From Lolliginicoccus suaedae (lineage in GTDB: Bacteria > Actinomycetota > Actinomycetes > Mycobacteriales > Mycobacteriaceae), in contig NZ_VSSO01000002.1 in assembly GCF_008312885.1 (NCBI RefSeq), positions 359,846-423,845 on the forward strand: 64,000 nucleotides of DNA, given 5' to 3'. Position 1 is the first letter of the stretch. Each line of letters starts with the position of its first letter. Positions 1 to 64,000 of the stretch are shown here, in pieces. The notes beneath the pieces were generated by a model, which was given only the letters and a program-made list of their open reading frames with translations, had not been told where the DNA came from and searched no databases. Made by a program: the position numbers and the translations under genes.

Positions 1-1
1 C

Positions 2-358
2 GGAAAAGGCGCGGCCGGGGCGCTCCGCGGTACCGCCGGAGTGCTCAAGGAGCTCGAGCGCAAGCAGAAGTCCCGCGCCACCCGCGCCATCCGCGATGCC
101 CTCGACCGCGCCCTCATCGACCTCGCCGGCTACTACCGCGACGCGCTCCTCGCCAGCCTGGGCGCCAGCATCGGACCGATCCATCCGGACAAGGCCGATG
201 CCATCGCCCGGCTCGCCCGCGCCACCCGTCCCGAGACGCTGCTGCACTGCATCGATGCGATCCTGCACTGCCGCGACGCCCTCGCCACCAACACCAAGCC
301 CGAGCTCGCCATCACCGCGATGCTCACCACCATCAGCGAGCACATGCGCCAGGGATGA
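2..358 (+). CDS. holB: DNA polymerase III subunit delta' (3' part only)
   Basis: C-terminal portion of the clamp-loader delta' subunit, cut by the window edge; the reading frame is open from base 2 with no start seen, so the gene begins upstream. The visible 118 residues are mostly helical and carry the LERKQKSRATRAIRDALDRA and LAGYYRDALLA segments typical of the C-terminal collar domain of actinobacterial DnaX/HolB-type proteins. The stop is TGA at 356-358, followed about 90 bp later by a tRNA gene. In mycobacteria holB also lies next to a tRNA-Thr, which supports the call. It cannot be separated from a DnaX-like paralogue on this fragment alone. Confidence 0.75.
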   Translation, partial: GKGAAGALRGTAGVLKELERKQKSRATRAIRDALDRALIDLAGYYRDALLASLGASIGPIHPDKADAIARLARATRPETLLHCIDAILHCRDALATNTKPELAITAMLTTISEHMRQG

Positions 359-447
359 TGCAGGGTCCCACGCGCGCGACCAGCATGTTTTCCAAACCCC
401 GCGCCCACCCGCTAGACTGCACAACGCCGAGGCGAACGCCCCGGCAC

Positions 448-520
448 GCCGCCTTAGCTCAGTCGGTAGAGCGCTTCACTCGTAATGAAAAGGTCGGGGG
501 TTCGATTCCCCCAGGCGGCT
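448..520 (+). tRNA. tRNA-Thr (anticodon CGU)
   Basis: Full cloverleaf by eye: acceptor stem GCCGCCT at 448-454 pairs with AGGCGGC at 513-519, discriminator T520. The D stem is GCTC/GAGC (457-460/469-472). The anticodon loop CTCGTAA at 479-485 puts CGT at 481-483. The T arm is GGGGG-TTCGATT-CCCCC (496-512). The anticodon stem has one C-A mismatch at its top pair. The CCA end is not encoded. Confidence 0.95.
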
Positions 521-524
521 CACG

Positions 525-562
525 GAAAGCCCCAGGTCATGGATTTCTGGCCTGGGGCTTTC
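525..562 (+). terminator. Hairpin terminator after tRNA-Thr
   Basis: A perfect 12-bp stem, GAAAGCCCCAGG (525-536) and CCTGGGGCTTTC (551-562), encloses a 14-nt loop five bases after the tRNA. There is no long T run, as is usual in high-GC actinobacteria. It could also end the facing lipoprotein gene (stop at 577), so it probably works in both directions. Confidence 0.8.
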
Positions 563-576
563 GGCGTTCTTGGGCA

Positions 577-921
577 CTACACGGGGGCTGATTCGGTGGT
601 GCTGTCGAGGTCGGCGTCGCGGATGGGGATGTCCTTGTTCTCCTCGACCTCGCAGAAGGCGATGATGACGAGCACAGCAGCATCGACCGCGACCTCGCTG
701 TCGGCTGGGTCGGTCTCGGTGGTCTGGCCGTCCTGGGTGGAGTCGTCGGATTCCTCGCGGAGGAACTCGGCCGCGGTCTCGCGCTTCTCGCTGGTGCTCT
801 GCTCGTTGAAGGTCGCGCAGGTGACGTCGCCGCCGGTGTTCGTGCTGCAGCCGGTCGCGACGAGGAGCATGAGCGTCGCGAGGGTCGCCGCTCCGCGCGA
901 TGCACGGGTAAGGGGTGGCAT
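577..921 (-). CDS. Small putative lipoprotein, function unknown
   Basis: 114 residues. The N terminus is a clear lipoprotein signal: a short basic start, a hydrophobic stretch and the lipobox LVATGC (Cys at about residue 25), so it is predicted to be anchored outside the membrane. The mature part is small and very acidic, with two further Cys residues (one in DVTCATF, one in IAFCEVEE) that could form a disulfide. The TC-x-x-F followed by an amphipathic helix ending in AAEFLREE loosely resembles HdeA-like small secreted proteins, but that is only an impression. Start ATG 921 has an AAGGAG ribosome site. It faces the tRNA gene and is not in an operon. Confidence 0.6.
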   Translation of the reverse strand: MPPLTRASRGAATLATLMLLVATGCSTNTGGDVTCATFNEQSTSEKRETAAEFLREESDDSTQDGQTTETDPADSEVAVDAAVLVIIAFCEVEENKDIPIRDADLDSTTESAPV

Positions 922-1329
922 GTCTTGCTCCTTGTCCTGCGTGCGCGGCGAGCTTCCCCCGCCGTCGCTGTGTACGAGTTATGCCCATCGGGAGGGCTGG
1001 CAAACATGCGCGGCGGGCACGCTATCCGCGTCGGCGAGGGAAGAGCTCCTGCGCTTTGGTCTTGAGCCCTTGGACGGTGTAGCCGATCCGGTCCTCGTCA
1101 CCGTGGATGAACGAGGATGCGAGCGCGGTGAATTGCATCCAGGTGCCGTGGGGCGGGATCGGCGCGATGGACAGCGGGCCCGCGGCACCAAACGCAGGGT
1201 CGCGTGGGCATGTACTGCGCTGGCGTTGTTTAGGGCGGCAGCGGGCGGGTACCCGGTCGACGGACAAGGGACGGCCGCGATGGTGGATTCTCGCGGGCCG
1301 GGGACGAAGTCCGCAGGAAGGTGAGCAGG
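922..1329. other. Intergenic region with no convincing gene
   Basis: About 400 bp between the leftward lipoprotein gene and a rightward small gene. It must hold both promoters. A short leftward frame ending at 1022, with an internal ATG at 1138, reads as 38 protein-like residues (MQFTALASSFIHGDEDRIG at its start). It has no recognisable family and no clear ribosome site, so it is not called; it may be a gene remnant. Confidence 0.4.
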
Positions 1330-1602
1330 ATGAGCAGGAACGATGCCGGCGAGGACGAGAAGCAGCGCCGCAGCGGATCAGCCTCCAGCGAGAAGAAGGC
1401 CCACGACGAGAAGACCCGGGAGCAGAAGTCCAGGGAGCAGTGGAACGAGGGCAACGAGACCGGCAATGGGCTGTCGCGAACGGTGGATGACCTCGAGGAG
1501 GACATCATCGAGGAGCGGGAGCGCGAGGGCGCGACCGGCAACGTCAGCGAGCGCGCCGACGTGCGGCCGATCGGCTCGGAGAGCGACGACGTCCCTGACT
1601 AG
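1330..1602 (+). CDS. Small, highly charged hypothetical protein
   Basis: 90 residues and almost entirely hydrophilic: the first half is rich in Lys, Glu, Arg and Gln, the second half is acidic (VDDLEEDIIEERER). No hydrophobic core, signal peptide or membrane segment is visible, so it is probably disordered or a helical stress-type protein. ATG 1330 is preferred over GTG 1321 because AAGG at 1318-1321 sits about 8 bases before it, whereas it abuts the GTG. It is followed 17 bp later by a membrane-protein gene on the same strand, so the two may be co-transcribed. No family recognised. Confidence 0.5.
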   Translation: MSRNDAGEDEKQRRSGSASSEKKAHDEKTREQKSREQWNEGNETGNGLSRTVDDLEEDIIEEREREGATGNVSERADVRPIGSESDDVPD

Positions 1603-1619
1603 CGGGAGGATTCGAGAAC

Positions 1620-2000
1620 GTGGCAACAAAGCTACTGAGCGCCCAGGGCGCGGCAAGAGGGATGGGCTGGGCAACGATCGCCTACAGCGCCGCCGTGCTC
1701 GCGAAGCCGAGAGTCCTGGCAGCGCCCTCGGGCCTCGTCGATGGGGCCAGCGAGGTGCCCCGTTCGGTGGGGCTGCCCGTGCGTGCCCTGGCGGCGCGCG
1801 ATGCAGCAGTCGGGGCAGCGATGGTCCTCGCGCCGGCTGGACCCGCTCTGCGGCTGGCCACGGGAGCCCGGGCGGCCTCTGACCTGGCTGACGCCGCGAT
1901 CTTCGGGGCGGGGCTGGAATCCCGCGGCCGGGCCCTCAAGATCGGTGGCTTCGCTGCCGCATGGGGAATCCTCGGGCTGGCCTGCATGACCCGCATGTGA
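1620..2000 (+). CDS. Small integral membrane protein, hypothetical
   Basis: 126 residues, Ala/Leu-rich, with three or four hydrophobic stretches (around residues 15-30, 60-75 and 105-122). The core pattern RALAARDAAVGAAMVLAP followed by ATGARAASDLADAA resembles the small actinobacterial DUF4267-like membrane proteins, in which an ARD-x-x-x-G helix is followed by a R-x-x-x-D-x-x-D helix. The family assignment is tentative. The GTG start at 1620 has a GGGAGG site at 1604-1609, 10 bases upstream. It lies 17 bp after the charged small protein and 32 bp before the DsbA-like gene, so the three genes may form an operon. Confidence 0.55.
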   Translation: MATKLLSAQGAARGMGWATIAYSAAVLAKPRVLAAPSGLVDGASEVPRSVGLPVRALAARDAAVGAAMVLAPAGPALRLATGARAASDLADAAIFGAGLESRGRALKIGGFAAAWGILGLACMTRM

Positions 2001-2032
2001 CGCCGGGCTGATCGAACGAAGGGAGCTTCCGC

Positions 2033-2746
2033 ATGACTGTTCACGCCGAGGCCGGAACCGTGGTGGTGTATTCCGACGTGGCGTGCCCGTGGGCGACGCT
2101 CGCGCTGCACCGGTTCTACCAGTGGCGGAGCAAGGCGGGCCTCGATGGGGCCCTGCTGGTGGATTTTCGATTGTTCTCCCTCGAGGAGGCCAGCGGGCAG
2201 CCCTTGTCCAAGTCGTTGGCCGAAGCCACGATTCCCGTGGCGGGGGCGTGCGCGCCCGAGCTGGCGTGGCACATGTGGCAGGGAGGGGAATCGACGTGGC
2301 CGACTACCTCCTTGCTCGCGAACGAAGCGGTCCATGCGGCCGCGCTGCAGTCCGCCGCGGCGGCGGAGGAATTGGACAGGGAGCTGCGCCGGGCGTTGTT
2401 CCGGGATAGCCGGAACATCAGCTTGCGCGCGGAGATCCTGCGTGCCGCCGACCGCTGCGAGCATGTGAATGGCGAGCTGCTGGGCAATCACCTTGATTCA
2501 GGAACTGCACGCGAGGCGATGATCGACGGTTTCCGGAACCGGCCGGAGGAGGTCGTGGGCAGCCCGCACTTCTTTCTCCCCGACGGCAGCGACGCCTTCA
2601 ACCCAGGGGTGGAGTTCCACTGGGAGGGCGAGCCTGGCGAAGGGTTCCCAGTAATCGACCGTGATGATCCGCAGCGCCTGGAGGATCTCATCGACGGCGC
2701 GGTGGTCGGCTCATCCCAGTCCCAGGGCGGACGCGCCACGCGCTGA
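2033..2746 (+). CDS. DsbA-family thioredoxin-fold protein with CPWA in place of CXXC
   Basis: 237 residues with a DsbA/FrnE-like layout: a first strand ending in YSDVACPWATLALHRFYQW, a helical insertion, and a C-terminal GSPHFFLPDG strand containing the cis-Pro-like region. The motif at the active-site position is Cys18-Pro-Trp-Ala21, so the resolving Cys is missing. A true disulfide exchange role is unlikely; members of this subgroup may act as glutathione- or mycothiol-type isomerases or transferases. No signal peptide is present, so it is predicted to be cytosolic. Start ATG 2033 has a GGGAG site (about 2021-2025). It faces csbD across a strong terminator. Confidence 0.75.
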   Translation: MTVHAEAGTVVVYSDVACPWATLALHRFYQWRSKAGLDGALLVDFRLFSLEEASGQPLSKSLAEATIPVAGACAPELAWHMWQGGESTWPTTSLLANEAVHAAALQSAAAAEELDRELRRALFRDSRNISLRAEILRAADRCEHVNGELLGNHLDSGTAREAMIDGFRNRPEEVVGSPHFFLPDGSDAFNPGVEFHWEGEPGEGFPVIDRDDPQRLEDLIDGAVVGSSQSQGGRATR

Positions 2747-2780
2747 GCGGGCCGCTGTCTGATCGGCCGACCGCACGCGA

Positions 2781-2817
2781 CCGGGGCGGGCCACTATGGT
2801 GCTGTGGCCCGCCCCGG
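2781..2817. terminator. Bidirectional hairpin terminator
   Basis: Perfect 14-bp stem CCGGGGCGGGCCAC (2781-2794) and GTGGCCCGCCCCGG (2804-2817) with a 9-nt loop. It lies between the convergent DsbA-like gene (stop 2746) and csbD (stop 2825) and can serve both. Confidence 0.85.
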
Positions 2818-2824
2818 AAGGCGC

Positions 2825-3022
2825 CTACTCGCGGAAGGTGCGCTTGCCCTTCTCCGCTGCATCGCTGAGGCGATCCTTGGCCTGCTTGGCCTGGCCCGCG
2901 GCCTTGTCCGCGATGCCTTCGCGCTCGGTATCGGGATCATTGCTGGCGCGGCCGGCGACTCGCTTGGTCTCGCCCTTGGCCTCTTGCGCCTTGTGGCGAA
3001 GCTTGTCCATGAACTTAGCCAT
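2825..3022 (-). CDS. CsbD-family stress protein
   Basis: 65 residues, matching the short CsbD family: MAKFMDKLRHKAQEAKGETK, then GRASNDPDTEREGIADKAAG and QAKQAKDRLSDAAEK. Typical features are present: high charge, a K-G-x-x-K-x-x-x-G pattern and no Cys. CsbD proteins are induced by general stress in several bacteria, but their molecular function is not known. Start ATG 3022 has a perfect AGGAGG site. Its upstream neighbour, the DUF2231 gene, is divergent, with about 130 bp between the two starts holding both promoters. Confidence 0.85.
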   Translation of the reverse strand: MAKFMDKLRHKAQEAKGETKRVAGRASNDPDTEREGIADKAAGQAKQAKDRLSDAAEKGKRTFRE

Positions 3023-3152
3023 TGTTGCCTCCTTCTTGCTTGGGTTCGCTCCCCCTGGTCAATGGGTTTCCCGCTGGGGCGATGGCTAAACATCGGAGCG
3101 GAGGGTCTTTGGGTCCAGTTTGATCGCGACCGGTCCGGGTAGTTCCTTGGCT

Positions 3153-3959
3153 ATGGATATTCATGGCTTGATGCGCAAGGTCGAGGACCTCGAGTGGCTG
3201 GATCCGGCCGGTGATGCCTTGGCGAAAATCGGTGAGCGCGTGGCTGGGGAGGGGAGGCCGGGAGAAGTCCTGAGGGGCAAGGAGATCGGGCACCCGCTCC
3301 ACCCGGTGCTGATCCATCTTCCCATGGGGGCCTGGACGTCGGCGATGATCGTGGATCTGGTGACGACGGCTCATCCGGTCGCGCGGCGCCTGGTGGCCGT
3401 TGGGCTGCTGGCCTCGCCGGCGGCGGCGATCAGCGGCCTTGCCGAGGTGCCTGGTCTTGATCGGGAGCAGCGCCGCGTCGCGGTGGTGCATGTGTTGTCC
3501 AACGCGATCGCCCAGGGATGCTTCGCTGCCGCGTGGTCGCAAGGCAAGGATCGGCGCTTGCGGGCGCGGGCATGGGGCCTCGCTGGGGTTGCCGCGATGG
3601 GGGCGGCGGGCACGTTGGGCGGGCATCTGGCCTACGCGCAGGGCGCTGGAGTGGGGCGCTGGCGAGCGGCGCCGCCGGAGGTGTCGGCGCGGTCGGCTGC
3701 CCAGCATGGGGGCGCGATGGTGCGTCCTGGCCATGTCGCCGAGCTTCTCGACAATCCCGATCCCGGTGCGGCGCTGGTGCTCGAGAGGGGCGTGCCAAGG
3801 GTTCGCACCGGTGGCTCGGACCCGGGCGAGGACGGTGCGCTGGTGATCGTGACGCGCGCGGCGCTGGATCATCGGTTCCGGGGCGGGCCGCCCTCGTCGA
3901 GCGACCTGGAGGAGCAGGCCGCCGCGCTCGATACGCTGGCTCGCTCGCTGGGGGCGTAG
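3153..3959 (+). CDS. DUF2231-family membrane protein
   Basis: 268 residues from ATG 3153. The N-terminal part has the DUF2231 hallmark LHPVLIHLPMGAWTSAMIVD (about residues 48-67), followed by three more hydrophobic segments, including LVAVGLLASPAAAISGL and a G-rich helix GLAGVAAMGAAGTLGGHLAY. In many actinobacteria this membrane domain is fused to a Rieske ferredoxin domain. Here the C-terminal 90 residues carry no CXH/CXXH pair, so the Rieske part appears absent or replaced. An in-frame alternative start 33 bp upstream would add 11 residues without improving the signal. Function unknown, possibly redox-linked because of the usual fusion. Confidence 0.7.
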   Translation: MDIHGLMRKVEDLEWLDPAGDALAKIGERVAGEGRPGEVLRGKEIGHPLHPVLIHLPMGAWTSAMIVDLVTTAHPVARRLVAVGLLASPAAAISGLAEVPGLDREQRRVAVVHVLSNAIAQGCFAAAWSQGKDRRLRARAWGLAGVAAMGAAGTLGGHLAYAQGAGVGRWRAAPPEVSARSAAQHGGAMVRPGHVAELLDNPDPGAALVLERGVPRVRTGGSDPGEDGALVIVTRAALDHRFRGGPPSSSDLEEQAAALDTLARSLGA

Positions 3960-3989
3960 TGCTGCCGACCAGCGGATGCGATGAATGGT

Positions 3990-4024
3990 GAGTATCTAGC
4001 CACGTCCGGGGTGGCTGGATACTC
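3990..4024. terminator. Inverted repeat: terminator of the DUF2231 gene or a regulator site
   Basis: GAGTATCTAGCCAC (3990-4003) and GTGGCTGGATACTC (4011-4024) pair over 14 positions with one G-T wobble and a 7-nt loop. It starts 30 bp after the DUF2231 stop, which suits a terminator. It is also 64 bp upstream of the -10 element of the GntR gene, so an operator role is possible. Confidence 0.6.
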
Positions 4025-4087
4025 ATGATCGTCCCCGCGCCAAGCAGGGGGGGCGGTAGTGAGGATGCGCGAGCACAGGCGCAGGGG

Positions 4088-4101
4088 TATAAATACTTCT
4101 T
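4088..4101 (+). promoter_or_regulatory. Putative -10 element for a leaderless GntR transcript
   Basis: TATAAA at 4088-4093 is a strong -10 hexamer in otherwise G/C-rich DNA. Transcription would begin about 7 bases later, at or next to GTG 4102 (with ATG 4108 in frame). No ribosome site is visible, so a leaderless mRNA is the simplest reading. Confidence 0.5.
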
Positions 4102-4857
4102 GTGTCTATGTTGCATCCCAGTTCGGCCGATGAGGCCGCCATCAGCCTCGGCAGCGCGCCCCGCTCCGCGTCCGACCGTGCCTACGAGTCGGTCAAGGAG
4201 CGCATCATCACCGGCGCCCTGGCAGGCGGCGAGCTGATCAGCGAGGGAGATGTTGCCCGCGAGCTGGGTGTCTCGCGCACACCGGTGCGCGAGGGCTTCC
4301 TGCGGCTGGAGGCCGAGGGGTGGATGCGTCTGTACCCGAAGCGGGGCGCGCTGGTGGTCCCGATCGCGCCCGGAGAGGCCGAGTCCGTCGTGGAAGCACG
4401 CTTCCTGGTGGAGGTGCAGGCCGTTCGTCGGCTCGCCGGAGAGGCCTCCGCGCGCGCGGAGGCAGTGCAGCGCCTGGAGCATGTAGTGCAGCAAATGCGT
4501 GAGGACGCGCGGTCAGGCGATGTGGCCGCCTTCAGCGCGGGCGATGCGCGCTTCCACGAGGTGATCGTGGAGGCACTGGGCAATCCGTTGCTCGAGGGCT
4601 TCTACGCGACGCTGCGGGACCGGCAGCGTCGCATGTCATACGACTCGGTCGTCTCGCGCGAGCAGGCAGCGGAGGACATCCTTGCCGACCATGGCGCGCT
4701 GGTCGAGGCGATCCGGGAGGGCGATGCGGAGCTGTATGCCGAGCGGGTGTGGTCGCACATGCGGTCAGTGCATCGCTTGCCGCAGCGTCCGCGCCCGGAT
4801 CATTGCTGGCTGCCGGGCCTGTCGGGCACATCGAGCAGCGAGGAGCGGGGCGCATGA
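4102..4857 (+). CDS. GntR-family (FadR/FCD subfamily) transcriptional regulator
   Basis: About 251 residues. A winged helix-turn-helix occupies about residues 25-90: AYESVKERIITGALAGGELI, then SEGDVARELGVSRTPVREGF and RLYPKRGALVV. The helical FCD ligand-binding domain follows (about 100-235), with ARFLVEVQAVRRLAG, FHEVIVEALGNPLL and a final HMRSVHRL His that would help bind a metal or carboxylate ligand. The stop overlaps the start of the MFS gene by 4 nt (ATGA), so the regulator and transporter are translationally coupled and the regulator probably senses a transporter substrate. The leaderless GTG 4102 is preferred; ATG 4108 is an alternative. Confidence 0.85.
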   Translation: MSMLHPSSADEAAISLGSAPRSASDRAYESVKERIITGALAGGELISEGDVARELGVSRTPVREGFLRLEAEGWMRLYPKRGALVVPIAPGEAESVVEARFLVEVQAVRRLAGEASARAEAVQRLEHVVQQMREDARSGDVAAFSAGDARFHEVIVEALGNPLLEGFYATLRDRQRRMSYDSVVSREQAAEDILADHGALVEAIREGDAELYAERVWSHMRSVHRLPQRPRPDHCWLPGLSGTSSSEERGA

Positions 4858-6098
4858 AAGCCGCGAGCACCAGCGAGCGCCGGTTCTGGCTGCCGGTGGC
4901 GGTGTCCTTGTTCGCCATCGCGTGGGGCGGCAATGAGTTCACGCCTCTGTTGACGATGTATCGCCTGGACCAGGGCTTCTCCGATGTCGTGGTGGATACG
5001 TTGTTGTTCGCGTATGTCCTGGGGATCGTTCCGGCGCTGCTGCTGGGCGGGCCGTTGTCGGACAGGTGGGGCCGCCGGGCGCTGATGGTGCCCGCGCCGT
5101 TGGTGGCGATCGCGGGATCCGCGGTGCTGGCGGCAGGCTCGGATCATGCAGCTGTGCTGATCGGGGGTCGCTTGCTCTCGGGGGTGTCGCTGGGCCTGGC
5201 GATGGCGGTGGGGGGCAGCTGGTTGACGGAGCTCTCGCGCGCGCCGTTCGAGCCTGGCGCGGCACCGGGTGCTGGCCCGCGACGGGTGGCGATGTCGTTG
5301 ACCGCGGGATTCGGTGTGGGTGCTGGCGTGGCGGGCGTGCTGGCGGAGTGGGGACCGTGGCCCAGCGGCTTCCCGTACCTCTTTCACATAGCGGTGACCG
5401 TGGCCGGGTTCGTGTGGTTGCTCGGAGTCCCGGAGACTCGGGCGGACATCCCGGCGGACAAGCGGGCGGCCCCGTTGCGGGAGGATCTGCGCATCCCGTC
5501 GGTGGCACACCGGCGCTTCTGGCTGGTGGTGGTGCCGCTCGCGCCGTGGGTGTTCGGCGCGGCCGCCTCGGCGTATGCGATCCTGCCGGCACTGATGTCG
5601 GAGCGGGTGTCGTCGGCACCGATCGCGTTCTCGGCGTTGCTGTGCCTGATCGCGCTGGGGTGCGGGTTCGGCATCCAAGCACTCGGCCGGCGGATCGATC
5701 GTCCTGGCTCTGCGCGCTCGTCGATCACGGCTTTCGGGTTGCTGATCGTGGCGCTGCCGCTGGCGGCGTGGGCTGCCTGGTCGCTGTCGATCCCCGTGGT
5801 GATCCTCGCGGCGGCGGTGCTGGGCATGGGTTATGGCATGGCGCTGGTCTCGGGCTTGCTGGAGGTGCAGCGCATCGCCACCCCCGATGACCTCGCGGGG
5901 CTCAACGCGGTGTTCTACTCGCTCAGCTATCTGGGGTTCGCGGTTCCGGTGACGATGGCGGTGGCGTCGTCGTGGCTGAGCTATCCGGTGATGTTCCTGG
6001 CGGGGATGACGCTGGCGGTGATGTGCCTGGCGCTGGTGCTGCTGGGTTCTCGGCGGCCGCGCGCAGTCAAGGCAGGTCCGGCAGGGGTCTCCGGGTGA
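4854..6098 (+). CDS. MFS transporter
   Basis: 414 residues with about 12 hydrophobic segments and the MFS loop 2-3 motif GGPLSDRWGRRALMVPAP (motif A, G-x-x-x-D-R-x-G-R-R). The ATG 4854 overlaps the regulator stop (ATGA), with GGAG upstream. Substrate unknown; coupling to a GntR regulator suggests a small carboxylate, sugar or drug. It runs convergently into the M1 peptidase gene, and the two coding regions overlap by 32 bp at their 3' ends, so there is no room for a terminator outside coding sequence. Confidence 0.85.
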   Translation: MKAASTSERRFWLPVAVSLFAIAWGGNEFTPLLTMYRLDQGFSDVVVDTLLFAYVLGIVPALLLGGPLSDRWGRRALMVPAPLVAIAGSAVLAAGSDHAAVLIGGRLLSGVSLGLAMAVGGSWLTELSRAPFEPGAAPGAGPRRVAMSLTAGFGVGAGVAGVLAEWGPWPSGFPYLFHIAVTVAGFVWLLGVPETRADIPADKRAAPLREDLRIPSVAHRRFWLVVVPLAPWVFGAAASAYAILPALMSERVSSAPIAFSALLCLIALGCGFGIQALGRRIDRPGSARSSITAFGLLIVALPLAAWAAWSLSIPVVILAAAVLGMGYGMALVSGLLEVQRIATPDDLAGLNAVFYSLSYLGFAVPVTMAVASSWLSYPVMFLAGMTLAVMCLALVLLGSRRPRAVKAGPAGVSG

Positions 6099-7380
6099 GC
6101 CACTCGTTCCACAGGCCGCCGAGGTCGTGGCGGGTGTAGTTGCTGGCGAGGTCGGTGAAGTTCTGGGTGGTGACGGTACCGAAGCGGTGCCGGGTGGTCC
6201 AGTCCTGCAGCAGCGAGAAGAAAGCGTCGTCGCCGATGCGGCAGCGCAGGGAATGCAGGGCGAGGGCACCGCGCTTGTAGACGCGATCATCGAAGAGGTT
6301 GCGTGGCCCGGGGTCGGTGAGGACGAGATCCTTGGGGCTGCGGTCGAGCTTGGTCCAGTAGTGCTCGGCCCATTCCTTGGCGCTCGGCCCGTCGCTGCGC
6401 TCGGACCAGAGCCACTCGGCGTAGCAGGCGAAGCCCTCGTGCAGCCAGATGTCATTGTACTGGGCGGCGGTGACGCTGTTGCCGAACCACTGGTGGGCGA
6501 GCTCGTGGGCGATCAGGCGCTCGGAGTCGCGGCTGCCGTCGCAGTGGTTGGCGCCGAAGATCGAGAGGCATTGCGCCTCGAGGGGGATCTCCAGCTCGTC
6601 CTCGGTGACGACGACGGTGTAGCTGGGGAACGGATAGGGCCCGAACATGCTGATGAAAGTAGTCATCATGTCGCGCTGCCGGGCGAAGTCGTGGTCGAAG
6701 CGGCGGCGCAGCGCCGGGGGCACCGCAGCCTTGATGAGCACGGGCGTGGCAGCGACGGTGTGGGTGGCGTAGCGGCCGATCTGCACGGTGGCGAGGTACG
6801 GCGACATCGGCTCGGGCTGGTCGTACACCCAGGTGGTGGTCCCGGCGCCGGACTTGCGGCTGACCAGCGTGCCATTGGCGAGCGCCTGGTAGGTGGACTC
6901 GGTGGTGATAGTGATGCGGTACGACGCCTTGGCGCTGGGGTGGTCATTGCACGGGAACCAGGTGCATGCGCCGTTGGGCTGGTTGGCAGTGAGAGCGCCC
7001 TCGGTGAGTTCCTCCCAGCCGATGCTGCCGAACATGTTGTCGAGCGGCCTGGGATGCCCGGCGTAGCGCACGTCGATGCGGATCAGGTCGCCGCGCCGGA
7101 TGGTGCCCGAGAGCTTGATGCGCAGCTTGTTGTCGCGCTGGCTGAACTTGATGCCACCGGAATCATTGACCTTCACCTTGGTGACCTTGAGCGCTGATCC
7201 GAGGTCGAGGGCAAGGGCTGTGAGGTCCTCTGTGGCCGTGGCGGTGACGAGCGCGTGGCCGTCGAGCCGGTTGGTGGTGACCCGGTAGGACAGCGCGAGG
7301 TCATAGCGGGACACCTGGTAGCCAGTGTTCCCGCTAGCGGGGAGGTAGGGGTCGAGCACGTTCCTGGACTTGCCGTTCAC
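6067..7380 (-). CDS. M1-family zinc metallopeptidase (aminopeptidase-like)
   Basis: 437 residues, shorter than classical PepN because only the N-terminal beta domain and the catalytic domain are present. The zinc site is HELAHQWFG (about residues 291-299), with the third ligand Glu in WLHEGFA exactly 18 residues after the second His (HEXXH-X18-E). The exopeptidase GAMEN-like strand reads PLEAQCLS. No signal peptide is visible. The GTG start at 7380 has an AGGAAGG site. It follows the Pls/PosA synthetase by 40 bp on the same strand, so it is probably co-transcribed and may trim peptides or process the synthetase product; that role is inferred. Its 3' end overlaps the MFS gene. Confidence 0.88.
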   Translation of the reverse strand: MNGKSRNVLDPYLPASGNTGYQVSRYDLALSYRVTTNRLDGHALVTATATEDLTALALDLGSALKVTKVKVNDSGGIKFSQRDNKLRIKLSGTIRRGDLIRIDVRYAGHPRPLDNMFGSIGWEELTEGALTANQPNGACTWFPCNDHPSAKASYRITITTESTYQALANGTLVSRKSGAGTTTWVYDQPEPMSPYLATVQIGRYATHTVAATPVLIKAAVPPALRRRFDHDFARQRDMMTTFISMFGPYPFPSYTVVVTEDELEIPLEAQCLSIFGANHCDGSRDSERLIAHELAHQWFGNSVTAAQYNDIWLHEGFACYAEWLWSERSDGPSAKEWAEHYWTKLDRSPKDLVLTDPGPRNLFDDRVYKRGALALHSLRCRIGDDAFFSLLQDWTTRHRFGTVTTQNFTDLASNYTRHDLGGLWNEWLTRRPLPDLP

Positions 7381-7420
7381 CGGTGCGTCCTTCCTGAGGG
7401 TGGTATCCCCGTGGGTGTCG

Positions 7421-10400
7421 TCAGGTGGCCGTGGTCCATGGCGCGATGGGGTTGCCGCGCCATCTGCTCGAAGGCGGGACGGCGTCGCCGCGCATCACCA
7501 GTGATGCGGGGCCGACTGTCGCGCTGTCGCCCAGCGATGCGGCGGGCAGGACGACACTGTGCGGCCCGAGGGTGGCTCCATTGCCGAGGGTCACGGGACC
7601 AACGCTCATCACGCGATCATGGAACAGATGGGTCTGCACCACGCTGCCCCGGTTGACCGTGGCCCCGTCGCCAAGGGTGACGAGGTCTGCCTCGGGCAGC
7701 CAGTACGTCTCGCACCATGCGCCGCGGCCGATCGAGGCACCCATGCCGCGCAGCCACGCGTTGCCCACCAGTGTGCCCATGCACAGGCGCAAGCACCAGG
7801 GGGCGGCGAGCATCTCGGTGAACGTGTCGGCGAGCTCGTTGCGCCACACGAAGCTGCTCCACAGGGGTGTCTCGTGCTCGCGGATGCGCCCGACCAGTGC
7901 TTTCTTCGCCAGGATGGTGGCTATGCCCGCGATGGTCGCGGCCAGGGCGAGCACGGGGCCGGCGAGGAGCAGCGCGGCCATGATGCCGTAGCGATCGAGC
8001 ACGACGATGAGCGTAGCGAGCACCATCGCGCCGAGCAGGAACGTCGCGATCACGGGCACCATGCGGGCGAGCTCGACGACGGCGCGGAGCAGTCGCAAGC
8101 GGACGGGCGGGGCATAGGTGCGGGACTCGGTATCGCCGCCGAGCGAGGGTCGGCGCAGCTTCACCGGGGGGCTGCCCAGCCACGAGGAGCCGCGCTTGGC
8201 CTTGCGGGGCGCGGTGGAGAGCACCGCGACGAGGCCGTTCTTCGGCACCTTGCGGCCGGGGCTGGCCATGCCGGAATTGCCGAGGAACGCGCGCTTGCCG
8301 ACCTTGGTTCGGCCGATGCGCACCCAGCCGCCGCCAAGCTCGTAGCCGGCGACGAGGGTGTCATCGGCGAGGAACGCGCCATCGTTGATGGTGGTGAACT
8401 TCGGCAGCAGCAGCACCGTCGAGGCCTCCACGTTCTTGCCAACACGCGCTCCGAGCAGGCGCAGCCATAGGGGCGTGATGACGCTCGCGTAGAGGGGGAA
8501 CAGGAAGGTGCGCGCGGAGTCAGTGAGGCGCTCGGTGGCCCAGGCCTGCCAGCCCGAGCGACTGCGCACGGGGTAGGTGCCAGGGCGCAGGCCGATCGCT
8601 AGCAGCCGCACGGAAACAACGATGAGCAGCGCGAAGGTGATCGTTGACAGGACCGCTGCGACCGGTGCCCACAGGATGATCGGGACGACCACCGCTGCGG
8701 GGCTGGAAGCGGCCTCGACGATCGGGACGAGCAGCAGGAGCGCGGGCACGAGCGCGGCGAGCGGGAATGCCGCGAGAACCGCAGCGGTGAGGCCGTACGC
8801 GGGCCCCCAGCGGCGTCCTGGCGGGGGAGGGCTAGCGGGCCAGTCGCTGCGCGGCTTGCCGGTCCGGTGGGCGGGCGATCCGCCCCAGCGCTGCTTGGCG
8901 GGGACGGTGCCGGAGACCGCGGAACCGGCTTCGATCTCGGTTCCCTTGCCGATGCGGGTGCCCGGAAGCAGCGCGGTCCGAGCACCGATGGTGGCTCGTC
9001 CGCCGATCACGATGCGGCCGATGTGCACGGTGTCGCCGTCCACCCAGTAGCCGCTCAGATCCGTCTCGGGCTCGATCGCGGCGCGGGCGCCGACAGCGAG
9101 CATCCCGGTGATCGGCGGTGCGGTGTGCAGGCTGACGTGCTTGCCGATGCGGGCTCCGAGCATCCTGGCGTAGAAGGACATCCAGGGGGCGCCGGAGAGA
9201 TTGGTGGCACCGACGGTCTCCGCGATCCGTTCGGCGAGCCATAGGCGCAGGTGGAGGCTGCCCCCGCGCGGATAGGTGCCCGGCTCGAGGCCGACCAGGA
9301 GGAGGCGGGCCGATCCCGCGGCGATCGCGATGCGACCCGGCGGGGTGAGCAGCAGCACCACGAGTGTCGCGAGCACCGGCCAGGGCGTGGTGGGCAGCCA
9401 GGTGGCGCTCGTGGCGTGGCCGAGCACGGTGGAGGCGAGCGCGGACCACGTCGTCCAGATCGCTCCGGAGAGCGCGAGGGGCACTGCGAGCAGCGTGGCC
9501 TGGGCGAGCTGGCTGCGCCAGGATTGCGGGGCCACTGGCCGATGCTGGGCCGCGATCGCGGGGGCCTGCGCGCCCAGGTGCGCGGCGAGCTCGCCAAGCC
9601 GATGATGCTCGTAGAGCTCGGCTACCGTGAGGGCAGGGAACTGCTCGCGCAGCCGCGACACGAGCTGGGCCGCGGTGAGGGAACTGCCACCGAGGGCGAA
9701 GAAGTCATCGTCGACGCGCGTCACCTCGGCCCCGAGGACGGATTCCCACGCCTCGGCCATCCAGGCTTCCAGCCCAGTGAGGGTATCGGCGTGCCCGGCG
9801 GTGCTCGTCGGCGGCAGCGGCCAGGGCAGCGCCGCGCGGTCCACCTTGCCGGATGTGCGCGCGGGCAGGTCGGGCAGGACGGCGAGGCGTGGCACGAGCG
9901 CGGCGGGGAGGCGAGCAGCGAGCCGGGAGCGCGCGTCCGCCATGTCGAGCTCGGCGCCTCCAGTGGTGAGGTACCCGACCAGGACGGGGGTGCCCGCCTG
10001 GGAGCGCTGGACCGTGCTGGCGGCAGCGACCACCCCGGGCAGGTCCTGCAGCAGGGCATCGATCTCGCCGAGCTCGACGCGACGGCCACCGATCTTCACC
10101 TGGTCGTCCGCACGGCCGTGGAAGAGCAGCCCGGTGCCGTCGAACGAGACCAGGTCACCGCTGCGGTAGGCGCGCTTCCACCCCAGCGGCTCGAGCGGGG
10201 CATACTTCTCGCGGTCCTTGTCCTCATCGAGGTAGCGGGCGAGGCCCACGCCGCCGATGACGAGCTCGCCCGGCTCGCCAGGGGCAACCGGCTGGCCGCT
10301 GGCGTCGACGATCGCGAGGTCCCAGCCATCGAGCGGCAGCCCGATGCGGACCGGTTCGCCCGGAACCAGCGGTGCAGCGCACGCGACGACTGTTGCCTCG

Positions 10401-11314
10401 GTGGGGCCGTAGGTGTTCCAGATCTCCCGGCCGGGCGCGGCGAGCCTGCTCACGAGCTCGGGCGGGCAGGCCTCGCCGCCGAAGATGAGCAGCCGTACCG
10501 CGGCGAGCGCATCGCTGGACCACAGCGCGGCCAGGGTGGGCACGGTCGATATGGCGGTGATGCGCTGCTCGATCAGCCACGGCCCGAGCTCCTCGCCGCT
10601 GCGCACCAGGGAGCGGGGGGCGGGCACCAGGCAGGCGCCGTTGCGCCAGGCCAGCCACATCTCCTCGCATGATGCGTCGAAGGCAACCGACAGCCCGGCG
10701 AGCACGCGATCGCCGGGGCCGAGCGGCTCTGGGCGCAGGAATAGCCGGGCCTCGGCGTCGACGAAAGCCGCCGCGCTGCGGTGCGTGACGGCAACACCCT
10801 TCGGCAGGCCGGTGGAGCCGGAGGTGAAGATGATCCAGGCGTCATCGGAGGGGCGCGGCGGTTGCAGGCGGGACAGGCGCCGGACCCTGCGAGCGGGGAC
10901 GCCATCATCGGTGATGACCGTGGCCACCCGGGCCTCGCGGAAGACCGTCTCGGCGCGCTCGTCGGGGTCATCGGCGTCCACGGGCACATAGGCGGCCCCG
11001 GCGGCCAGCACGCCGAGGATGGTGAGGTACAGCTCGGCGGTGCCCGAGGAGCGGCGCACGCCCACCCGGTCGCCGCGCTCGATCCCGTGCTTGTGCAGCG
11101 CGCGGGCACGGTCGCCCACCTCGGCGATCAGCTCCGCGTAGGTGTAGGTGGCGTCCATCGCCTCGATGGCGGGGGAGTCGGGGTACTCGGTAGCGGTGGC
11201 GTGCAGGATGTCGAGCAGCGTGCGGGGGGCGGGCGAGCGGTGCTGCGCGCGCAGCAGGTCGGTCGTGCTGCCGGTGCCGCGTGGATCGGTGTGGTCCAGT
11301 GTGCTGGTTGTCAC
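7421..11314 (-). CDS. Pls/PosA-family non-ribosomal peptide synthetase-like membrane enzyme
   Basis: 1297 residues. An N-terminal adenylation domain (about 30-500) has the A3 core FTSGSTGLPKG and a GTYPTEATVV-like region (NTYGPTEATVVA). It is followed by a carrier domain with the phosphopantetheine serine in FFALGGSSLTAAQLVSRLR (about 530-550). The remainder is the Pls-type C terminus: hydrophobic helices alternating with three left-handed beta-helix acyltransferase-like segments (GARIGKHVSLHTAPP, GARVGKNVEASTVLLL, GASIGRGAWCETYW). The architecture matches enzymes such as epsilon-poly-lysine synthetase, which activate one amino acid and build a homopolymer. No condensation or thioesterase domain is present. 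The GTG start overlaps the MarR stop by 4 nt, so regulator and enzyme are coupled. The amino acid substrate cannot be read by eye. Confidence 0.88.
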   Translation of the reverse strand: MTTSTLDHTDPRGTGSTTDLLRAQHRSPAPRTLLDILHATATEYPDSPAIEAMDATYTYAELIAEVGDRARALHKHGIERGDRVGVRRSSGTAELYLTILGVLAAGAAYVPVDADDPDERAETVFREARVATVITDDGVPARRVRRLSRLQPPRPSDDAWIIFTSGSTGLPKGVAVTHRSAAAFVDAEARLFLRPEPLGPGDRVLAGLSVAFDASCEEMWLAWRNGACLVPAPRSLVRSGEELGPWLIEQRITAISTVPTLAALWSSDALAAVRLLIFGGEACPPELVSRLAAPGREIWNTYGPTEATVVACAAPLVPGEPVRIGLPLDGWDLAIVDASGQPVAPGEPGELVIGGVGLARYLDEDKDREKYAPLEPLGWKRAYRSGDLVSFDGTGLLFHGRADDQVKIGGRRVELGEIDALLQDLPGVVAAASTVQRSQAGTPVLVGYLTTGGAELDMADARSRLAARLPAALVPRLAVLPDLPARTSGKVDRAALPWPLPPTSTAGHADTLTGLEAWMAEAWESVLGAEVTRVDDDFFALGGSSLTAAQLVSRLREQFPALTVAELYEHHRLGELAAHLGAQAPAIAAQHRPVAPQSWRSQLAQATLLAVPLALSGAIWTTWSALASTVLGHATSATWLPTTPWPVLATLVVLLLTPPGRIAIAAGSARLLLVGLEPGTYPRGGSLHLRLWLAERIAETVGATNLSGAPWMSFYARMLGARIGKHVSLHTAPPITGMLAVGARAAIEPETDLSGYWVDGDTVHIGRIVIGGRATIGARTALLPGTRIGKGTEIEAGSAVSGTVPAKQRWGGSPAHRTGKPRSDWPASPPPPGRRWGPAYGLTAAVLAAFPLAALVPALLLLVPIVEAASSPAAVVVPIILWAPVAAVLSTITFALLIVVSVRLLAIGLRPGTYPVRSRSGWQAWATERLTDSARTFLFPLYASVITPLWLRLLGARVGKNVEASTVLLLPKFTTINDGAFLADDTLVAGYELGGGWVRIGRTKVGKRAFLGNSGMASPGRKVPKNGLVAVLSTAPRKAKRGSSWLGSPPVKLRRPSLGGDTESRTYAPPVRLRLLRAVVELARMVPVIATFLLGAMVLATLIVVLDRYGIMAALLLAGPVLALAATIAGIATILAKKALVGRIREHETPLWSSFVWRNELADTFTEMLAAPWCLRLCMGTLVGNAWLRGMGASIGRGAWCETYWLPEADLVTLGDGATVNRGSVVQTHLFHDRVMSVGPVTLGNGATLGPHSVVLPAASLGDSATVGPASLVMRGDAVPPSSRWRGNPIAPWTTAT

Positions 11315-11850
11315 GATTTGGCCTTCGCTGGTGCGGTGCGCTTGGGGCGTCCGGCATCGGGTGCCAGGGCTGGGTCGGTGCGCGATTTCTTGCCCGTGCT
11401 CTTCGCCGGCGGCCTCGCCGCTAGCGCCTTGCGGGTGAGTTGCTGGAGCGTTGCTCGTTCCTTGCGACTGAGCGGCGCGAGCACGGTGACGAGCGCGTCA
11501 TCGACGATGCCGCGGCATAGCGATCGGGCAGCGTCGCCGGTGGCGGTGAGCGCGAGGGTGTGCCGGCGGCGGTCCTTCTTGTCGCGCGTGCGGGTGAGCA
11601 GCCCCCGCTCCTCGAGGTCGTCGATGATGCGGACCATGTCGCTGCGATCGATGGAGAGAGCGTTGCTCACGTCTTGCTGCGATGGGCGCGCGGCCTGGGC
11701 GATGCACTCGAGGATCCAGTGGGTGCGCAGGGAGAAGCCTGCGTCGCAGAGCTGCCGCTCAGTGTGGTCGCGCAGCTCGCGATGCAGGCGGGCGAGCAGG
11801 AACTCGGTGCCGTCGAGCGGCATCGGTGGGAGGGCAGTCGTGTCGGGCAC
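11311..11850 (-). CDS. MarR-family transcriptional regulator
   Basis: 179 residues from GTG 11850. The central winged helix is LRTHWILECIAQAARPSQQD, then VSNALSIDRSDMVRIIDDLEERGLL and the wing DKKDRRRHTLALT, as in the MarR family. The Lys/Arg/Pro-rich C-terminal tail (about residues 145-179, ending KRTAPAKAKS) is unusual and may bind DNA or be disordered. It is the first gene of the MarR-Pls-M1 operon and overlaps the synthetase by 4 nt. A palindrome over the likely promoter suggests autoregulation. The upstream in-frame extension runs through the operator and promoter, so the shorter start is chosen. Confidence 0.85.
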   Translation of the reverse strand: MPDTTALPPMPLDGTEFLLARLHRELRDHTERQLCDAGFSLRTHWILECIAQAARPSQQDVSNALSIDRSDMVRIIDDLEERGLLTRTRDKKDRRRHTLALTATGDAARSLCRGIVDDALVTVLAPLSRKERATLQQLTRKALAARPPAKSTGKKSRTDPALAPDAGRPKRTAPAKAKS

Positions 11851-11885
11851 CGGGCTACCGTACCGGTTCGTGGGAGGAATAGATA

Positions 11886-11900
11886 GTAGGACACACCTAC
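11886..11900 (-). promoter_or_regulatory. Putative MarR operator overlapping the promoter
   Basis: A 15-bp palindrome, GTAGG-N5-CCTAC, lies 36 bp upstream of the MarR start. Read on the minus strand, TACTAT, a good -10 hexamer, overlaps its right arm, so a bound dimer would block RNA polymerase. The position and size are typical of self-regulating MarR proteins. Confidence 0.55.
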
Positions 11901-12089
11901 AATTGGGACTTCCTGGTGCCAGATGGGGGGCGCGGGAGCATGTCGCGCCTATCACACGCGGACCAAACGGACGCGTGATCCGCGCCATGTGGCTGTATCC
12001 TCATCCACAGCAAGTCCCGTGCCGCTCGCGCAACGGGATATCGCCGCAGTGCCCCGCGGGGGAGCAGTGCCCCATGGGGGAAGGGACGA

Positions 12090-13067
12090 ATGACCAGCCA
12101 CACCAGCCCGCAGCGACGGCCCCTTGTCGTCCTTGCTTGCTTCGTGGCCTTGCTTGCCCTCCTGGCCGCGCTCACCGGATGCAATCGCAATGGCCAGCCC
12201 GAGCGCAATTCCTTGCCCACTGAGCTTTTCGTCGTCAATACCAGCCCCGACCAGCAGCGAATCCGCGCCGAGGCTGTCCGCGATCTCGCTCAAGCAGTTC
12301 CCCAGGAGGTCCGCGACGGCGGAACCCTGGTCGTCGGGATGACCGGGAACTATCCGCCGCTGTCCTTCCGCGCCGATGACGCGATGACCATGATCGGCAT
12401 CGAGCCCGACCTCGCCCAGCTGATCGCCGATGTGCTCGACCTCAAGCTCGAGCTCATCATCACCGACTGGCTCGACGTCTTCGCCGGCGTCACCGACGGC
12501 CGCTTCCACGTCGGGCTCGGCAACATCGCGCTCACCCCGGAACGGCTTGAGCGCTTTGACATGGTGGCCTACCAGCAGGAGAACCAGGCATTCGGGGTGG
12601 CAGCTGGCTCGCCCATCGAATCGCTCCAGCATCCTGGGGACATCGCCGGGCTCCGCATCGGCGTGGGCGCGCAGACCAAGAGCGAAGCGATCCTCCTCGA
12701 CTGGAACGACTCGCTCCGCAACGCCGGCCTCGAGCCCGCCGAGCTGGAGAACTACGCCGAGCCCTGGGAGTACCAGGCCGCGCTCGACGCTGGCGAGATC
12801 GACGCGACATTCGGCCCCATGTCCATCCTCAACTTCGAGGCCGTCACCAAGGGACGCAGCCGGATCGTGGGCCAGGTCCCGGGCGACGGTGTGCGTCCTG
12901 CGCTCGTGTCCGCGATCGTCAAGAAGGGCTCGGAGCTCGGCCCGCTCGTGTGCAAGGCCATCGATACAGTCATCGTCACCGGCAAGTACCAGGCCATATT
13001 CGAGCGCTGGGCGCTCGAGCACGCCATGCTGCCCAGCTCCACCATCAACGGCACCGAGCCGAACTAG
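12090..13067 (+). CDS. Solute-binding lipoprotein, amino-acid ABC transporter type (SBP family 3)
   Basis: 325 residues. The signal peptide ends in the lipobox LAALTGC (Cys about residue 31), so the protein is a membrane-anchored extracytoplasmic lipoprotein. The mature part has the family 3 layout: GGTLVVGMTGNYPPLSF, IGIEPDLAQLIADVLDLKLEL, a hinge around GLGNIALTPERLERFDM, and a second-lobe segment GLRIGVGAQTKSEAI. Close homologues bind polar amino acids such as glutamate or cystine. No permease or ATPase gene is adjacent, so it is an orphan here, working with a transporter elsewhere or acting as a sensor. It faces ppa across a 40-bp palindrome. Confidence 0.8.
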   Translation: MTSHTSPQRRPLVVLACFVALLALLAALTGCNRNGQPERNSLPTELFVVNTSPDQQRIRAEAVRDLAQAVPQEVRDGGTLVVGMTGNYPPLSFRADDAMTMIGIEPDLAQLIADVLDLKLELIITDWLDVFAGVTDGRFHVGLGNIALTPERLERFDMVAYQQENQAFGVAAGSPIESLQHPGDIAGLRIGVGAQTKSEAILLDWNDSLRNAGLEPAELENYAEPWEYQAALDAGEIDATFGPMSILNFEAVTKGRSRIVGQVPGDGVRPALVSAIVKKGSELGPLVCKAIDTVIVTGKYQAIFERWALEHAMLPSSTINGTEPN

Positions 13068-13112
13068 CGCCCGGAGGCCGCGAGCGCCCCGACCGCAGCC
13101 CGCCTAGCACGA

Positions 13113-13152
13113 AGCAGCCCCGGCCACCGCGATCGCGGTGGCCGGGGCTGCT
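13113..13152. terminator. Perfect 40-bp palindrome, bidirectional terminator
   Basis: AGCAGCCCCGGCCACCGCGA (13113-13132) is followed at once by its exact reverse complement (13133-13152), giving a 20-bp perfect dyad. It sits midway between the convergent solute-binding protein gene and ppa. Confidence 0.85.
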
Positions 13153-13166
13153 CGATGCGAAACGGC

Positions 13167-13652
13167 TCAGTGGCCGTTCTGGGTGAAGCGATCGATCGAC
13201 CGATTGATCTCCGAGATGGCCTCGTCGCGACCGACCCAGTCAGCCGCATGGACCTCCTTGCCCGGCTCGAGATCCTTGTAGCGCTCGAAGAAGTGCTTGA
13301 TCTCGGCGAGCTGGAAATCGGGGACATCCGCGAGATCCTGGATGTGATCGAAGCGCGGATCGGTCGGTACGCAGAGCACCTTCTCGTCGTCGCCCGCCTC
13401 GTCACGCATCCGGAACATCGCGACCGGCCGTGACTCGACGATCACGCCCGGGTACACGGGCTCGGGGAGCAGCACCAGCGCATCCAGCGGGTCGCCGTCG
13501 CCGCCGAGGGTGTCCTCGATGTAGCCATAGTCCGCGGGGTACTGCATGGAGGTGAACAGGTAGCGATCGAGCCGGACGCGCCCGGTCGCATGATCCACCT
13601 CATACTTGTTGCGCTGACCCCTCGGGATCTCGATAGTGACGTCGAATTCCAC
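13167..13652 (-). CDS. ppa: Inorganic pyrophosphatase (family I)
   Basis: 161 residues, the usual bacterial length. It hydrolyses pyrophosphate to phosphate in the cytosol. Family I signatures are present: the active-site strand [38 protein letters not shown] with the metal-binding Asp cluster (D-G-D-P-L-D-x-L), and [16 protein letters not shown]. The GTG start at 13652 gives the canonical [11 protein letters not shown] terminus; longer in-frame starts run into the dacB promoter region. It is divergent from dacB, as in M. tuberculosis (Rv3628 and Rv3627c). Confidence 0.96.
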
Positions 13653-13780
13653 ACGTCCTCGCTTCGGTCGTAGCGTTCCAGGAAATTTCGCGCGCACGCC
13701 CGCCAACCTTGGCGGGCAGCGGCTCAAGGATAGTCTTGGATCTGCGAGCGCGAGCAACAACCCACCCTGGAGGAGGATTG

Positions 13781-15322
13781 ATGGACGACCCGGATGCCTC
13801 CAGCGGGGCCCCGTCCGAGGACGAGGCAGGGCCGGGCGATCCAGCCCCGGCCCGTCGCGGTTCGCCGCAGCGCCGCCTCATGGTGCTCGCGATCGTTGTG
13901 GTTCTCGCCGTGCTCGGCGCCACCAGCATCGCGGTGGGTGCCCGCTACGTCCAGGGCTACCAGGCCAGCCGTGGCTTCACCGTCGACCCGGCCCCCGAGC
14001 CCGTGGTCCCGCCCATCGAGGCGCCCGCCGTGCCGTGGGATGATTCCCCGCTCGATGGCTCGCGCGCCGCGGCTGCCCTCGACGAGCTCGCGGAGGATCC
14101 CGCGCTGGGCTCGCTCGCGGGGCATGTCAGCGACCCTTACACGCGGACGGTCCTGTGGGCCCGCGATCCCGCGACCCCCCGCACCCCCGCCTCGGCGACG
14201 AAGATCCTCACCGCGGCCGCGGCGCTGCTCGCGCTGCCCGCCGATCAACGCATCAGCACCCGTGTGCTCGCGGGCAGCAGCCCGGGCGAGATCATCCTCG
14301 CCAGCGAGGGCGACGTCACTCTTGCCTCGAGCCCCGTCGGCACGGCTACCTACTACGAGGGCGCGGCCCGGCTCGACGATCTGGTCGCGCAGCTCGAGGC
14401 AGCGGGCGCCGAGCCCAGCAGCATCGTGGTGGATACCAGCTCCTTCACGGGTCCCGCCATGGCGCGGGGCTGGGAGGACGCGAGCATCGTCGAGGGCTAC
14501 ATCACGCCGATGGAGCCGGTCATGCTCGACGGCGGGCGCATCATTGCCGCCGAGCCCGAGTCGCCCCGTCACGCCGAGCCGGCCCTGGCGGCCGGGCAGC
14601 AGCTCGCCGAGCGGCTGGGCCTGCCCTCGGAAGCGGTCTCGGTGGCCGATGCCGACGATCCGGCAGCTGTCGGCCGCGTCCTCGCGGAGGTGGGGTCCGC
14701 TCCGCTGCTGACACGGCTCAGGCAGCTCGTCCACGAGTCCGACAACGTGCTCGCCGAGGCGGTCGGGCGAGAGATCGCCATCGCGGAGGGCGAGCCACCG
14801 TCGTTCCGCGGCGTGGCCCGTGCGATCCGCACGGTGCTGGCCCGCAATGGCTTCATCACCGAGGGGCTCGATCTCGAGGATGCCAGTGGCCTCTCCACGA
14901 GCAACCGCATCACCGTCGCGCTGCTCGATTCGGTGCTGTCGGCCGCGGTCGGCACGGTGGGCCCGGCCAGCGGCGAGGCCCGAGAGACCGACTCGGCTGC
15001 CGCGCTGCGTACCGTTCGGCTCCGGCCCCTGCTCGATCTGCTGCCCGTAGCGTCCGGCAGCGGCACCCTCGCCGAGCGCTTCTCCGGAGCAGCTGGTTCC
15101 GACGGGGCGGGGTGGATCCGCGCGAAGACCGGGACGCTCGATGGTGTCAGCGCGCTCGTCGGTTATGCTGCGACCACCAATGGGCGAATCGTCACTTTCG
15201 CGTTCATCTCCACGGGAAGCAACGCGTTCGAGGCCAGGCCGGTGCTCGACGCCGCGGCCGCGCGATTGCGCGATATCGTCGGCACCGAGAGCACCGCGAC
15301 ACCGGACGACGGAGGCAACTAG
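13781..15322 (+). CDS. dacB: D-alanyl-D-alanine carboxypeptidase/endopeptidase (PBP4 type)
   Basis: 513 residues. An acidic cytoplasmic tail is followed by one membrane segment (about residues 28-50, [20 protein letters not shown]), then the serine-peptidase S13 domain. Active-site motifs are in order: SATK (S-x-x-K, about 138-141), SDN (about 319-321) and KTG (about 447-449). It trims or cleaves peptidoglycan cross-links outside the membrane. The ATG 13781 has a strong GGAGGAGG site. The next gene starts immediately at the stop, and tilS and hpt follow, the conserved mycobacterial dacB-metalloprotease-tilS-hpt order. Confidence 0.93.
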
Positions 15323-16399
15323 GTGGACCGCCCCAGCGAGCCAGCATCACCGACGGACGATCGCGGCGGCGCATCCGTCGACTGGAAGCTCGCCGTGCGC
15401 GTGGCGAGCAAGCTGGCCCGCGCGGAGCCGTTGATGTCGGGCTATACGCGCGAGCAGGCGCGCAGCGAGCTCGTCGAGCTGGCCGCGAGCGCGGAGGAGC
15501 CGGTGCGGGAGGTCACGCGCCTAGCGGATGGCCATCCGGTGCCCGCAGCGCACATCGTTGACCGCCCGGGCTGGTCGCGCGCGGCGGCCGCATCGCTCGC
15601 GGGCCTGCTGGGCGGCTCTGTCGAGGAGCGCCCGCGCGGCCTGCTCGCCGGTCGCGCGTCGGGGCTGCAGGCAGGCGTTGTGCTGGGCATCCTGTCCAAT
15701 GCGATCATCGGCCAGTACGACCCCTTCGCGGGGCAGGGCGGGCAATTGCTGCTGGTGGCGCCAAATGTCATCCATACCGAGCGCGCCACGCGTGTCCGCT
15801 CCCGCGACTTCCGCACGTGGGTATGCCTGCACGAGGTCACTCACCGGGTGCAGTTCTCGGCCAGCCCCTGGCTAGCGGGGCACATGCGTGCGCTCATCGA
15901 TACCGCCTCCCCGGCTGACGGCGAGCCGCTCCTCGAGGTCGGGCAGCGCCTCGTTGCTGCCCTCCGTTCGCGCGATGGCTCCGAGGAACGCGATCCGCTG
16001 CTCGGCACTGGCATCCTCGGGCTCGTCCTCGAGTCGCAGCCGCCCGCGCAGCGCGAGGCCATGATCGGCCTCATCATGCTTGGCACGGTCCTCGAGGGGC
16101 ACGCCGAGCACGTCATGGATGCCGCGGGGCCGCGCGTCGTGCCCACCGTGGAGCATATTCGTGCGGTGTTCGACGAGCGACGGCATGAGCGCCGCGGCCT
16201 CCTCCAGTGGATCATGCGGACATTGCTCGGGATGGACGCCAAGATGGCGCAGTACGCCCAGGGGAAGAAATTCGTCGATACGATCGTCCAGCAGGTCGGC
16301 ATGGACAGCTTCAACACCATCTGGACCTCGCCCGAAACGTTGCCGAGGCCCAGCGAGATACGTGAGCCGGAGACATGGATAACCCGCGTCCTCAAGTAG
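15323..16399 (+). CDS. Zinc-dependent metalloprotease, DUF2342 family
   Basis: 358 residues from a GTG directly after the dacB stop. The family is often labelled zinc-dependent metalloprotease or coenzyme F420 biosynthesis-associated protein. The metal site is HEVTH in VCLHEVTHRVQFSASPWL, and a downstream EGHAEHVMDAAGP segment supplies the likely third ligand. Orthologues such as Rv3626c always sit between dacB and tilS. The substrate is unknown. No signal peptide is visible, so it is predicted to be cytosolic or membrane-associated. The 3' end overlaps the tilS start by 25 bp. Confidence 0.85.
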   Translation: MDRPSEPASPTDDRGGASVDWKLAVRVASKLARAEPLMSGYTREQARSELVELAASAEEPVREVTRLADGHPVPAAHIVDRPGWSRAAAASLAGLLGGSVEERPRGLLAGRASGLQAGVVLGILSNAIIGQYDPFAGQGGQLLLVAPNVIHTERATRVRSRDFRTWVCLHEVTHRVQFSASPWLAGHMRALIDTASPADGEPLLEVGQRLVAALRSRDGSEERDPLLGTGILGLVLESQPPAQREAMIGLIMLGTVLEGHAEHVMDAAGPRVVPTVEHIRAVFDERRHERRGLLQWIMRTLLGMDAKMAQYAQGKKFVDTIVQQVGMDSFNTIWTSPETLPRPSEIREPETWITRVLK

Positions 16400-17454
16400 C
16401 AGCCCACCAGGAATCACTCCAGCAGGGAGCAACGCCAGCGCTGCATTCGGTGCGCCTCGCGGTCCGCTCCTGGATGGCCCAGCACCACGATGGCGGCCCG
16501 ATCGCTGTGGCGATCTCCGGGGGAGCGGACTCGACGGCGCTGTGCGCGGCAGTGGTGGCCGAGGCCCCTGGCCCCGTCGCCGCGATCACCGTCGACCATC
16601 AGCTCCAGGACGGATCGCGGTGCTTCGCGGAGGCCGCCATGCGAACGGCGACCTGGCTCGGATGCGGCAGCGCCACCATCGCCACGGTCACGGTCGCGGG
16701 TCCGGGTGGCATGGAGGCGGCGGCCCGCCGCGCTCGGTACGAGGCGCTCGACGACGCCCGCGCCGGAGCGACCGTGCTGCTCGGTCACACGCTTGATGAC
16801 CAGGCCGAGACCGTTCTGCTCGGCCTCGCCCGCGGTAGCGGCGCCCGGTCGATATCGGGGATGCGTCCGCTCGCCCCGCCGTGGGGCCGCCCGCTGCTAG
16901 GCGTCCGCCGGGCCACCACCGAGGCGGCGTGCGCCGACCTGGGCATCGAGCCGTTCCAGGATCCGCACAATGCCGACGAGCGCTATACACGGGTGCGGCT
17001 GCGCCGCGAAGCGCTGCCACTGCTCGAATCGATCCTCGGCGGCGGTGCCGCGGAATCCCTGGCCCGCACCGCGCGGCTGCTGCGGGAGGACAACGACGCG
17101 CTCGACGAGATGGCCACCGTGGCCCGCATGGGCGCGCAGCACGGGGCTGTGCTGCTCGTGGAGAACCTGCAGGGACTGCCCGTGGCGGTGCGCTCGCGGG
17201 TGGTGCGCGGCTGGCTCCAGGACGAGGGCGCGGGCGCGATCGCTAGCGCGCACCTCGACGCGATCGATGGGCTTGTCACGCGGTGGCGCGGGCAGGGCGC
17301 GGTGGCGGTGCCGTGGCCCGCGGGCGAGGCGAGGGAGGGGGCGCGGTTGGTAGTGGAGCGCAGGCATGGCACGCTGGCACTGGGCATCCACGAGAGGGTG
17401 CCCGCCCATGCCGCATGCAGTACCGGGCATCGGCGCGAGGAGAGGGGTACCTAG
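16375..17454 (+). CDS. tilS: tRNA(Ile)-lysidine synthetase
   Basis: 359 residues. It modifies C34 of the CAU-anticodon tRNA-Ile to lysidine, which is essential for reading AUA. The PP-loop ATP site is [10 protein letters not shown] (about residues 46-55), followed by the family motif [20 protein letters not shown] and the [13 protein letters not shown] region. The C-terminal tRNA-binding domain is short, as in actinobacteria. The ATG 16375 lies inside the preceding gene with a GGAG just upstream; a later GTG at 16450 would also give a full catalytic domain. It ends 2 bp before the hpt start. Confidence 0.94.
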
Positions 17455-17456
17455 TC

Positions 17457-18017
17457 GTGTATGACGGCGATATCGCGTCCGTGGTCATCAGCGAGGACCG
17501 GATCCGGGCCCGCACCACTGAACTGGCCGCCGAGCTCGCCGAGCGGTACCAGACCGAGCCGGGCAAGGACCCCGAGGAGGACCTGCTCCTCGTGGGCGTG
17601 CTCAAGGGCGCGATGATGTTCATGACGGACCTCGCCCGGGCGCTGCCCATCCCGACGCAGATGGAGTTCATGGCGGTCAGCTCGTACGGATCGTCAACGT
17701 CCTCGTCGGGAGTGGTGCGCATCCTCAAGGACCTCGACCGCGATATCGCGGACCGGGACGTCCTGATCGTCGAGGACATCATCGATTCCGGGCTGACGCT
17801 GTCCTGGCTGGTGCGCAACCTCGAGGCACGCAATCCGCGCTCGCTGGAGATCTGCACCCTGCTGCGCAAGCCCGAGGCGATCAGCAGGCAGGTCGATGTG
17901 GCGCACGTCGGCTTCGACATCCCGAACGAGTTCGTGGTCGGCTATGGCCTCGACTATGACGAGCGATACCGTGACCTGCCTTACATCGGGCTGCTCGAGC
18001 CGAAGGTCTATTGCTAG
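17457..18017 (+). CDS. hpt: Hypoxanthine-guanine phosphoribosyltransferase
   Basis: 186 residues from GTG 17457, which has a GAGGAGAGGGG site. It converts hypoxanthine or guanine plus PRPP to IMP or GMP in purine salvage. The PRPP-binding motif is [17 protein letters not shown]. The metal/flexible loop region [13 protein letters not shown] and the C-terminal [20 protein letters not shown] are both canonical. It is translated almost in step with tilS. The next gene is ftsH after about 215 bp. Confidence 0.96.
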
Positions 18018-18232
18018 TTCGCTGCAGGCTTAGCGTGGTCGCTGCCGGGCCAAATGCCCGCGATGGCAAGGTTTCCAGCCGCGCGCGAAGCCCGGTGCCC
18101 GCCCCTGGATCGGCAAGCAGTTACCCCTTGTCGTGAACGGGCGGTAGCCTGGAATCTCACCGCCAGGTGTGTTTGCTGCCCGGCGAGCTTCGGTCCGTGC
18201 ACTGGAAGGATAGGCCACCCGGCTAAATCTGT

Positions 18233-20428
18233 ATGAACCGTAAGACAGTCTTCAGAAACCTCGCCCTGATCTCCGTGATCCTCCTGGTGATCTACGCGTT
18301 CACCTATTTCGGCAGCGACACCCGCGACTACCACGAGGTGGAGACCTCCGTGGCTGTCTCCCAGCTCGAATCGGGCAACGTCGTGGACGCGCAGATCGAT
18401 GACCGCGAGCAGCAGCTACGGCTGACGCTGCGCGAGGCCATCGATGAGTCCGAGGACAGCACCCAGATCATCGCCAAGTACCCGACGGGCGCGGCCGAGC
18501 AGATCTATGACCAGGTCAGCGCGGCGGACCTCGACAGCTTCGACACCAAGGTCACCCAGGAGAGCTGGCTGTCCTCGCTGTTGCTGTTCATGCTGCCCAT
18601 GCTGATCCTGCTGGGCCTGTTCCTCTTCATCATGATGCGCATGCAGGGCGGCGGGCGCGGCGGCATGATGGGCTTCGGCAAGTCCAAGGCCAAGCAACTA
18701 TCCAAGGACATGCCCAAGACGACGTTCTCCGACGTCGCGGGCGCCGATGAGGCCGTGGAGGAGCTCGAGGAGCTCAAGGACTTCCTCCAGCACCCCGCGC
18801 GCTACCAGGCGCTCGGCGCGAAGATCCCCAAGGGCGTCCTGCTGTTCGGTCCGCCCGGAACCGGCAAGACCCTGCTGGCCCGGGCCGTGGCGGGCGAGGC
18901 CGGGGTGCCGTTCTTCACCATCTCCGGCTCCGACTTCGTCGAGATGTTCGTCGGCGTGGGCGCGTCCCGAGTACGGGACATGTTCGAGCAGGCCAAGCAG
19001 AACGCCCCCTGCATCATCTTCGTCGACGAGATCGATGCCGTCGGCCGCCAGCGAGGCGCCGGCGTGGGCGGTGGCCACGACGAGCGCGAGCAGACCCTCA
19101 ACCAGCTGCTCGTCGAGATGGACGGCTTCGGTGCCCGCCAGGGCATCATCATGATCGCGGCGACCAACCGTCCCGATATCCTCGACCCCGCCCTGCTCCG
19201 CCCCGGCCGCTTCGACCGCCAGGTGCCGGTGGGCAACGCTGACCTCGCTGGTCGCCGCGCGATCCTGCGGGTCCACTCGCAGGGCAAGCCGCTCGCCCCC
19301 GACGTCGATCTCGACTCCCTGGCCAAGCGCACCGTCGGCATGTCCGGCGCTGACCTCGCCAATGTCATCAACGAGGCCGCGCTGCTCACCGCCCGCGAGG
19401 CAGGCACCCTCATCACCAACGAGGCGCTCGAGGAAGCTGTCGACCGTGTCATCGGCGGGCCCCGCCGCAAGAGCCGCATCATCAGCGAGCTCGAGAAGAA
19501 GATCACCGCCTACCACGAGAGTGGCCACACCCTCGCCGGCTGGGCCATGCCCGACCTCACCCCCGTGTACAAGGTGACGATCCTGGCCCGCGGCCGCACC
19601 GGTGGCCACGCCCTCTCGGTCCCCGAGGACGACAAGTCCATGATGACGCGCTCCGAGATGATCGCGCGGCTCGTTTTCGCCATGGGCGGCCGCGCCGCCG
19701 AGGAGCTCGTGTTCCAGGAGCCCACCACCGGTGCGTCCTCCGACATCGAGCAGGCCACCAAGATCGCCCGGGCCATGGTCACCGAGTACGGCATGAGCCC
19801 CCGGCTCGGCGCGGTGCGCTACGGGCAGGAGCACGGCGATCCGTTCATGGGCCGGACGATGGGCATGGCACCGGACTACTCCCACGAGATCGCCCGCGAC
19901 ATCGACGAGGAAGTACGCCGGCTCATCGAGGCCTCGCACACCGAGGCATGGCAGATCCTCGATGAGTATCGCGACGAGCTCGACCATCTCGCCACGGAGC
20001 TGCTCGAGAAGGAGACGCTCACCCGCAAGGATCTCGAGCGCATCCTCTCGGGAGTGACCAAGCGGCCGCGGATCACCGAGTTCAATGACTTCGGCAACCG
20101 CATCCCGTCGACGCGACCTCCGATCAAGACCCCCGGCGAGCTCGCGAAGGAACGCGGGGAGCCGTGGCCGCCACCCGAGCCGACCACCAGGGACGCGCGC
20201 GCGGCCGATCCGGCCGAGCAGGACGAGCCTGGTCCGCATGCTCCAGCCGACCAGAATGGCGAGCGCGCGACGCCCGCGCCCGTCGGCGCTCCGCCGCGCA
20301 GCACTCCCGGACGGAGCAGGAAGGGCACCCCGCGCAGCTACGGCGAGCCATCCGATTGGTCCGCACCGGGCTGGCCCCCGCGCGACCCCTCCCAAGACAC
20401 CCCACCTGCCAAGGATGACCGTGACTGA
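18233..20428 (+). CDS. ftsH: ATP-dependent zinc metalloprotease FtsH
   Basis: 731 residues, a membrane-bound AAA+ protease that degrades damaged membrane and some soluble proteins. Two membrane segments (about 8-28 and 113-136) flank a small extracytoplasmic domain. The AAA domain has Walker A GPPGTGKT (about 203-210), Walker [10 protein letters not shown] and the [21 protein letters not shown]. The peptidase site is HESGH (about 427-431). After about residue 625 there is a long Pro/Arg/Asp-rich tail seen in actinobacterial FtsH. The last 14 bp overlap the folE start, so ftsH leads the folate operon. Confidence 0.97.
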
Positions 20429-21023
20429 CATCGCCGACATCGTTCCTGTTCCAAGTCTTTTCGACCAGGCCAGGGCCGAGGCCGCGGTACGTGAGCTCCT
20501 GCTAGCGGTCGGGGAGGACCCCGACCGTGATGGGCTGGCGGAGACACCCGCACGCGTCGCGCGGGCCTATGCCGAGCTCTTCGCGGGCCTGCACACCGAC
20601 CCCGATAGCGTGCTCGACAAGACCTTCGACGAGGGCCATGAGGAGCTTGTTCTCGTCAAGGACATCCCGATGTACTCCACCTGCGAGCATCACCTCGTGC
20701 CGTTCCACGGTGTCGCTCACGTCGGCTACATCCCGGGCCCGACCGGCCGCGTCACGGGGCTGTCGAAGCTAGCCCGCGTCGTTGACCTCTACGCCAAGCG
20801 CCCGCAGGTGCAGGAGCGGCTCACCAGCCAGATCGCTGATGCGCTCATGCGCAAGCTCGAGCCTCGCGGGGCGATCGTCGTCATCGAGGCGGAGCATCTC
20901 TGCATGGCCATGCGGGGCATCCGCAAGCCGGGCGCCACCACCACGACCTCCGCGGTGCGTGGCATCCTCAAGACCAGCCCTGTATCGCGCTCCGAAGCAC
21001 TCGACCTGATCCTCAGGAAATGA
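20415..21023 (+). CDS. folE: GTP cyclohydrolase I
   Basis: 202 residues. It converts GTP to 7,8-dihydroneopterin triphosphate, the first step of folate synthesis. The zinc and active-site motif is [13 protein letters not shown], with the third zinc ligand in [12 protein letters not shown] and the substrate region [23 protein letters not shown] 20415 has an AAGG directly upstream and lies inside the end of ftsH; GTG 20421 is an alternative. The stop overlaps the folP ATG by 4 nt. Confidence 0.96.
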
Positions 21024-21919
21024 CCAGCACAGGACCACGAGCCAGCATGCCTGCCCGCCACCCCCTGCTGCCCGCACCGGGGCGCTGCGTGGTGATGGGC
21101 ATCGTCAACGTCACCACTGATTCGTTCTCCGATGGCGGTGACTACCTGCGCACCGATCGTGCCGTGGCACGGGGCCGCGAGCTGCATGCTCTCGGCGTGG
21201 ACGTCGTCGACATCGGCGGTGAATCGACCCGGCCGGGCGCTACCCGCGTGGAGCCGGGCATCGAGTCCCGCCGCGTGGTGCCCGTCATCGAGGCTCTCGC
21301 CGCGGAGGGCATCCCGTGCAGCATCGACACGATGCGCGCCGATGTCGCCAGCGCCGCCATCGAAGCGGGCGCGACCATCGTCAACGACGTCTCCGGCGGG
21401 CAGGCCGACCCCCGCATGGCTTGCGTCGTCGCGGAGGCCAAGGTGCCGTGGATCCTCATGCACTGGCGCTCCAACGGCGACTACGTGCACCGGGCCGACA
21501 GCGGGCGCGAGCAATACCGCGACATCGTCTCCGAGGTCAGCGCGGAATTGCTCAGCCAGGTCGATGCGGCAGTCCGCGCCGGGGTCTCGCCCGATGCCAT
21601 CCTCGTTGATCCCGGTCTCGGGTTCGCCAAGTCCGCCGCCGATAACTGGGCGCTGCTGCGGGCCCTGCCGCACCTCGCCGGCCTCGGCTTCCCCGTACTG
21701 GTGGGTGCATCCCGCAAGCGCTTCCTCGGGTCGCTCCTCGCCGGTCCGGACGGCGATCCCCGACCGGTCGATCAGCGGGATACCGCCACGGCCGCCGTCT
21801 CTGCCCTCTCCGCGGCGCGCGGAGCCTGGGGAGTGCGGGTGCACGACGCCCGGTCCACGCTCGACGCGCTCGCGGTCGCGCAGGCCTGGGACGGTGCCGG
21901 GGGAGCGGTGCCGCGATGA
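21020..21919 (+). CDS. folP: Dihydropteroate synthase
   Basis: 299 residues. It joins pABA to hydroxymethyl-dihydropterin pyrophosphate and is the sulfonamide target. The pterin-binding TIM barrel shows [18 protein letters not shown], the second signature [16 protein letters not shown], and the [10 protein letters not shown] lysine/arginine segment. It overlaps folE and folB by ATGA at both ends, so the folate genes are translationally coupled. The order folE-folP-folB-folK is the mycobacterial one. Confidence 0.96.
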
Positions 21920-22320
21920 GCAGCAGCGACCTCATCCACTTGCGGGGCCTGCGGGCGCGCGGCCACCACGGGGTGTTTGAGCACGAGCGGCGCGATGGCC
22001 AGGAGTTCATCGTCGACATCCTGCTCGCCGTGGACCACACCACCGCCGGGCGCACCGATGACCTCGCCGACACCCTCGACTATGGCGCGCTCGCCCACAC
22101 GGCGGCCGGCATCATCAGCGGCGAGCCGTGCGACCTGATCGAGACCGTCGCTACCCGCATCGCCGATGCGATCTTCGATGATGAGCGGATCCACCGGGCC
22201 GAGGTCACCGTGCACAAGCCGTCCGCCCCGATCCCGCACGAGTTCGCGGACGTCTCGGTCACCGTCGTGCGCCACCGCGAGCAGGCCGGGCAGGAGCAGG
22301 CCGGGCGGGGCGCGCGATGA
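21916..22320 (+). CDS. folB: Dihydroneopterin aldolase
   Basis: 134 residues. It cleaves dihydroneopterin to hydroxymethyl-dihydropterin and glycolaldehyde. The family pattern is complete: IHLRGLRARGHHGVFEHERR, GQEFIVDILLAVDHTTAGRTDD, the catalytic Lys in TVHKPSAPIP and the Glu in LIETVATRIAD. The C-terminal tail is rich in Glu, Gln and Arg. It has 4-nt ATGA overlaps with folP and folK. Confidence 0.95.
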   Translation: MSSSDLIHLRGLRARGHHGVFEHERRDGQEFIVDILLAVDHTTAGRTDDLADTLDYGALAHTAAGIISGEPCDLIETVATRIADAIFDDERIHRAEVTVHKPSAPIPHEFADVSVTVVRHREQAGQEQAGRGAR

Positions 22321-22820
22321 CGTTCGCGGTCCTTTCCATCGGCTCGAACATCGGGGACCGGCGGGCCCACCTCGAGAGCGTCATCGATGCCCTCGGCGCG
22401 CGGCTCGTGGCCCGGTCGCGCATATACGAGACGCCTCCCTGGGGCGGTGTGGAGCAGGAACCGTTCCACAACGCGATCCTCCTCGCCGAGGACAGCGACT
22501 GGACCCCCGATGATTGGCTGGCGCTGGCCCAGCAGTGCGAGCAGGCCGCCGATCGGGTGCGCGCCATCCGGTGGGGCCCGCGCACCCTCGATGTCGACAT
22601 CATCGCCTGCCACGATGCGCTCGGCGAGATGCGTAGCAGCGATCCACGCCTGACGCTGCCGCACCCGCGCGCCCATGAGCGGGCCTTCGTGCTCGTGCCG
22701 TGGGCGGAGGTGGAACCGGGAGCGGCCCTGAGCGGAGTCCCGGTCGCCGAGCACCTGGATCGCTTGCCAGCCGACGAGGTCGAGGCCGTGCGGCCGCTCG
22801 CGCCGCCCAGGGGCTGGTGA
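22317..22820 (+). CDS. folK: 2-amino-4-hydroxy-6-hydroxymethyldihydropteridine pyrophosphokinase
   Basis: 167 residues. It transfers pyrophosphate from ATP to hydroxymethyl-dihydropterin, giving the FolP substrate. Signatures: SIGSNIGDRRAHLES at the N terminus, the RWGPRTLDVDIIACHD motif with the metal-binding Asp pair, and LPHPRAHERAFVLVPWAEV. It starts within the folB stop (ATGA) and is followed 5 bp later by the DUF3180 gene. Confidence 0.95.
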   Translation: MTFAVLSIGSNIGDRRAHLESVIDALGARLVARSRIYETPPWGGVEQEPFHNAILLAEDSDWTPDDWLALAQQCEQAADRVRAIRWGPRTLDVDIIACHDALGEMRSSDPRLTLPHPRAHERAFVLVPWAEVEPGAALSGVPVAEHLDRLPADEVEAVRPLAPPRGW

Positions 22821-22824
22821 TCCC

Positions 22825-23301
22825 ATGCGCGCGACCCGGATCGTGGACCTTGCCGCGCTTGCTGTCACGGCGCTCATCGCGGCCTGGCTGCTGGCCAGGG
22901 GATTCCCCGCCGCGCTGCCGCCGCTGCGCTGGTACATCGGAGGCTCCCTGTACCCGGTCGCGATGCTCGAGGCAGCGCTGGCCATCGGGGTGGCCCGCAG
23001 CATCAAGGAGCACCGGGTGGGGCTCGGGCCGTCGCAGTGGCAACCCATCACCATCGCGCGGATCGTGGCGCTCGCCAAGGCATCGTCGTTGATCGGTACG
23101 GCCTTCGCGGGAGCCTGGGCAGGCCTGCTTCTCGTGCTGCTCCCGGATGTCGGCACGATCCGGGCGGCGACCGAGGACTTTCCCGCCACCATCGTCGGCC
23201 TGCTCGGCGGGCTGCTGCTCGCCGCGGCAGCGCTGTGGCTCGAGAGATCGTGCCGCGCGCCCGACGATCCCGAGGACGACGATAGCCAGGACCCGCGCTA
23301 G
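22825..23301 (+). CDS. DUF3180-family membrane protein
   Basis: 158 residues with four hydrophobic segments (about 5-25, 38-58, 82-105 and 115-138) and an acidic cytoplasmic tail (PDDPEDDDSQDP). It matches the DUF3180 family, found beside folK throughout Mycobacteriales (Rv3605c position), including the short amphipathic ITIARIVALAKASSLIGTAF stretch. Function unknown; its strict linkage to folate genes suggests a membrane role tied to that pathway or simple operon inheritance. A weak 8-bp hairpin (CCGGCCCG 23302-23309 and CGGGCCGG 23326-23333) follows the stop. Confidence 0.8.
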   Translation: MRATRIVDLAALAVTALIAAWLLARGFPAALPPLRWYIGGSLYPVAMLEAALAIGVARSIKEHRVGLGPSQWQPITIARIVALAKASSLIGTAFAGAWAGLLLVLLPDVGTIRAATEDFPATIVGLLGGLLLAAAALWLERSCRAPDDPEDDDSQDPR

Positions 23302-23373
23302 CCGGCCCGCGTTCGGGAGGCTCGCCGGGCCGGTTGACGCGGCCCGGGCAGTGGCGGCGGTATTTTCTGGGGC

Positions 23374-23961
23374 ATGCCGGAACATCGAGGACCCCAGCAG
23401 GATTCGCCCCGTGCTCGTCGCGCGAGGCACCGTCGGCGCGGAAGCACGCTGCTCGTCCTGGTAGTGGTGCTCGCGGCGGCGGCGAGCGTGTTCCTGATGC
23501 TCGGCAACAGCGTGGAAGCATTGCGGATCGGCTTCGTCATAGCTCTGTGGGCGGCCATCGTCGGAGTGGTGGCGGTGGTCAAGCATCGCAAGGAGGCAGA
23601 GGCAGAGCGGGCGCGCATCCGCGATATGCGACTGGTGTACGAGATGCAGCTCTCGCGGGAGATCACCAGCCGCCGCCGCCACGAGCTGACCGTCGAGGCG
23701 AGGCTGCGCCGGGAGCTCGACGCCCGCTCGCGGACCGAGACCGCTGAGCAGCTCGCGGCGCTGCGCCATGAGCTGGCCTCGATGCGCGGGAACGTGGAGT
23801 ATGCCCTGGCGACCCGCAGCACGGTGGAGCAGCTCGAGGTCCGCGAGATCGGCCCCGCCGCGGGTGCCGCGCTCACCGGCGCTGGCGAGCCAGAGGAAGT
23901 CATCGATGCCGAGCTCGAGGATGATATTCCGGCGGATCGGGCGGGCACGCGGGCCGAGTAG
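23374..23961 (+). CDS. Membrane-anchored coiled-coil protein, DUF6779-like
   Basis: 195 residues: a basic N terminus (ARRARHRRRGS), two closely spaced membrane segments (about 25-43 and 50-67), then a long charged helix with heptad-like spacing (EAEAERARIRDMRLVYEMQL and onward to about residue 150) and an acidic tail. The layout and position between folK/DUF3180 and panC match the Mycobacteriales DUF6779 proteins (Rv3604c position). Such proteins are thought to be envelope-associated, but no function is established. ATG 23374 lies 72 bp after the DUF3180 stop, in a gap with a weak hairpin. Confidence 0.7.
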   Translation: MPEHRGPQQDSPRARRARHRRRGSTLLVLVVVLAAAASVFLMLGNSVEALRIGFVIALWAAIVGVVAVVKHRKEAEAERARIRDMRLVYEMQLSREITSRRRHELTVEARLRRELDARSRTETAEQLAALRHELASMRGNVEYALATRSTVEQLEVREIGPAAGAALTGAGEPEEVIDAELEDDIPADRAGTRAE

Positions 23962-24080
23962 CCTGGTCCTGGGTGACAAACCTCACCCGCTCTAGGCCTT
24001 CAGAAGGCGAGGTCGGCGCGCCTATCCTTGTTTCACACGTCTGGTACCTGCAGGGCAGGACTGGAACGAACGAGAGGACA

Positions 24081-24995
24081 ATGGTGACCTCACACGAGCT
24101 CACTCGCGACCCCATGCCTGCGCGCTTGGCGGTCGGGGTCATTTCCGCTGGCCGGGTCGGTACCGCGCTCGGCGAGGCCCTCGGGGCCGCCGGCCATCCC
24201 GTCGTGGCCTGCTCCGCGGTCTCCGATGCATCGGTCGGCCGCGCGACCACGAGGCTGCCCGAAGCTGCCATCCTGCCGCCGCCCGAGGTGGCAGAGCGAT
24301 CCGAGCTGCTAGTCCTTGCTGTTCCCGATACCGAGCTGCCCGGCCTGGTCCGCGGCCTCGCTGCGTGTGGCGCGGTACGGCCGGGAACGATCGTCGCCCA
24401 CACCTCCGGCACCTACGGGATATCCGTGCTCGCGCCGCTCGCCGACTCGGGCGCGCTGGCCCTGGCCCTGCACCCGGCCATGACATTCCTGGGCACGGCC
24501 GAGGACACCGTCCGGCTGCGCAGCGCCTGCTTCGGGGTCACCGCTGCCGATGCGACCGGTTCCGCTGTCGCGCAGGCACTGGTCCTGGAGATCGGCGCGG
24601 AGCCCGTTGCTGTTCCCGAGAATGCTCGCTCCCTGTACCACGCTGCGCTCGCCCACGGAGCGAACCACCTGGTCACCCTTGTTGTTGACGCGGTGGCTGC
24701 CCTCGAGGCTGCTCTCGACGACGTGCCCGGGCCGGAGCGCCGGGCGACGGCGCAGCGCATGGTCGCCCCGTTGCTCTCCGCCGCGCTGGACAACGTGCTG
24801 CGCCGCGGGCAGTCCGCGCTGACCGGGCCGGTGGCCCGTGACGACTCGGCCACGGTTGCCCGGCACCTCGATGCCCTGGGCGCGGTGGACCCGGAGATCG
24901 CGAACGGTTACCGCGCGCTCGCGCGACGCACCGCACAGCAATCCGGCGCGAGCATGCCGATGTTCGACGTCCTCGACGGAAGGCAGGGCCGATGA
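24081..24995 (+). CDS. Rossmann-fold/DUF2520 oxidoreductase-like protein
   Basis: 304 residues from ATG 24081 (GAGAGG site). The N-terminal nucleotide-binding fold reads [21 protein letters not shown], and the strand [16 protein letters not shown] follows. The C-terminal helical DUF2520 half contains HPAMTFLG and the conserved [16 protein letters not shown]. The architecture is similar to ketopantoate reductase and 6-phosphogluconate dehydrogenase-like proteins. It overlaps panC by ATGA, as Rv3603c does, so a role in pantothenate supply (for example supplying or reducing a ketopantoate-like substrate) is plausible but unproven. Confidence 0.82.
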
Positions 24996-25912
24996 GCGGC
25001 AACACCGCATTGTTCGCGCCGGGCGAGCTGCGGGTCCATCAGGATCCCGCCACGGTCGCACGGATCTCCTCGGCATTGCGCCGCACGGGCCGGCAGGTCG
25101 TGCTCGTGCCAACGATGGGGGCGCTGCACGCGGGCCATATCGAGCTGGTGAAGCTGGCCCGCCGCACGCCCAACAGCGTGGTGATCGTCTCGATCTTCGT
25201 CAATCCGCTGCAGTTCGGGGAGGGCGAGGACCTCGACAAGTACCCGCGCACCCTCGACGCTGATGTGGAACTGCTGCGCGAGGCCGGCGTGGAGGTCGTC
25301 TTCGCCCCGTCCGCGCGGGAGATGTATCCGCAGGGGCGTCGCACCATGGTCCATCCCGGATCGATCGGGGATGAGCTCGAGGGCGCGAGCCGCCCGGGGC
25401 ACTTCGCCGGAATGCTGACGGTGGTGGCGAAGCTCCTGCTGATCACCCGCCCGAACGCCGCGTTCTTCGGGGAGAAGGACTACCAGCAGCTCGCACTGAT
25501 CCGGCAGATGGTCGCCGACCTCGATCTCGCCACACGCATCGTGGGCGTTCCCACGGTCCGGGAAGCCGATGGCCTGGCCATGAGCTCGCGCAATCGCTAC
25601 CTGACGGAGGAGCAGCGCCGCGACGCCACTGTGCTCTCCGCCGCGCTGGTCGCTGGCGCCCACGCGGGCGACCAGGGGCCGGAGGCGGTGCTCGCTGCCG
25701 CGCACGCGGTGCTTGCTCATGCACCGTCCATCACGCTCGACTACCTGGAGCTGCGCGGCCCGGACCTCGGGCCGCTGGAGCCGGAGGGCGGGGAGGCACG
25801 ATTGCTCATCGCCGCCCAGGTCGGGGAGACCCGATTGATCGACAACGTAGGCCTGGTCGTGGCACCGGGTCAACGGACGGGCTCGCCCCGGCCGCAATCC
25901 GCCCACCACTGA
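24992..25912 (+). CDS. panC: Pantothenate synthetase
   Basis: 306 residues. It condenses pantoate with beta-alanine using ATP. The HIGH-like motif is [14 protein letters not shown], followed by [20 protein letters not shown] and the ATP-site run [38 protein letters not shown] matches the KMSKS-equivalent loop. It is coupled by ATGA to the DUF2520 gene and is followed 16 bp later by panD, so substrates for both halves of pantothenate come from one transcript. Confidence 0.96.
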
Positions 25913-25928
25913 ACGGAGAACCCCCGTC

Positions 25929-26366
25929 ATGTTCCGCACCATGCTGAAGTCCAAGATCCACCGCGCTACCGTCACCCAGGCCGACCTGCACTACGTGGGC
26001 TCGGTCACCGTTGACGCGGACCTGCTCGACGCCGCCGACCTCATCGAGGGCGAGAAGGTCACCATCGTCGACATCAACAACGGCGCCCGCCTCGAGACGT
26101 ATGTGATCTCGGGCGAGCGGGGATCCGGCGTGATCGGCATCAACGGCGCCGCCGCGCACCTCGTCCATCCCGGTGACCTGGTGATCCTCATCTCCTATGG
26201 CGTCATGGAGGATGCCGAGGCGCGGGCCTACGAGCCGCGCATCGTCTTCGTCGACGAGCAGAACGCGCAGATCGAGCTGGGCGCGGACCCGGCCCACGCG
26301 CCCGAGGGCTCGGGCCTGAAGTCGCCCCGCTCGCCCGAGCAGCACACCGCGCCGAACGCTGCCTGA
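25929..26366 (+). CDS. panD: Aspartate 1-decarboxylase proenzyme
   Basis: 145 residues. It makes beta-alanine from aspartate. The self-cleavage site is Gly24-Ser25 in [15 protein letters not shown], which yields the pyruvoyl-bearing alpha chain. [19 protein letters not shown] and [17 protein letters not shown] are standard. The C-terminal tail after residue 118 is longer and acidic/proline-rich, as in mycobacteria. ATG 25929 has GGAG upstream. coaX starts 3 bp after the stop. Confidence 0.96.
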
Positions 26367-26368
26367 CC

Positions 26369-27223
26369 ATGCTGCTCGCTGTGGATGTCGGGAACACCAA
26401 CATCGTTCTCGGCTTGTTCGAGGGCGTTGGCGAGGAAGCGCGCCTGGTCGCTGACTGGCGCGTGCGCACGGACCCACGAACCACTGCCGATGAGCTCGCG
26501 CTCATGGTGCGCGGCCTGCTCGGGCCGCTCGCGGCGAGCGTCACCGGGGTCTCGGGCCTCTCCACGGTCCCGTCGCTGCTACGCCAGCTACGCATCATGC
26601 TGGACCGGTACTGGCCTAGCGTGCCGCACGTGCTCGTCGAGCCGGGCGTGAAGACCGGTGTACCGCTGCTCGTCGACAATCCGAAGGAAGTGGGCGCGGA
26701 TCGGGTGGTCAATGCGCTCGCCGCCTACCATTACTGCCGCAATGCGTGCATCGTCGTGGATTTCGGCACGTCCACGAGCGTCGATGTCGTCTCGGCCAGC
26801 GGGGAGCTCCTCGGTGGCGCGATCGCTCCCGGGATCGAGATCTCGGTGGATGCCCTCGCCAGCCAGGCCGCGGCGCTGCGCAAGGTCGAGATGGTGCGGC
26901 CACGGTCGGTCATCGGCAAGAACACCGTCGAGTGCTTGCAGTCCGGTGTCGTGTATGGCTTCGCGGGGCAGGTGGACGGCCTGGTGCGGCGCGTGCAGCG
27001 AGAGGCAGGGCTGCCGGACGCGACCGTGATCGCCACGGGCGGCCTGGCCACCCTCGTCCTCGACGAGTGCGAGACCGTGCTGCGCCACGAGCCCGAGCTG
27101 ACGCTGACAGGCCTGCGCCTGGTGTTCGAGCGCAACATGGCGGCCCAGCGTCGATCGCATCGTCCCGCGGTCGCCCACAACCCGCGTGCCGCCGCTGTGC
27201 ATGCCCAGCGGGCCGCGCGCTGA
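26369..27223 (+). CDS. coaX: Type III pantothenate kinase
   Basis: 284 residues. It phosphorylates pantothenate, the first step of CoA synthesis. It belongs to the ASKHA fold: the phosphate-1 loop is [16 protein letters not shown], the catalytic region is [20 protein letters not shown], and [14 protein letters not shown] follows. The C-terminal 25 residues are a basic, Ala-rich tail. It completes a panC-panD-coaX run; lysS follows after the leader peptide and fused sulfur gene. Confidence 0.95.
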
Positions 27224-27287
27224 GCGCAGTGTGATCCGTGACCTTATCGGCTACCGATCCCGCAGTGCCTGTGCAACACTGAGAGGC

Positions 27288-27365
27288 ATGTGGAACTCCC
27301 AGCATGCCGCGTGCCGCTCCCGGCGCGTCGATGCTTGCTGTCCGCGGAACTGTCGCGCCCTCTGA
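27288..27365 (+). CDS. Cysteine-rich leader peptide (putative sulfur attenuator)
   Basis: 25-residue ORF, ATG 27288 to TGA 27363-27365, preceded by GAGAGG. It has four Cys: one at residue 9, a CC pair at 17-18 and one at 22, with the core SRRVDACCPRNC. This resembles the short actinobacterial leader peptides (RRHVDLCR-x-x-S-x-x-C type) found upstream of sulfur-assimilation genes. In mycobacteria, Cys-rich upstream ORFs of this kind attenuate downstream genes when Cys-tRNA is plentiful. It ends 42 bp before the fused CDO/rhodanese-like gene. Assignment rests on pattern and position only. Confidence 0.65.
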   Translation: MWNSQHAACRSRRVDACCPRNCRAL

Positions 27366-27407
27366 GCCCGCCGCACCGTTCTGCCGACATTCCCCTGGAG
27401 TTCCCCC

Positions 27408-28247
27408 ATGATCGCCACCCCCACTTCCATTCCTGCTGCCCCAGAGGCGCTCGCGACCGCGCCTACCGCGCCGGTCCTGCTCGCTGCTGCCGATGAGCAT
27501 GCCGCGCGGGTTCTCGATGGCTCTGCCCGGTTCCTCGCGCACGAGGTCGTGCCGGGCCGCCAGCGCTGGCTGCTGGACCGCGATGACCACCTCGAGGCGT
27601 GGCTCGTCGAGCAGGAGCCCAGTACCCGATGGGACCGGCCCACGGCACTGAGCGCCGCGGCGATCACCGTCCTCGACGGAGAGCTCGATATCGAGCGGTG
27701 GAACGGCGAGGGCCGGATCACGCGCCGGGTGGGCAGCGGCGAGCAAGCGTCCTTCACCAGCGGGACCATGCGCGGCACCAGGCCCGCCTCCGATGGCCCC
27801 GTCGTTACTGTCCATGCGGTGGCGCGCCGACGGGCCCCTCTCGATGATCTCGCGGCGACGGCCGTTTTCCCCGGTGATCTGCAGGCCGCGGTCGCGCGGG
27901 GAGCGCGCGTCGTCGATATCCGTACCCAGCAGGAACGCATCGAGCAGGGGCCGCTGCTCGGGGCGATCGCCATCGATGCGGACAAGGTGGCCCATCGCGT
28001 GGATCCCCGCAGCGCGGTCCGGTTCCGCGAGGCAACGAGCACCGACATCGAATGGATCATCGCCAGCTCGGACGGCACGGCGGCCCAGCCGATCGCTTCG
28101 GAGCTCCGGCGCCGCGGCATCACGCGGGCCCGCGTGCTCGTCGACGGGTTCGCTGGTCTCGCCGAGCACGGTCCCGGGGAGCCGCTGCGCGCTATCCTCG
28201 GCGGCGTGGCGCACCATCGCGATGCCGCGGTGATGGCCGCGCACTGA
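27408..28247 (+). CDS. Cysteine dioxygenase-like cupin fused to rhodanese-like domain, both active sites degenerate
   Basis: 279 residues. Residues 20-145 align by eye with actinobacterial cysteine dioxygenases ([15 protein letters not shown], then [13 protein letters not shown], then [14 protein letters not shown]). Residues 150-275 align with the rhodanese usually encoded next to CDO ([39 protein letters not shown]). The CDO HxH iron motif, normally HDHGGS before the F/I-TVL strand, is replaced by RWDRPTALS. The later His is also missing ([11 protein letters not shown]). The rhodanese Cys loop reads [10 protein letters not shown], with Ser where Cys is expected. ATG 27408 follows a weak GGAG. 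It is probably a non-catalytic sensor or scaffold, or a decaying gene; the clean open frame argues for retention. The usual state is two separate genes. Confidence 0.7.
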
Positions 28248-28293
28248 TCCGCGATGCGGGACGTTGGGCGCCGAGCCACTATTCTGGTCAGTC

Positions 28294-29877
28294 GTGAGTG
28301 CTGCCCGAGATTCCGACAACCAGGCGACGGTGAGTCCAGTGACCGATCCTTCCCAGTCCACGACGAGCGCAGCGGCCAGTGCGGCGAGCGACGAGTTCGA
28401 GCAGCTCCGCGTTCGCCGCGAGAAGCGCGACCGGCTCATCGAGTCCGGTGGAGAGGCCTATCCGGTCGTGGTGGAGCGCACGCATGCCCTGCGCGAGGTG
28501 CGCGAGAAGCATGGTGATCTCGCTGCGGGCGAGTCCACCGGCGAGATCGTCAGCGTCGTGGGCCGGGTGATGTTCATCCGCAACACCGGCAAGCTGTGCT
28601 TCGGCGTCCTCCAGGAAGGCGATGGCACCCAGTTGCAGGCGATGCTCAGCCTCGCCGAGATCGGTGCGGACGCGCTGGGGCAGTGGAAGTCGGACGTGGA
28701 CCTCGGCGATATCGTCCAGGTGACCGGTGAGGTCATCAGTTCCCGCCGCGGCGAGCTGAGCGTGATGGCCAGCGGGTGGCGCATGGCGTCGAAGGCGTTG
28801 CGCCCGCTGCCCGTGACGTTCAAGGAATTGAACGAGGAATCACGGATGCGGCAGCGCTACGTGGATCTCATCGTGCGCCCGGAGGCGCGGGAGATGGCGC
28901 GCAAGCGGGTGGCCGTCGTGCGCGAGCTGCGCAACGCGCTCGAGCGCCGGGGCTTCCTCGAGGTCGAGACGCCGATGCTGCAGACATTGCACGGCGGTGC
29001 CGCGGCGCGGCCATTTGTGACGCATTCGAACGCTCTCGATATGGACTTGTACCTCCGGATTGCTCCCGAGCTGTTTCTGAAGCGCTGCGTGGTCGGCGGC
29101 ATCGACAACGTTTTCGAGATCAACAGGAACTTCCGCAACGAGGGCGCGGACTCGTCGCATTCGCCCGAGTTCGCGATGCTCGAGACCTATGAGGCGTACG
29201 GAACCTACGATGATTCAGCGCGGATGATACGTGAGGTCATCCAGGAAGTCGCGGACGCGGCATTTGGTACGCGTCAGATCATCCTCGCCGACGGATCGAC
29301 CTACGATATCGATGGCGAGTGGGCAGTGATGGAAATGTATCCTTCGCTATCCGAAATCCTCGGCGAGGACGTGACGCCCGACACCAGTGTCGATGAGTTG
29401 CTCGCCATCGCGCAGCGTATCGGGTTCGAGGTCCCGCCGGACAAGGGATATGGGCACGGCAAGCTAGTGGAGGAAATGTGGGAGCATCTCATCGGTGATC
29501 ATCTCCACGCCCCGACCTTCGTGCGCGACTTCCCGGTGGAGACCTCACCCTTGACGCGCCAGCACCGGACGAAGCCGGGGGTGACCGAGAAGTGGGACCT
29601 CTACGTGCGGGGATTCGAGCTTGCTACTGGCTACTCGGAGCTCGTCGACCCGGTTATCCAGCGCGAGCGATTTGTTGACCAGGCACGACTTGCTGCTGCC
29701 GGGGACGACGAGGCCATGGTGCTCGACGAGGATTTCCTTGCCGCGATGGAGCACGGCATGCCACCAACGACAGGCACCGGGATGGGAATCGATCGCCTGC
29801 TTATGGCGCTCACCGGACTGGGAATCCGTGAAACCATCCTCTTCCCGATTGTGCGTCCGCTTGGAAAAAACAGCTAA
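28294..29877 (+). CDS. lysS: Lysyl-tRNA synthetase (class II)
   Basis: 527 residues from GTG 28294. It charges tRNA-Lys. The N-terminal OB fold binds the anticodon ([40 protein letters not shown]). The catalytic core has motif 1 [21 protein letters not shown], motif 2 [19 protein letters not shown] and motif 3 [24 protein letters not shown] at 28280-28285 places a transcription start about at this GTG, so a leaderless start is favoured; GTG 28330 is an alternative that loses 12 unconserved residues. lsr2 follows, as in mycobacteria. Confidence 0.95.
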
Positions 29878-29984
29878 TTAGTTCTATCATCGGCCATGAG
29901 CATGCTTATTGTTTTGCTCAGGAGCCCCGGGCCTCATGGTTCGCAGGGCATGGAGCGTGCAGCTGATGAGAGAGGCTAATAGCA

Positions 29985-30332
29985 ATGGCGCAGAAAGTGA
30001 CCGTCACCCTGATCGACGATCTCGATCAGGAAGCACCGGCCGACGAGACCGTTGAGTTCGGGCTCGATGGCGTGACCTACGAGATCGATCTCTCGTCGGA
30101 TAACGCCGCCAAACTGCGCGAGCAGATGGAAAAGTGGGTCGCGCATTCCCGCCGCGTCGCAGGCCGCAAGACCCGCCGTGCCGCTGGTGCCGGAGCGTCG
30201 AAGGGGCGCGCCTCGCTGGACCGCGAGCAGAGCGCCGCGATCCGCGAATGGGCGCGCAAGAACGGATACAAGGTCTCCGCCCGCGGTCGCATTTCCGCAG
30301 AAGTGACAGAGGCATACAACAAGGCGAACTGA
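29985..30332 (+). CDS. lsr2: Lsr2 nucleoid-associated protein (xenogeneic silencer)
   Basis: 115 residues. The N-terminal dimerisation part [14 protein letters not shown] and [19 protein letters not shown] is near-canonical. The C-terminal DNA-binding half [20 protein letters not shown] ends in the AT-hook-like RGR at residues 100-102 ([10 protein letters not shown]). Lsr2 binds AT-rich DNA and silences foreign and virulence-type genes. It has its own promoter region (29878-29984) and a GAGAGAGG site. The downstream hairpin at 30379 ends the transcript. Confidence 0.97.
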
Positions 30333-30378
30333 GGGGCGTGGGCCGGTCCCACGATTCCTGGTGAATATTCTTGACCTC

Positions 30379-30416
30379 GGCGCGAGCCACTGCGGATCAC
30401 CGCGGTGGCTCGCGCC
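30379..30416 (+). terminator. Strong terminator after lsr2
   Basis: A 17-bp stem with one G-T wobble, GGCGCGAGCCACTGCGG (30379-30395) and CCGCGGTGGCTCGCGCC (30400-30416), around a tight ATCA loop. It starts 46 bp after the lsr2 stop. Confidence 0.88.
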
Positions 30417-30494
30417 GCCTCATGCCGCGGCATGGGTCGCGGCAGCGCGGGATCGCAGCGGCACGCACGTGTTCTCTGTAGGCGTAGCGACGCG

Positions 30495-30523
30495 GGAAAC
30501 GATCTGGGTCGCCGCAGCGTTGA
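30495..30523 (+). promoter_or_regulatory. Putative SigH-type promoter for clpC
   Basis: GGAAAC at 30495-30500 and CGTTGA at 30518-30523 with a 17-bp spacer fit the actinobacterial SigH consensus (GGAA-A/T-A, 16-19, C/T-GTT-A/G-A). It would leave a roughly 250-nt 5' untranslated region before clpC, which holds a 7-bp hairpin at 30602-30619. The rest of 30333-30781 shows no gene. Confidence 0.45.
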
Positions 30524-30781
30524 TCTGGTACGTATGGTGGAAAGACCTAGGTCGAGACGTCATACCGGGGATCTGGCCAGCATGGCCGGACCCACGACCG
30601 AGCGCCACGGCAGTGGCGCCGACCGGCAAGGATAAGCACGGTGCGACGTCGCGGTTCGCTCTCAGCAACTAGAGTGGTGATGCGCGGCAAGGACCGGGAT
30701 GCCGGGATCAGCGACGGCATGCGGAGGCGCCCGCCATCGCGCGCCAGCGTCCGGGCCTAACGAGGAGTGTGAGGGAGAGCG

Positions 30782-33331
<2,550 letters not shown>

Positions 33332-33343
33332 CAAGCACGAACA

Positions 33344-33374
33344 AGGGCGGGGCACCTTCCGGGTGCCCCGCCCT
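33344..33374. terminator. Terminator after clpC (bidirectional)
   Basis: 13-bp stem AGGGCGGGGCACC (33344-33356) and GGTGCCCCGCCCT (33362-33374) with a 5-nt loop, 12 bp after the clpC stop and before the convergent DUF5995 gene. Confidence 0.88.
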
Positions 33375-33421
33375 AGTCATGTCCGTAGGCCTGCGCGAGG
33401 GGTGCAGGCAAGCGAGGCGGC

Positions 33422-34345
33422 CTACAGCCCGCCCACCACGCTCAGGCCCGCCAGCACATCGTCGGCGACCTGCCACAGGCCCGTGATCCGCAGCTCCGCA
33501 TCCGCGGCCAGCATCGGCTCCTGCAGCGCGAGACCATGTGCCAGCGTCAGCGAGTTGTAGCCCACGTCAGCGAACCTCAGCAGCGCCGTCGTGCCCACGC
33601 CCTCGCCCACGATCGAATCGAGTGCCGGGCCCACCACGTAGCCGCGCCACAACGGCCCCAGATCGGCACCGTACGCCGAGCGAGTGCGATCGATGATGAG
33701 GTCACCGCGCAGCGCGATCGCATCCACGATGCGGAAGAAATCCGGCACATGTGCATCGCGGGTGCCCGCCGCCGCTACGGACCGCGCGAGATCCACCGTC
33801 AAGTGCGCGTTGTAGCCCGCCATCGCGGCCCGCGCCGGGGACACGGAGCAATCCTCCGCCAGATCGAAGAAGCGCGCCCACTGCGGCTCCACCACGCCAC
33901 CGGTGACCCGCGCATGAAGGTTCCCGAGATACCGCACCAACAGGTCCAGGCTCAGTTCGTTCGCCCACTCCGGATCGACGAACTGCCCGTCACGCTGCAT
34001 CGGAAGCACCGCGCCCTGCTCGACGGCGTCGAGGCCCACCGAGAACAGTCCCCGGCGATCGCCCTGCGACTCGAGCACCGCCGCGATGCGGGAGTGCCGT
34101 GCCGCCGCGTCCTCCAGTCGCTCCAGCGGGGAATCGCCCGCGATGGCCGCAGGATCAGCGAGCTCCGCGAGCACCGTGTCATTCGTTGGGGAGACGCACG
34201 GCCCGGCTCCTTGGGGCGTGACTGTGCCTACTGAGGCGGAGGGGAGGGTGCCGATGGCTGGGGCCTGCGCCAGGGCAGGGGCAGCGCCCGCGAGGAGCGA
34301 ACCGGCGATGGCGAGGGCAGCGAGCGAGCGGGGCGCAGGATTCAC
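33422..34345 (-). CDS. Secreted DUF5995-family protein
   Basis: 307 residues from GTG 34345. It has a clear signal peptide: SLAALAIAGSLLAGAAPALA with an ALA cleavage site near residue 27. The mature part has the DUF5995 markers AGYNAHLTVDLARSV and RIVDAIALRGDLIIDRTRSA, mostly helical, and two Cys residues (GPCVSP and EDCSVS) that could pair. The family is actinobacterial and uncharacterised; an enzymatic role on the cell surface has not been shown. Longer in-frame starts would place the signal peptide internally, so the GTG is preferred. It is divergent from osmC. Confidence 0.75.
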   Translation of the reverse strand: MNPAPRSLAALAIAGSLLAGAAPALAQAPAIGTLPSASVGTVTPQGAGPCVSPTNDTVLAELADPAAIAGDSPLERLEDAAARHSRIAAVLESQGDRRGLFSVGLDAVEQGAVLPMQRDGQFVDPEWANELSLDLLVRYLGNLHARVTGGVVEPQWARFFDLAEDCSVSPARAAMAGYNAHLTVDLARSVAAAGTRDAHVPDFFRIVDAIALRGDLIIDRTRSAYGADLGPLWRGYVVGPALDSIVGEGVGTTALLRFADVGYNSLTLAHGLALQEPMLAADAELRITGLWQVADDVLAGLSVVGGL

Positions 34346-34398
34346 GTCACGAAGTCTAGAAGACACCCCTGGAAATGCTTGCAGCCAGGACGCATTGG

Positions 34399-34431
34399 GG
34401 AAGACTGGGGCAAGGCCCGGAAGACTGGGGC
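34399..34431 (+). repeat. Two direct repeats upstream of osmC
   Basis: GGAAGACTGGGGC occurs exactly at 34399-34411 and 34419-34431, a 20-bp period that puts both on the same DNA face. They lie 25-57 bp upstream of the osmC ATG, where an activator or repressor could bind. Confidence 0.55.
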
Positions 34432-34455
34432 CCATCATCAACCGAAAGGACGACA

Positions 34456-34893
34456 ATGCCAACTCGTTCGGCACGCACCGCATGGAACGGCACCCTCCAG
34501 GAGGGTGGCGGCACCGTGGAGCTCACCAGCTCGGGCATCGGCCGGTACGACGTCTCGTTCCCCAAGCGGGCAGCGGACGAGGCCGATGGGACCACCAGCC
34601 CTGAGGAGCTGATCGCGGCCGCGCACTCATCCTGCTACGCGATGGCCTTGTCGGGGCAGATCGCCGAGGCCGGTGGAACGCCCCAGAACCTCGAGGTGCG
34701 CGCGGATGTCACGCTCGGGCCTGACCCTGCCGGTGGATTCCGCATCACCACCAGCAAGATCACCGTCCGTGGAGAGGTCGAGGGCATCGACGCGGCGGCG
34801 TTCCAGGAAGCTGCCAACGCGGCAAAGGAAGGCTGCCCCGTGAGCAAGGCCCTCGCCGGCGTCGAGATCAGCCTCGAGGCAAAGCTGCACTGA
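34456..34893 (+). CDS. OsmC-family peroxide reductase
   Basis: 145 residues. OsmC/Ohr proteins reduce organic and other hydroperoxides using two Cys. Both are present: Cys60 in AAAHSSCYAMALS and Cys127 in AKEGCPVSKAL. The N-terminal strand TAWNGTLQEGGGTVEL is typical of the OsmC rather than the Ohr subgroup. ATG 34456 has AAAGGA upstream. Transcription is monocistronic, since the next gene is convergent. Two 13-bp direct repeats upstream may be regulatory. Confidence 0.9.
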   Translation: MPTRSARTAWNGTLQEGGGTVELTSSGIGRYDVSFPKRAADEADGTTSPEELIAAAHSSCYAMALSGQIAEAGGTPQNLEVRADVTLGPDPAGGFRITTSKITVRGEVEGIDAAAFQEAANAAKEGCPVSKALAGVEISLEAKLH

Positions 34894-34933
34894 CGCGCCC
34901 TTCACTGGCGCGCCTGGTAGTGAGCCGTCGCTG

Positions 34934-34983
34934 CAAACGCGATAGAAGCCGCGGAAATTCCAGGATGGCTTCTATCGCGTTTG
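34934..34983. repeat. Dispersed palindromic repeat, family 1, copy 1
   Basis: A perfect 17-bp inverted repeat: CAAACGCGATAGAAGCC (34934-34950) and GGCTTCTATCGCGTTTG (34967-34983) with a 16-nt loop. A second copy lies at 36283-36330. Similarity extends past the right arm (GGCAGTAGCCAGTGCTTC here). It sits between the convergent osmC and mhuD genes and could serve as their shared terminator. Confidence 0.85.
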
Positions 34984-35067
34984 GCAGTAGCCAGTGCTTC
35001 TTCCGTCGTCGCGTTGCTGCTCCCGCGCGGTGCGGTTGCTGTGGCCCCGACGATTCCTGGTGCGTGG

Positions 35068-35388
35068 CTAGGCCTCGTTCGACTTGGCTGGCACGTCGAG
35101 AACGACTTCGAACTCGAGCAGCGATGCCCCCGATGCCACGGGGCGCTTGCCCTCGCCGCCAGCGTGCGCGGCGCGGGCGGGCCCGGCAGCCCAGGCGTCG
35201 AACGCCTCATCCGACTCCCACTGCGTGACCACGAAGTAGCGCGATTCGCCCTTCACGGGCCGCAGCAGCTGGAACCCGAGGAATCCGGGGGAGTCCTCCA
35301 CGGTCCCCGCGCGCGCCGCGAAGCGCTTCTCGAGCTCGGCTCCAGCGCCCTCGGGTACATCAATGGCATTGATCTTGACTACAGGCAT
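35068..35388 (-). CDS. mhuD: Haem-degrading monooxygenase MhuD
   Basis: 106 residues, close by memory to M. tuberculosis Rv3592. It opens haem and releases iron without carbon monoxide, giving mycobilin. MPVVKINAIDVPEGAGAELE and SPGFLGFQLLRPVKGESRYF are near-identical to the family. The catalytic residues align in exact number: Asn7, Trp66 and His75. It is a dimeric ferredoxin-like (ABM) fold. The ATG 35388 lies only 32 bp from a divergent hydrolase start; TACGAT sits six bases upstream on the minus strand, so the mRNA is probably leaderless. Iron control is likely but no clear IdeR box is seen. Confidence 0.93.
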   Translation of the reverse strand: MPVVKINAIDVPEGAGAELEKRFAARAGTVEDSPGFLGFQLLRPVKGESRYFVVTQWESDEAFDAWAAGPARAAHAGGEGKRPVASGASLLEFEVVLDVPAKSNEA

Positions 35389-35420
35389 GCCGTGATCGTA
35401 CTCGCGTAGAGTCATTCCGC
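35389..35420. promoter_or_regulatory. Compact divergent promoter, both transcripts probably leaderless
   Basis: Only 32 bp separate the mhuD ATG and the hydrolase GTG. A plus-strand -10, TAGAGT (35407-35412), lies 8 bases before GTG 35421. A minus-strand -10, TACGAT (complement of 35395-35400), lies 6 bases before ATG 35388. Neither gene has room for a ribosome site. Confidence 0.55.
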
Positions 35421-36245
35421 GTGTTGGTCGATCACGGTGGCGACGGTGGCCCGATTCTCCTCCTCCATGGATTGATGGGGAGAGGCCGAACCTGGCAGCC
35501 ATGCGTGCCGTGGCTGCGTCGCTACGGCCGCGTGCACACCTACGACGCTCCGCACCACCGCGGCATGGCAGCCGCGAATGACCACCGCGGGGCCAGCGGT
35601 GGGGGCACCGCAGCGCAGGGTGACGCGATCACGACCGAGGCCTTCGTCGACGACATCGCCACCACCCTCGCCGGATGGCAGGAGCCCGCGATCCTCATCG
35701 GCCATTCCATGGGCGGGCTGCACGCCTGGTGCACCGCCGCCGCCCACCCAGAGAAGGTCCGAGCCATCGTGGTCGAGGACATGTGCCCGGACTACCGCGG
35801 CCGCACCACCCAGCCGTGGGACGCATGGTTCGCCTCCTGGCCCGCCGAGTTCACCGACGAGAACGAGGTGCTCGGCATGTTCGGGCCCGTGGCGGGTCGC
35901 TATTTCCTAGACTCGTTCGACCGCACCGCCGCCGGCTGGCGCCTGCACGGCCGCATCGATACGTGGCGCGCGATCGCCAACCATTGGGGAACCCGCGACT
36001 ATTGGCAGCAGTGGCAGGACGTGCGCTGCCCGGCGCTGCTTGTCGAGGGCGAGCACACCCTCACCATCCCGGGGCAGATGAACGACATGGCGAGCGTCCA
36101 GCGAGCGTCCTGGACCGACTATCTGAAGGTGCCCGGCGCGGGCCACCTCATCCATGACGAGGCGCCGGAGGAGTATCGCGGAGCGGTGGAGGCATTCCTC
36201 TCGGCCCTGCCCGCTGGCAGCCGCGGCGCATCCCGGCCTGGCTAG
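35421..36245 (+). CDS. Alpha/beta hydrolase
   Basis: 274 residues, in the Rv3591c position. Alpha/beta hydrolase fold: the oxyanion region LLLHGLMGRGRTWQP, the nucleophile elbow GHSMGG (Ser in LIGHSMGGLHAW), and the C-terminal catalytic His in PGAGHLIHDEAPEEY. A cap region is present around WDAWFASWPAEFTD. No signal peptide. The substrate is unknown. It shares a 32-bp promoter with mhuD, so co-regulation with haem degradation is possible. The GTG start is set by the -10 at 35407. Confidence 0.88.
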   Translation: MLVDHGGDGGPILLLHGLMGRGRTWQPCVPWLRRYGRVHTYDAPHHRGMAAANDHRGASGGGTAAQGDAITTEAFVDDIATTLAGWQEPAILIGHSMGGLHAWCTAAAHPEKVRAIVVEDMCPDYRGRTTQPWDAWFASWPAEFTDENEVLGMFGPVAGRYFLDSFDRTAAGWRLHGRIDTWRAIANHWGTRDYWQQWQDVRCPALLVEGEHTLTIPGQMNDMASVQRASWTDYLKVPGAGHLIHDEAPEEYRGAVEAFLSALPAGSRGASRPG

Positions 36246-36282
36246 GGCTTCCCGCTGGGGGCCGCCTGGGCTGGTGGGCAGT

Positions 36283-36330
36283 AAACGCGATAGAAGTGGC
36301 GGAGAATCCCGCCGAGCTTCTATCGCGTTT
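36283..36330. repeat. Dispersed palindromic repeat, family 1, copy 2
   Basis: AAACGCGATAGAAG (36283-36296) and CTTCTATCGCGTTT (36317-36330) match the arms of copy 1 exactly over 14 bp. The inside forms a second small stem (GGCGG 36298-36302 with CCGCC). It lies between the convergent hydrolase and mutY genes. Confidence 0.85.
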
Positions 36331-36409
36331 GGCGGTTTCCGGTGCTTTCGGCCCCGCAGCCGTTCAGCCCCGCGACCTTCCAAGCCGCCACCACCCAGCA
36401 ACGCCAGCG

Positions 36410-37309
36410 CTAGCCCTCGCCACCCTCCCCGGCCAGGGCGAAACGCCCGTCGACGGTCTGCTCCACTAGCCCGTCGGAGAGCAACGAGCCGAGCGCGCGG
36501 TCCCGCTGGACCCCATCGAGCAGCCATGCGCTGTCGATCCTCGAGCGTTCCACTGGGCCGGTCTCGCCGCGCAGCACATCGAGGATGCGGCCCCGGACCT
36601 GTCTATCGGTTCCGGCATAGCCCTGGCCAGCTCGCTTGGGGCCGGTCGGGGCGGGACGGCCTGCCTCCACCCAGGCGCAGCGGGGGAGCGGGCAGCGCGG
36701 GCAATCGGGCTTGCGGGCGGTGCAGATCACCGCGCCGAGCTCCATCAGGGCGGCCGCGAACACGGCGCCATCCCGGCTCGGGGTGATCGCGGTGGCCTCT
36801 CGCAGGTCGCGGGTCGCTGACGGGTTCCCCGGCTCGGCGTTCCCGTGCACGGCGCGGGCGATCACGCGCCGCACGTTGGTATCCACCACCGGCACGGTCT
36901 GGCCGTAGGCGAAGCAGGCGATGGCGCGGGCGGTATAGGTGCCGATCCCGGGCAGCGCGAGCAGTTGCTCGACATCGTCGGGCACGACGTCCCCGTGGTC
37001 CCGGGCGAGGATGCCAGCACACTCGTGCAGACGGAGCGCGCGGCGGGGGTAGCCGAGCTTGCCCCAGGCGCGCACGATCTCGGCGGGGGATTCCGCAGCG
37101 AGGTCGGAGGGCCGTGGCCAGCGTCGTACCCACTCGTGCCAGATCGGCTCGACACGGGCCACGGGCGTCTGCTGCAGCATGATCTCGCTGATGAGGATGT
37201 GCCAGGCCGAGACTCCGGGGCGGCGCCACGGCAGATCGCGGGCCTCTTCTCGGAACCATGTTACGAGTTCCTCAGCGCCGCGCCATTGCTCGGCCCTGCT
37301 CGATTTCAC
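36410..37309 (-). CDS. mutY: A/G-specific adenine glycosylase
   Basis: 299 residues. It removes adenine mispaired with 8-oxoguanine. Motifs: SEIMLQQTPVARVEP for DNA, the helix-hairpin-helix LPGIGTYTARAIACFAYG, the catalytic Asp in VPVVDTNVRRVIAR, and the iron-sulfur ligands C-x6-C-x2-C-x5-C in CTARKPDCPRCPLPRC. It lacks the full MutT-like C-terminal domain of E. coli MutY, as in mycobacteria, ending instead in a short winged-helix-like region. GTG 37309 is preferred; TTG 37312 is adjacent. Its promoter region is shared with the divergent carbonic anhydrase. Confidence 0.93.
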   Translation of the reverse strand: MKSSRAEQWRGAEELVTWFREEARDLPWRRPGVSAWHILISEIMLQQTPVARVEPIWHEWVRRWPRPSDLAAESPAEIVRAWGKLGYPRRALRLHECAGILARDHGDVVPDDVEQLLALPGIGTYTARAIACFAYGQTVPVVDTNVRRVIARAVHGNAEPGNPSATRDLREATAITPSRDGAVFAAALMELGAVICTARKPDCPRCPLPRCAWVEAGRPAPTGPKRAGQGYAGTDRQVRGRILDVLRGETGPVERSRIDSAWLLDGVQRDRALGSLLSDGLVEQTVDGRFALAGEGGEG

Positions 37310-37433
37310 CAATACTTCACACCCTTACGGAAGCGGACATCTCCGCATGTCAATAAGCATTTCCGGGACTGCGCGTCGCGGTGGTACCGGTGCGGCGCGC
37401 CAAGCCGGTCGGCAAACAGTGCAGAATGGACCC

Positions 37434-38078
37434 ATGCCATCCTCCAATCCGATTTCCGCCTGGAAGTCCCTCAAGGAGGGGAACCAGCGCTTCGTCAGCG
37501 GGTCGCCCCTGCACCCAAGCCAGGGTATCGATGATCGTGCCAAGCTTGTAGCCGCGCAGCACCCCACTGCGGTCCTGTTCGGCTGCTCGGACTCCCGCGT
37601 GGCCGCCGAGATCATCTTTGACCAGGGACTCGGCCAGATGTTCGTCGTCCGCACCGCCGGCCATGTGATGGACTCCGCCGTGCTCGGATCCATCGAGTAC
37701 GGCGTCGGGGTCCTCAACGTTCCCCTCGTCGTCGTGCTTGGCCACGATAGCTGCGGAGCCGTCGCGGCCGCCGTCAACGCCCTCGAGGGCGGGGACGTGC
37801 CCGCGGGGTTCGTGCGCGATGTGGTCGAGCGCGTCACCCCCTCGCTGCTCCGTGCGAGGCAGCGCGGGCTGACCGCGATCGACGAGTTCGAGGCGCAGCA
37901 CGTGCAGGAGACCTCGACGCTGCTGCTCGCCCGGTCCCGCGTGGTCGCCGAGGCGGTCGATGCTGGCCGGTGCGCCATCGTTGGTGTCACCTACAAGCTC
38001 GCGGAGGGCGAGGCCCGGCTGCGCAGCGTCATCGGCGATGTCGGCGACCAGGACATCGACGACATGTCGGATCGCTAG
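37434..38078 (+). CDS. Beta-class carbonic anhydrase
   Basis: 214 residues, in the Rv3588c (CanB) position. It interconverts CO2 and bicarbonate. Zinc ligands: Cys in FGCSDSRVAAE (with the Asp-Arg dyad CSDSR), and His and Cys in VVLGHDSCGAV. The start MPSSNPISAWKSLKEGNQRF is typical. CAGAAT at 37422-37427 lies 6 bases before ATG 37434, so the mRNA is probably leaderless. It is followed by an unrelated membrane protein gene. Confidence 0.93.
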   Translation: MPSSNPISAWKSLKEGNQRFVSGSPLHPSQGIDDRAKLVAAQHPTAVLFGCSDSRVAAEIIFDQGLGQMFVVRTAGHVMDSAVLGSIEYGVGVLNVPLVVVLGHDSCGAVAAAVNALEGGDVPAGFVRDVVERVTPSLLRARQRGLTAIDEFEAQHVQETSTLLLARSRVVAEAVDAGRCAIVGVTYKLAEGEARLRSVIGDVGDQDIDDMSDR

Positions 38079-38183
38079 CGAGGCGCAGGGAGCTGCCCGA
38101 GGGGAGCCCTGGGGCGAAACTCACAGCCGACACGCCCGCCGTGATCAGGCTGCCCGGTAACGATCGGGAATACCGTAAGTCCC

Positions 38184-39008
38184 GTGCACGACCCTCGCTA
38201 CCCACGCCCGCGACGTCCGCGTCGGCTCCCGCACCCGCCCGAGGTGTATCGCCGGCGCCGCATCGTGGCGGCTGCTGTCGTGCTGCTCCTCGTCCTTGCG
38301 TTGATCGTGGGGATCATCCTCGGTGTCCTCGCGTTGTTCCGCGGCGGGGACGAGCCATCCCCCTCGGCTGCGGCGAGCACCAGCACGTCCGAGCAGGATG
38401 ACACGGACGAGCAGGCGGCGGAGCCAGGCGATTCGCAGGATGGCAAAGAGCCCGAGGAACTCGTCGAGGAGACCCCCTCGGAGGATCCTGACGGAAGCTC
38501 CGAGGGATCCGATGACCTCGAGGATGAGCCCAAGGTCGCGGAGGGCCCGTGCAAGGATGAATCGATCACGGTTCGCGCCACGATCGATCGCGCCGAGTAC
38601 CTCGTGGGCGATCAGCCCCGGTTCGGCATCGTCGTCACCAACATCGGCGATACGACCTGCGCGCGCGATCTCGGTCCCGCGGTGCAGCAGGTGACGGTCC
38701 GCACGGTCGAGGGCGATCGCCGCACCTGGGTGAACACGGACTGCGCGCCCAGCACGGGCCGCGATGTGTGGACCCTCGCCCCCGGGGACCAGGTCGCGTT
38801 CGCGATCACCTGGTCCGGCACGTCCTCGGCACCCGGCTGCTCGGGATCGCGCAACCCTGTGGCGCCGGGCGAGTACCGCGTGATGGCGCAGGTCGGTGCG
38901 GTGGAATCCGAGCCGGTCCAGTTCTCTGTCATCGACCCATCGGTTCCCGAGCCCGAGCCGGAGGCAGCGTTGCCGAGCCCGCTGCCGCCATCGCCGCCCG
39001 CGGGCTAG
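38184..39008 (+). CDS. Membrane-anchored extracytoplasmic protein (Rv3587c-like)
   Basis: 274 residues. A basic, Pro-rich cytoplasmic N terminus ([20 protein letters not shown]) is followed by one membrane segment (about 30-50) and an acidic Ser/Glu/Asp linker (about 58-118). A beta-rich domain with two Cys pairs follows, and the C terminus is Pro-rich. The same layout occurs in Rv3587c orthologues between the carbonic anhydrase and disA. Function unknown; the fold looks immunoglobulin-like ([24 protein letters not shown]). TACCGT at 38171-38176, 7 bases before GTG 38184, suggests a leaderless start. The TAG stop shares the sequence CTAG with the convergent disA stop. Confidence 0.75.
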
Positions 39009-40084
39009 AAGCGATCCTCGAGAGTGGAGCTAGCGAGCCTCGATAGCTCATCGGCGATCATCCGGGCACGGTAGGAACTGATCCCCTCCACCGTGTGGAG
39101 CTTCTCGGGCCGCGCGGCGAGCAATGCCTGCAGAGAACCGAAGGCCTCGACGAGCTGCTCGATCTGGGAGATCGGCACTTTCGGGAGCTGCGCGAGGAAG
39201 CGATAGCCACGCGGAGACACCGTCATCTCGTGGGAATCAGCGGGAGTGTCATGCCCGAGCAGGCGGGCGAGCGCACTGAGATCGAGCAGCATCGCATCGG
39301 ATAGCCCGGCGAGCTGCGCCGCGACCTCGTTGGCATCAGCGAGGGCCGGTGCGCCCTGGTGAGGAAGGTAGTCGCGCAGCACGACGCGCAGCAGCTGGTC
39401 GTTGTCGCCGAGCAGCTCGACGAGCTGGAGCGCTACCTGGCGCCCGTCCGTGCCCAGCTCGATGACGGCCCGGTCGATCTCGATGGCGATGCGCCGGACC
39501 ATCTCGCAGCGCTGGATGACGAGCAGCACGTCACGGAGGCTGACGACGTCATCGAGCTCCTCCACGGTGAGCGCGCGGGTGGCGGAATCGAGCCGGTTCT
39601 TGTAGCGCTCGAGGGTGGCGATGGCCTGGTTCGCGCGGGACAGGATCGTCGCGGAATCCTCGAGGACGTGCCGCTGGCCCTGGGTATAGACGGTCGCGAT
39701 GCCCATCGATTGGCTCACCGAGATGACGGGATGGCCGGTGTGGTGCGCGGTGCGCTCCGCGGTGCGGTGCCGTGTTCCCGTCTCGGTGCTCGCGATCGTC
39801 GGGTCCGGAACGAGGTGCACGTTGGCCCGGACGATGCGCGTGCCGTCCGCGGAGAGCACGACTGCTCCGTCCATCTTGGCGAGCTCGCGAAGACGGGTTG
39901 CCGCGAACTCCACATCGAGGCTGAATCCGCCGTCGCAGATCTGCTCGACGATCTCGTCGTGGCCGAGCACGATGAGCGCGCCGGTGCGTCCGCGAAGGAT
40001 CCGCTCAAGAGCGTCCCGCAGGCCTGTCCCCGGCGCGAGGCGGGCGATGGTGGAGAGATCGGGGGAAAGGGCTCGTTGCGCCAC
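39005..40084 (-). CDS. disA: DNA integrity scanning diadenylate cyclase DisA
   Basis: 359 residues. It makes cyclic di-AMP from two ATP and scans DNA for branched structures. The DAC domain holds the DGA motif ([12 protein letters not shown]) and the RHR motif ([11 protein letters not shown]). Then come a helical spine and a C-terminal helix-hairpin-helix domain ([20 protein letters not shown]) that binds DNA. It is the length of mycobacterial DisA. Upstream, radA is transcribed in the same direction with a gap of about 100 bp, so the two are probably one operon. In B. subtilis RadA modulates DisA activity. Confidence 0.95.
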
Positions 40085-40187
40085 GGAACGACTCCCTGCC
40101 TGTTCATGAAACTGCTTGCCCAGAATGAAACTTGAATGAAGGCTACTTCAGGCCTGGAAGCGCCGCTCTGCCGCCCCGCGCGGATCG

Positions 40188-41585
40188 CTAGTCGCGCGGC
40201 AGCAGCGCGAGCGCCTCGGCCATGTCCCGGACCCGCAGGGCCTGTACTGATTCGGGCAGTGCCTCGGAATCCGCGGGAACGATGGCACGGGTGAAGCCGA
40301 GGCGCGCCGCCTCCTGGACCCGTCGCGCCACTCCCGGCACCCGCCGCACTTCCCCGGCGAGCCCGACCTCGCCGAGCACCACGGTCTTCTCCGGCAGGGC
40401 GCGGTCCCGCGCGCCCGACGCCACGGCCAGCGCGATGGCGAGGTCCGCGGAGGGCTCGGTGACGCGCATCCCGCCGACCGTCGCCGTGTATACCTCGGAG
40501 CCGGTGAGAGCCACGCCGCAGCGCCGTTCGAGCACCGCGAGGATCATCGCTACGCGGGCCCCGTCGAGGCCGCTCACCGCGCGCCTGGGGGACGGGATCC
40601 CGCTGCCAGCGACCAGGGCCTGCACCTCGCCGAGCAAGGGTCGCTTGCCGTCCATCGCCACGGTGATGGCCGTTCCGGGAACGCTGTGCGCATGATGGTG
40701 CAGGAAGAGCCCGGACGGGTCCGAGACCTCGGCGATGCCGCTGTCCTTCATCTCGAAGCACCCCACCTCATCGGTGGGACCGAACCGGTTCTTGATGCCG
40801 CGCACCATGCGCAGCGTCGAGTTCTTGTCGCCCTCGAATTGCAGGACCACATCGACGATGTGCTCGAGCGATCGCGGCCCGGCGACCGAGCCGTCCTTGG
40901 TGACATGGCCGACCAGCAGGACCGCGATGCCTGTTGACTTCGCCAGCGCCGTCAGCGCATTGGTCACCGCGCGCACCTGCGTCACCCCGCCCGTGGTGCC
41001 CTCGGAGTCCGCCGCTCGCATCGTCTGCACCGAATCGACGATCAGCAGGCTCGGCCCCACCTGCTCGACGTGCCCGAGGATCGTGGCGAGCTCGGACTCC
41101 GCAGCGATCATGACGCGATCATGCAGGGCGCCCATGCGTTCCGCGCGCAGCCGCACCTGCCCCGCGGATTCCTCGCCCGTGACGTAGAGCGCGACATCGT
41201 TATCGGCCCAGCGCCGCACGACCTCGAGGAGGAGCGTGGACTTGCCGACGCCGGGCTCCCCGGCCAGCAGGATCACCGCTCCGGAGACCACGCCGCCGCC
41301 GAGGACCCGGTCAAGCTCGCCGATGCCCGTGGAGCGGGTGACGGCCTGGGTGCCCTCCACCTGGCTCAGGGGCTGCGCGGGGCTGGACGGGAGGAGGCCC
41401 CCGGTGGTCGAGGCCACGCGGGTCTCGGGCAGGGCTGAGCGTTGCAGCGCTGATTTCTGCAGCGCCGAGAGCGCGGGTGCTTCCTCGATGGAGCCCCACG
41501 CGCCGCACTCGGGGCAGCGGCCAGCCCACTTGTAGGTGACGTGCTGGCAGGAGGTGCAGCGGAAGCTCGTTCTGGTTCGGACCAC
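40188..41585 (-). CDS. radA: DNA repair protein RadA
   Basis: 465 residues. It is a RecA-like motor for branch migration in recombination. The N-terminal zinc finger is C-x2-C ... C-x2-C in FRCTSCQHVTYKWAGRCPEC. Walker A is LLAGEPGVGKSTLLLEV and the RadA-specific motif is KNRFGPTDEVGCFEM. The C-terminal Lon-like domain ends in LRVRDMAEALALL. The GTG at 41585 follows a 105-bp gap after the lpqE-like gene on the same strand, with a hairpin between them. It precedes disA. Confidence 0.96.
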   Translation of the reverse strand: MVRTRTSFRCTSCQHVTYKWAGRCPECGAWGSIEEAPALSALQKSALQRSALPETRVASTTGGLLPSSPAQPLSQVEGTQAVTRSTGIGELDRVLGGGVVSGAVILLAGEPGVGKSTLLLEVVRRWADNDVALYVTGEESAGQVRLRAERMGALHDRVMIAAESELATILGHVEQVGPSLLIVDSVQTMRAADSEGTTGGVTQVRAVTNALTALAKSTGIAVLLVGHVTKDGSVAGPRSLEHIVDVVLQFEGDKNSTLRMVRGIKNRFGPTDEVGCFEMKDSGIAEVSDPSGLFLHHHAHSVPGTAITVAMDGKRPLLGEVQALVAGSGIPSPRRAVSGLDGARVAMILAVLERRCGVALTGSEVYTATVGGMRVTEPSADLAIALAVASGARDRALPEKTVVLGEVGLAGEVRRVPGVARRVQEAARLGFTRAIVPADSEALPESVQALRVRDMAEALALLPRD

Positions 41586-41634
41586 AATGCAGCAGGCTAG
41601 TCCATGCCCCTGACATTTCTGGTCCGGACGAGGA

Positions 41635-41664
41635 CCGGCCTGGCACCGAATGGTGCCAGGCCGG
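41635..41664 (-). terminator. Hairpin between the lpqE-like gene and radA
   Basis: A 13-bp stem, CCGGCCTGGCACC (41635-41647) and GGTGCCAGGCCGG (41652-41664), with a 4-nt loop. It lies 27 bp downstream of the lipoprotein gene (stop at 41691), so it separates its transcript from radA. Confidence 0.8.
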
Positions 41665-41690
41665 AATGCATCTCATGCGATGCGCGTGGT

Positions 41691-42305
41691 TCAGTGCCCT
41701 AGCGGCTCGGCAGGCACGTAGGTGCGGTGCGAGGCAGCGCCGGCGTCGATGGGTACGTTCACGGTGACCTCGCCCGCCTCGGCGAAAGTGAAGGTGAACG
41801 GCACGGTCAGCCCGGGGCTCACGTCCGCGCTCATGTTCGACATTTCGATGACCGGGCGGTCCGAGTCCTCCTCGGCGAGCTCCTGCGCCGAGCGGCCCAC
41901 CTCGAGCACGCCGCCCGCGGGGATCTCGAGCTCGGCATCCTCGGGCAGGGCTACCTGCGCCTCGAAGGACTCGATGCTCACGAGGGTGTCGCTCTGCGTC
42001 GCGCTGTTGTTGGCCACGGTGAAGATGAGCTCCGCGGTATCCGCCGATTCGAGCGGATACACGGTCTCGTCGCCATCGAAGGCGACGTGGGCGTTGCGCA
42101 GCGAGAGATCACCGATCTCGATCGCGCTGCCGGTGACCGCAGCGACCTTGGTGCCGGTCTGCGTGACCTGTCCGGCGCCGCAGCCGGTCAGGGCGAGCGC
42201 TGCGCTCGCGCCGAGCGCGAGCGTGATCGCAGCAAGACGGTGCGAGCGCGTGCGCGAGGTGAGCACATCGGCTTGTGCGCGTTGCTGCGCTGTTGACGAA
42301 GTCAC
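41691..42305 (-). CDS. LpqE-like lipoprotein
   Basis: 204 residues. The N terminus is a lipoprotein signal: RLAAITLALGASAALALTGC, with the lipidated Cys at about residue 42. The mature domain is beta-rich and small, with VYPLESADTAELIFTVANNS and DVSPGLTVPFTFTFAEAGEV, similar to PCuAC/DUF461-type copper-handling or adhesion-like folds. It sits in the LpqE (Rv3584) position between radA and carD. The metal-binding Met/His motifs of copper chaperones are not obvious, so function is open. The GTG at 42305 gives a long cytoplasmic lead; a later start closer to the Arg-rich TRSHRLAA segment is possible. Confidence 0.75.
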   Translation of the reverse strand: MTSSTAQQRAQADVLTSRTRSHRLAAITLALGASAALALTGCGAGQVTQTGTKVAAVTGSAIEIGDLSLRNAHVAFDGDETVYPLESADTAELIFTVANNSATQSDTLVSIESFEAQVALPEDAELEIPAGGVLEVGRSAQELAEEDSDRPVIEMSNMSADVSPGLTVPFTFTFAEAGEVTVNVPIDAGAASHRTYVPAEPLGH

Positions 42306-42604
42306 GGTCGGTCCTCCCGGGCTCTTGATGATCGTGGAGCGATGCAGGGCGCATCGTGCGCCGCGCGAACGCTTCCACTATGCAGAGTAGTTGGCCCGGG
42401 ACTGGTCGCGCGCGGTGGGTGGGGTTTCTGGTCGATTTGGTCCGTGGGCATGAGCCGGTCGCGCAGCAGGCCATGGACCGGGCCCCTGGGCGCGCCACCG
42501 AGGCCTGGGGTGTTTGCAACTGCAAGCCCGAAGAACCGCAGGTGAGCGGTGGTGCCCCGGTGTGGAATGCGCTGACCTGCAAGGACGGCATCCATTTAGG
42601 GCAG

Positions 42605-42625
42605 GCTCGTGTTAGCATAGTCATA
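42605..42625 (+). promoter_or_regulatory. Putative extended -10 promoter for carD
   Basis: TGTTAGCAT at 42610-42618 fits an extended -10 (TGn-TAGCAT), which would start transcription near 42625 and leave about 20 nt before carD. The rest of the 340-bp gap 42306-42645 shows no gene; it must also hold the leftward lpqE-like promoter. Confidence 0.45.
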
Positions 42626-42645
42626 TCGAAAGGGGTACGGGACAT

Positions 42646-43131
42646 ATGAATTTCAGGGTCGGAGACACCGTCGTTTATCCCCATCACGGTGCAGCCACGA
42701 TCGATGCTATTGAAACCCGAACCATTCGGGGTGAGCAGAAGGAGTACCTCGTACTGAAGGTTGCCCAGGGCGACCTGACGGTTCGGGTTCCTGCCGCTAA
42801 CGCCGAGTATGTTGGCGTTCGTGACGTTGTTGGCGAGGAAGGCCTCGATCGGGTCTTCCAGGTGCTGCGGGAAGCGCACACCGAGGAGCCGACCAACTGG
42901 TCCCGCCGCTACAAGGCCAACCTGGAGAAGCTTGCTTCCGGGGATGTGAACAAGGTCGCCGAGGTCGTTCGTGACCTGTGGCGCCGCGACCAGGACCGTG
43001 GCCTGTCGGCCGGCGAGAAGAGGATGCTCGCCAAGGCGCGCCAGATCCTCGTCGGCGAGCTCGCTCTCGCGGAAGGCACCGACGACGTCAAGGCTGCGTC
43101 GATGCTTGATGAGGTCCTTGTCGCCTCGTGA
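42646..43131 (+). CDS. carD: RNA polymerase-binding transcription factor CarD
   Basis: 161 residues. It binds the RNA polymerase beta subunit and stabilises open complexes at rRNA and other promoters. The N-terminal RID reads [20 protein letters not shown], and [20 protein letters not shown] continues it. The DNA-binding part is [17 protein letters not shown], with the key Trp85 at the same number as in mycobacteria. The ATG 42646 has a GAAAGGGG site. ispD follows 49 bp later. Confidence 0.97.
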
Positions 43132-43180
43132 TGCCGAGGCATCCTGATCCACAATATCCGGGCGCGTAGCATCGCCTGGT

Positions 43181-43876
43181 GTGAATAGCACGTCATCCCG
43201 GACCGTGGCCCTGGTGCCCGCAGCGGGCAAGGGTACTCGTCTCGGTGGGGCGCTCCCGAAGGCTTTCGTGGCCCTCGGTGGGCGCCCCTTATTGTCGTGG
43301 GCGGTGGAGGGGCTGCGTGCCTCTGGCGTGATCGACCACATCATCGTCGTCGCCCCAGCGGATCGCCTAGCCGAGGCCCAGCGGATCGCGGGCCCCCGGG
43401 CCAGCGTCGTTGCGGGTGGAGCGGAGCGCGCGGATTCCGTCCGCGCGGGCCTCGAGGCGCTCGAGGGCGCCCGGCATGTGCTCGTCCACGATGCCGCTCG
43501 GGCGCTCACTCCGGCATCCGTGATCGTCCGGGTCGCCGAGGCCCTCTGGTCGGGGGAGGACGCGGTGATCCCCGTTCTCCCGGTGACCGACACCATCAAG
43601 ATGATCGACGAGCACGGCTACGTGGCGAGCACGCCAGCCCGCAGCGCGCTGCGGGCTGTGCAGACACCTCAAGGATTCAGCGTTGCGGTGCTGCGGGCCG
43701 CGCACGATGCCGCCCTCGCCGCGGCCGACCTCACCGATGACGCGATGGCCTGCGAGCGGCACGGCGTGCCCGTGCGGACCGTTCCCGGCGATCCGCTCGC
43801 CTTCAAGATCACCACGCCGCTCGATCTCCGGCTCGCCGAGGCGCTCGTCGCCGCGCGGCCCGCTCCGGGCATGTGA
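43181..43876 (+). CDS. ispD: 2-C-methyl-D-erythritol 4-phosphate cytidylyltransferase
   Basis: 231 residues. It makes CDP-methylerythritol in the MEP isoprenoid pathway. The CTP loop is [54 protein letters not shown] and [15 protein letters not shown] follow in order. GTG 43181 is 8 bases after TAGCAT (43167-43172), a leaderless pattern. ispF follows directly. Confidence 0.95.
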
Positions 43877-43902
43877 CCACGCCAGCGGATAGAGTCTGGG
43901 GC

Positions 43903-44373
43903 GTGATGCGCGTGGGAATCGGAACCGATGTCCATCCGGTCGAGCCTGGCCGGCCCTGCTGGATGGCGGGCTTGCTGTTCGAGGGGGAATCCGGCTGCAC
44001 CGGGCACTCCGATGGCGATGTCGCCGCGCACGCGCTGTGCGACGCGCTGCTCTCCGCGGCAGGGCTCGGTGACCTCGGCGCAGTGTTCGGCACCGGGCGC
44101 CCCGAGCTCGACGGCGTCAGCGGCGCTTCGCTGCTCGCGCAGGTCCGCGACATGCTTGCCGAGTCCGGGTATGCCATCAGCAATGCCGCCGTGCAGGTCA
44201 TCGGGAACCGGCCACGGATCGGGCCGCGCCGCCGCGAGGCCGAGAAGGTCCTGGCCGGGATACTCGGCGCCCCCGTCTCGGTCTCGGCCACCACCACCGA
44301 CGGGCTGGGCCTGACCGGTCGTGGCGAGGGGATAGCCGCCGTCGCGACGGCCCTGATTGCGACAGCTGACTGA
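43903..44373 (+). CDS. ispF: 2-C-methyl-D-erythritol 2,4-cyclodiphosphate synthase
   Basis: 156 residues from GTG 43903. It cyclises CDP-ME 2-phosphate. Zinc ligands are Asp and His in [11 protein letters not shown] and the later His in [14 protein letters not shown]; the CDP-binding end reads [26 protein letters not shown] at 43890-43895 lies 7 bases before this GTG, supporting a leaderless start. A longer start at GTG 43873, overlapping the ispD stop, would add 10 residues that do not match the family. Confidence 0.93.
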
Positions 44374-44434
44374 TCTGCCGGTCATGCTCGGGGGATTCGA
44401 GAATGCGCGGCCCCACCAAGTACGATGATGCGTT

Positions 44435-45838
44435 GTGACCCTGCGCCTTTTTGACACCGCGACACGCACCCAGCGGGACTTTGCCCCGCTCGTCGACGGC
44501 CAGGTCTCCATCTACCTCTGTGGCGCGACGGTGCAGGGCGAGCCGCACATCGGTCATGTTCGCAGCGGGGTCGCCTTCGATGTGCTCCGCCGCTGGCTCC
44601 TCGCGAAGGGGCACGATGTCCGGTTCGTGCGCAACGTCACCGACATCGACGACAAGATCCTCACCAAGGCGGCCGATGCGGGCCGCCCGTGGTGGGAGTG
44701 GGCCGCCACCTACGAGCGAGCCTTCGATCGGGCCTACGACAAGCTAGGCGTGCTCCCACCATCCGTGGAGCCGCGCGCGACAGGCCACATCACCCAGATG
44801 ATCGAGCTCATCGAGACGCTCATCGAGCGGGGCCACGCATATGCCGCCGGTGGTGATGTGTACTTCGACGTGCGCAGCTTCCCCGAGTACGGCGCGCTGT
44901 CCGGGCATCGCGTCGATGATGTCCACCAGGGCGAGGGCGCTGGCGGGCACAAGCGCGACCAGCGTGACTTCACCCTCTGGAAGGCCGCGAAGCCCGGCGA
45001 GCCCTCCTGGCCGACGCCGTGGGGGCAGGGGCGTCCCGGATGGCATCTCGAGTGCTCCGCGATGGCTGCGGCCTATCTCGGCCCGGATTTCGACATCCAC
45101 TGCGGCGGAATGGACCTCGTCTTCCCGCACCACGAGAATGAGATCGCGCAGAGCCGCTGCGCGGGCGGTGGCTTCGCCCGCTACTGGCTGCACAACGGGT
45201 GGGTCACCCTCGGCGGCGAGAAGATGTCGAAGTCGCTGGGCAACACCTTGTCGATCCCCGCGATGCTCGAGCGGGTGCGCCCGCAGGAACTGCGCTACTA
45301 CCTGGGCAGCGCCCACTACCGGTCCATGCTGGAGTACTCCGAGCATGCCGTCGAGGAGGCCGCAGCGACCTACCGGCGGATCGAGGCGTTCCTGGACCGG
45401 GTCGCGCGACGGGCTGGCGGGATCGCCGTGGGGGAGTGGACCGAGGCATTCGCCGCGGCGCTCGATGATGACCTCGGGGTGCCGGCGGCGCTCGCGGAGA
45501 TCCACACCGTCATCAGCACCGCGAACACGGCTCTCGAGGGCGGCGAGCCCGAACGGGCGCGGGAGCTGGCCGGGCAGGTGCGGGCGATGCTCGCCATCCT
45601 GGGGGTCGATCCGCTCGCTCCGCAATGGCGAGCGGGCCAGGCAGCGCCCGGCAGTGCCGATGCCGCCCACGCGGCGCTCGATGCGCTCGTCCGCGATGAG
45701 CTCGCCCGGCGCCAGCAAGCCCGCGCTGATCGGGACTGGGCCACCGCCGATGCCGTCCGGGACAAGCTCGCCGCGCTCGGCATCATCATCACAGACACAC
45801 CAGATGGGCCGGAGTGGGCCCTGAGGAACGACCACTAG
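44435..45838 (+). CDS. cysS: Cysteinyl-tRNA synthetase
   Basis: 467 residues. Class I synthetase: the HIGH motif is [15 protein letters not shown], the zinc-binding Cys in YLCGATVQG and the later C-H-E cluster in [11 protein letters not shown] and HHENEIAQS are present, and KMSKS occurs in [15 protein letters not shown]. It is the usual length. TACGAT at 44421-44426, 8 bases before GTG 44435, suggests a leaderless mRNA. It is followed 41 bp later by rlmB, the mycobacterial order. Confidence 0.96.
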
Positions 45839-45879
45839 CGCTTCCGCGGTTCGCGCGCGGAAGGAGAACGAGGGACACA

Positions 45880-46848
45880 ATGCCAGGAAACTCCAGCCGC
45901 CGTGGCGCGGTCCGCAAGGCCGGCACCAAGAAGGGCGCGGTCAAGGGCACCGGTGGCAAGCGGCGCCAGGGCCTCGAGGGCCGCGGCGCTACGCCTCCGG
46001 CCGAGGCGAGGGTCGGTCATCCGGCCGCCCGCCGTGCTGCCGCGCAGGCCAAGGCGCGACAGGGCAGGGCCGGCGCCCATGCCGCGCGCCGCAAGGCCGG
46101 GGAGGGGCCCGAGCTCGTGCTCGGCCGCAACCCCGTCGTCGAGTGCCTCCGTGCCGGGGTGCCCGCCACCGCGCTGTACGTCGCGGTGGAGAGCGATCCG
46201 GACGAGCGTGTCACCGAGGCCGTGCAATACGTGGCCAACAAGGGGATCCCGCTGCTCGAGGTGCCCAAGACGGACCTCGATCGGATGACCACCAACGGCA
46301 TGCACCAGGGCATCGCCCTGCAGGTGCCGCCGTATGAGTACATGCATGCCGACGATCTGATGCGTGCCGCCCACGAATCCGCCGATCCAGGGCTCGTCGT
46401 GGTGCTCGACAACATCACCGATCCACGCAACCTCGGCGCTGTCATCCGCTCGACCGCGGCATTCGGCGGCAACGGCGTGCTCATCCCGGAGCGGCGCTCG
46501 GCGAGCGTCACTGCCGTGGCCTGGCGCACCAGCGCCGGGGCAGCCGCCCGCATCCCCGTGGCGCGCGCGACCAACCTCACCCGGACGCTCAAGCATTTCC
46601 AGGAGAACGGCTACTTCGTGGTGGGCCTCGACACCGAGGGCGCGGTCCCGCTCGATGAGTTCACCAGCGTTGATGTGCCGCTGGTGATCGTTGTTGGTTC
46701 CGAGGGCAAGGGCCTGTCCCGGCTGGTCCGCGAGACCTGCGATGTGATCGTCAGCGTCCCGATGGCCGGCGTCGTCGAGTCGCTCAACGCCTCGGTGGCG
46801 GCAGGCGTCGTGCTGGCCGATATCGCCCGGCAGCGTCGTCGGCTCTGA
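45880..46848 (+). CDS. rlmB: 23S rRNA (guanosine-2'-O)-methyltransferase, TrmH/RlmB type
   Basis: 322 residues. A basic N-terminal extension (about 1-85, rich in Arg, Lys and Ala) precedes a substrate-binding domain ([20 protein letters not shown]) and a SPOUT methyltransferase domain. The latter has [39 protein letters not shown] and the knot end [16 protein letters not shown]. It methylates a peptidyl-transferase loop guanosine. ATG 45880 has an AAGGAG site, though somewhat far upstream. In the Rv3579c position. Confidence 0.92.
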
Positions 46849-46966
46849 GTGGCCATATAGGGGAGTAGCCGCGCTGGGCTTGGCCGCGCGGGGCGAGTCG
46901 GACTGGCTGCTGGGATACCAGTGGCGGGCCCAGCGAGTCTGGCAGCGGGCAGATGCCGCGCAGAAG

Positions 46967-47034
46967 ATCTGCTGGTTGTTGTCAACATCCGGCAGTGTGT
47001 GCCGCGGCGTGCCGCGTGACATTCACCAGCAGCT
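46967..47034. repeat. Dispersed palindromic repeat, family 2, copy A
   Basis: Nested inverted repeats: CTGCTGGT (46969-46976) with ACCAGCAG (47025-47032), and TGTCA (46980-46984) with TGACA (47017-47021). The core CGCGGCGTGCCGCGTGACA (47003-47021) recurs with one change in copy B at 55651-55669. It lies between the convergent rlmB and acyl-CoA oxidase-like genes. Confidence 0.8.
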
Positions 47035-47060
47035 TTGCGAATACCTGGCTCACGCAAGGA

Positions 47061-47093
47061 GAGGGCCCCGGCGCTAGTCCCGCCGGGGCCCTC
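47061..47093. terminator. Bidirectional terminator
   Basis: A perfect 13-bp stem, GAGGGCCCCGGCG (47061-47073) and CGCCGGGGCCCTC (47081-47093), with a 7-nt loop followed by a short T run. It lies just past the leftward acyl-CoA oxidase-like stop at 47110. Confidence 0.88.
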
Positions 47094-47109
47094 CGTTTCA
47101 GCATGGAGA

Positions 47110-49032
47110 TTATTCGCGCTCGTACACGCTCGCATCATTGAGCATGGACGCGCGCAGCATGTTCTCGGGAACGCCGAGCCCCTCGACGAGGGTGAGCGCG
47201 TGCGGGCGCAGGGACTCGCACAGCTCGTTGACCCCGCGCCGGACGGCCTTGGCGCGCTCCACCGACATGAAGCGGTGCATGATGAACCAGTCGCGATCCG
47301 CCTCGATCTCGGTGAAGACGTACAAGTCGCAGAGGGTCTCGGCGATCTTGCGGGCCTCGTCGTCCTTGATCAGCTCGATGCCGTCGATGAACTCCTCGAG
47401 GATGAGCCGATCGATGTGCGCGGCCCCGGCCTTGAGGATGTGGTCCTGGGCATTGTTGAACGCCTTGAACGCGTCGCCGTTCTTCGCGCCATTGCGCAGT
47501 CGTTGCGCGGCGGTGCGCACGAGGTAGTCCTCCCGGTCGGCGAAGAGCTGCAGCTGCGATGCCCGCCGGGAGAGGTCGCCCTCCTCGACGGACTCATCGC
47601 TGCGGTCGAACAGCGTCTGGATCATCTGCCGCACGCCGGAGCGCTCCCGCACCACGTCACCGGCCATGGTCGCGGCGAAGCGCACCCAATCGGTGGCATC
47701 GTAGTCGCGCACCTCATCGGCGTAGGCGGTGAGCAGCTCCTTCGCCACGAGCTGGGTCAGGACGGTGTTGTCGCCCTCGAAGGTGGTGAAGACATCGGTG
47801 TCAGCCTTGAGGGTGACGATCCGGTTCTCCGAGAGGTAGCCGGCCCCGCCGCAGGCCTCGCGCGACTCCTGGATGGCGCGGGTCGCGTGCCAGGTCTGCG
47901 CCACCTTCAGGCCCGCGGCCCGCTTCTCGAGCGCGCGCTGCGCCTCCGGGTCGGTGTTCTGGCCGGTCTGGATGAGGTGCATCTTGCGCACGAGGTCGTT
48001 CTGCGCGAACGCGAGCGCGTAGGACTTGGCGATCAGCGGCAGCAGGCGCCGCTGGTGCGAGAGATAGTCGAGCAGCACGTTCTCCGGCTCGTCCTTGGCG
48101 GGACGGAACTGGCGGCGCTTGAGCGCGTAGCGGGTGGCGATGCTCAGCGCGACGCGGGCGCCCGCCGCTGCGCCGCCACCGACGCTGACGCGACCGCGCA
48201 CGAGCGTGCCGAGGGTGGTGAAGAAGCGGCGGCTGTCGTTGTCGATCTCGGAGCGGTAGGTGCCGTCCTCCTCGACATCGGCGTACCGGTTGAGGAGGTT
48301 CTCGCGCGGGATCCGCACGTTGTCGAACATGATCCGGCCGTTGTCCACGCCGGGCAGGCCGCCCTTGTGGCCGCAGTCGGAGGTGGTGACGCCGGGCAGA
48401 TCGCCGCCGTTCTCGTCACGGATGGGCACGACGAAGCAATGCACGCCATGCGATTCGCCCTCGGTGATCAGCTGCGCGAACACCGCCGCCATGGTGGCAT
48501 GCTCGGCCGCGCCGCCGATGTAGTCCTTGCGGGACGACGGGGTGGGCGAGTTTATCACGAATTCCTGGGTGTCCGGATCATAGGTGGCGGTCGTCTCGAG
48601 CTGCTGGACGTCGCTGCCATGCCCGGACTCCGTCATCGCGAAGCAACCGAGCAGATCAAGCTTGATCAGCGGACGGATGTACTTGTCGTGATGGCGCTTG
48701 GTGCCGAGGTTCTCCACCGCGCCACCGAAAAGGCCCCACTGCACCCCGGCCTTCACGGTGAGGGAGAGGTCCGCGTAGGCGAGCATCTCGAAGCCCGCGA
48801 CCGCGGCACCGGCATCGCCCGTGCCGCCGTTCTCGCGCGCGAAGCCGCTCTCGGGGTAGCCGGTCTCGACGAGGGCCCGCATCTGCTCGAGTGCACGCGC
48901 GCGGGCGGCCTTCGTGTCGAGCGCCGGGTCGGTGGTGAAGATGTCGGCGGCGAGATACTCGCGGCACTGATCCCGGATCTCTTTCCAGGGGCCGTCGAGT
49001 GCGTCGCGAAGGTATTGCCCAGTGCTGGTCAT
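47110..49032 (-). CDS. Acyl-CoA dehydrogenase/oxidase family protein
   Basis: 640 residues, longer than classic acyl-CoA dehydrogenases (about 380-400) and close to peroxisomal-type acyl-CoA oxidases. Visible parts: the FAD-binding strand GCFAMTESGHGSDVQ, the substrate region PIRDENGGDLPGVTTSDCG, and the helical core ACGGAGYLSENRIVTLKADT with TFEGDNTVLTQLVAKELL. The last 180 residues form an additional helical domain. It probably oxidises a long or modified acyl-CoA; whether it uses oxygen or an electron-transfer flavoprotein is not decided by sequence. ATG 49032. Monocistronic, facing rlmB. Confidence 0.88.
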   Translation of the reverse strand: MTSTGQYLRDALDGPWKEIRDQCREYLAADIFTTDPALDTKAARARALEQMRALVETGYPESGFARENGGTGDAGAAVAGFEMLAYADLSLTVKAGVQWGLFGGAVENLGTKRHHDKYIRPLIKLDLLGCFAMTESGHGSDVQQLETTATYDPDTQEFVINSPTPSSRKDYIGGAAEHATMAAVFAQLITEGESHGVHCFVVPIRDENGGDLPGVTTSDCGHKGGLPGVDNGRIMFDNVRIPRENLLNRYADVEEDGTYRSEIDNDSRRFFTTLGTLVRGRVSVGGGAAAGARVALSIATRYALKRRQFRPAKDEPENVLLDYLSHQRRLLPLIAKSYALAFAQNDLVRKMHLIQTGQNTDPEAQRALEKRAAGLKVAQTWHATRAIQESREACGGAGYLSENRIVTLKADTDVFTTFEGDNTVLTQLVAKELLTAYADEVRDYDATDWVRFAATMAGDVVRERSGVRQMIQTLFDRSDESVEEGDLSRRASQLQLFADREDYLVRTAAQRLRNGAKNGDAFKAFNNAQDHILKAGAAHIDRLILEEFIDGIELIKDDEARKIAETLCDLYVFTEIEADRDWFIMHRFMSVERAKAVRRGVNELCESLRPHALTLVEGLGVPENMLRASMLNDASVYERE

Positions 49033-49136
49033 GACTTCGACGATAACCGCACTCGCGAGGGTTGGCAGGGTGTTCTCAGGGCCCGCTCAGGAACGTGTCC
49101 ATGCGGCCCTGCGTCGCTGGTGCCATCATGGGAGGC

Positions 49137-49373
49137 ATGATGATGGTGCTCCTGGCGGTCGTGGCGATCACGTTGCTCGTCCTCGCCGTAGCGACGATCA
49201 TGCGGCTCAGCGCGGTACCAGCGCCCGGGGACTCCCGCCCGGAATTGCCGCGCAGGCGCAGCGCCGCGGAGGAAGAGGTGCGGCGCCGGTTCGCGGCGGG
49301 GGAGCTCACCGAGGTCGAATACATCGAGAAGCTCGCGATCCTGCGCATGGACGACGAGCAGGACCAGCCCTAG
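49137..49373 (+). CDS. SHOCT-domain small membrane protein
   Basis: About 78 residues: one N-terminal membrane segment (MVLLAVVAITLLVLAVATIM), a short charged linker and a C-terminal SHOCT helix pair, AEEEVRRRFAAGELTEVEYI. SHOCT domains are short oligomerisation modules found at the C terminus of many membrane proteins. Several in-frame ATGs are clustered at 49128, 49137, 49140 and 49143; GGAGG at 49131-49135 best serves 49143. It is upstream of and in the same direction as hemL, 57 bp away. Function unknown. Confidence 0.7.
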   Translation: MMMVLLAVVAITLLVLAVATIMRLSAVPAPGDSRPELPRRRSAAEEEVRRRFAAGELTEVEYIEKLAILRMDDEQDQP

Positions 49374-49430
49374 CCGCCGTACTACACCCCGTCGTCGACG
49401 TCCGCGCGCGAAGCTGGAACACTGGTAGCC

Positions 49431-50765
49431 GTGACCGAGCCCCACGACCACGCCCACGTGCCCCGTTCCGCCCAGCTCTTCGACCGTGCCTCCCGCGTGA
49501 TCCCCGGCGGAGTGAACTCGCCGGTGCGCGCGTTCGGCGCGGTGGGGGGAGTGCCCCGGTTCATCAAGGAGGCGCGCGGGCCCTGGCTGGTGGATGTCGA
49601 TGGCAATCGCTATGTGGACCTGATCTGCTCCTGGGGGCCGATGATCCTGGGGCATGCCCACCCCGCCGTGGTCGAGGCCGTGCGCGAGACAACCCTCAAG
49701 GGCACCTCGTTCGGAGCACCCACCGAGGGGGAGGTCGAGCTCGCCGAGGAGATCGTGCGCCGCGTGGAGCCGGTTGACCAGGTGCGGCTGGTCAACTCGG
49801 GCACGGAGGCGACGATGAGCGCGGTGCGTTTGGCCCGCGGCTTCACGGGGCGCAGCAAGATCATCAAGTTCGCTGGCTGCTACCACGGGCACGTCGATTC
49901 CCTGCTCGCGCACGCGGGCTCCGGCGTCGCGACCTATGCCCTGCCGACCTCGCCGGGCGTCACCGGCGCGCAGGCGGCCGACACCATCGTGCTGCCCTAC
50001 AACGATCTCGGCGCAGTCCGCGAGGCGTTCGCCCGGCACGAGGGCGAGATCGCCGCGGTGATCACCGAGGCAGCGGCGGGCAACATGGGCGCGGTCGCGC
50101 CGCTGCCCGGGTTCAACGAGGGTCTGCGCGCGACCTGCCACGCGAACGGCGCGCTGCTCATCATGGATGAAGTGATGACCGGCTTCCGCGTCAGCGCATC
50201 CGGCTGGCACGGCATCGACGGCGTGGCCGGTGATCTCTATACGTTCGGCAAGGTCATGAGCGGAGGCCTGCCGGCAGCGGCGTTCGGTGGCCGGGCCGAC
50301 ATCATGGCGCACCTCGCTCCGAGCGGATCGGTCTACCAGGCCGGGACGTTGTCGGGGAACCCGGTGGCCGTCGCTGCCGGGCTCGCGACGCTGCGCCACG
50401 CCACCCCCGAGGTGTATGCGGCGCTGCGGCGCAACCACGCCGCGCTGCGCGAGCTGCTCGCCGATGCCCTCGATGCCGTGGGCATCGCGCACCATGTCCA
50501 ATCAGCGGCAACTATGGTGAGCGTGTTCTTCACCGATCATTCCGTGCAAGACTATGCACAGGTGAAGGCGAGCGAGACGTGGCGATATCCGGCGTTCTTC
50601 CATGCCCTCCTCGACCGGGGCGTGTATGCGCCACCGAGCGCGTTCGAGGCATGGTTCGTCTCGGCTGCCCTCGATGACGAGGCGTTCGAGGTGATCGCGC
50701 GAGCGGTGCCAGCAGCGGCGGAGGCCGCGGCGGCCGCGACACCGCCCGAGCCCGTTAAGGCCTGA
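49431..50765 (+). CDS. hemL: Glutamate-1-semialdehyde 2,1-aminomutase
   Basis: 444 residues. It makes 5-aminolevulinate for haem synthesis in the C5 pathway. The PLP-dependent class III aminotransferase fold shows [20 protein letters not shown] at the start, [17 protein letters not shown], the [14 protein letters not shown] Asp, and the PLP Lys in [18 protein letters not shown]. The GTG start is at 49431. It heads the haem/cytochrome c operon, as in M. tuberculosis (Rv0524). Confidence 0.95.
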
Positions 50766-50796
50766 CAGGACGACATCCGCTCTAGGAGGATGAGAC

Positions 50797-51462
50797 GTGA
50801 CCGACCCCAGCAATGACCGCGCGCGCTCGAGCGACATCCGCACGATCGTGCATCTCGTGCGCCACGGCGAGGTGCACAACCCCAACGGCATCCTCTATGG
50901 CCGCCTTCCCGGCTTCCGGCTCTCGGAGACCGGCCAGGACCAGGCACGGCTCGTCGGCAAGGCCCTCGCTGGCCATGACATCACCCATGTCGTCGCGTCC
51001 CCGCTGCTGCGCGCGCAGCAGACCGCGGCACCGATCGCCGAGGAGCATGGGCTCCAGGTCGCTACCGATGAGGACCTCATCGAGGCGGACAACCAGTTCG
51101 AGGGCCTGCGCGTCTCGGTCGGCGATGGCGCGCTGCGCCGCCCGCGGCACTGGATGAAGCTGCGCGATCCGTTCACGCCATCCTGGGGCGAGCCCTACTT
51201 GCAGATCGCGCACCGCATGCTGGCCGCGGTCAACACTGCTCGCGCCAATGCTTCCGGCCACGAGGCGGTCTGCGTGAGCCACCAGCTACCAGTGTGGTCG
51301 TTGCGGCGGTTCCTGCAGGGGCAGCGGCTCTGGCACGATCCGCGCCATCGGCAGTGCTCGCTGGCGTCGCTGACCTCCCTGGTCTACGAGGGCGATGAGC
51401 TGATCGACATCGTGTACTCCGAGCCGGCGGGAGCCTCGGACCCCACGGTGACGGGGGCATGA
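50797..51462 (+). CDS. Histidine phosphatase family protein
   Basis: 221 residues from GTG 50797 with an AGGAGGATGAG site. The phosphoglycerate mutase-like RHG motif is HLVRHGEVHNPNGILYGRLP and the second catalytic His is in VCVSHQLPVWSLRRF. Other members of this subgroup are broad phosphatases. The substrate here is unknown. The orthologue Rv0525 occupies the same place between hemL and the thioredoxin gene. The stop overlaps the next ATG by 4 nt. Confidence 0.88.
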   Translation: MTDPSNDRARSSDIRTIVHLVRHGEVHNPNGILYGRLPGFRLSETGQDQARLVGKALAGHDITHVVASPLLRAQQTAAPIAEEHGLQVATDEDLIEADNQFEGLRVSVGDGALRRPRHWMKLRDPFTPSWGEPYLQIAHRMLAAVNTARANASGHEAVCVSHQLPVWSLRRFLQGQRLWHDPRHRQCSLASLTSLVYEGDELIDIVYSEPAGASDPTVTGA

Positions 51463-52058
51463 GACCGCGTTCCCCGCGACGCTGGACCTGGGCCGCTGCG
51501 GCAGCCCTGGCTGGCTCGCTGCTCGTGGGTTGTGCCTCCGGCGATGATGCCGTCGTCTACGGGGGCACCTTCAACTTCGTCTCCCCGGGCGGGCAGACCG
51601 AGATCTTCTATGATCCGCCCGCCGAGCGCGGCACGGCGGGCGCGATCTCCGGTCCCTCGGTGATGCAGCCGGAGGAGACCATCGCCCTCTCGGACTATGC
51701 GGGCGAGGTCGTCGTGCTGAACGTATGGGGCCAGTGGTGCGCGCCCTGCCGCACCGAGATGCCCCAGCTGCAAGAGGTCTACGACAACACCAAGGATCTC
51801 GGCGTGCAGCTCATCGGCATCAACGTCCGGGACCGGCAGATCGACAAGGCGCAGGACTTCATCACGGACTTCGGCCTCACCTTTCCCTCCATCTACGATC
51901 CGCCGATGCGGACCCTCCTCGCGCTGGGCGGCATCCCCACGAGCGTCGTGCCCATGACCGTGGTCCTCGACCGGGAGCACCGCGTCGCCGCTGTGTTCCT
52001 CAAGGACCTCCTCGCCGAGGATCTCCAGCCGGTGGTCGAGCGGGTGGCGGCCGAATGA
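51459..52058 (+). CDS. TlpA/ResA-like thiol-disulfide oxidoreductase lipoprotein
   Basis: 199 residues. The lipobox LAGSLLVGCAS makes it a membrane-anchored extracytoplasmic protein. The thioredoxin-fold active site is WGQWCAPCRTEMPQL (C-x-x-C at about 93-96). It would keep apocytochrome c haem-binding Cys reduced, receiving electrons from CcdA. It is coupled by ATGA to both neighbours, in the Rv0526 position. Confidence 0.93.
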   Translation: MRPRSPRRWTWAAAAALAGSLLVGCASGDDAVVYGGTFNFVSPGGQTEIFYDPPAERGTAGAISGPSVMQPEETIALSDYAGEVVVLNVWGQWCAPCRTEMPQLQEVYDNTKDLGVQLIGINVRDRQIDKAQDFITDFGLTFPSIYDPPMRTLLALGGIPTSVVPMTVVLDREHRVAAVFLKDLLAEDLQPVVERVAAE

Positions 52059-52888
52059 CCACCGTGCTCCTCGCCGCGTCCATCGGCGAGACCTTCCGCG
52101 ATACCGCTGTCGCCGGGCCCATGCTGGCCGCGATCGTTGTCGCGGTGCTCGCGGGCTTCGTCTCGTTCGCCTCGCCGTGCGTCATCCCCCTCGTGCCGGG
52201 CTACCTCTCCTACCTAGCGGGACTGGTCGGTGCCGAGGCACCTCCGGCGACGGTCGAGCAAGCCAGCGGCACGACGACCCTCACTACGATCCGGGATCGC
52301 ACCCGATGGCGCGTGGCCGGGGCCGTAGCGCTGTTCGTCGGGGGCTTCACCGTGGTGTTCGTCCTCGCGACGGCATCGGTGTTCGGCATGATCGGGGCCC
52401 TGAGCCTCAATCGCGAGCTGCTCCAGCGCGTCGGCGGGGTCGTCACGATCCTCATGGGGCTGGTCTTCCTCGGACTGATCCCGGCCTTGCAGCGAGAGGC
52501 ACGATTCTCGCCGCGGCGCTTCACGTCCCTGCTCGGGGCACCCGTCCTCGGCGGGATCTTCGGCCTGGGCTGGACACCGTGCCTGGGCCCGACGCTGGCC
52601 GGGGTGATCTCGCTCGCCGCCGGCACCGAGGGCACGACCGCCACCCGCGGCGTGATCCTCATCATCGCCTACTGCATGGGGCTCGGACTGCCCTTCGTGA
52701 TCCTGGCCTTCGGCTCGACCGCCGCCCTCCGCGGTGTCGGCTGGCTGCGCCGCAACGCGAGGCTGGTGCAGGTGATAGGCGGGATCATGCTCATCGCCGT
52801 CGGCGTTGCCCTGGTCACCGGTGCGTGGGAGCTGTTCGTCGGCTGGGCGCGCGATGCGTTCATCACCGATACGGTGCTGCCGATCTGA
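52055..52888 (+). CDS. ccdA: Cytochrome c biogenesis protein CcdA
   Basis: 277 residues, about six membrane segments. Its two redox Cys are in the typical places: FASPCVIPLVPGYLSYLAGL and FGLGWTPCLGPTLAGV. It moves electrons from cytosolic thioredoxin to the outside thiol protein (the TlpA-like neighbour). ATG 52055 overlaps the preceding stop by 4 nt. The next gene, resB, follows after about 85 bp. Confidence 0.95.
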   Translation: MTTVLLAASIGETFRDTAVAGPMLAAIVVAVLAGFVSFASPCVIPLVPGYLSYLAGLVGAEAPPATVEQASGTTTLTTIRDRTRWRVAGAVALFVGGFTVVFVLATASVFGMIGALSLNRELLQRVGGVVTILMGLVFLGLIPALQREARFSPRRFTSLLGAPVLGGIFGLGWTPCLGPTLAGVISLAAGTEGTTATRGVILIIAYCMGLGLPFVILAFGSTAALRGVGWLRRNARLVQVIGGIMLIAVGVALVTGAWELFVGWARDAFITDTVLPI

Positions 52889-52974
52889 TGGGCCACCACA
52901 CAGATGAGCAACCATTGATCGACGGGGAACGAGGCGCCCGCCACAGTGCGCGCGCCCGGGAATGGGGAGGATGA

Positions 52975-54570
52975 GTGCTACGCAAGGCCTTGGCCACGCT
53001 ACGGAACCTGTGGCGGAGCCTCACCAGCATGAGCACCGCTCTGGTGCTGCTGTTCCTGCTCGCCCTCGCGGCCGTGCCGGGCGCGCTGCTGCCGCAGCGC
53101 AGCCTCAACTCGCAGAAGGTGGCGCAATACATCGCTGACCGGCCCACTATCGGTCCGGTCCTCGACACGCTCGGCTTCTTCGACGTCTTCAGCAGCTTCT
53201 GGTTCACCGCGATCTACGCGTTGCTGTTCATCTCGCTGGTGGGCTGCATCCTGCCTCGCGCGGCTGATCACTGGCGCGCCATGCGGCAACCCGTGGTGCG
53301 CGTGCCCCGCAACCTCGCGCGGCTGCCCCGCCACGCCGTTGGTACCGCTGGCGCCCCGGCCGAGGAGGTCGCTGGCCGGGCGGAGCACCTGTTCCGACGG
53401 TGGCGCACCAGCATCCGTCGCGAGGGCGGTGTCATCGAGATCTCGGCGGAGCGCGGCCACTCCCGCGAGCTCGGCAACCTGGTCTTCCACGTCGCGCTGG
53501 TCTGCGTCCTCGCCACCGTGGCGATCGGTCGCGTCCTCGGCTACGAGGGCTCGGTCATTGTCATCGCCGATGACGGGCCAGGCTTCTGCAGCGCGAGCCC
53601 CGCGGTGTATGACTCGTTCCGCGCGGGCCTCGACGTCGACGGCACTGATCTGGCGCAGTTCTGCGTCCGTGTCAAGGACTTCCAGGCTGATTACCTGCCC
53701 ACTGGCCAGGCGGAGATGTTCACCTCCAACATCGAGTACCAGGCGGGCGAGGATCTCGTCACGGGCACCTGGCGCCCCTATCGGCTGCGCGTCAACGAGC
53801 CGCTGCGCATCGAGGGCGATCGCGTGTACCTGATCGGCCATGGATTCGCGCCCACCTTCACCGTGACTTTCCCCAATGGGGAGGAGCGCACTGAGACCCT
53901 GCAGTTCGCGCCGGAGGAGGCCACGACTTTCCTCAGCTCGGGGGCAATGCGCTTCGATCCGCCCGGTGGGCTGTACGAGGACAATGCCGAGCGGCGGAAG
54001 AACCAGATCGCCATCGAGGGCCTGTTCGCGCCCACCGCGGCCTTCCCTGACGGCACGCTGCTCACCTCGTCGTTCCCCGCGATGCTCGACCCCGCCGTGG
54101 CCATCGACATCTATCGCGGCGATACCGGGCTCGACACTGGCAAGCCACAGAGCATCTTCGCGCTCGATCAATCGATGATCGAGCAGGACCGCCTCGTCCG
54201 CGAGGCGCGGGTCAACCTGTACCCCGGGGAGTCGGAGATCCTCGACGACGGCACCGAGGTGCGCTTCGACGGGGCCGAGGAATGGGTATCGCTGCAGGTA
54301 TCGCATGATCCCGCGCAGAAGTGGGTGCTCGTCTCGGCCGTGACGATGACACTGGGCCTGCTGATGTCGCTGACGATCACCCGCCGCCGGGTCTGGGTCC
54401 GCATCGGGGAAGGACCAGCAGGCCCCGGCGACGATGAACGACGTACTGTAGTAGAGATGGGTGGCCTGGCCCGCACCGACCAGGCCGGGTGGGGCAACGA
54501 GTTCGACGAGCTCGTCGAGGAGCTCGGGCTGCGCCGTTCCGATAGCGGTGACGATGGCCGCAATGCCTAG
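52975..54570 (+). CDS. resB: Cytochrome c biogenesis protein ResB
   Basis: 531 residues from GTG 52975 (GGGGAGG site). Membrane segments occur near residues 18-35, 67-88 and 165-185, with a final one near 460. A large extracytoplasmic domain lies between. With CcsB it forms the system II complex that carries haem out and attaches it to apocytochrome c. The N-terminal SMSTALVLLFLLALAAVPGA and YEGSVIVIADDGPGF segments match the family (Rv0528 position). The extracytoplasmic loop carries a pair of Cys (FCSASP and QFCVRV). Confidence 0.93.
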   Translation: MLRKALATLRNLWRSLTSMSTALVLLFLLALAAVPGALLPQRSLNSQKVAQYIADRPTIGPVLDTLGFFDVFSSFWFTAIYALLFISLVGCILPRAADHWRAMRQPVVRVPRNLARLPRHAVGTAGAPAEEVAGRAEHLFRRWRTSIRREGGVIEISAERGHSRELGNLVFHVALVCVLATVAIGRVLGYEGSVIVIADDGPGFCSASPAVYDSFRAGLDVDGTDLAQFCVRVKDFQADYLPTGQAEMFTSNIEYQAGEDLVTGTWRPYRLRVNEPLRIEGDRVYLIGHGFAPTFTVTFPNGEERTETLQFAPEEATTFLSSGAMRFDPPGGLYEDNAERRKNQIAIEGLFAPTAAFPDGTLLTSSFPAMLDPAVAIDIYRGDTGLDTGKPQSIFALDQSMIEQDRLVREARVNLYPGESEILDDGTEVRFDGAEEWVSLQVSHDPAQKWVLVSAVTMTLGLLMSLTITRRRVWVRIGEGPAGPGDDERRTVVEMGGLARTDQAGWGNEFDELVEELGLRRSDSGDDGRNA

Positions 54571-54603
54571 CGCAACAGGCAACACGAGAAACTGGAGTGC
54601 CGA

Positions 54604-55584
54604 ATGAACGTGGATCCTGAGCTCGCGCGCTGGAGCGATGGCGCCTTCCAGGTTGCTTTCGCCATCTACGTGCTCGCCATGGTGATGTTCGCCGGGCAGT
54701 ACGCCACCTCGCGCGTGCGTGCCTCGCAGCAGCGCGAGCTCGCCGGCGTGACCGCTGGCGCCTCGGGGGCTTCGCGCTCGCCAGCTCCGGCGCGGCCCGC
54801 GCAACGGACCTGGTTCGACAAGTTCGGCGGCATGGGTTATGCCCTCGTCATCCTCGGCGCGGTGTTCCAGCTCGCCTCCATCGTGCTCCGGGGATTCTCG
54901 GCGGGCAGGTTCCCGCTCGGCAACATGTACGAGTTCGTCTCCGGCATGGTGCTCGCCACTGTCGTCGGGGGCCTCGTCTTCGTCCGCAAGCCCGAGCATC
55001 GCCCGCTCTGGATCTTCATCCTCGCGCCCGTCGTGGCGCTGGTCTTCGTCGCGGGAACCGTGCTGTACGCCGACTCCGCCCCCGTGGTGCCAGCGCTGAG
55101 GTCGTTCTGGCTGCCGATCCACGTCTCGCTCGCCGTGCTCGGCAGTGGCCTGTTCCTCGTCTCGGGCGTCGCGAGCCTGATGTTCCTCGTCCGCTACGCG
55201 CTCATCGAGGGTCGCACCGAGGATGCCCGTCCCGGGGGAGTGCGCGGTCGCATCGCGAGCCGCCTCCCGGAGGCGCGGACCCTCGACCGCATCGCCTACC
55301 GCGTCACGATCGTGGCGTTCCCCATCTTCGGGCTGGGCGTCATCCTCGGTGCGGTATGGGCCGAGGCAGCGTGGGGCCGGTTCTGGGGCTGGGACCCCAA
55401 GGAGACCATGTCGTTCGTGACCTGGGTGGTCTACGCCGCATACCTGCATGCCCGCGCCACTGCTGGCTGGCGGGATGCCAAGGCCGCCTGGATCAACGTC
55501 GTGGGCTTCCTAGCGATCGTGTTCAACCTGTTCTTCATCAACATGGTGATCTCCGGGCTGCACTCCTACGCCGGACTGAACTAG
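54604..55584 (+). CDS. ccsB: Cytochrome c biogenesis protein CcsB (CcsA family)
   Basis: 326 residues with about eight membrane segments. The diagnostic tryptophan-rich WWD loop is WGRFWGWDPKETMSFVTWVV, which binds haem on the outer face; a conserved His lies in LPIHVSLAVLG. Together with ResB it is the system II haem lyase. ATG 54604 follows resB by 33 bp. A palindromic repeat lies 31 bp after the stop, facing the convergent antiporter gene. Confidence 0.95.
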   Translation: MNVDPELARWSDGAFQVAFAIYVLAMVMFAGQYATSRVRASQQRELAGVTAGASGASRSPAPARPAQRTWFDKFGGMGYALVILGAVFQLASIVLRGFSAGRFPLGNMYEFVSGMVLATVVGGLVFVRKPEHRPLWIFILAPVVALVFVAGTVLYADSAPVVPALRSFWLPIHVSLAVLGSGLFLVSGVASLMFLVRYALIEGRTEDARPGGVRGRIASRLPEARTLDRIAYRVTIVAFPIFGLGVILGAVWAEAAWGRFWGWDPKETMSFVTWVVYAAYLHARATAGWRDAKAAWINVVGFLAIVFNLFFINMVISGLHSYAGLN

Positions 55585-55615
55585 CGGGGCGAGCGGGGCT
55601 GCCCGCCTCTGCCAA

Positions 55616-55682
55616 ATCTGCTGGTCAATGTCACGTTCTCGAGCCCGTGTCGCGGCGTGTCGCGTGACAATGGCTAGCAGAT
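55616..55682. repeat. Dispersed palindromic repeat, family 2, copy B
   Basis: ATCTGCT (55616-55622) with AGCAGAT (55676-55682) and TGTCA (55629-55633) with TGACA (55665-55669) form nested arms spaced as in copy A. The core CGCGGCGTGTCGCGTGACA (55651-55669) differs from copy A at one base. It lies between the convergent ccsB and antiporter genes. Confidence 0.8.
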
Positions 55683-55710
55683 CCCGCTCGGGCAGATCCC
55701 GCTCGATCCC

Positions 55711-56814
55711 CTACGCGCGGGCGAGCCTCTTGCGTGCTTCGTGCACCGCGAGCAGGAGCAGCCAGAACGCGGTGATGGGGATGACGAACCACAGCATGGC
55801 CGCGCCAAACGGCTCGAGCGCATCGTGATCAGTGGCATCGAGCACGAGGTAGCCGAGGTAGGCGACGTAGAAGGCCACGAACACCCCGCCCTCCCAGCGG
55901 GCCACCGCGAGACCCGTGAAGGCGACCGGGAGCAGCACGAGTGCTACCGCGATCATGATGGGCAGGTCGAAGCCCACCGCACCGGGCACGACGTCGATCC
56001 CGCTGGGCGCCACCACTGCGGTGATGCCGAGCACGGCGCCGATGTTGAAGATATTGCTGCCCACCACATTTCCGACAGCAAGGTCGACCTGCCCCTTGCG
56101 GACGGCGATGACAGCGGTAGCGAGCTCCGGCAAGGACGTCCCGATGGCAACCACGGTGAGGCCGATGACGAGATCACTGAGGCCGAAGGCCGAGGCAATG
56201 GTGGTGGCGCCATGCACGAGCAGCTGCGCCCCGGCGACGAGCATCCCTACCCCGATCAGCACCAGCAGCGTGCTCATGGCTGCTTGCTTCGCGCGCGACC
56301 GGGAAGGGGCGCTGCCGGGTGCCGGGCTGGCATCGGAGACTGGTTCCTCACGGTCGCCCGGGTCGCTCCGGGTGGCAGTGACTAGCGCCACCAGGTAGGC
56401 CACGAGGAGTGCCAGCAGGATCAGGCCGTCGATCCGGCTGATCGCGCCGTCGAGCGCGAGCCCGAGCAACAGCAGCGAGAACCCGATCATCACGGGGATG
56501 TCGGTCCGCACGATCCGGGAGGTCACGACCAGAGGGGCGAGGAGGGCACCGACGCCAAGGATGAGGAAGATGTTGGCGATGTTGGAGCCCACCACGTTGC
56601 CGATCGCGAGGCCGGGGTAGCCGTTGAGCGCGGCGCCGGTGCTGACCGCGAGCTCGGGCGCGGATGTTGCGAAGGACACGACGGTGAGTCCGACGACAAG
56701 CGCGGACATGCCGATGCTCTGGGCGAGCGACGTCGCGCCCCGGACAAGCAGTTCTCCGCCGCCGACGAGGAGGATTAGGCCTCCTACCAGCGACAATAGA
56801 GTCATCACGCTCAC
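55711..56814 (-). CDS. Calcium/sodium antiporter (CaCA, YrbG-like)
   Basis: 367 residues, ten membrane segments expected. The two inverted alpha repeats are present: FATSAPELAVSTG followed by GNVVGSNIANIFLILG in the first, and GTSLPELATAV followed by GNVVGSNIFNIGAVLG in the second. A charged cytoplasmic loop (SDPGDREEPVSD) separates the halves. It exchanges Na+ or H+ for Ca2+. GTG 56814 is used; it is monocistronic. Confidence 0.92.
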   Translation of the reverse strand: MSVMTLLSLVGGLILLVGGGELLVRGATSLAQSIGMSALVVGLTVVSFATSAPELAVSTGAALNGYPGLAIGNVVGSNIANIFLILGVGALLAPLVVTSRIVRTDIPVMIGFSLLLLGLALDGAISRIDGLILLALLVAYLVALVTATRSDPGDREEPVSDASPAPGSAPSRSRAKQAAMSTLLVLIGVGMLVAGAQLLVHGATTIASAFGLSDLVIGLTVVAIGTSLPELATAVIAVRKGQVDLAVGNVVGSNIFNIGAVLGITAVVAPSGIDVVPGAVGFDLPIMIAVALVLLPVAFTGLAVARWEGGVFVAFYVAYLGYLVLDATDHDALEPFGAAMLWFVIPITAFWLLLLAVHEARKRLARA

Positions 56815-57033
56815 GCTGCAACGGTAGCACGCGGGCGGTTCGGTGGCTCGCTGCCTGGAGCTGGGCGGACTCCGGGAAGGCTCTTCACGTCCCTGCTGTT
56901 GATCTCATGATGTGGGAGGCCGCTTCGGGAGGGGTTGCGCGGGGGCGTCCGATGGTGCTTACTCAATAGCGGCGACCAATCGGGGGATTGTCGCTTCCAT
57001 CATTCAGTTCACGCGCTTCAGGGGGAGGTGGCG

Positions 57034-58158
57034 ATGACCAGTCAGGTCAGCCATGCGTACAAGAACGATCCAGTGCAGGGCAACGCCGACGGCATCTGGT
57101 CCGACGACCAGGCCGGGCGAGCTGCACCGGCACCCAAGGCCGCGCCAAGCGCATCCAGCAAGGATTCCGATGCCAAAGCAGCGGCCTCCACGGATCTCTT
57201 CAGCCGCCCAGGGGCATCCTCGAGCAGCCCGAACTCCTGGGATCTCTCCAGCGAGGTCCTGCTCAAGCCGGTCAAGCCAGCACCACGGCGCGGCTGGCGG
57301 AAGGCCGTCTACTCCTGCACCGGCGGCTCCGTCAATCTGGGCGACGGCAAGAAGGAAGCCCGGATCGCCGAGCTGACCGCGGAAATCCGGGGCTCGCTGT
57401 ACGGCTGCCACAAGATCGCCGTGCTCAGCCTCAAGGGCGGTGTCGGCAAGACCACGGTCACTGCTGCCGTCGGCTCCACGTTCGCCTCCCTGCGCGGCGA
57501 CCGGGTCATCGCGGTGGACGCGAACCCGGACCGGGGAACCCTGAGCAACAAGCTGCCCCTCGGCACCGAGGCCACCGTGCGTGACCTGCTCCGCCAGGGC
57601 GCCGATATCCAGCGCTACAGCGACGTCCGCGCCTTCACCTCGCAAGCGACGAGCCGGCTCGAGGTGCTGGCGTCCGACAGCGATCCCGCCGTCTCGGAGG
57701 CCTTCAGCGCCAAGGACTACCACGAGGTACTCGATGTTCTCGAGCGGTTCTACAACCTCGTGCTCACCGACTGCGGCACCGGGCTCATGCACTCGGCGAT
57801 GTCCGGCGTGCTCGATAGCGCTGATGCATTGATCATTGTCAGCTCGGGATCGGTCGATGGCGCCCGCAGCGCCTCGGCCACCATGGACTGGCTCGAGGCC
57901 CACGGCCACGCCGACCTCGTCGCCAAGTCGATCACCGTCATCAATGCTGCCCGCCCCAAGGCTGGCAAGGTCGATCTCGACAAGGTCGTGCAGCACTTCA
58001 GCAAGCGCAGCCGAGCAGTACGGATGCTGCCGTTCGACCCGCACCTCGAGGAGGGCGCCGAGATCGACATGGAGCGCCTGCGCCCCGCCACGAAGCTCGC
58101 GCTGATGGAGCTCGCAGCAACGCTGGCGAGCGGGTTCGGCAGCGCGCGCAAGGGCTAG
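57034..58158 (+). CDS. MinD/ParA-like ATPase
   Basis: 374 residues. The N-terminal 100 residues are Ser/Ala/Pro-rich and probably disordered. The ATPase part starts near residue 130 with the deviant Walker A KIAVLSLKGGVGKTTVTAAV, then VIAVDANPDRGTLSNKL and NLVLTDCGTGLMHSAMSGVL. The same N-terminal tail plus MinD layout occurs in ESX secretion-linked ATPases (EspI/Rv3888c type) and in Rv0530, next to the cytochrome c genes. The role is unknown; no ESX genes are in the window. ATG 57034 has a GGGGGAGG site. Confidence 0.85.
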   Translation: MTSQVSHAYKNDPVQGNADGIWSDDQAGRAAPAPKAAPSASSKDSDAKAAASTDLFSRPGASSSSPNSWDLSSEVLLKPVKPAPRRGWRKAVYSCTGGSVNLGDGKKEARIAELTAEIRGSLYGCHKIAVLSLKGGVGKTTVTAAVGSTFASLRGDRVIAVDANPDRGTLSNKLPLGTEATVRDLLRQGADIQRYSDVRAFTSQATSRLEVLASDSDPAVSEAFSAKDYHEVLDVLERFYNLVLTDCGTGLMHSAMSGVLDSADALIIVSSGSVDGARSASATMDWLEAHGHADLVAKSITVINAARPKAGKVDLDKVVQHFSKRSRAVRMLPFDPHLEEGAEIDMERLRPATKLALMELAATLASGFGSARKG

Positions 58159-58181
58159 ACCGGCACCCAGAGCTGGACATG

Positions 58182-58215
58182 CAGAAGCGGTGGGGAGCAC
58201 AAGCTCCCCACCGCT
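58182..58215. terminator. Terminator after the MinD-like gene
   Basis: A perfect 15-bp stem, GAAGCGGTGGGGAGC (58182-58196) and GCTCCCCACCGCTTC (58201-58215), with an ACAA loop. It is 24 bp after the stop and faces the leftward small membrane gene. Confidence 0.9.
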
Positions 58216-58268
58216 TCATCGTGCAACGCACATCTCGACCGCGTGGGCCGTCCCACATTCCCGCTTCC

Positions 58269-58487
58269 CTATGCCTCGCCGCTCTCGTTCTGCGGGTCGG
58301 TCCGCTTCGGGTCGGCCGGACGTTCCTTGCTCAAGTCCCTCTTGATCCGCCACAGGAACTCGGGATCATCGTCCGGGCCGACCGTTCGGGGGGTATTGTC
58401 CGTCCGCCCGAGCAAGGTGGGTCCGAAAGCACGCCACAAGAGCACAGTGAGCAGGATCAGCCCCAGAATGGCCAGGATCCACAGCAT
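58269..58487 (-). CDS. Small single-pass membrane protein
   Basis: 72 residues: one membrane segment (LWILAILGLILLTVLLWRAF) and a charged tail containing VGPDDDPEFLWRIKRDL. From memory, small actinobacterial membrane proteins with a GPDDDPEFL motif are common, but I know of no assigned function. ATG 58487 has a strong AGGAGGTG site. It is downstream of bldC on the same strand (82 bp apart). Confidence 0.75.
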   Translation of the reverse strand: MLWILAILGLILLTVLLWRAFGPTLLGRTDNTPRTVGPDDDPEFLWRIKRDLSKERPADPKRTDPQNESGEA

Positions 58488-58569
58488 GACGCACCTCCTT
58501 CTCCTTACGAGAGTAGCGGTGCGGTGCTTCCCGGGCCAGGATGGCCCTGGCCCGGGCTCCAGCGTGGGG

Positions 58570-58776
58570 TCAGCGGTGCGCCTCGGAGGTCAGTCGAGCG
58601 TGCAGCTCGCGGACCTCGGACTCGCGGAAGCGACGGTGCCCGCCAGGGGTGCGCAGCGATCCGAGCCGTCCGGCGAGCGCCCAGCGGGAAACGGTCTTCG
58701 GGTCGACGCTGAACAGCGACGCGACCTGGCCGGGGGTGAGCAGTCGCTCGTTGGTCTCGAATCCAATGACAGTCAT
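58570..58776 (-). CDS. bldC: BldC-family helix-turn-helix regulator
   Basis: 68 residues, a single MerR-like winged helix: LLTPGQVASLFSVDPKTVSR and LRTPGGHRRFRESEVRELH. It is the same length and layout as Streptomyces BldC, which delays development by binding direct repeats; in non-sporulating relatives its role is less clear. ATG 58776 has a GGAG site. Confidence 0.9.
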   Translation of the reverse strand: MTVIGFETNERLLTPGQVASLFSVDPKTVSRWALAGRLGSLRTPGGHRRFRESEVRELHARLTSEAHR

Positions 58777-58978
58777 TTCCGTGCTCCTTCGGTTTGTGAC
58801 CGGATGAACTTTGATCAATAGTGGCACCGCGGGTGCCAGGTACTCGAACGGTACGATGTTGGTAAAGCGGAGGTAAGGGACTAAGCGGGCATTTTCCCGC
58901 GCTCGCGGAGGGCCTCTACTCCGGCCCGCGAAGGATGGCGGGCCGAGCCAGCGCGACAGTACTCGGTAGCCTTGAGCC

Positions 58979-59326
58979 GTGAGCAACTCGTCTTCGTCAT
59001 CCCAGGCATCGCCGCAGCGCCAGCACACCAAGGGCACCCTCGTCCGCGACATCATCCTGTTCACCGTCGCGAGGCTCCTCCTCGCGGCCCTCATCGCCGG
59101 GGTCATCATCGGCGCGGGCATGCTCGTCGGGGTCCAGGTCTATCTCCTCGTCGCGCTGCTCTTCGCGGTCCTCATCGCCATGCCCCTGTCCTTCGTGCTG
59201 TTCAAGCCTCTGCGCCAGCGCATCAACGCGGGCATCGCGGCGCTGGACTCGCAGCGCCGCCAGCAGCGCGCGGACCTCGAGGCACGCCTGCGGGGAGCGC
59301 AGCAGGGCGATACGGGCGGAGAATGA
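58979..59326 (+). CDS. DUF4229-family membrane protein
   Basis: 115 residues. Two membrane segments (about 23-48 and 52-73) with [20 protein letters not shown], then the short [20 protein letters not shown] segment and a charged amphipathic tail. This matches DUF4229, a widespread actinobacterial family of unknown function. TAGCCT at 58967-58972, 6 bases before GTG 58979, suggests a leaderless start. The stop overlaps the cysteine desulfhydrase ATG by 4 nt. Confidence 0.8.
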
Positions 59327-60462
59327 TCCCACCGCGCCACGGTTCCCGGGCCCCGCGCGACCGGGAATGGGCGGACAACGCGGTGCGCCTCATCGAGGCC
59401 GACGCGCAGCGCAGCGCCGACACCCACTTGCTGCGATACCCGCTGCCCGAGCAGTGGCCCGGCTCGGCGGCACGCGTGCAGCTCTACCTCAAGGACGAGT
59501 CCACCCACATCACCGGCAGCCTCAAGCACCGCCTCGCGCGATCGCTGTTCCTCTACGGGTTGTGCAACGGATGGATCCACGACCGCTCCACCGTCATCGA
59601 GGCATCCTCGGGCTCGACCGCCGTCTCCGAGGCCTATTTCGCGCGGTTGCTCGGGCTGCGCTTCGTCGCGGTCATGCCCGCCACCACCAGCCCTTCGAAG
59701 ATCGCGCTGATCGAGGCGCAGGGCGGTGAATGCCACTTCGTCTCCGAGCCCGGGGAGATCTACCGCGAGGCGCAGCGCCTCGCCGATGCGTGCGGCGGGC
59801 ACTACCTCGACCAGTTCACCAACGCCGAGCGGGCTACCGATTGGCGGGGCAACAACAACATCGCCGAATCGATCTTCCAGCAGCTCGAGCTCGAGGAGCA
59901 TCCCGTGCCGGAGTGGATCGTCGTGGGGGCGGGCACTGGAGGCACCAGCGCCACCATGGGTCGCTACCTGCGCTACAAGCGGCATGCCACCCGGCTGTGC
60001 GTGGTCGACCCCGAGCACTCGGTGTTCCTCGACGCCTGGTCCACCGGGCAGCGAGGACTCACCGAGACCTGCGGATCACGCATCGAGGGCATCGGGCGGC
60101 CGCGGGTCGAGCCATCGTTCGTGCCCGAGGTCGTCGATCACATGGTGCGCGTGCCCGACGCCTCCTCCATTGCCGCAATGCGCTTCGCCTCGCGCCACCT
60201 GGGCCGACTTGTCGGCGGATCGACCGGCACCAACCTGTGGGGTGCTTTCGCGCTGATCTCCCGCATGATCGCCGAGGGGCGCAGCGGCAGCGTCGTCACC
60301 CTCTTGTGCGACGGCGGGGACCGGTACGCGGGCACCTACTTCGACGACGACTGGGTAGCCCGCGAGGGCCTCGATCTCACCGGGCCCACCGAAGCGATCG
60401 AGCACTTCCTCGCGACGGGGGAATGGGCACCCGGAGGAACGGATGCGGGGGAGCGGCACTGA
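59323..60462 (+). CDS. cds1: PLP-dependent L-cysteine desulfhydrase, Cds1-type
   Basis: 379 residues. By memory it is very close to M. tuberculosis Rv3684 (Cds1), which breaks cysteine into H2S, pyruvate and ammonia and supports respiration and redox balance. Cysteine synthase fold: the PLP Lys in [19 protein letters not shown], the substrate loop [19 protein letters not shown], and the phosphate-binding [37 protein letters not shown] is family-specific. It is coupled to the DUF4229 gene (ATGA) and to an ABC ATPase (TGATG), an arrangement unlike M. tuberculosis. Confidence 0.9.
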
Positions 60463-61163
60463 TGACCAGCAGCGGCAACGATCCGGCAGTGCGCTTCCAC
60501 AAGGTGGTGCGCGAGTACCGCCTCGGCGAGGAGATCGTGCGCGCCCTCGACGGCGTCGACCTCGACCTCGCCGGCGGGCAATTCGTCTCCATCGTCGGCC
60601 CGTCCGGCGCGGGCAAGAGCACCCTGCTGCACCTGATGGGCGGGCTCGATACCCCCACCTCCGGCACGGTCACCGTCGGCGGCCAGGACATCGGCGCCTA
60701 CAGCGATACCCAGCTCGCCGAGTTCCGCCGCCACCACATCGGCTTCGTGTTCCAGTTCTTCAACCTCCTGCCCACCCTCACCGCTTGGGAGAACGTGGCC
60801 GTGCCCCGCCTCCTCGACGGGCAGGCCCTCTCCACCGCCCGCGACGACGCCATCGCGCTGCTGCAACGAGTGGGGCTCGCCGACCGTGTGGACCACCGGC
60901 CCGCGGAGCTCTCCGGCGGGCAGATGCAGCGCGTCGCCATCGCCCGCGCCCTCATCAACGACCCCCCGGTCATCCTCGCCGACGAGCCCACCGGCAACCT
61001 CGACTCCCGCACCGGCAGCGGAGTGCTCGACCTGCTCACCGACATCGCGCACAGCAGCACCAACCGGCTCGTCGTGATGGTCACCCACGACAGGTCCGCC
61101 GCCGATCGCACCGACCTCGTCCTCACGATGCGCGACGGGCGCCTCGAGCACGCCGATGGCTAG
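60462..61163 (+). CDS. ABC transporter ATP-binding protein (MacB/LolD type)
   Basis: 233 residues. Walker A GPSGAGKSTLLHLMGGLDTP, Q-loop FVFQFFNLLPTLTAWENVAV, signature LSGGQMQRVAIARALIND, Walker B VILADEPTGNLDSRTG and the H loop VMVTHD are all intact. It belongs to the group that works with FtsX-like permeases on lipids, peptides or lipoproteins rather than with solute importers. ATG 60462 shares one base with the preceding stop (TGATG), and the stop overlaps the permease start by 8 bp. Confidence 0.93.
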   Translation: MTSSGNDPAVRFHKVVREYRLGEEIVRALDGVDLDLAGGQFVSIVGPSGAGKSTLLHLMGGLDTPTSGTVTVGGQDIGAYSDTQLAEFRRHHIGFVFQFFNLLPTLTAWENVAVPRLLDGQALSTARDDAIALLQRVGLADRVDHRPAELSGGQMQRVAIARALINDPPVILADEPTGNLDSRTGSGVLDLLTDIAHSSTNRLVVMVTHDRSAADRTDLVLTMRDGRLEHADG

Positions 61164-63666
61164 CGTTCGCGCGCACCTCGACCGCTGGTGGCTGCTGCAC
61201 CTGCGCGAGCTCTGGGCACGACCGGTGCGCGCCGCGATCTCCACGGCCGTCATCGCGGTCTCCTCCGCGCTCATCGTTTCGGTGCTCTCCACCTACGGAT
61301 CCCTCACCGGATCGGTGGGCGACCTGTCCGCCACCATCGCCGGTGATGCCGACCTCGAGATCACCGCCATCACCGACACCGGGTTCGACGACACCGTCGT
61401 GGGCCGGGTGCGCGTCGTGGACGGGGTCGATGCGGCAGTGCCGATGGTGTGGACCCCCGTCCCGACAGCCGATAGCGGAACAACACTGCTCTTCGGCAGC
61501 GATGCCAGCGCCGCCCGGCTCGGCAGCATGATCGCCGAGGGCCTCGAAGCCTCGCCCGCCGACCTCCTCGCTGACGGAGTCCTCGCCGGCCCTGGCATCG
61601 GTGCCACGGTGGGCGATCGGATCGAGCTGCCCGGCGGCACCGCGACCGTCATCGAGGTGCTCGGCACCCCCAATGCGGCAGCGATCAACGGCGGAAACTT
61701 CCTGGTCACCGCGCTTCCCGTGGCGCAGCGCCTCGCGGGCCGCGAGGGCATCCTCGATTCGGTGTTCGTCCTCCTCGAGCCCGGTGCCGATGCGGCCGCC
61801 ACCCGCGAGCGCATCGAGCAGGCCATCGACGGCGAGGCACTCGTTGCCGAGCCTGGGTTCCGCACCGCCCAGGCCAGCTCGGCCATCGCCCTGACCCGTG
61901 ATTCCACGCTGATCGTGGCGATGATCGGGCTCGTTGTTGCTGCCTTCCTCGTCTTCAACTCGATGAACATGACCGTCGCGCAGCGCCGGCCCGCCATCGC
62001 CACGCTGCGGGCGGTCGGCGCGCGGCGCGGCACCATCGTCCGCGGCCTCATCGGCGAGGCAGCCTTCCTCGGTGCCGTCGGCGGCGTGCTCGGAGTTCCC
62101 CTCGGCGCGCTCATGGGCGGCCTCGCCGTTGGCCGGATACCGCCCGTGCTGCTGCAATCGTTCAGCACCGAGATCACCTTCGCCGTGCAGTGGTACGCGC
62201 CCATCATCGCGGTCCTGCTGTGCATCCTCGCCAGCGTGGCAGCATCCGCTGTCGCCGCGCGGCAAGTGTTCGCCGTGGCACCGGTCGAGGCGCTGCAGCC
62301 CGCGGATGTGATCACCGCGGAGGGCGACCACCAGCCCTGGACGAGGACCGCCGCGCTCGGCGGCATCGCCGTCATGCTGCTTGCGCTCGCGATGGCCTTC
62401 CAGTTCGAGGACCGCCGCGCCCTCGTCGCGAGCGCCCTGTTCGCCGCCGGAGGACTTGCCCTGTGCTACGGCGTGATCCGCGGCATCAGCGGAGCCACCG
62501 CCTGGCTGGCCCTGCGTGGAGGGGCACCCGGCAGGCTCGCCTCCGAGTCCGCATCCCGCGCGCCCCGCCGCGTGTGGGCCACCGCCGTGACCGTCATGAT
62601 CGCCGTCGCGGTCGCCGTCTCGACCACCGGATCCATGCGCAACCTCGTCGATTCCTCCGGCGACCTCGTCGCTCCCCTCGCTGATGCGGACTTCTACCTC
62701 TCCACCACGCCCGTCGATGTCGTCCCCGCCGGTCCCGTCGTTCCCGAGGCGGCCTACGACGTCCTGGACCAGGCCACGGGGATCGGCAGCGTCACAGAGG
62801 GGCAGTGGGCATATGCCAACATCAGCAGCCCCGACGGCGCACCGCTCAAAGCGATGGTTCTCGGGGCGATGCCCGGCACCACCGCTCCAGCCGTGCGCGC
62901 CATGGACGAATCCCTGCGGCAAGCCCTGCACCGGGGCGAGGGCATCGTCCTGTCCCGGCAGCTCGCCCGGCAGATTGGGCTCGATACCGGCGATGCCGTC
63001 GAGCTCGCCACCCCCAGCGGTGCCCGCTCCGCTCCGATCATCGGCGTCATCGACTACCTCTCGGTGGGATCGGGGATGCTCGCGATGCCGCTGCCGATGA
63101 TGCAGCAATGGTACGAGCGACCAGGCGCGACGTTCCTCGAGGTCCAGGTGGCTGATGCGGCCGATGCCGCGACCGTGATCGCTGCCGTGCGCGAGCAGCT
63201 CCCGGACGGGGTGTTCCTCGAGACGGGCGCCGAGGCATATGGCGCGGCGCGGGGAGCCACCGAGCAGGCCGGGGCGCTCGCGGTGGGCGTGCAGTGGATC
63301 GTTGCCCTCGTGGCGGCCGTGGCGCTGCTCAACACCCTCATGCTGTCGGTGCTCGACCGGCGCCGCGAGCTCGGCGTGCTGCGCGCAATGGGGGCGAGCC
63401 GACGCTTCATCGCGCGCACCGTGCTCGTCGAAGCCGTCGCGGTCGGCATTGTCGGTGGTTTCCTGGGACTGCTATTCGGCGGCGCGCTGCACTACCTCGC
63501 CACCGTGGCGCTCTCGGGCACCACCGCGGTGAGCATCAACTACGAGATCGTGCCCGTGGCGGGGCTCTATGCCCTCGCCGCCCTGGCTCTCGCGCTCGCC
63601 GGTGCTCTCGTGCCCGCGTGGCGGGCGGGCCGGATGGACATCCTCAGCGCAGTCGCGGCCGAGTAG
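61156..63666 (+). CDS. ABC transporter permease, FtsX-like (two FtsX domains)
   Basis: 836 residues. One membrane segment near the N terminus (AAISTAVIAVSSALIVSVLS) is followed by a MacB-like extracytoplasmic domain. FtsX domain 1 (about 250-390) contains MNMTVAQRRPAIATLRAVGA; a second extracytoplasmic domain and FtsX domain 2 (about 710-830) follow, with MLSVLDRRRELGVLRAMGAS. The two-domain form is typical of Gram-positive MacB-like exporters or mechanotransducers. The partner is the overlapping ATPase gene. The substrate is unknown. Confidence 0.92.
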   Translation: MASVRAHLDRWWLLHLRELWARPVRAAISTAVIAVSSALIVSVLSTYGSLTGSVGDLSATIAGDADLEITAITDTGFDDTVVGRVRVVDGVDAAVPMVWTPVPTADSGTTLLFGSDASAARLGSMIAEGLEASPADLLADGVLAGPGIGATVGDRIELPGGTATVIEVLGTPNAAAINGGNFLVTALPVAQRLAGREGILDSVFVLLEPGADAAATRERIEQAIDGEALVAEPGFRTAQASSAIALTRDSTLIVAMIGLVVAAFLVFNSMNMTVAQRRPAIATLRAVGARRGTIVRGLIGEAAFLGAVGGVLGVPLGALMGGLAVGRIPPVLLQSFSTEITFAVQWYAPIIAVLLCILASVAASAVAARQVFAVAPVEALQPADVITAEGDHQPWTRTAALGGIAVMLLALAMAFQFEDRRALVASALFAAGGLALCYGVIRGISGATAWLALRGGAPGRLASESASRAPRRVWATAVTVMIAVAVAVSTTGSMRNLVDSSGDLVAPLADADFYLSTTPVDVVPAGPVVPEAAYDVLDQATGIGSVTEGQWAYANISSPDGAPLKAMVLGAMPGTTAPAVRAMDESLRQALHRGEGIVLSRQLARQIGLDTGDAVELATPSGARSAPIIGVIDYLSVGSGMLAMPLPMMQQWYERPGATFLEVQVADAADAATVIAAVREQLPDGVFLETGAEAYGAARGATEQAGALAVGVQWIVALVAAVALLNTLMLSVLDRRRELGVLRAMGASRRFIARTVLVEAVAVGIVGGFLGLLFGGALHYLATVALSGTTAVSINYEIVPVAGLYALAALALALAGALVPAWRAGRMDILSAVAAE

Positions 63667-64000
63667 CGGGGCGGGTTGTTTCTGCTGGATGTTGCTATGA
63701 GTCTGCGATGTAGCGCCGATGTCCTAGCAGGCATCGGGAACCACGAAGGCCAAGGCAGGGCAGTAGAAGTTTACGGGCGGATTTCCACACCACCTAGCCT
63801 GCTTCGCTGGTGTCCGACGTCGACCTGTACCAGTCTCGGTGCGCCAGGTGTGGCTCGAACCTAGTGGGACAGGCAGTGTTGGACCGTGCCGCCCTCCTTA
63901 TATGGTCAGTTCGCAATCCGGTGGGTGTGCGTGCACTGCAGTAAAGGAGTTCGACATCAAGGTGGGGATTGCGACGGCGTTGCCCTGAGTGGGCCTATTC
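63667..64000. other. Gene-free end region
   Basis: About 330 bp to the window edge without a convincing gene; it is visibly richer in A and T than its surroundings. A degenerate family 2 repeat-like stretch runs from CTGCTGG (63682-63688) to AGCAG (63726-63730). TATATG at 63899-63904 is a possible rightward -10, and AAAGGAG (63943-63949) a possible ribosome site for something beyond the edge; the only near start, GTG 63962, ends after eight codons. Confidence 0.4.

Follow-up and report, generated by a model that had tools for sequence, protein, structure and literature searches.

What is the work of a protein that joins a cysteine dioxygenase (CDO) to a rhodanese and has lost the catalytic residues of both? 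The question is raised by a single gene in the window, by which we mean the whole 64,000-nucleotide stretch of DNA analysed here. The host is a salt-loving actinobacterium, and its genome is closest to Lolliginicoccus, with best segments 86% identical to L. lacisalsi and 88% identical to L. levis; the NCBI taxonomy places this genus in Hoyosellaceae. The gene runs from its ATG to a TGA as an intact frame, is preceded by a Shine-Dalgarno GGAG (27397-27400, 7 bases 5' of the ATG), and is flanked by coaX and lysS, the latter beginning 16 bases (first possible start) or 46 bases (likely GTG) after its stop:

26369-27223, forward strand: coaX, type III pantothenate kinase, upstream neighbour of the fused gene
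27408-28247, forward strand: fused CDO-like/rhodanese-like gene, ATG at 27408 to TGA at 28247, 279 codons (279 amino acids), no cysteine
28280-28285, forward strand: -10-like box TATTCT, 8 bases 5' of the lysS GTG at 28294, read from the sequence and absent from the results of a sigma-70 consensus scan
28294-29877, forward strand: lysS, lysine-tRNA ligase, GTG start, downstream neighbour of the fused gene

The earlier note had proposed that the two domains are fused and line up with the separate CDO and rhodanese proteins of actinobacteria, that the position of the H-x-H iron motif reads RWDRPTALS, that the later histidine is missing, and that the rhodanese cysteine has become serine. Comparison with relatives upheld this description in all but one detail, and gave the following map of the protein:

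27471-27857, forward strand: CDO-like cupin domain, approximately residues 22-150 (hhalign to a CDO profile; tblastn with an intact CDO, E 9e-9)
27627-27653, forward strand: RWDRPTALS, site of the lost H-x-H iron motif, the first His aligned with Pro78 (profile alignment)
27771-27773, forward strand: Arg122, at the position of the third iron-ligand His (profile alignment), where the genus g24 retains His
27864-28244, forward strand: rhodanese-like domain, approximately residues 153-279 (Pfam, 16.4 bits; tblastn with two rhodanese relatives, E 4e-20 and 1e-23)
28065-28067, forward strand: Ser220 (SSDG), replacing the rhodanese catalytic Cys (alignment)
28215-28244, forward strand: C-terminal tail of 10 residues, the same in 6 of 7 fused proteins; the seventh ends ASH

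A profile of the seven fused proteins aligned with a profile of eight separate CDOs from relatives at 99.2% probability (hhalign; E 1.2e-19, 35% identity over 120 columns). Set against the cysteine/thiol dioxygenases of CDO_I (PF05995), the window protein has a homologous cupin domain but lacks all three iron ligands and the motif tyrosine: the first histidine of H-x-H corresponds to Pro78, the second to a gap in the profile alignment, and the third to Arg122. The detail that needs amending is the later histidine, whose absence holds for the third iron ligand but not for the S-x-H-x-Y motif, which reads T134-V-H136-A-V138, with His136 retained and Ser and Tyr lost. The approximately 33 residues that follow this motif in the intact CDO of locus L064 have no counterpart in the window protein, and by sequence comparison the fused proteins are without CDO residues beyond SVHAY. 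The N-terminal half gave no Pfam match at E 10, CDO_I included, the PF05995 profile had no match at E 1 anywhere in the genome of the window, and the solved structures 8qfl-8qfr, titled Cysteine dioxygenase, yielded a weak profile match to 8qfq (E 0.0012). An AlphaFold model built from 3 sequences reached a mean pLDDT of 34.9, too low for a fold search.

The C-terminal half shares the framework residues D170, R172, G181, G185, W216, and G223 with single-domain rhodaneses (sulfurtransferases, PF00581). It differs from them in carrying Ser220 instead of the catalytic cysteine and in scoring 16.4 bits against the Pfam Rhodanese profile, under the curated cut-off of 22.2, which 15 other rhodanese-domain matches in the window's genome pass. 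The fusion itself is confirmed by the profile alignment, the tblastn matches, and this sub-cut-off Pfam match taken together.

Both halves of the fused gene are under purifying selection at the amino-acid level. Among three close Lolliginicoccus, dN/dS was 0.148-0.201 for the CDO-like part and 0.065-0.099 (approximately 0.10) for the rhodanese-like part, as against 0.082-0.093 for coaX and 0.081-0.098 for the first 200 codons of lysS. Along with the intact frame, the low ratios in both halves bear out the earlier suggestion that a clean frame of 279 codons is being kept. Close pairs of relatives lacking the rhodanese cysteine gave 0.078 (L052/L152), 0.064 (L171/L172), and 0.032 (L061/L163), and some distant within-genus pairs rose to about 1 (1.047 for L051/L150), values that we read as the product of saturated, composition-biased dS and did not use. 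A pseudogene, considered as a candidate, is ruled out by the low dN/dS, which lies near the coaX and lysS values.

The ancestry of the gene can be read from its relatives. In many genera, across 40 fetched regions (one of which, L073, contained none of the genes) and later ones, the common order is coaX, CDO, rhodanese, lysS. The CDOs of this coaX-lysS locus carry the HDH, WVHDV, and SVHAYS motifs and the partner rhodanese carries CSEG. In 29 of 32 pairs the rhodanese start lies at or before the CDO stop, an overlap such that a short deletion would suffice to fuse the two. The fusion is carried by four Lolliginicoccus genomes and by three g24 genomes with a full-length match, and the fused genes form one clade (FastTree support 0.994, in a tree that excludes two g3 genes). 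In the g24 fused proteins H-x-H is gone, and the third histidine and the rhodanese cysteine are retained. We infer a stepwise loss, in which overlapping thiol dioxygenase and rhodanese genes would have merged into one frame, the dioxygenase would have failed first, with H-x-H lost in both fused genera, and the third iron histidine and the rhodanese cysteine would have followed in Lolliginicoccus, the only genus among those with fused genes to have lost the cysteine. With the cysteine-bearing g24 proteins and intact relatives in many other genera at hand, each of these steps is testable.

Loss of the rhodanese cysteine is not peculiar to the window gene and belongs to a wider pattern at the coaX-lysS locus. 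We surveyed 132 genes, hand-picked and enriched for divergent copies, so that the proportions given here do not estimate natural frequencies; the survey kept to the family (without L105-L116), counted each locus of a genome once, and took in shorter loci only where these were refetched. In 61 of the rhodaneses the Cys is replaced by Ser, Thr, Gly, or Ala. These 61 come from 12 genera and all adjoin coaX or lysS; 35 of the 301 family genomes had no match. The framework of Asp170, Arg172, Gly181, Gly185, Trp216, and Gly223 and the -AH tail are conserved among the Cys-less copies of the 12 genera. The -AH end is common to many coaX-locus relatives of the fused protein, and -AH or -SH is the C-terminal end of 43 of the 61 Cys-less proteins from coaX/lysS loci and of 25 of the 41 that bear Cys, compared with 0 of 30 at other loci. 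The retained framework and the conserved C-terminal end point to a putative binding or regulatory role at the coaX-lysS locus.

The partner dioxygenase follows the same division. By motif pattern, an intact CDO stands alongside none of the 61 Cys-less rhodaneses, compared with 55 of 69 Cys-bearing ones, a count that becomes 57 or 58 once corrected for the CDOs of L093 and L100 (H-D-H, WVHDV), which the pattern missed, and for L134, which it misread. On the tree, the presence of the Cys must have changed three times or more, and a sign test for correlated loss there had no power, with 2 independent pairs on starred branches and 3 on all. In the two g10 genomes with Ser, the CDO lacks one iron ligand (third His to Tyr in L053, second His to Arg in L195). 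Sampled genomes of g8, g9, g11, g13, and g19 also have an intact CDO-rhodanese pair at another site; the window's genome has none. Among the Cys-less rhodaneses between coaX and lysS, with the loop [SGTA]x[DNE]G, are those of L150-L174 (g9, g11, g13, g19) and L182-L186 (g30); in the first four of these genera the loop is often followed by a conserved D/E-A-E stretch (for example DGHDAEWLAWHLQARGV).

Along with the catalytic cysteine, the Cys-less relatives have lost nearly all others. No cysteine occurs from the domain start onward in 52 of the 61, and non-catalytic cysteines number 1.36 per 1000 amino acids in this group, against 6.37 in Cys-bearing proteins of the same locus and 6.07 elsewhere. 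The sampled CDOs are also poor in cysteine (48 of 59 have none beyond the start of the first conserved motif). Taken singly, the window protein's lack of cysteine is weak evidence, as 5 of the 31 window proteins of at least 250 amino acids in a rough ORF set are equally Cys-free; it does count against a persulfide formed on the protein. Poverty in cysteine and methionine is described for sulfur-acquisition proteins (PMC7661421).

The link to cysteine comes from upstream of the gene, where a short open reading frame (uORF) rich in cysteine codons and a predicted hairpin occupy the interval between coaX and the fused gene:

27275-27280, forward strand: -10-like box AACACT, 7 bases 5' of the uORF start in a leaderless layout (comparison with TACACT-N7-GTG in L064)
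27288-27365, forward strand: uORF, ATG at 27288 to TGA at 27365, 25 codons, MWNSQHAACRSRRVDACCPRNCRAL, four Cys codons including Cys-Cys
27292-27299, forward strand: 5' arm of the hairpin, GGAACTCC, at the uORF start (predicted fold); GGATCTCC in L. levis and L. lacisalsi
27397-27404, forward strand: 3' arm of the hairpin, GGAGTTCC, which includes the fused gene's Shine-Dalgarno GGAG; L. lacisalsi has GGAGATCC here, a change on both sides that preserves the match

The earlier note had connected the gene with cysteine but did not report this leader; the connection stands through the leader, and nothing in the protein supports it. The note's idea that the protein might itself act as a sensor of cysteine or persulfide, or as a scaffold, is at most a possible reading. 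The uORF is present without indels in L. levis and L. lacisalsi, and 5 of the 640 short ORFs of the window, itself counted, are equally rich in cysteine. Relatives have short ORFs at the same place, ending QECCRG, ECCQG, KCCLR, and similar. Under one fixed rule, a Cys-Cys leader was found at 92 of 102 coaX/lysS loci (37 of 41 with the rhodanese cysteine, 55 of 61 without) and at 18 of 30 loci away from coaX/lysS, with 9 of 132 in a reverse-complement control. A slightly different rule found 91 of 102, with four sites wrongly or doubtfully picked, and detected no Cys-Cys leader in the g4, g12, and g18 loci, in L162 (g13), or in L120 and L194 (g10). At these two g10 loci, where no Cys-Cys leader was detected, a decayed CDO remnant of approximately 100 codons lies upstream of a rhodanese that retains its cysteine. 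CDO-rhodanese pairs away from coaX (L070, L090-L104 of g29, L130, and L131 of g11) are often preceded by Cys-rich leaders of their own, with ends such as CECCRP or MCCCC, and the cysteine leader hence goes with the pair at more than one location. A sigma-70 consensus scan of 27150-28400 returned no promoter-like site, Rfam searches of five loci (L079, L064, L054, L077, L083) returned one sub-threshold, irrelevant match only, and six leader peptides had no NCBIfam match.

The predicted fold of the window leader closes the ribosome site of the fused gene. The segment 27286-27412 was more stable than all of its shuffles (z -4.08, 0 of 200), a longer segment, 27280-27412, had z -2.73 (3 of 200), the L. 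lacisalsi leader with the pair GGATCTCC/GGAGATCC had z -3.98 (0 of 200), and one g27 leader had z -4.27 (0 of 200); one g24 leader was weaker (z -1.52, 19 of 200). The two arms change together within Lolliginicoccus, GGAACTCC/GGAGTTCC against GGATCTCC/GGAGATCC, and in other genera, where the 5' arm consists of the Q-E-C codons, the matching changes are CCCAGGAGTGT/ACATTCCTGGG, CCCAGAAGTG/CACTTCTGGG, and TCCGGAGTGT/ACACTTCGGA.

Tests across the leaders place the pairing in part of the genera. With fixed arms, that for the three close Lolliginicoccus being chosen after the pairing had been seen, 27 of 87 leaders reached 10 of 200 shuffles. The positives were 3 of 4 in g1, 3 of 3 in g24, 7 of 8 in g23, 5 of 6 in g27, 2 of 2 in g20, 2 of 5 in g14, and one each in g15, g21, g22, g25, and g26; the test gave none in g2, g6, g9, g10, g11, g16, g19, g28, g30, and g31, and was negative for the fourth Lolliginicoccus, L082. 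In a general duplex test of the uORF against the ribosome site, which excluded 21 leaders without a start codon by the rule used, only 8 of 66 leaders lay at or below 5 of 100 shuffles, the window leader standing at 17 of 100. Both tests excluded the four leaders whose Cys-Cys site had been wrongly or doubtfully picked. A MAFFT/RNAalifold covariation analysis of 30 leaders misaligned the ribosome-site arm and recovered just one hairpin, located at the uORF stop, with two-sided changes in 3 of its 5 pairs. Overall, a predicted pairing between uORF and ribosome site is supported in Lolliginicoccus, g24, g23, and g27.

The layout resembles a known class of regulators. Polycysteine attenuators made of leaderless short ORFs were reportedly described in mycobacteria by Canestrari et al. 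in 2020. According to a review, genes of M. smegmatis are controlled through attenuation by small leaderless ORFs that lie upstream and contain contiguous Cys codons, the speed of elongation depending on cysteine (PMC9031893); the polycysteine mechanism is treated further in PMC9094748, cysteine-rich uORFs were proposed upstream of cysA2 and other genes by Shell et al. 2015 (PMC4633059), and the general scheme, in which stalling on a uORF unmasks a ribosome site, is set out in PMC13236596. The mycobacterial attenuators, as these papers describe them, share with the window leader a short ORF in which Cys codons adjoin each other close to the 3' end, a start codon approximately 7 bases after a -10-like box, and base pairing that masks the ribosome site of the gene that follows. 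The window leader differs in that it precedes a gene derived from a CDO and a rhodanese and is known here from sequence, and the 5' arms of the three Lolliginicoccus sit at the uORF start, not at the Cys codons. Among titles and abstract openings we found no report of a CDO-rhodanese leader or of a CDO-rhodanese fusion; the Cys-codon leader and hairpin ahead of the fused gene are newly described here.

We consider it probable that the gene encodes a retained pseudoenzyme whose expression follows cysteine supply and whose work, most likely non-catalytic, falls under conditions in which cysteine or sulfur is short. With ample Cys-tRNA, ribosomes would run through the uORF and the hairpin would cover the fused gene's ribosome site; with too little, a ribosome slowed at the Cys codons would let the hairpin open and, by analogy with the mycobacterial attenuators, the fused protein would be made. 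Being free of cysteine, the protein could be produced under just that shortage, where it may play a binding or regulatory role. It is the direction of this switch and the non-catalytic nature of the role that we infer.

A possible, if rather unlikely, alternative is that the protein is itself the sensor or carrier of a small thiol, or of a ligand derived from one, such as an anion lodged in the former rhodanese loop, and so controls the use of cysteine or CoA, the leader being an ordinary cysteine attenuator. The ancestral CDO and rhodanese folds bind thiols, coaX starts the synthesis of CoA, a consumer of cysteine, and the framework from Asp170 to Gly223 is retained; the loop, however, varies much between genera. 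Much less probable is a selective relic, in which the protein has no job and the leader and frame persist only to shape transcription or translation into lysS. That lysS follows closely in the window and is found downstream at many, but not all, sampled loci, and that the Cys-Cys leader is retained even where catalytic residues are lost, would fit a relic, but selection acts on the amino acids of both halves, core residues and the -AH tail are conserved in Cys-less copies of 12 genera, and at L057 lysS lies approximately 2 kb away. Moreover, the TATTCT box, its 8-base spacing, and the GTG suggest that lysS may have its own leaderless promoter, in which case the fused gene would not be needed for lysS transcription. 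That the protein is still an enzyme, through Ser220 or another site, is most improbable of all, for although Ser is the commonest replacement of the rhodanese cysteine and the loop glycine, Gly223, is kept in 61 of 61 Cys-less copies, the position is Gly in each of the 5 coaX-locus copies sampled from g11, Gly or Ala in 4 of the 8 copies sampled from g19, and Thr in two g9 copies, which makes catalysis by Ser unlikely, and the window protein is without any set of iron ligands.

The reading of the gene as a retained, cysteine-regulated pseudoenzyme has to be squared with sulfur physiology. A CDO is usually a cysteine-degrading enzyme, so its induction by cysteine shortage would be odd unless the substrate were another thiol. 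The intact pair has the same kind of leader as the fused gene, which suggests that the actinobacterial 'cysteine dioxygenase' operon serves sulfur scavenging, not cysteine disposal. In Gordonia NB4-1Y, a cysteine dioxygenase and four sulfurtransferases were higher on three sulfonates than on sulfate, their loci not being matched to coaX (PMC7661421). In Rhodococcus IGTS8, two rhodanese proteins, likewise at loci not matched to coaX, were lower, not higher, on dibenzothiophene (PMC8557817), a result that counts against the cysteine-shortage reading.

More tentatively, though with a real chance of being right, the same account might extend to the family. Across no fewer than 12 genera within a single actinobacterial family, the rhodanese of the coaX-lysS locus may have become a mostly Cys-free, non-catalytic cysteine-starvation protein, made by way of a polycysteine attenuator, with the catalytic cysteine lost along with nearly all other cysteines and the intact partner dioxygenase, and Lolliginicoccus would be the case in which the dead dioxygenase was kept and fused. 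If true, such proteins would form a new class of amino-acid-starvation effector: dead enzymes translated only while the amino acid that was once their substrate is in short supply. Most dead enzymes come to light by chance and give little hint of what they do; in this case a regulatory RNA would name the condition, cysteine shortage. The window also holds cysS, cysteine-tRNA ligase, at 44432-45838, 16 kb downstream, which is ordinary, yet relevant to a cysteine switch.
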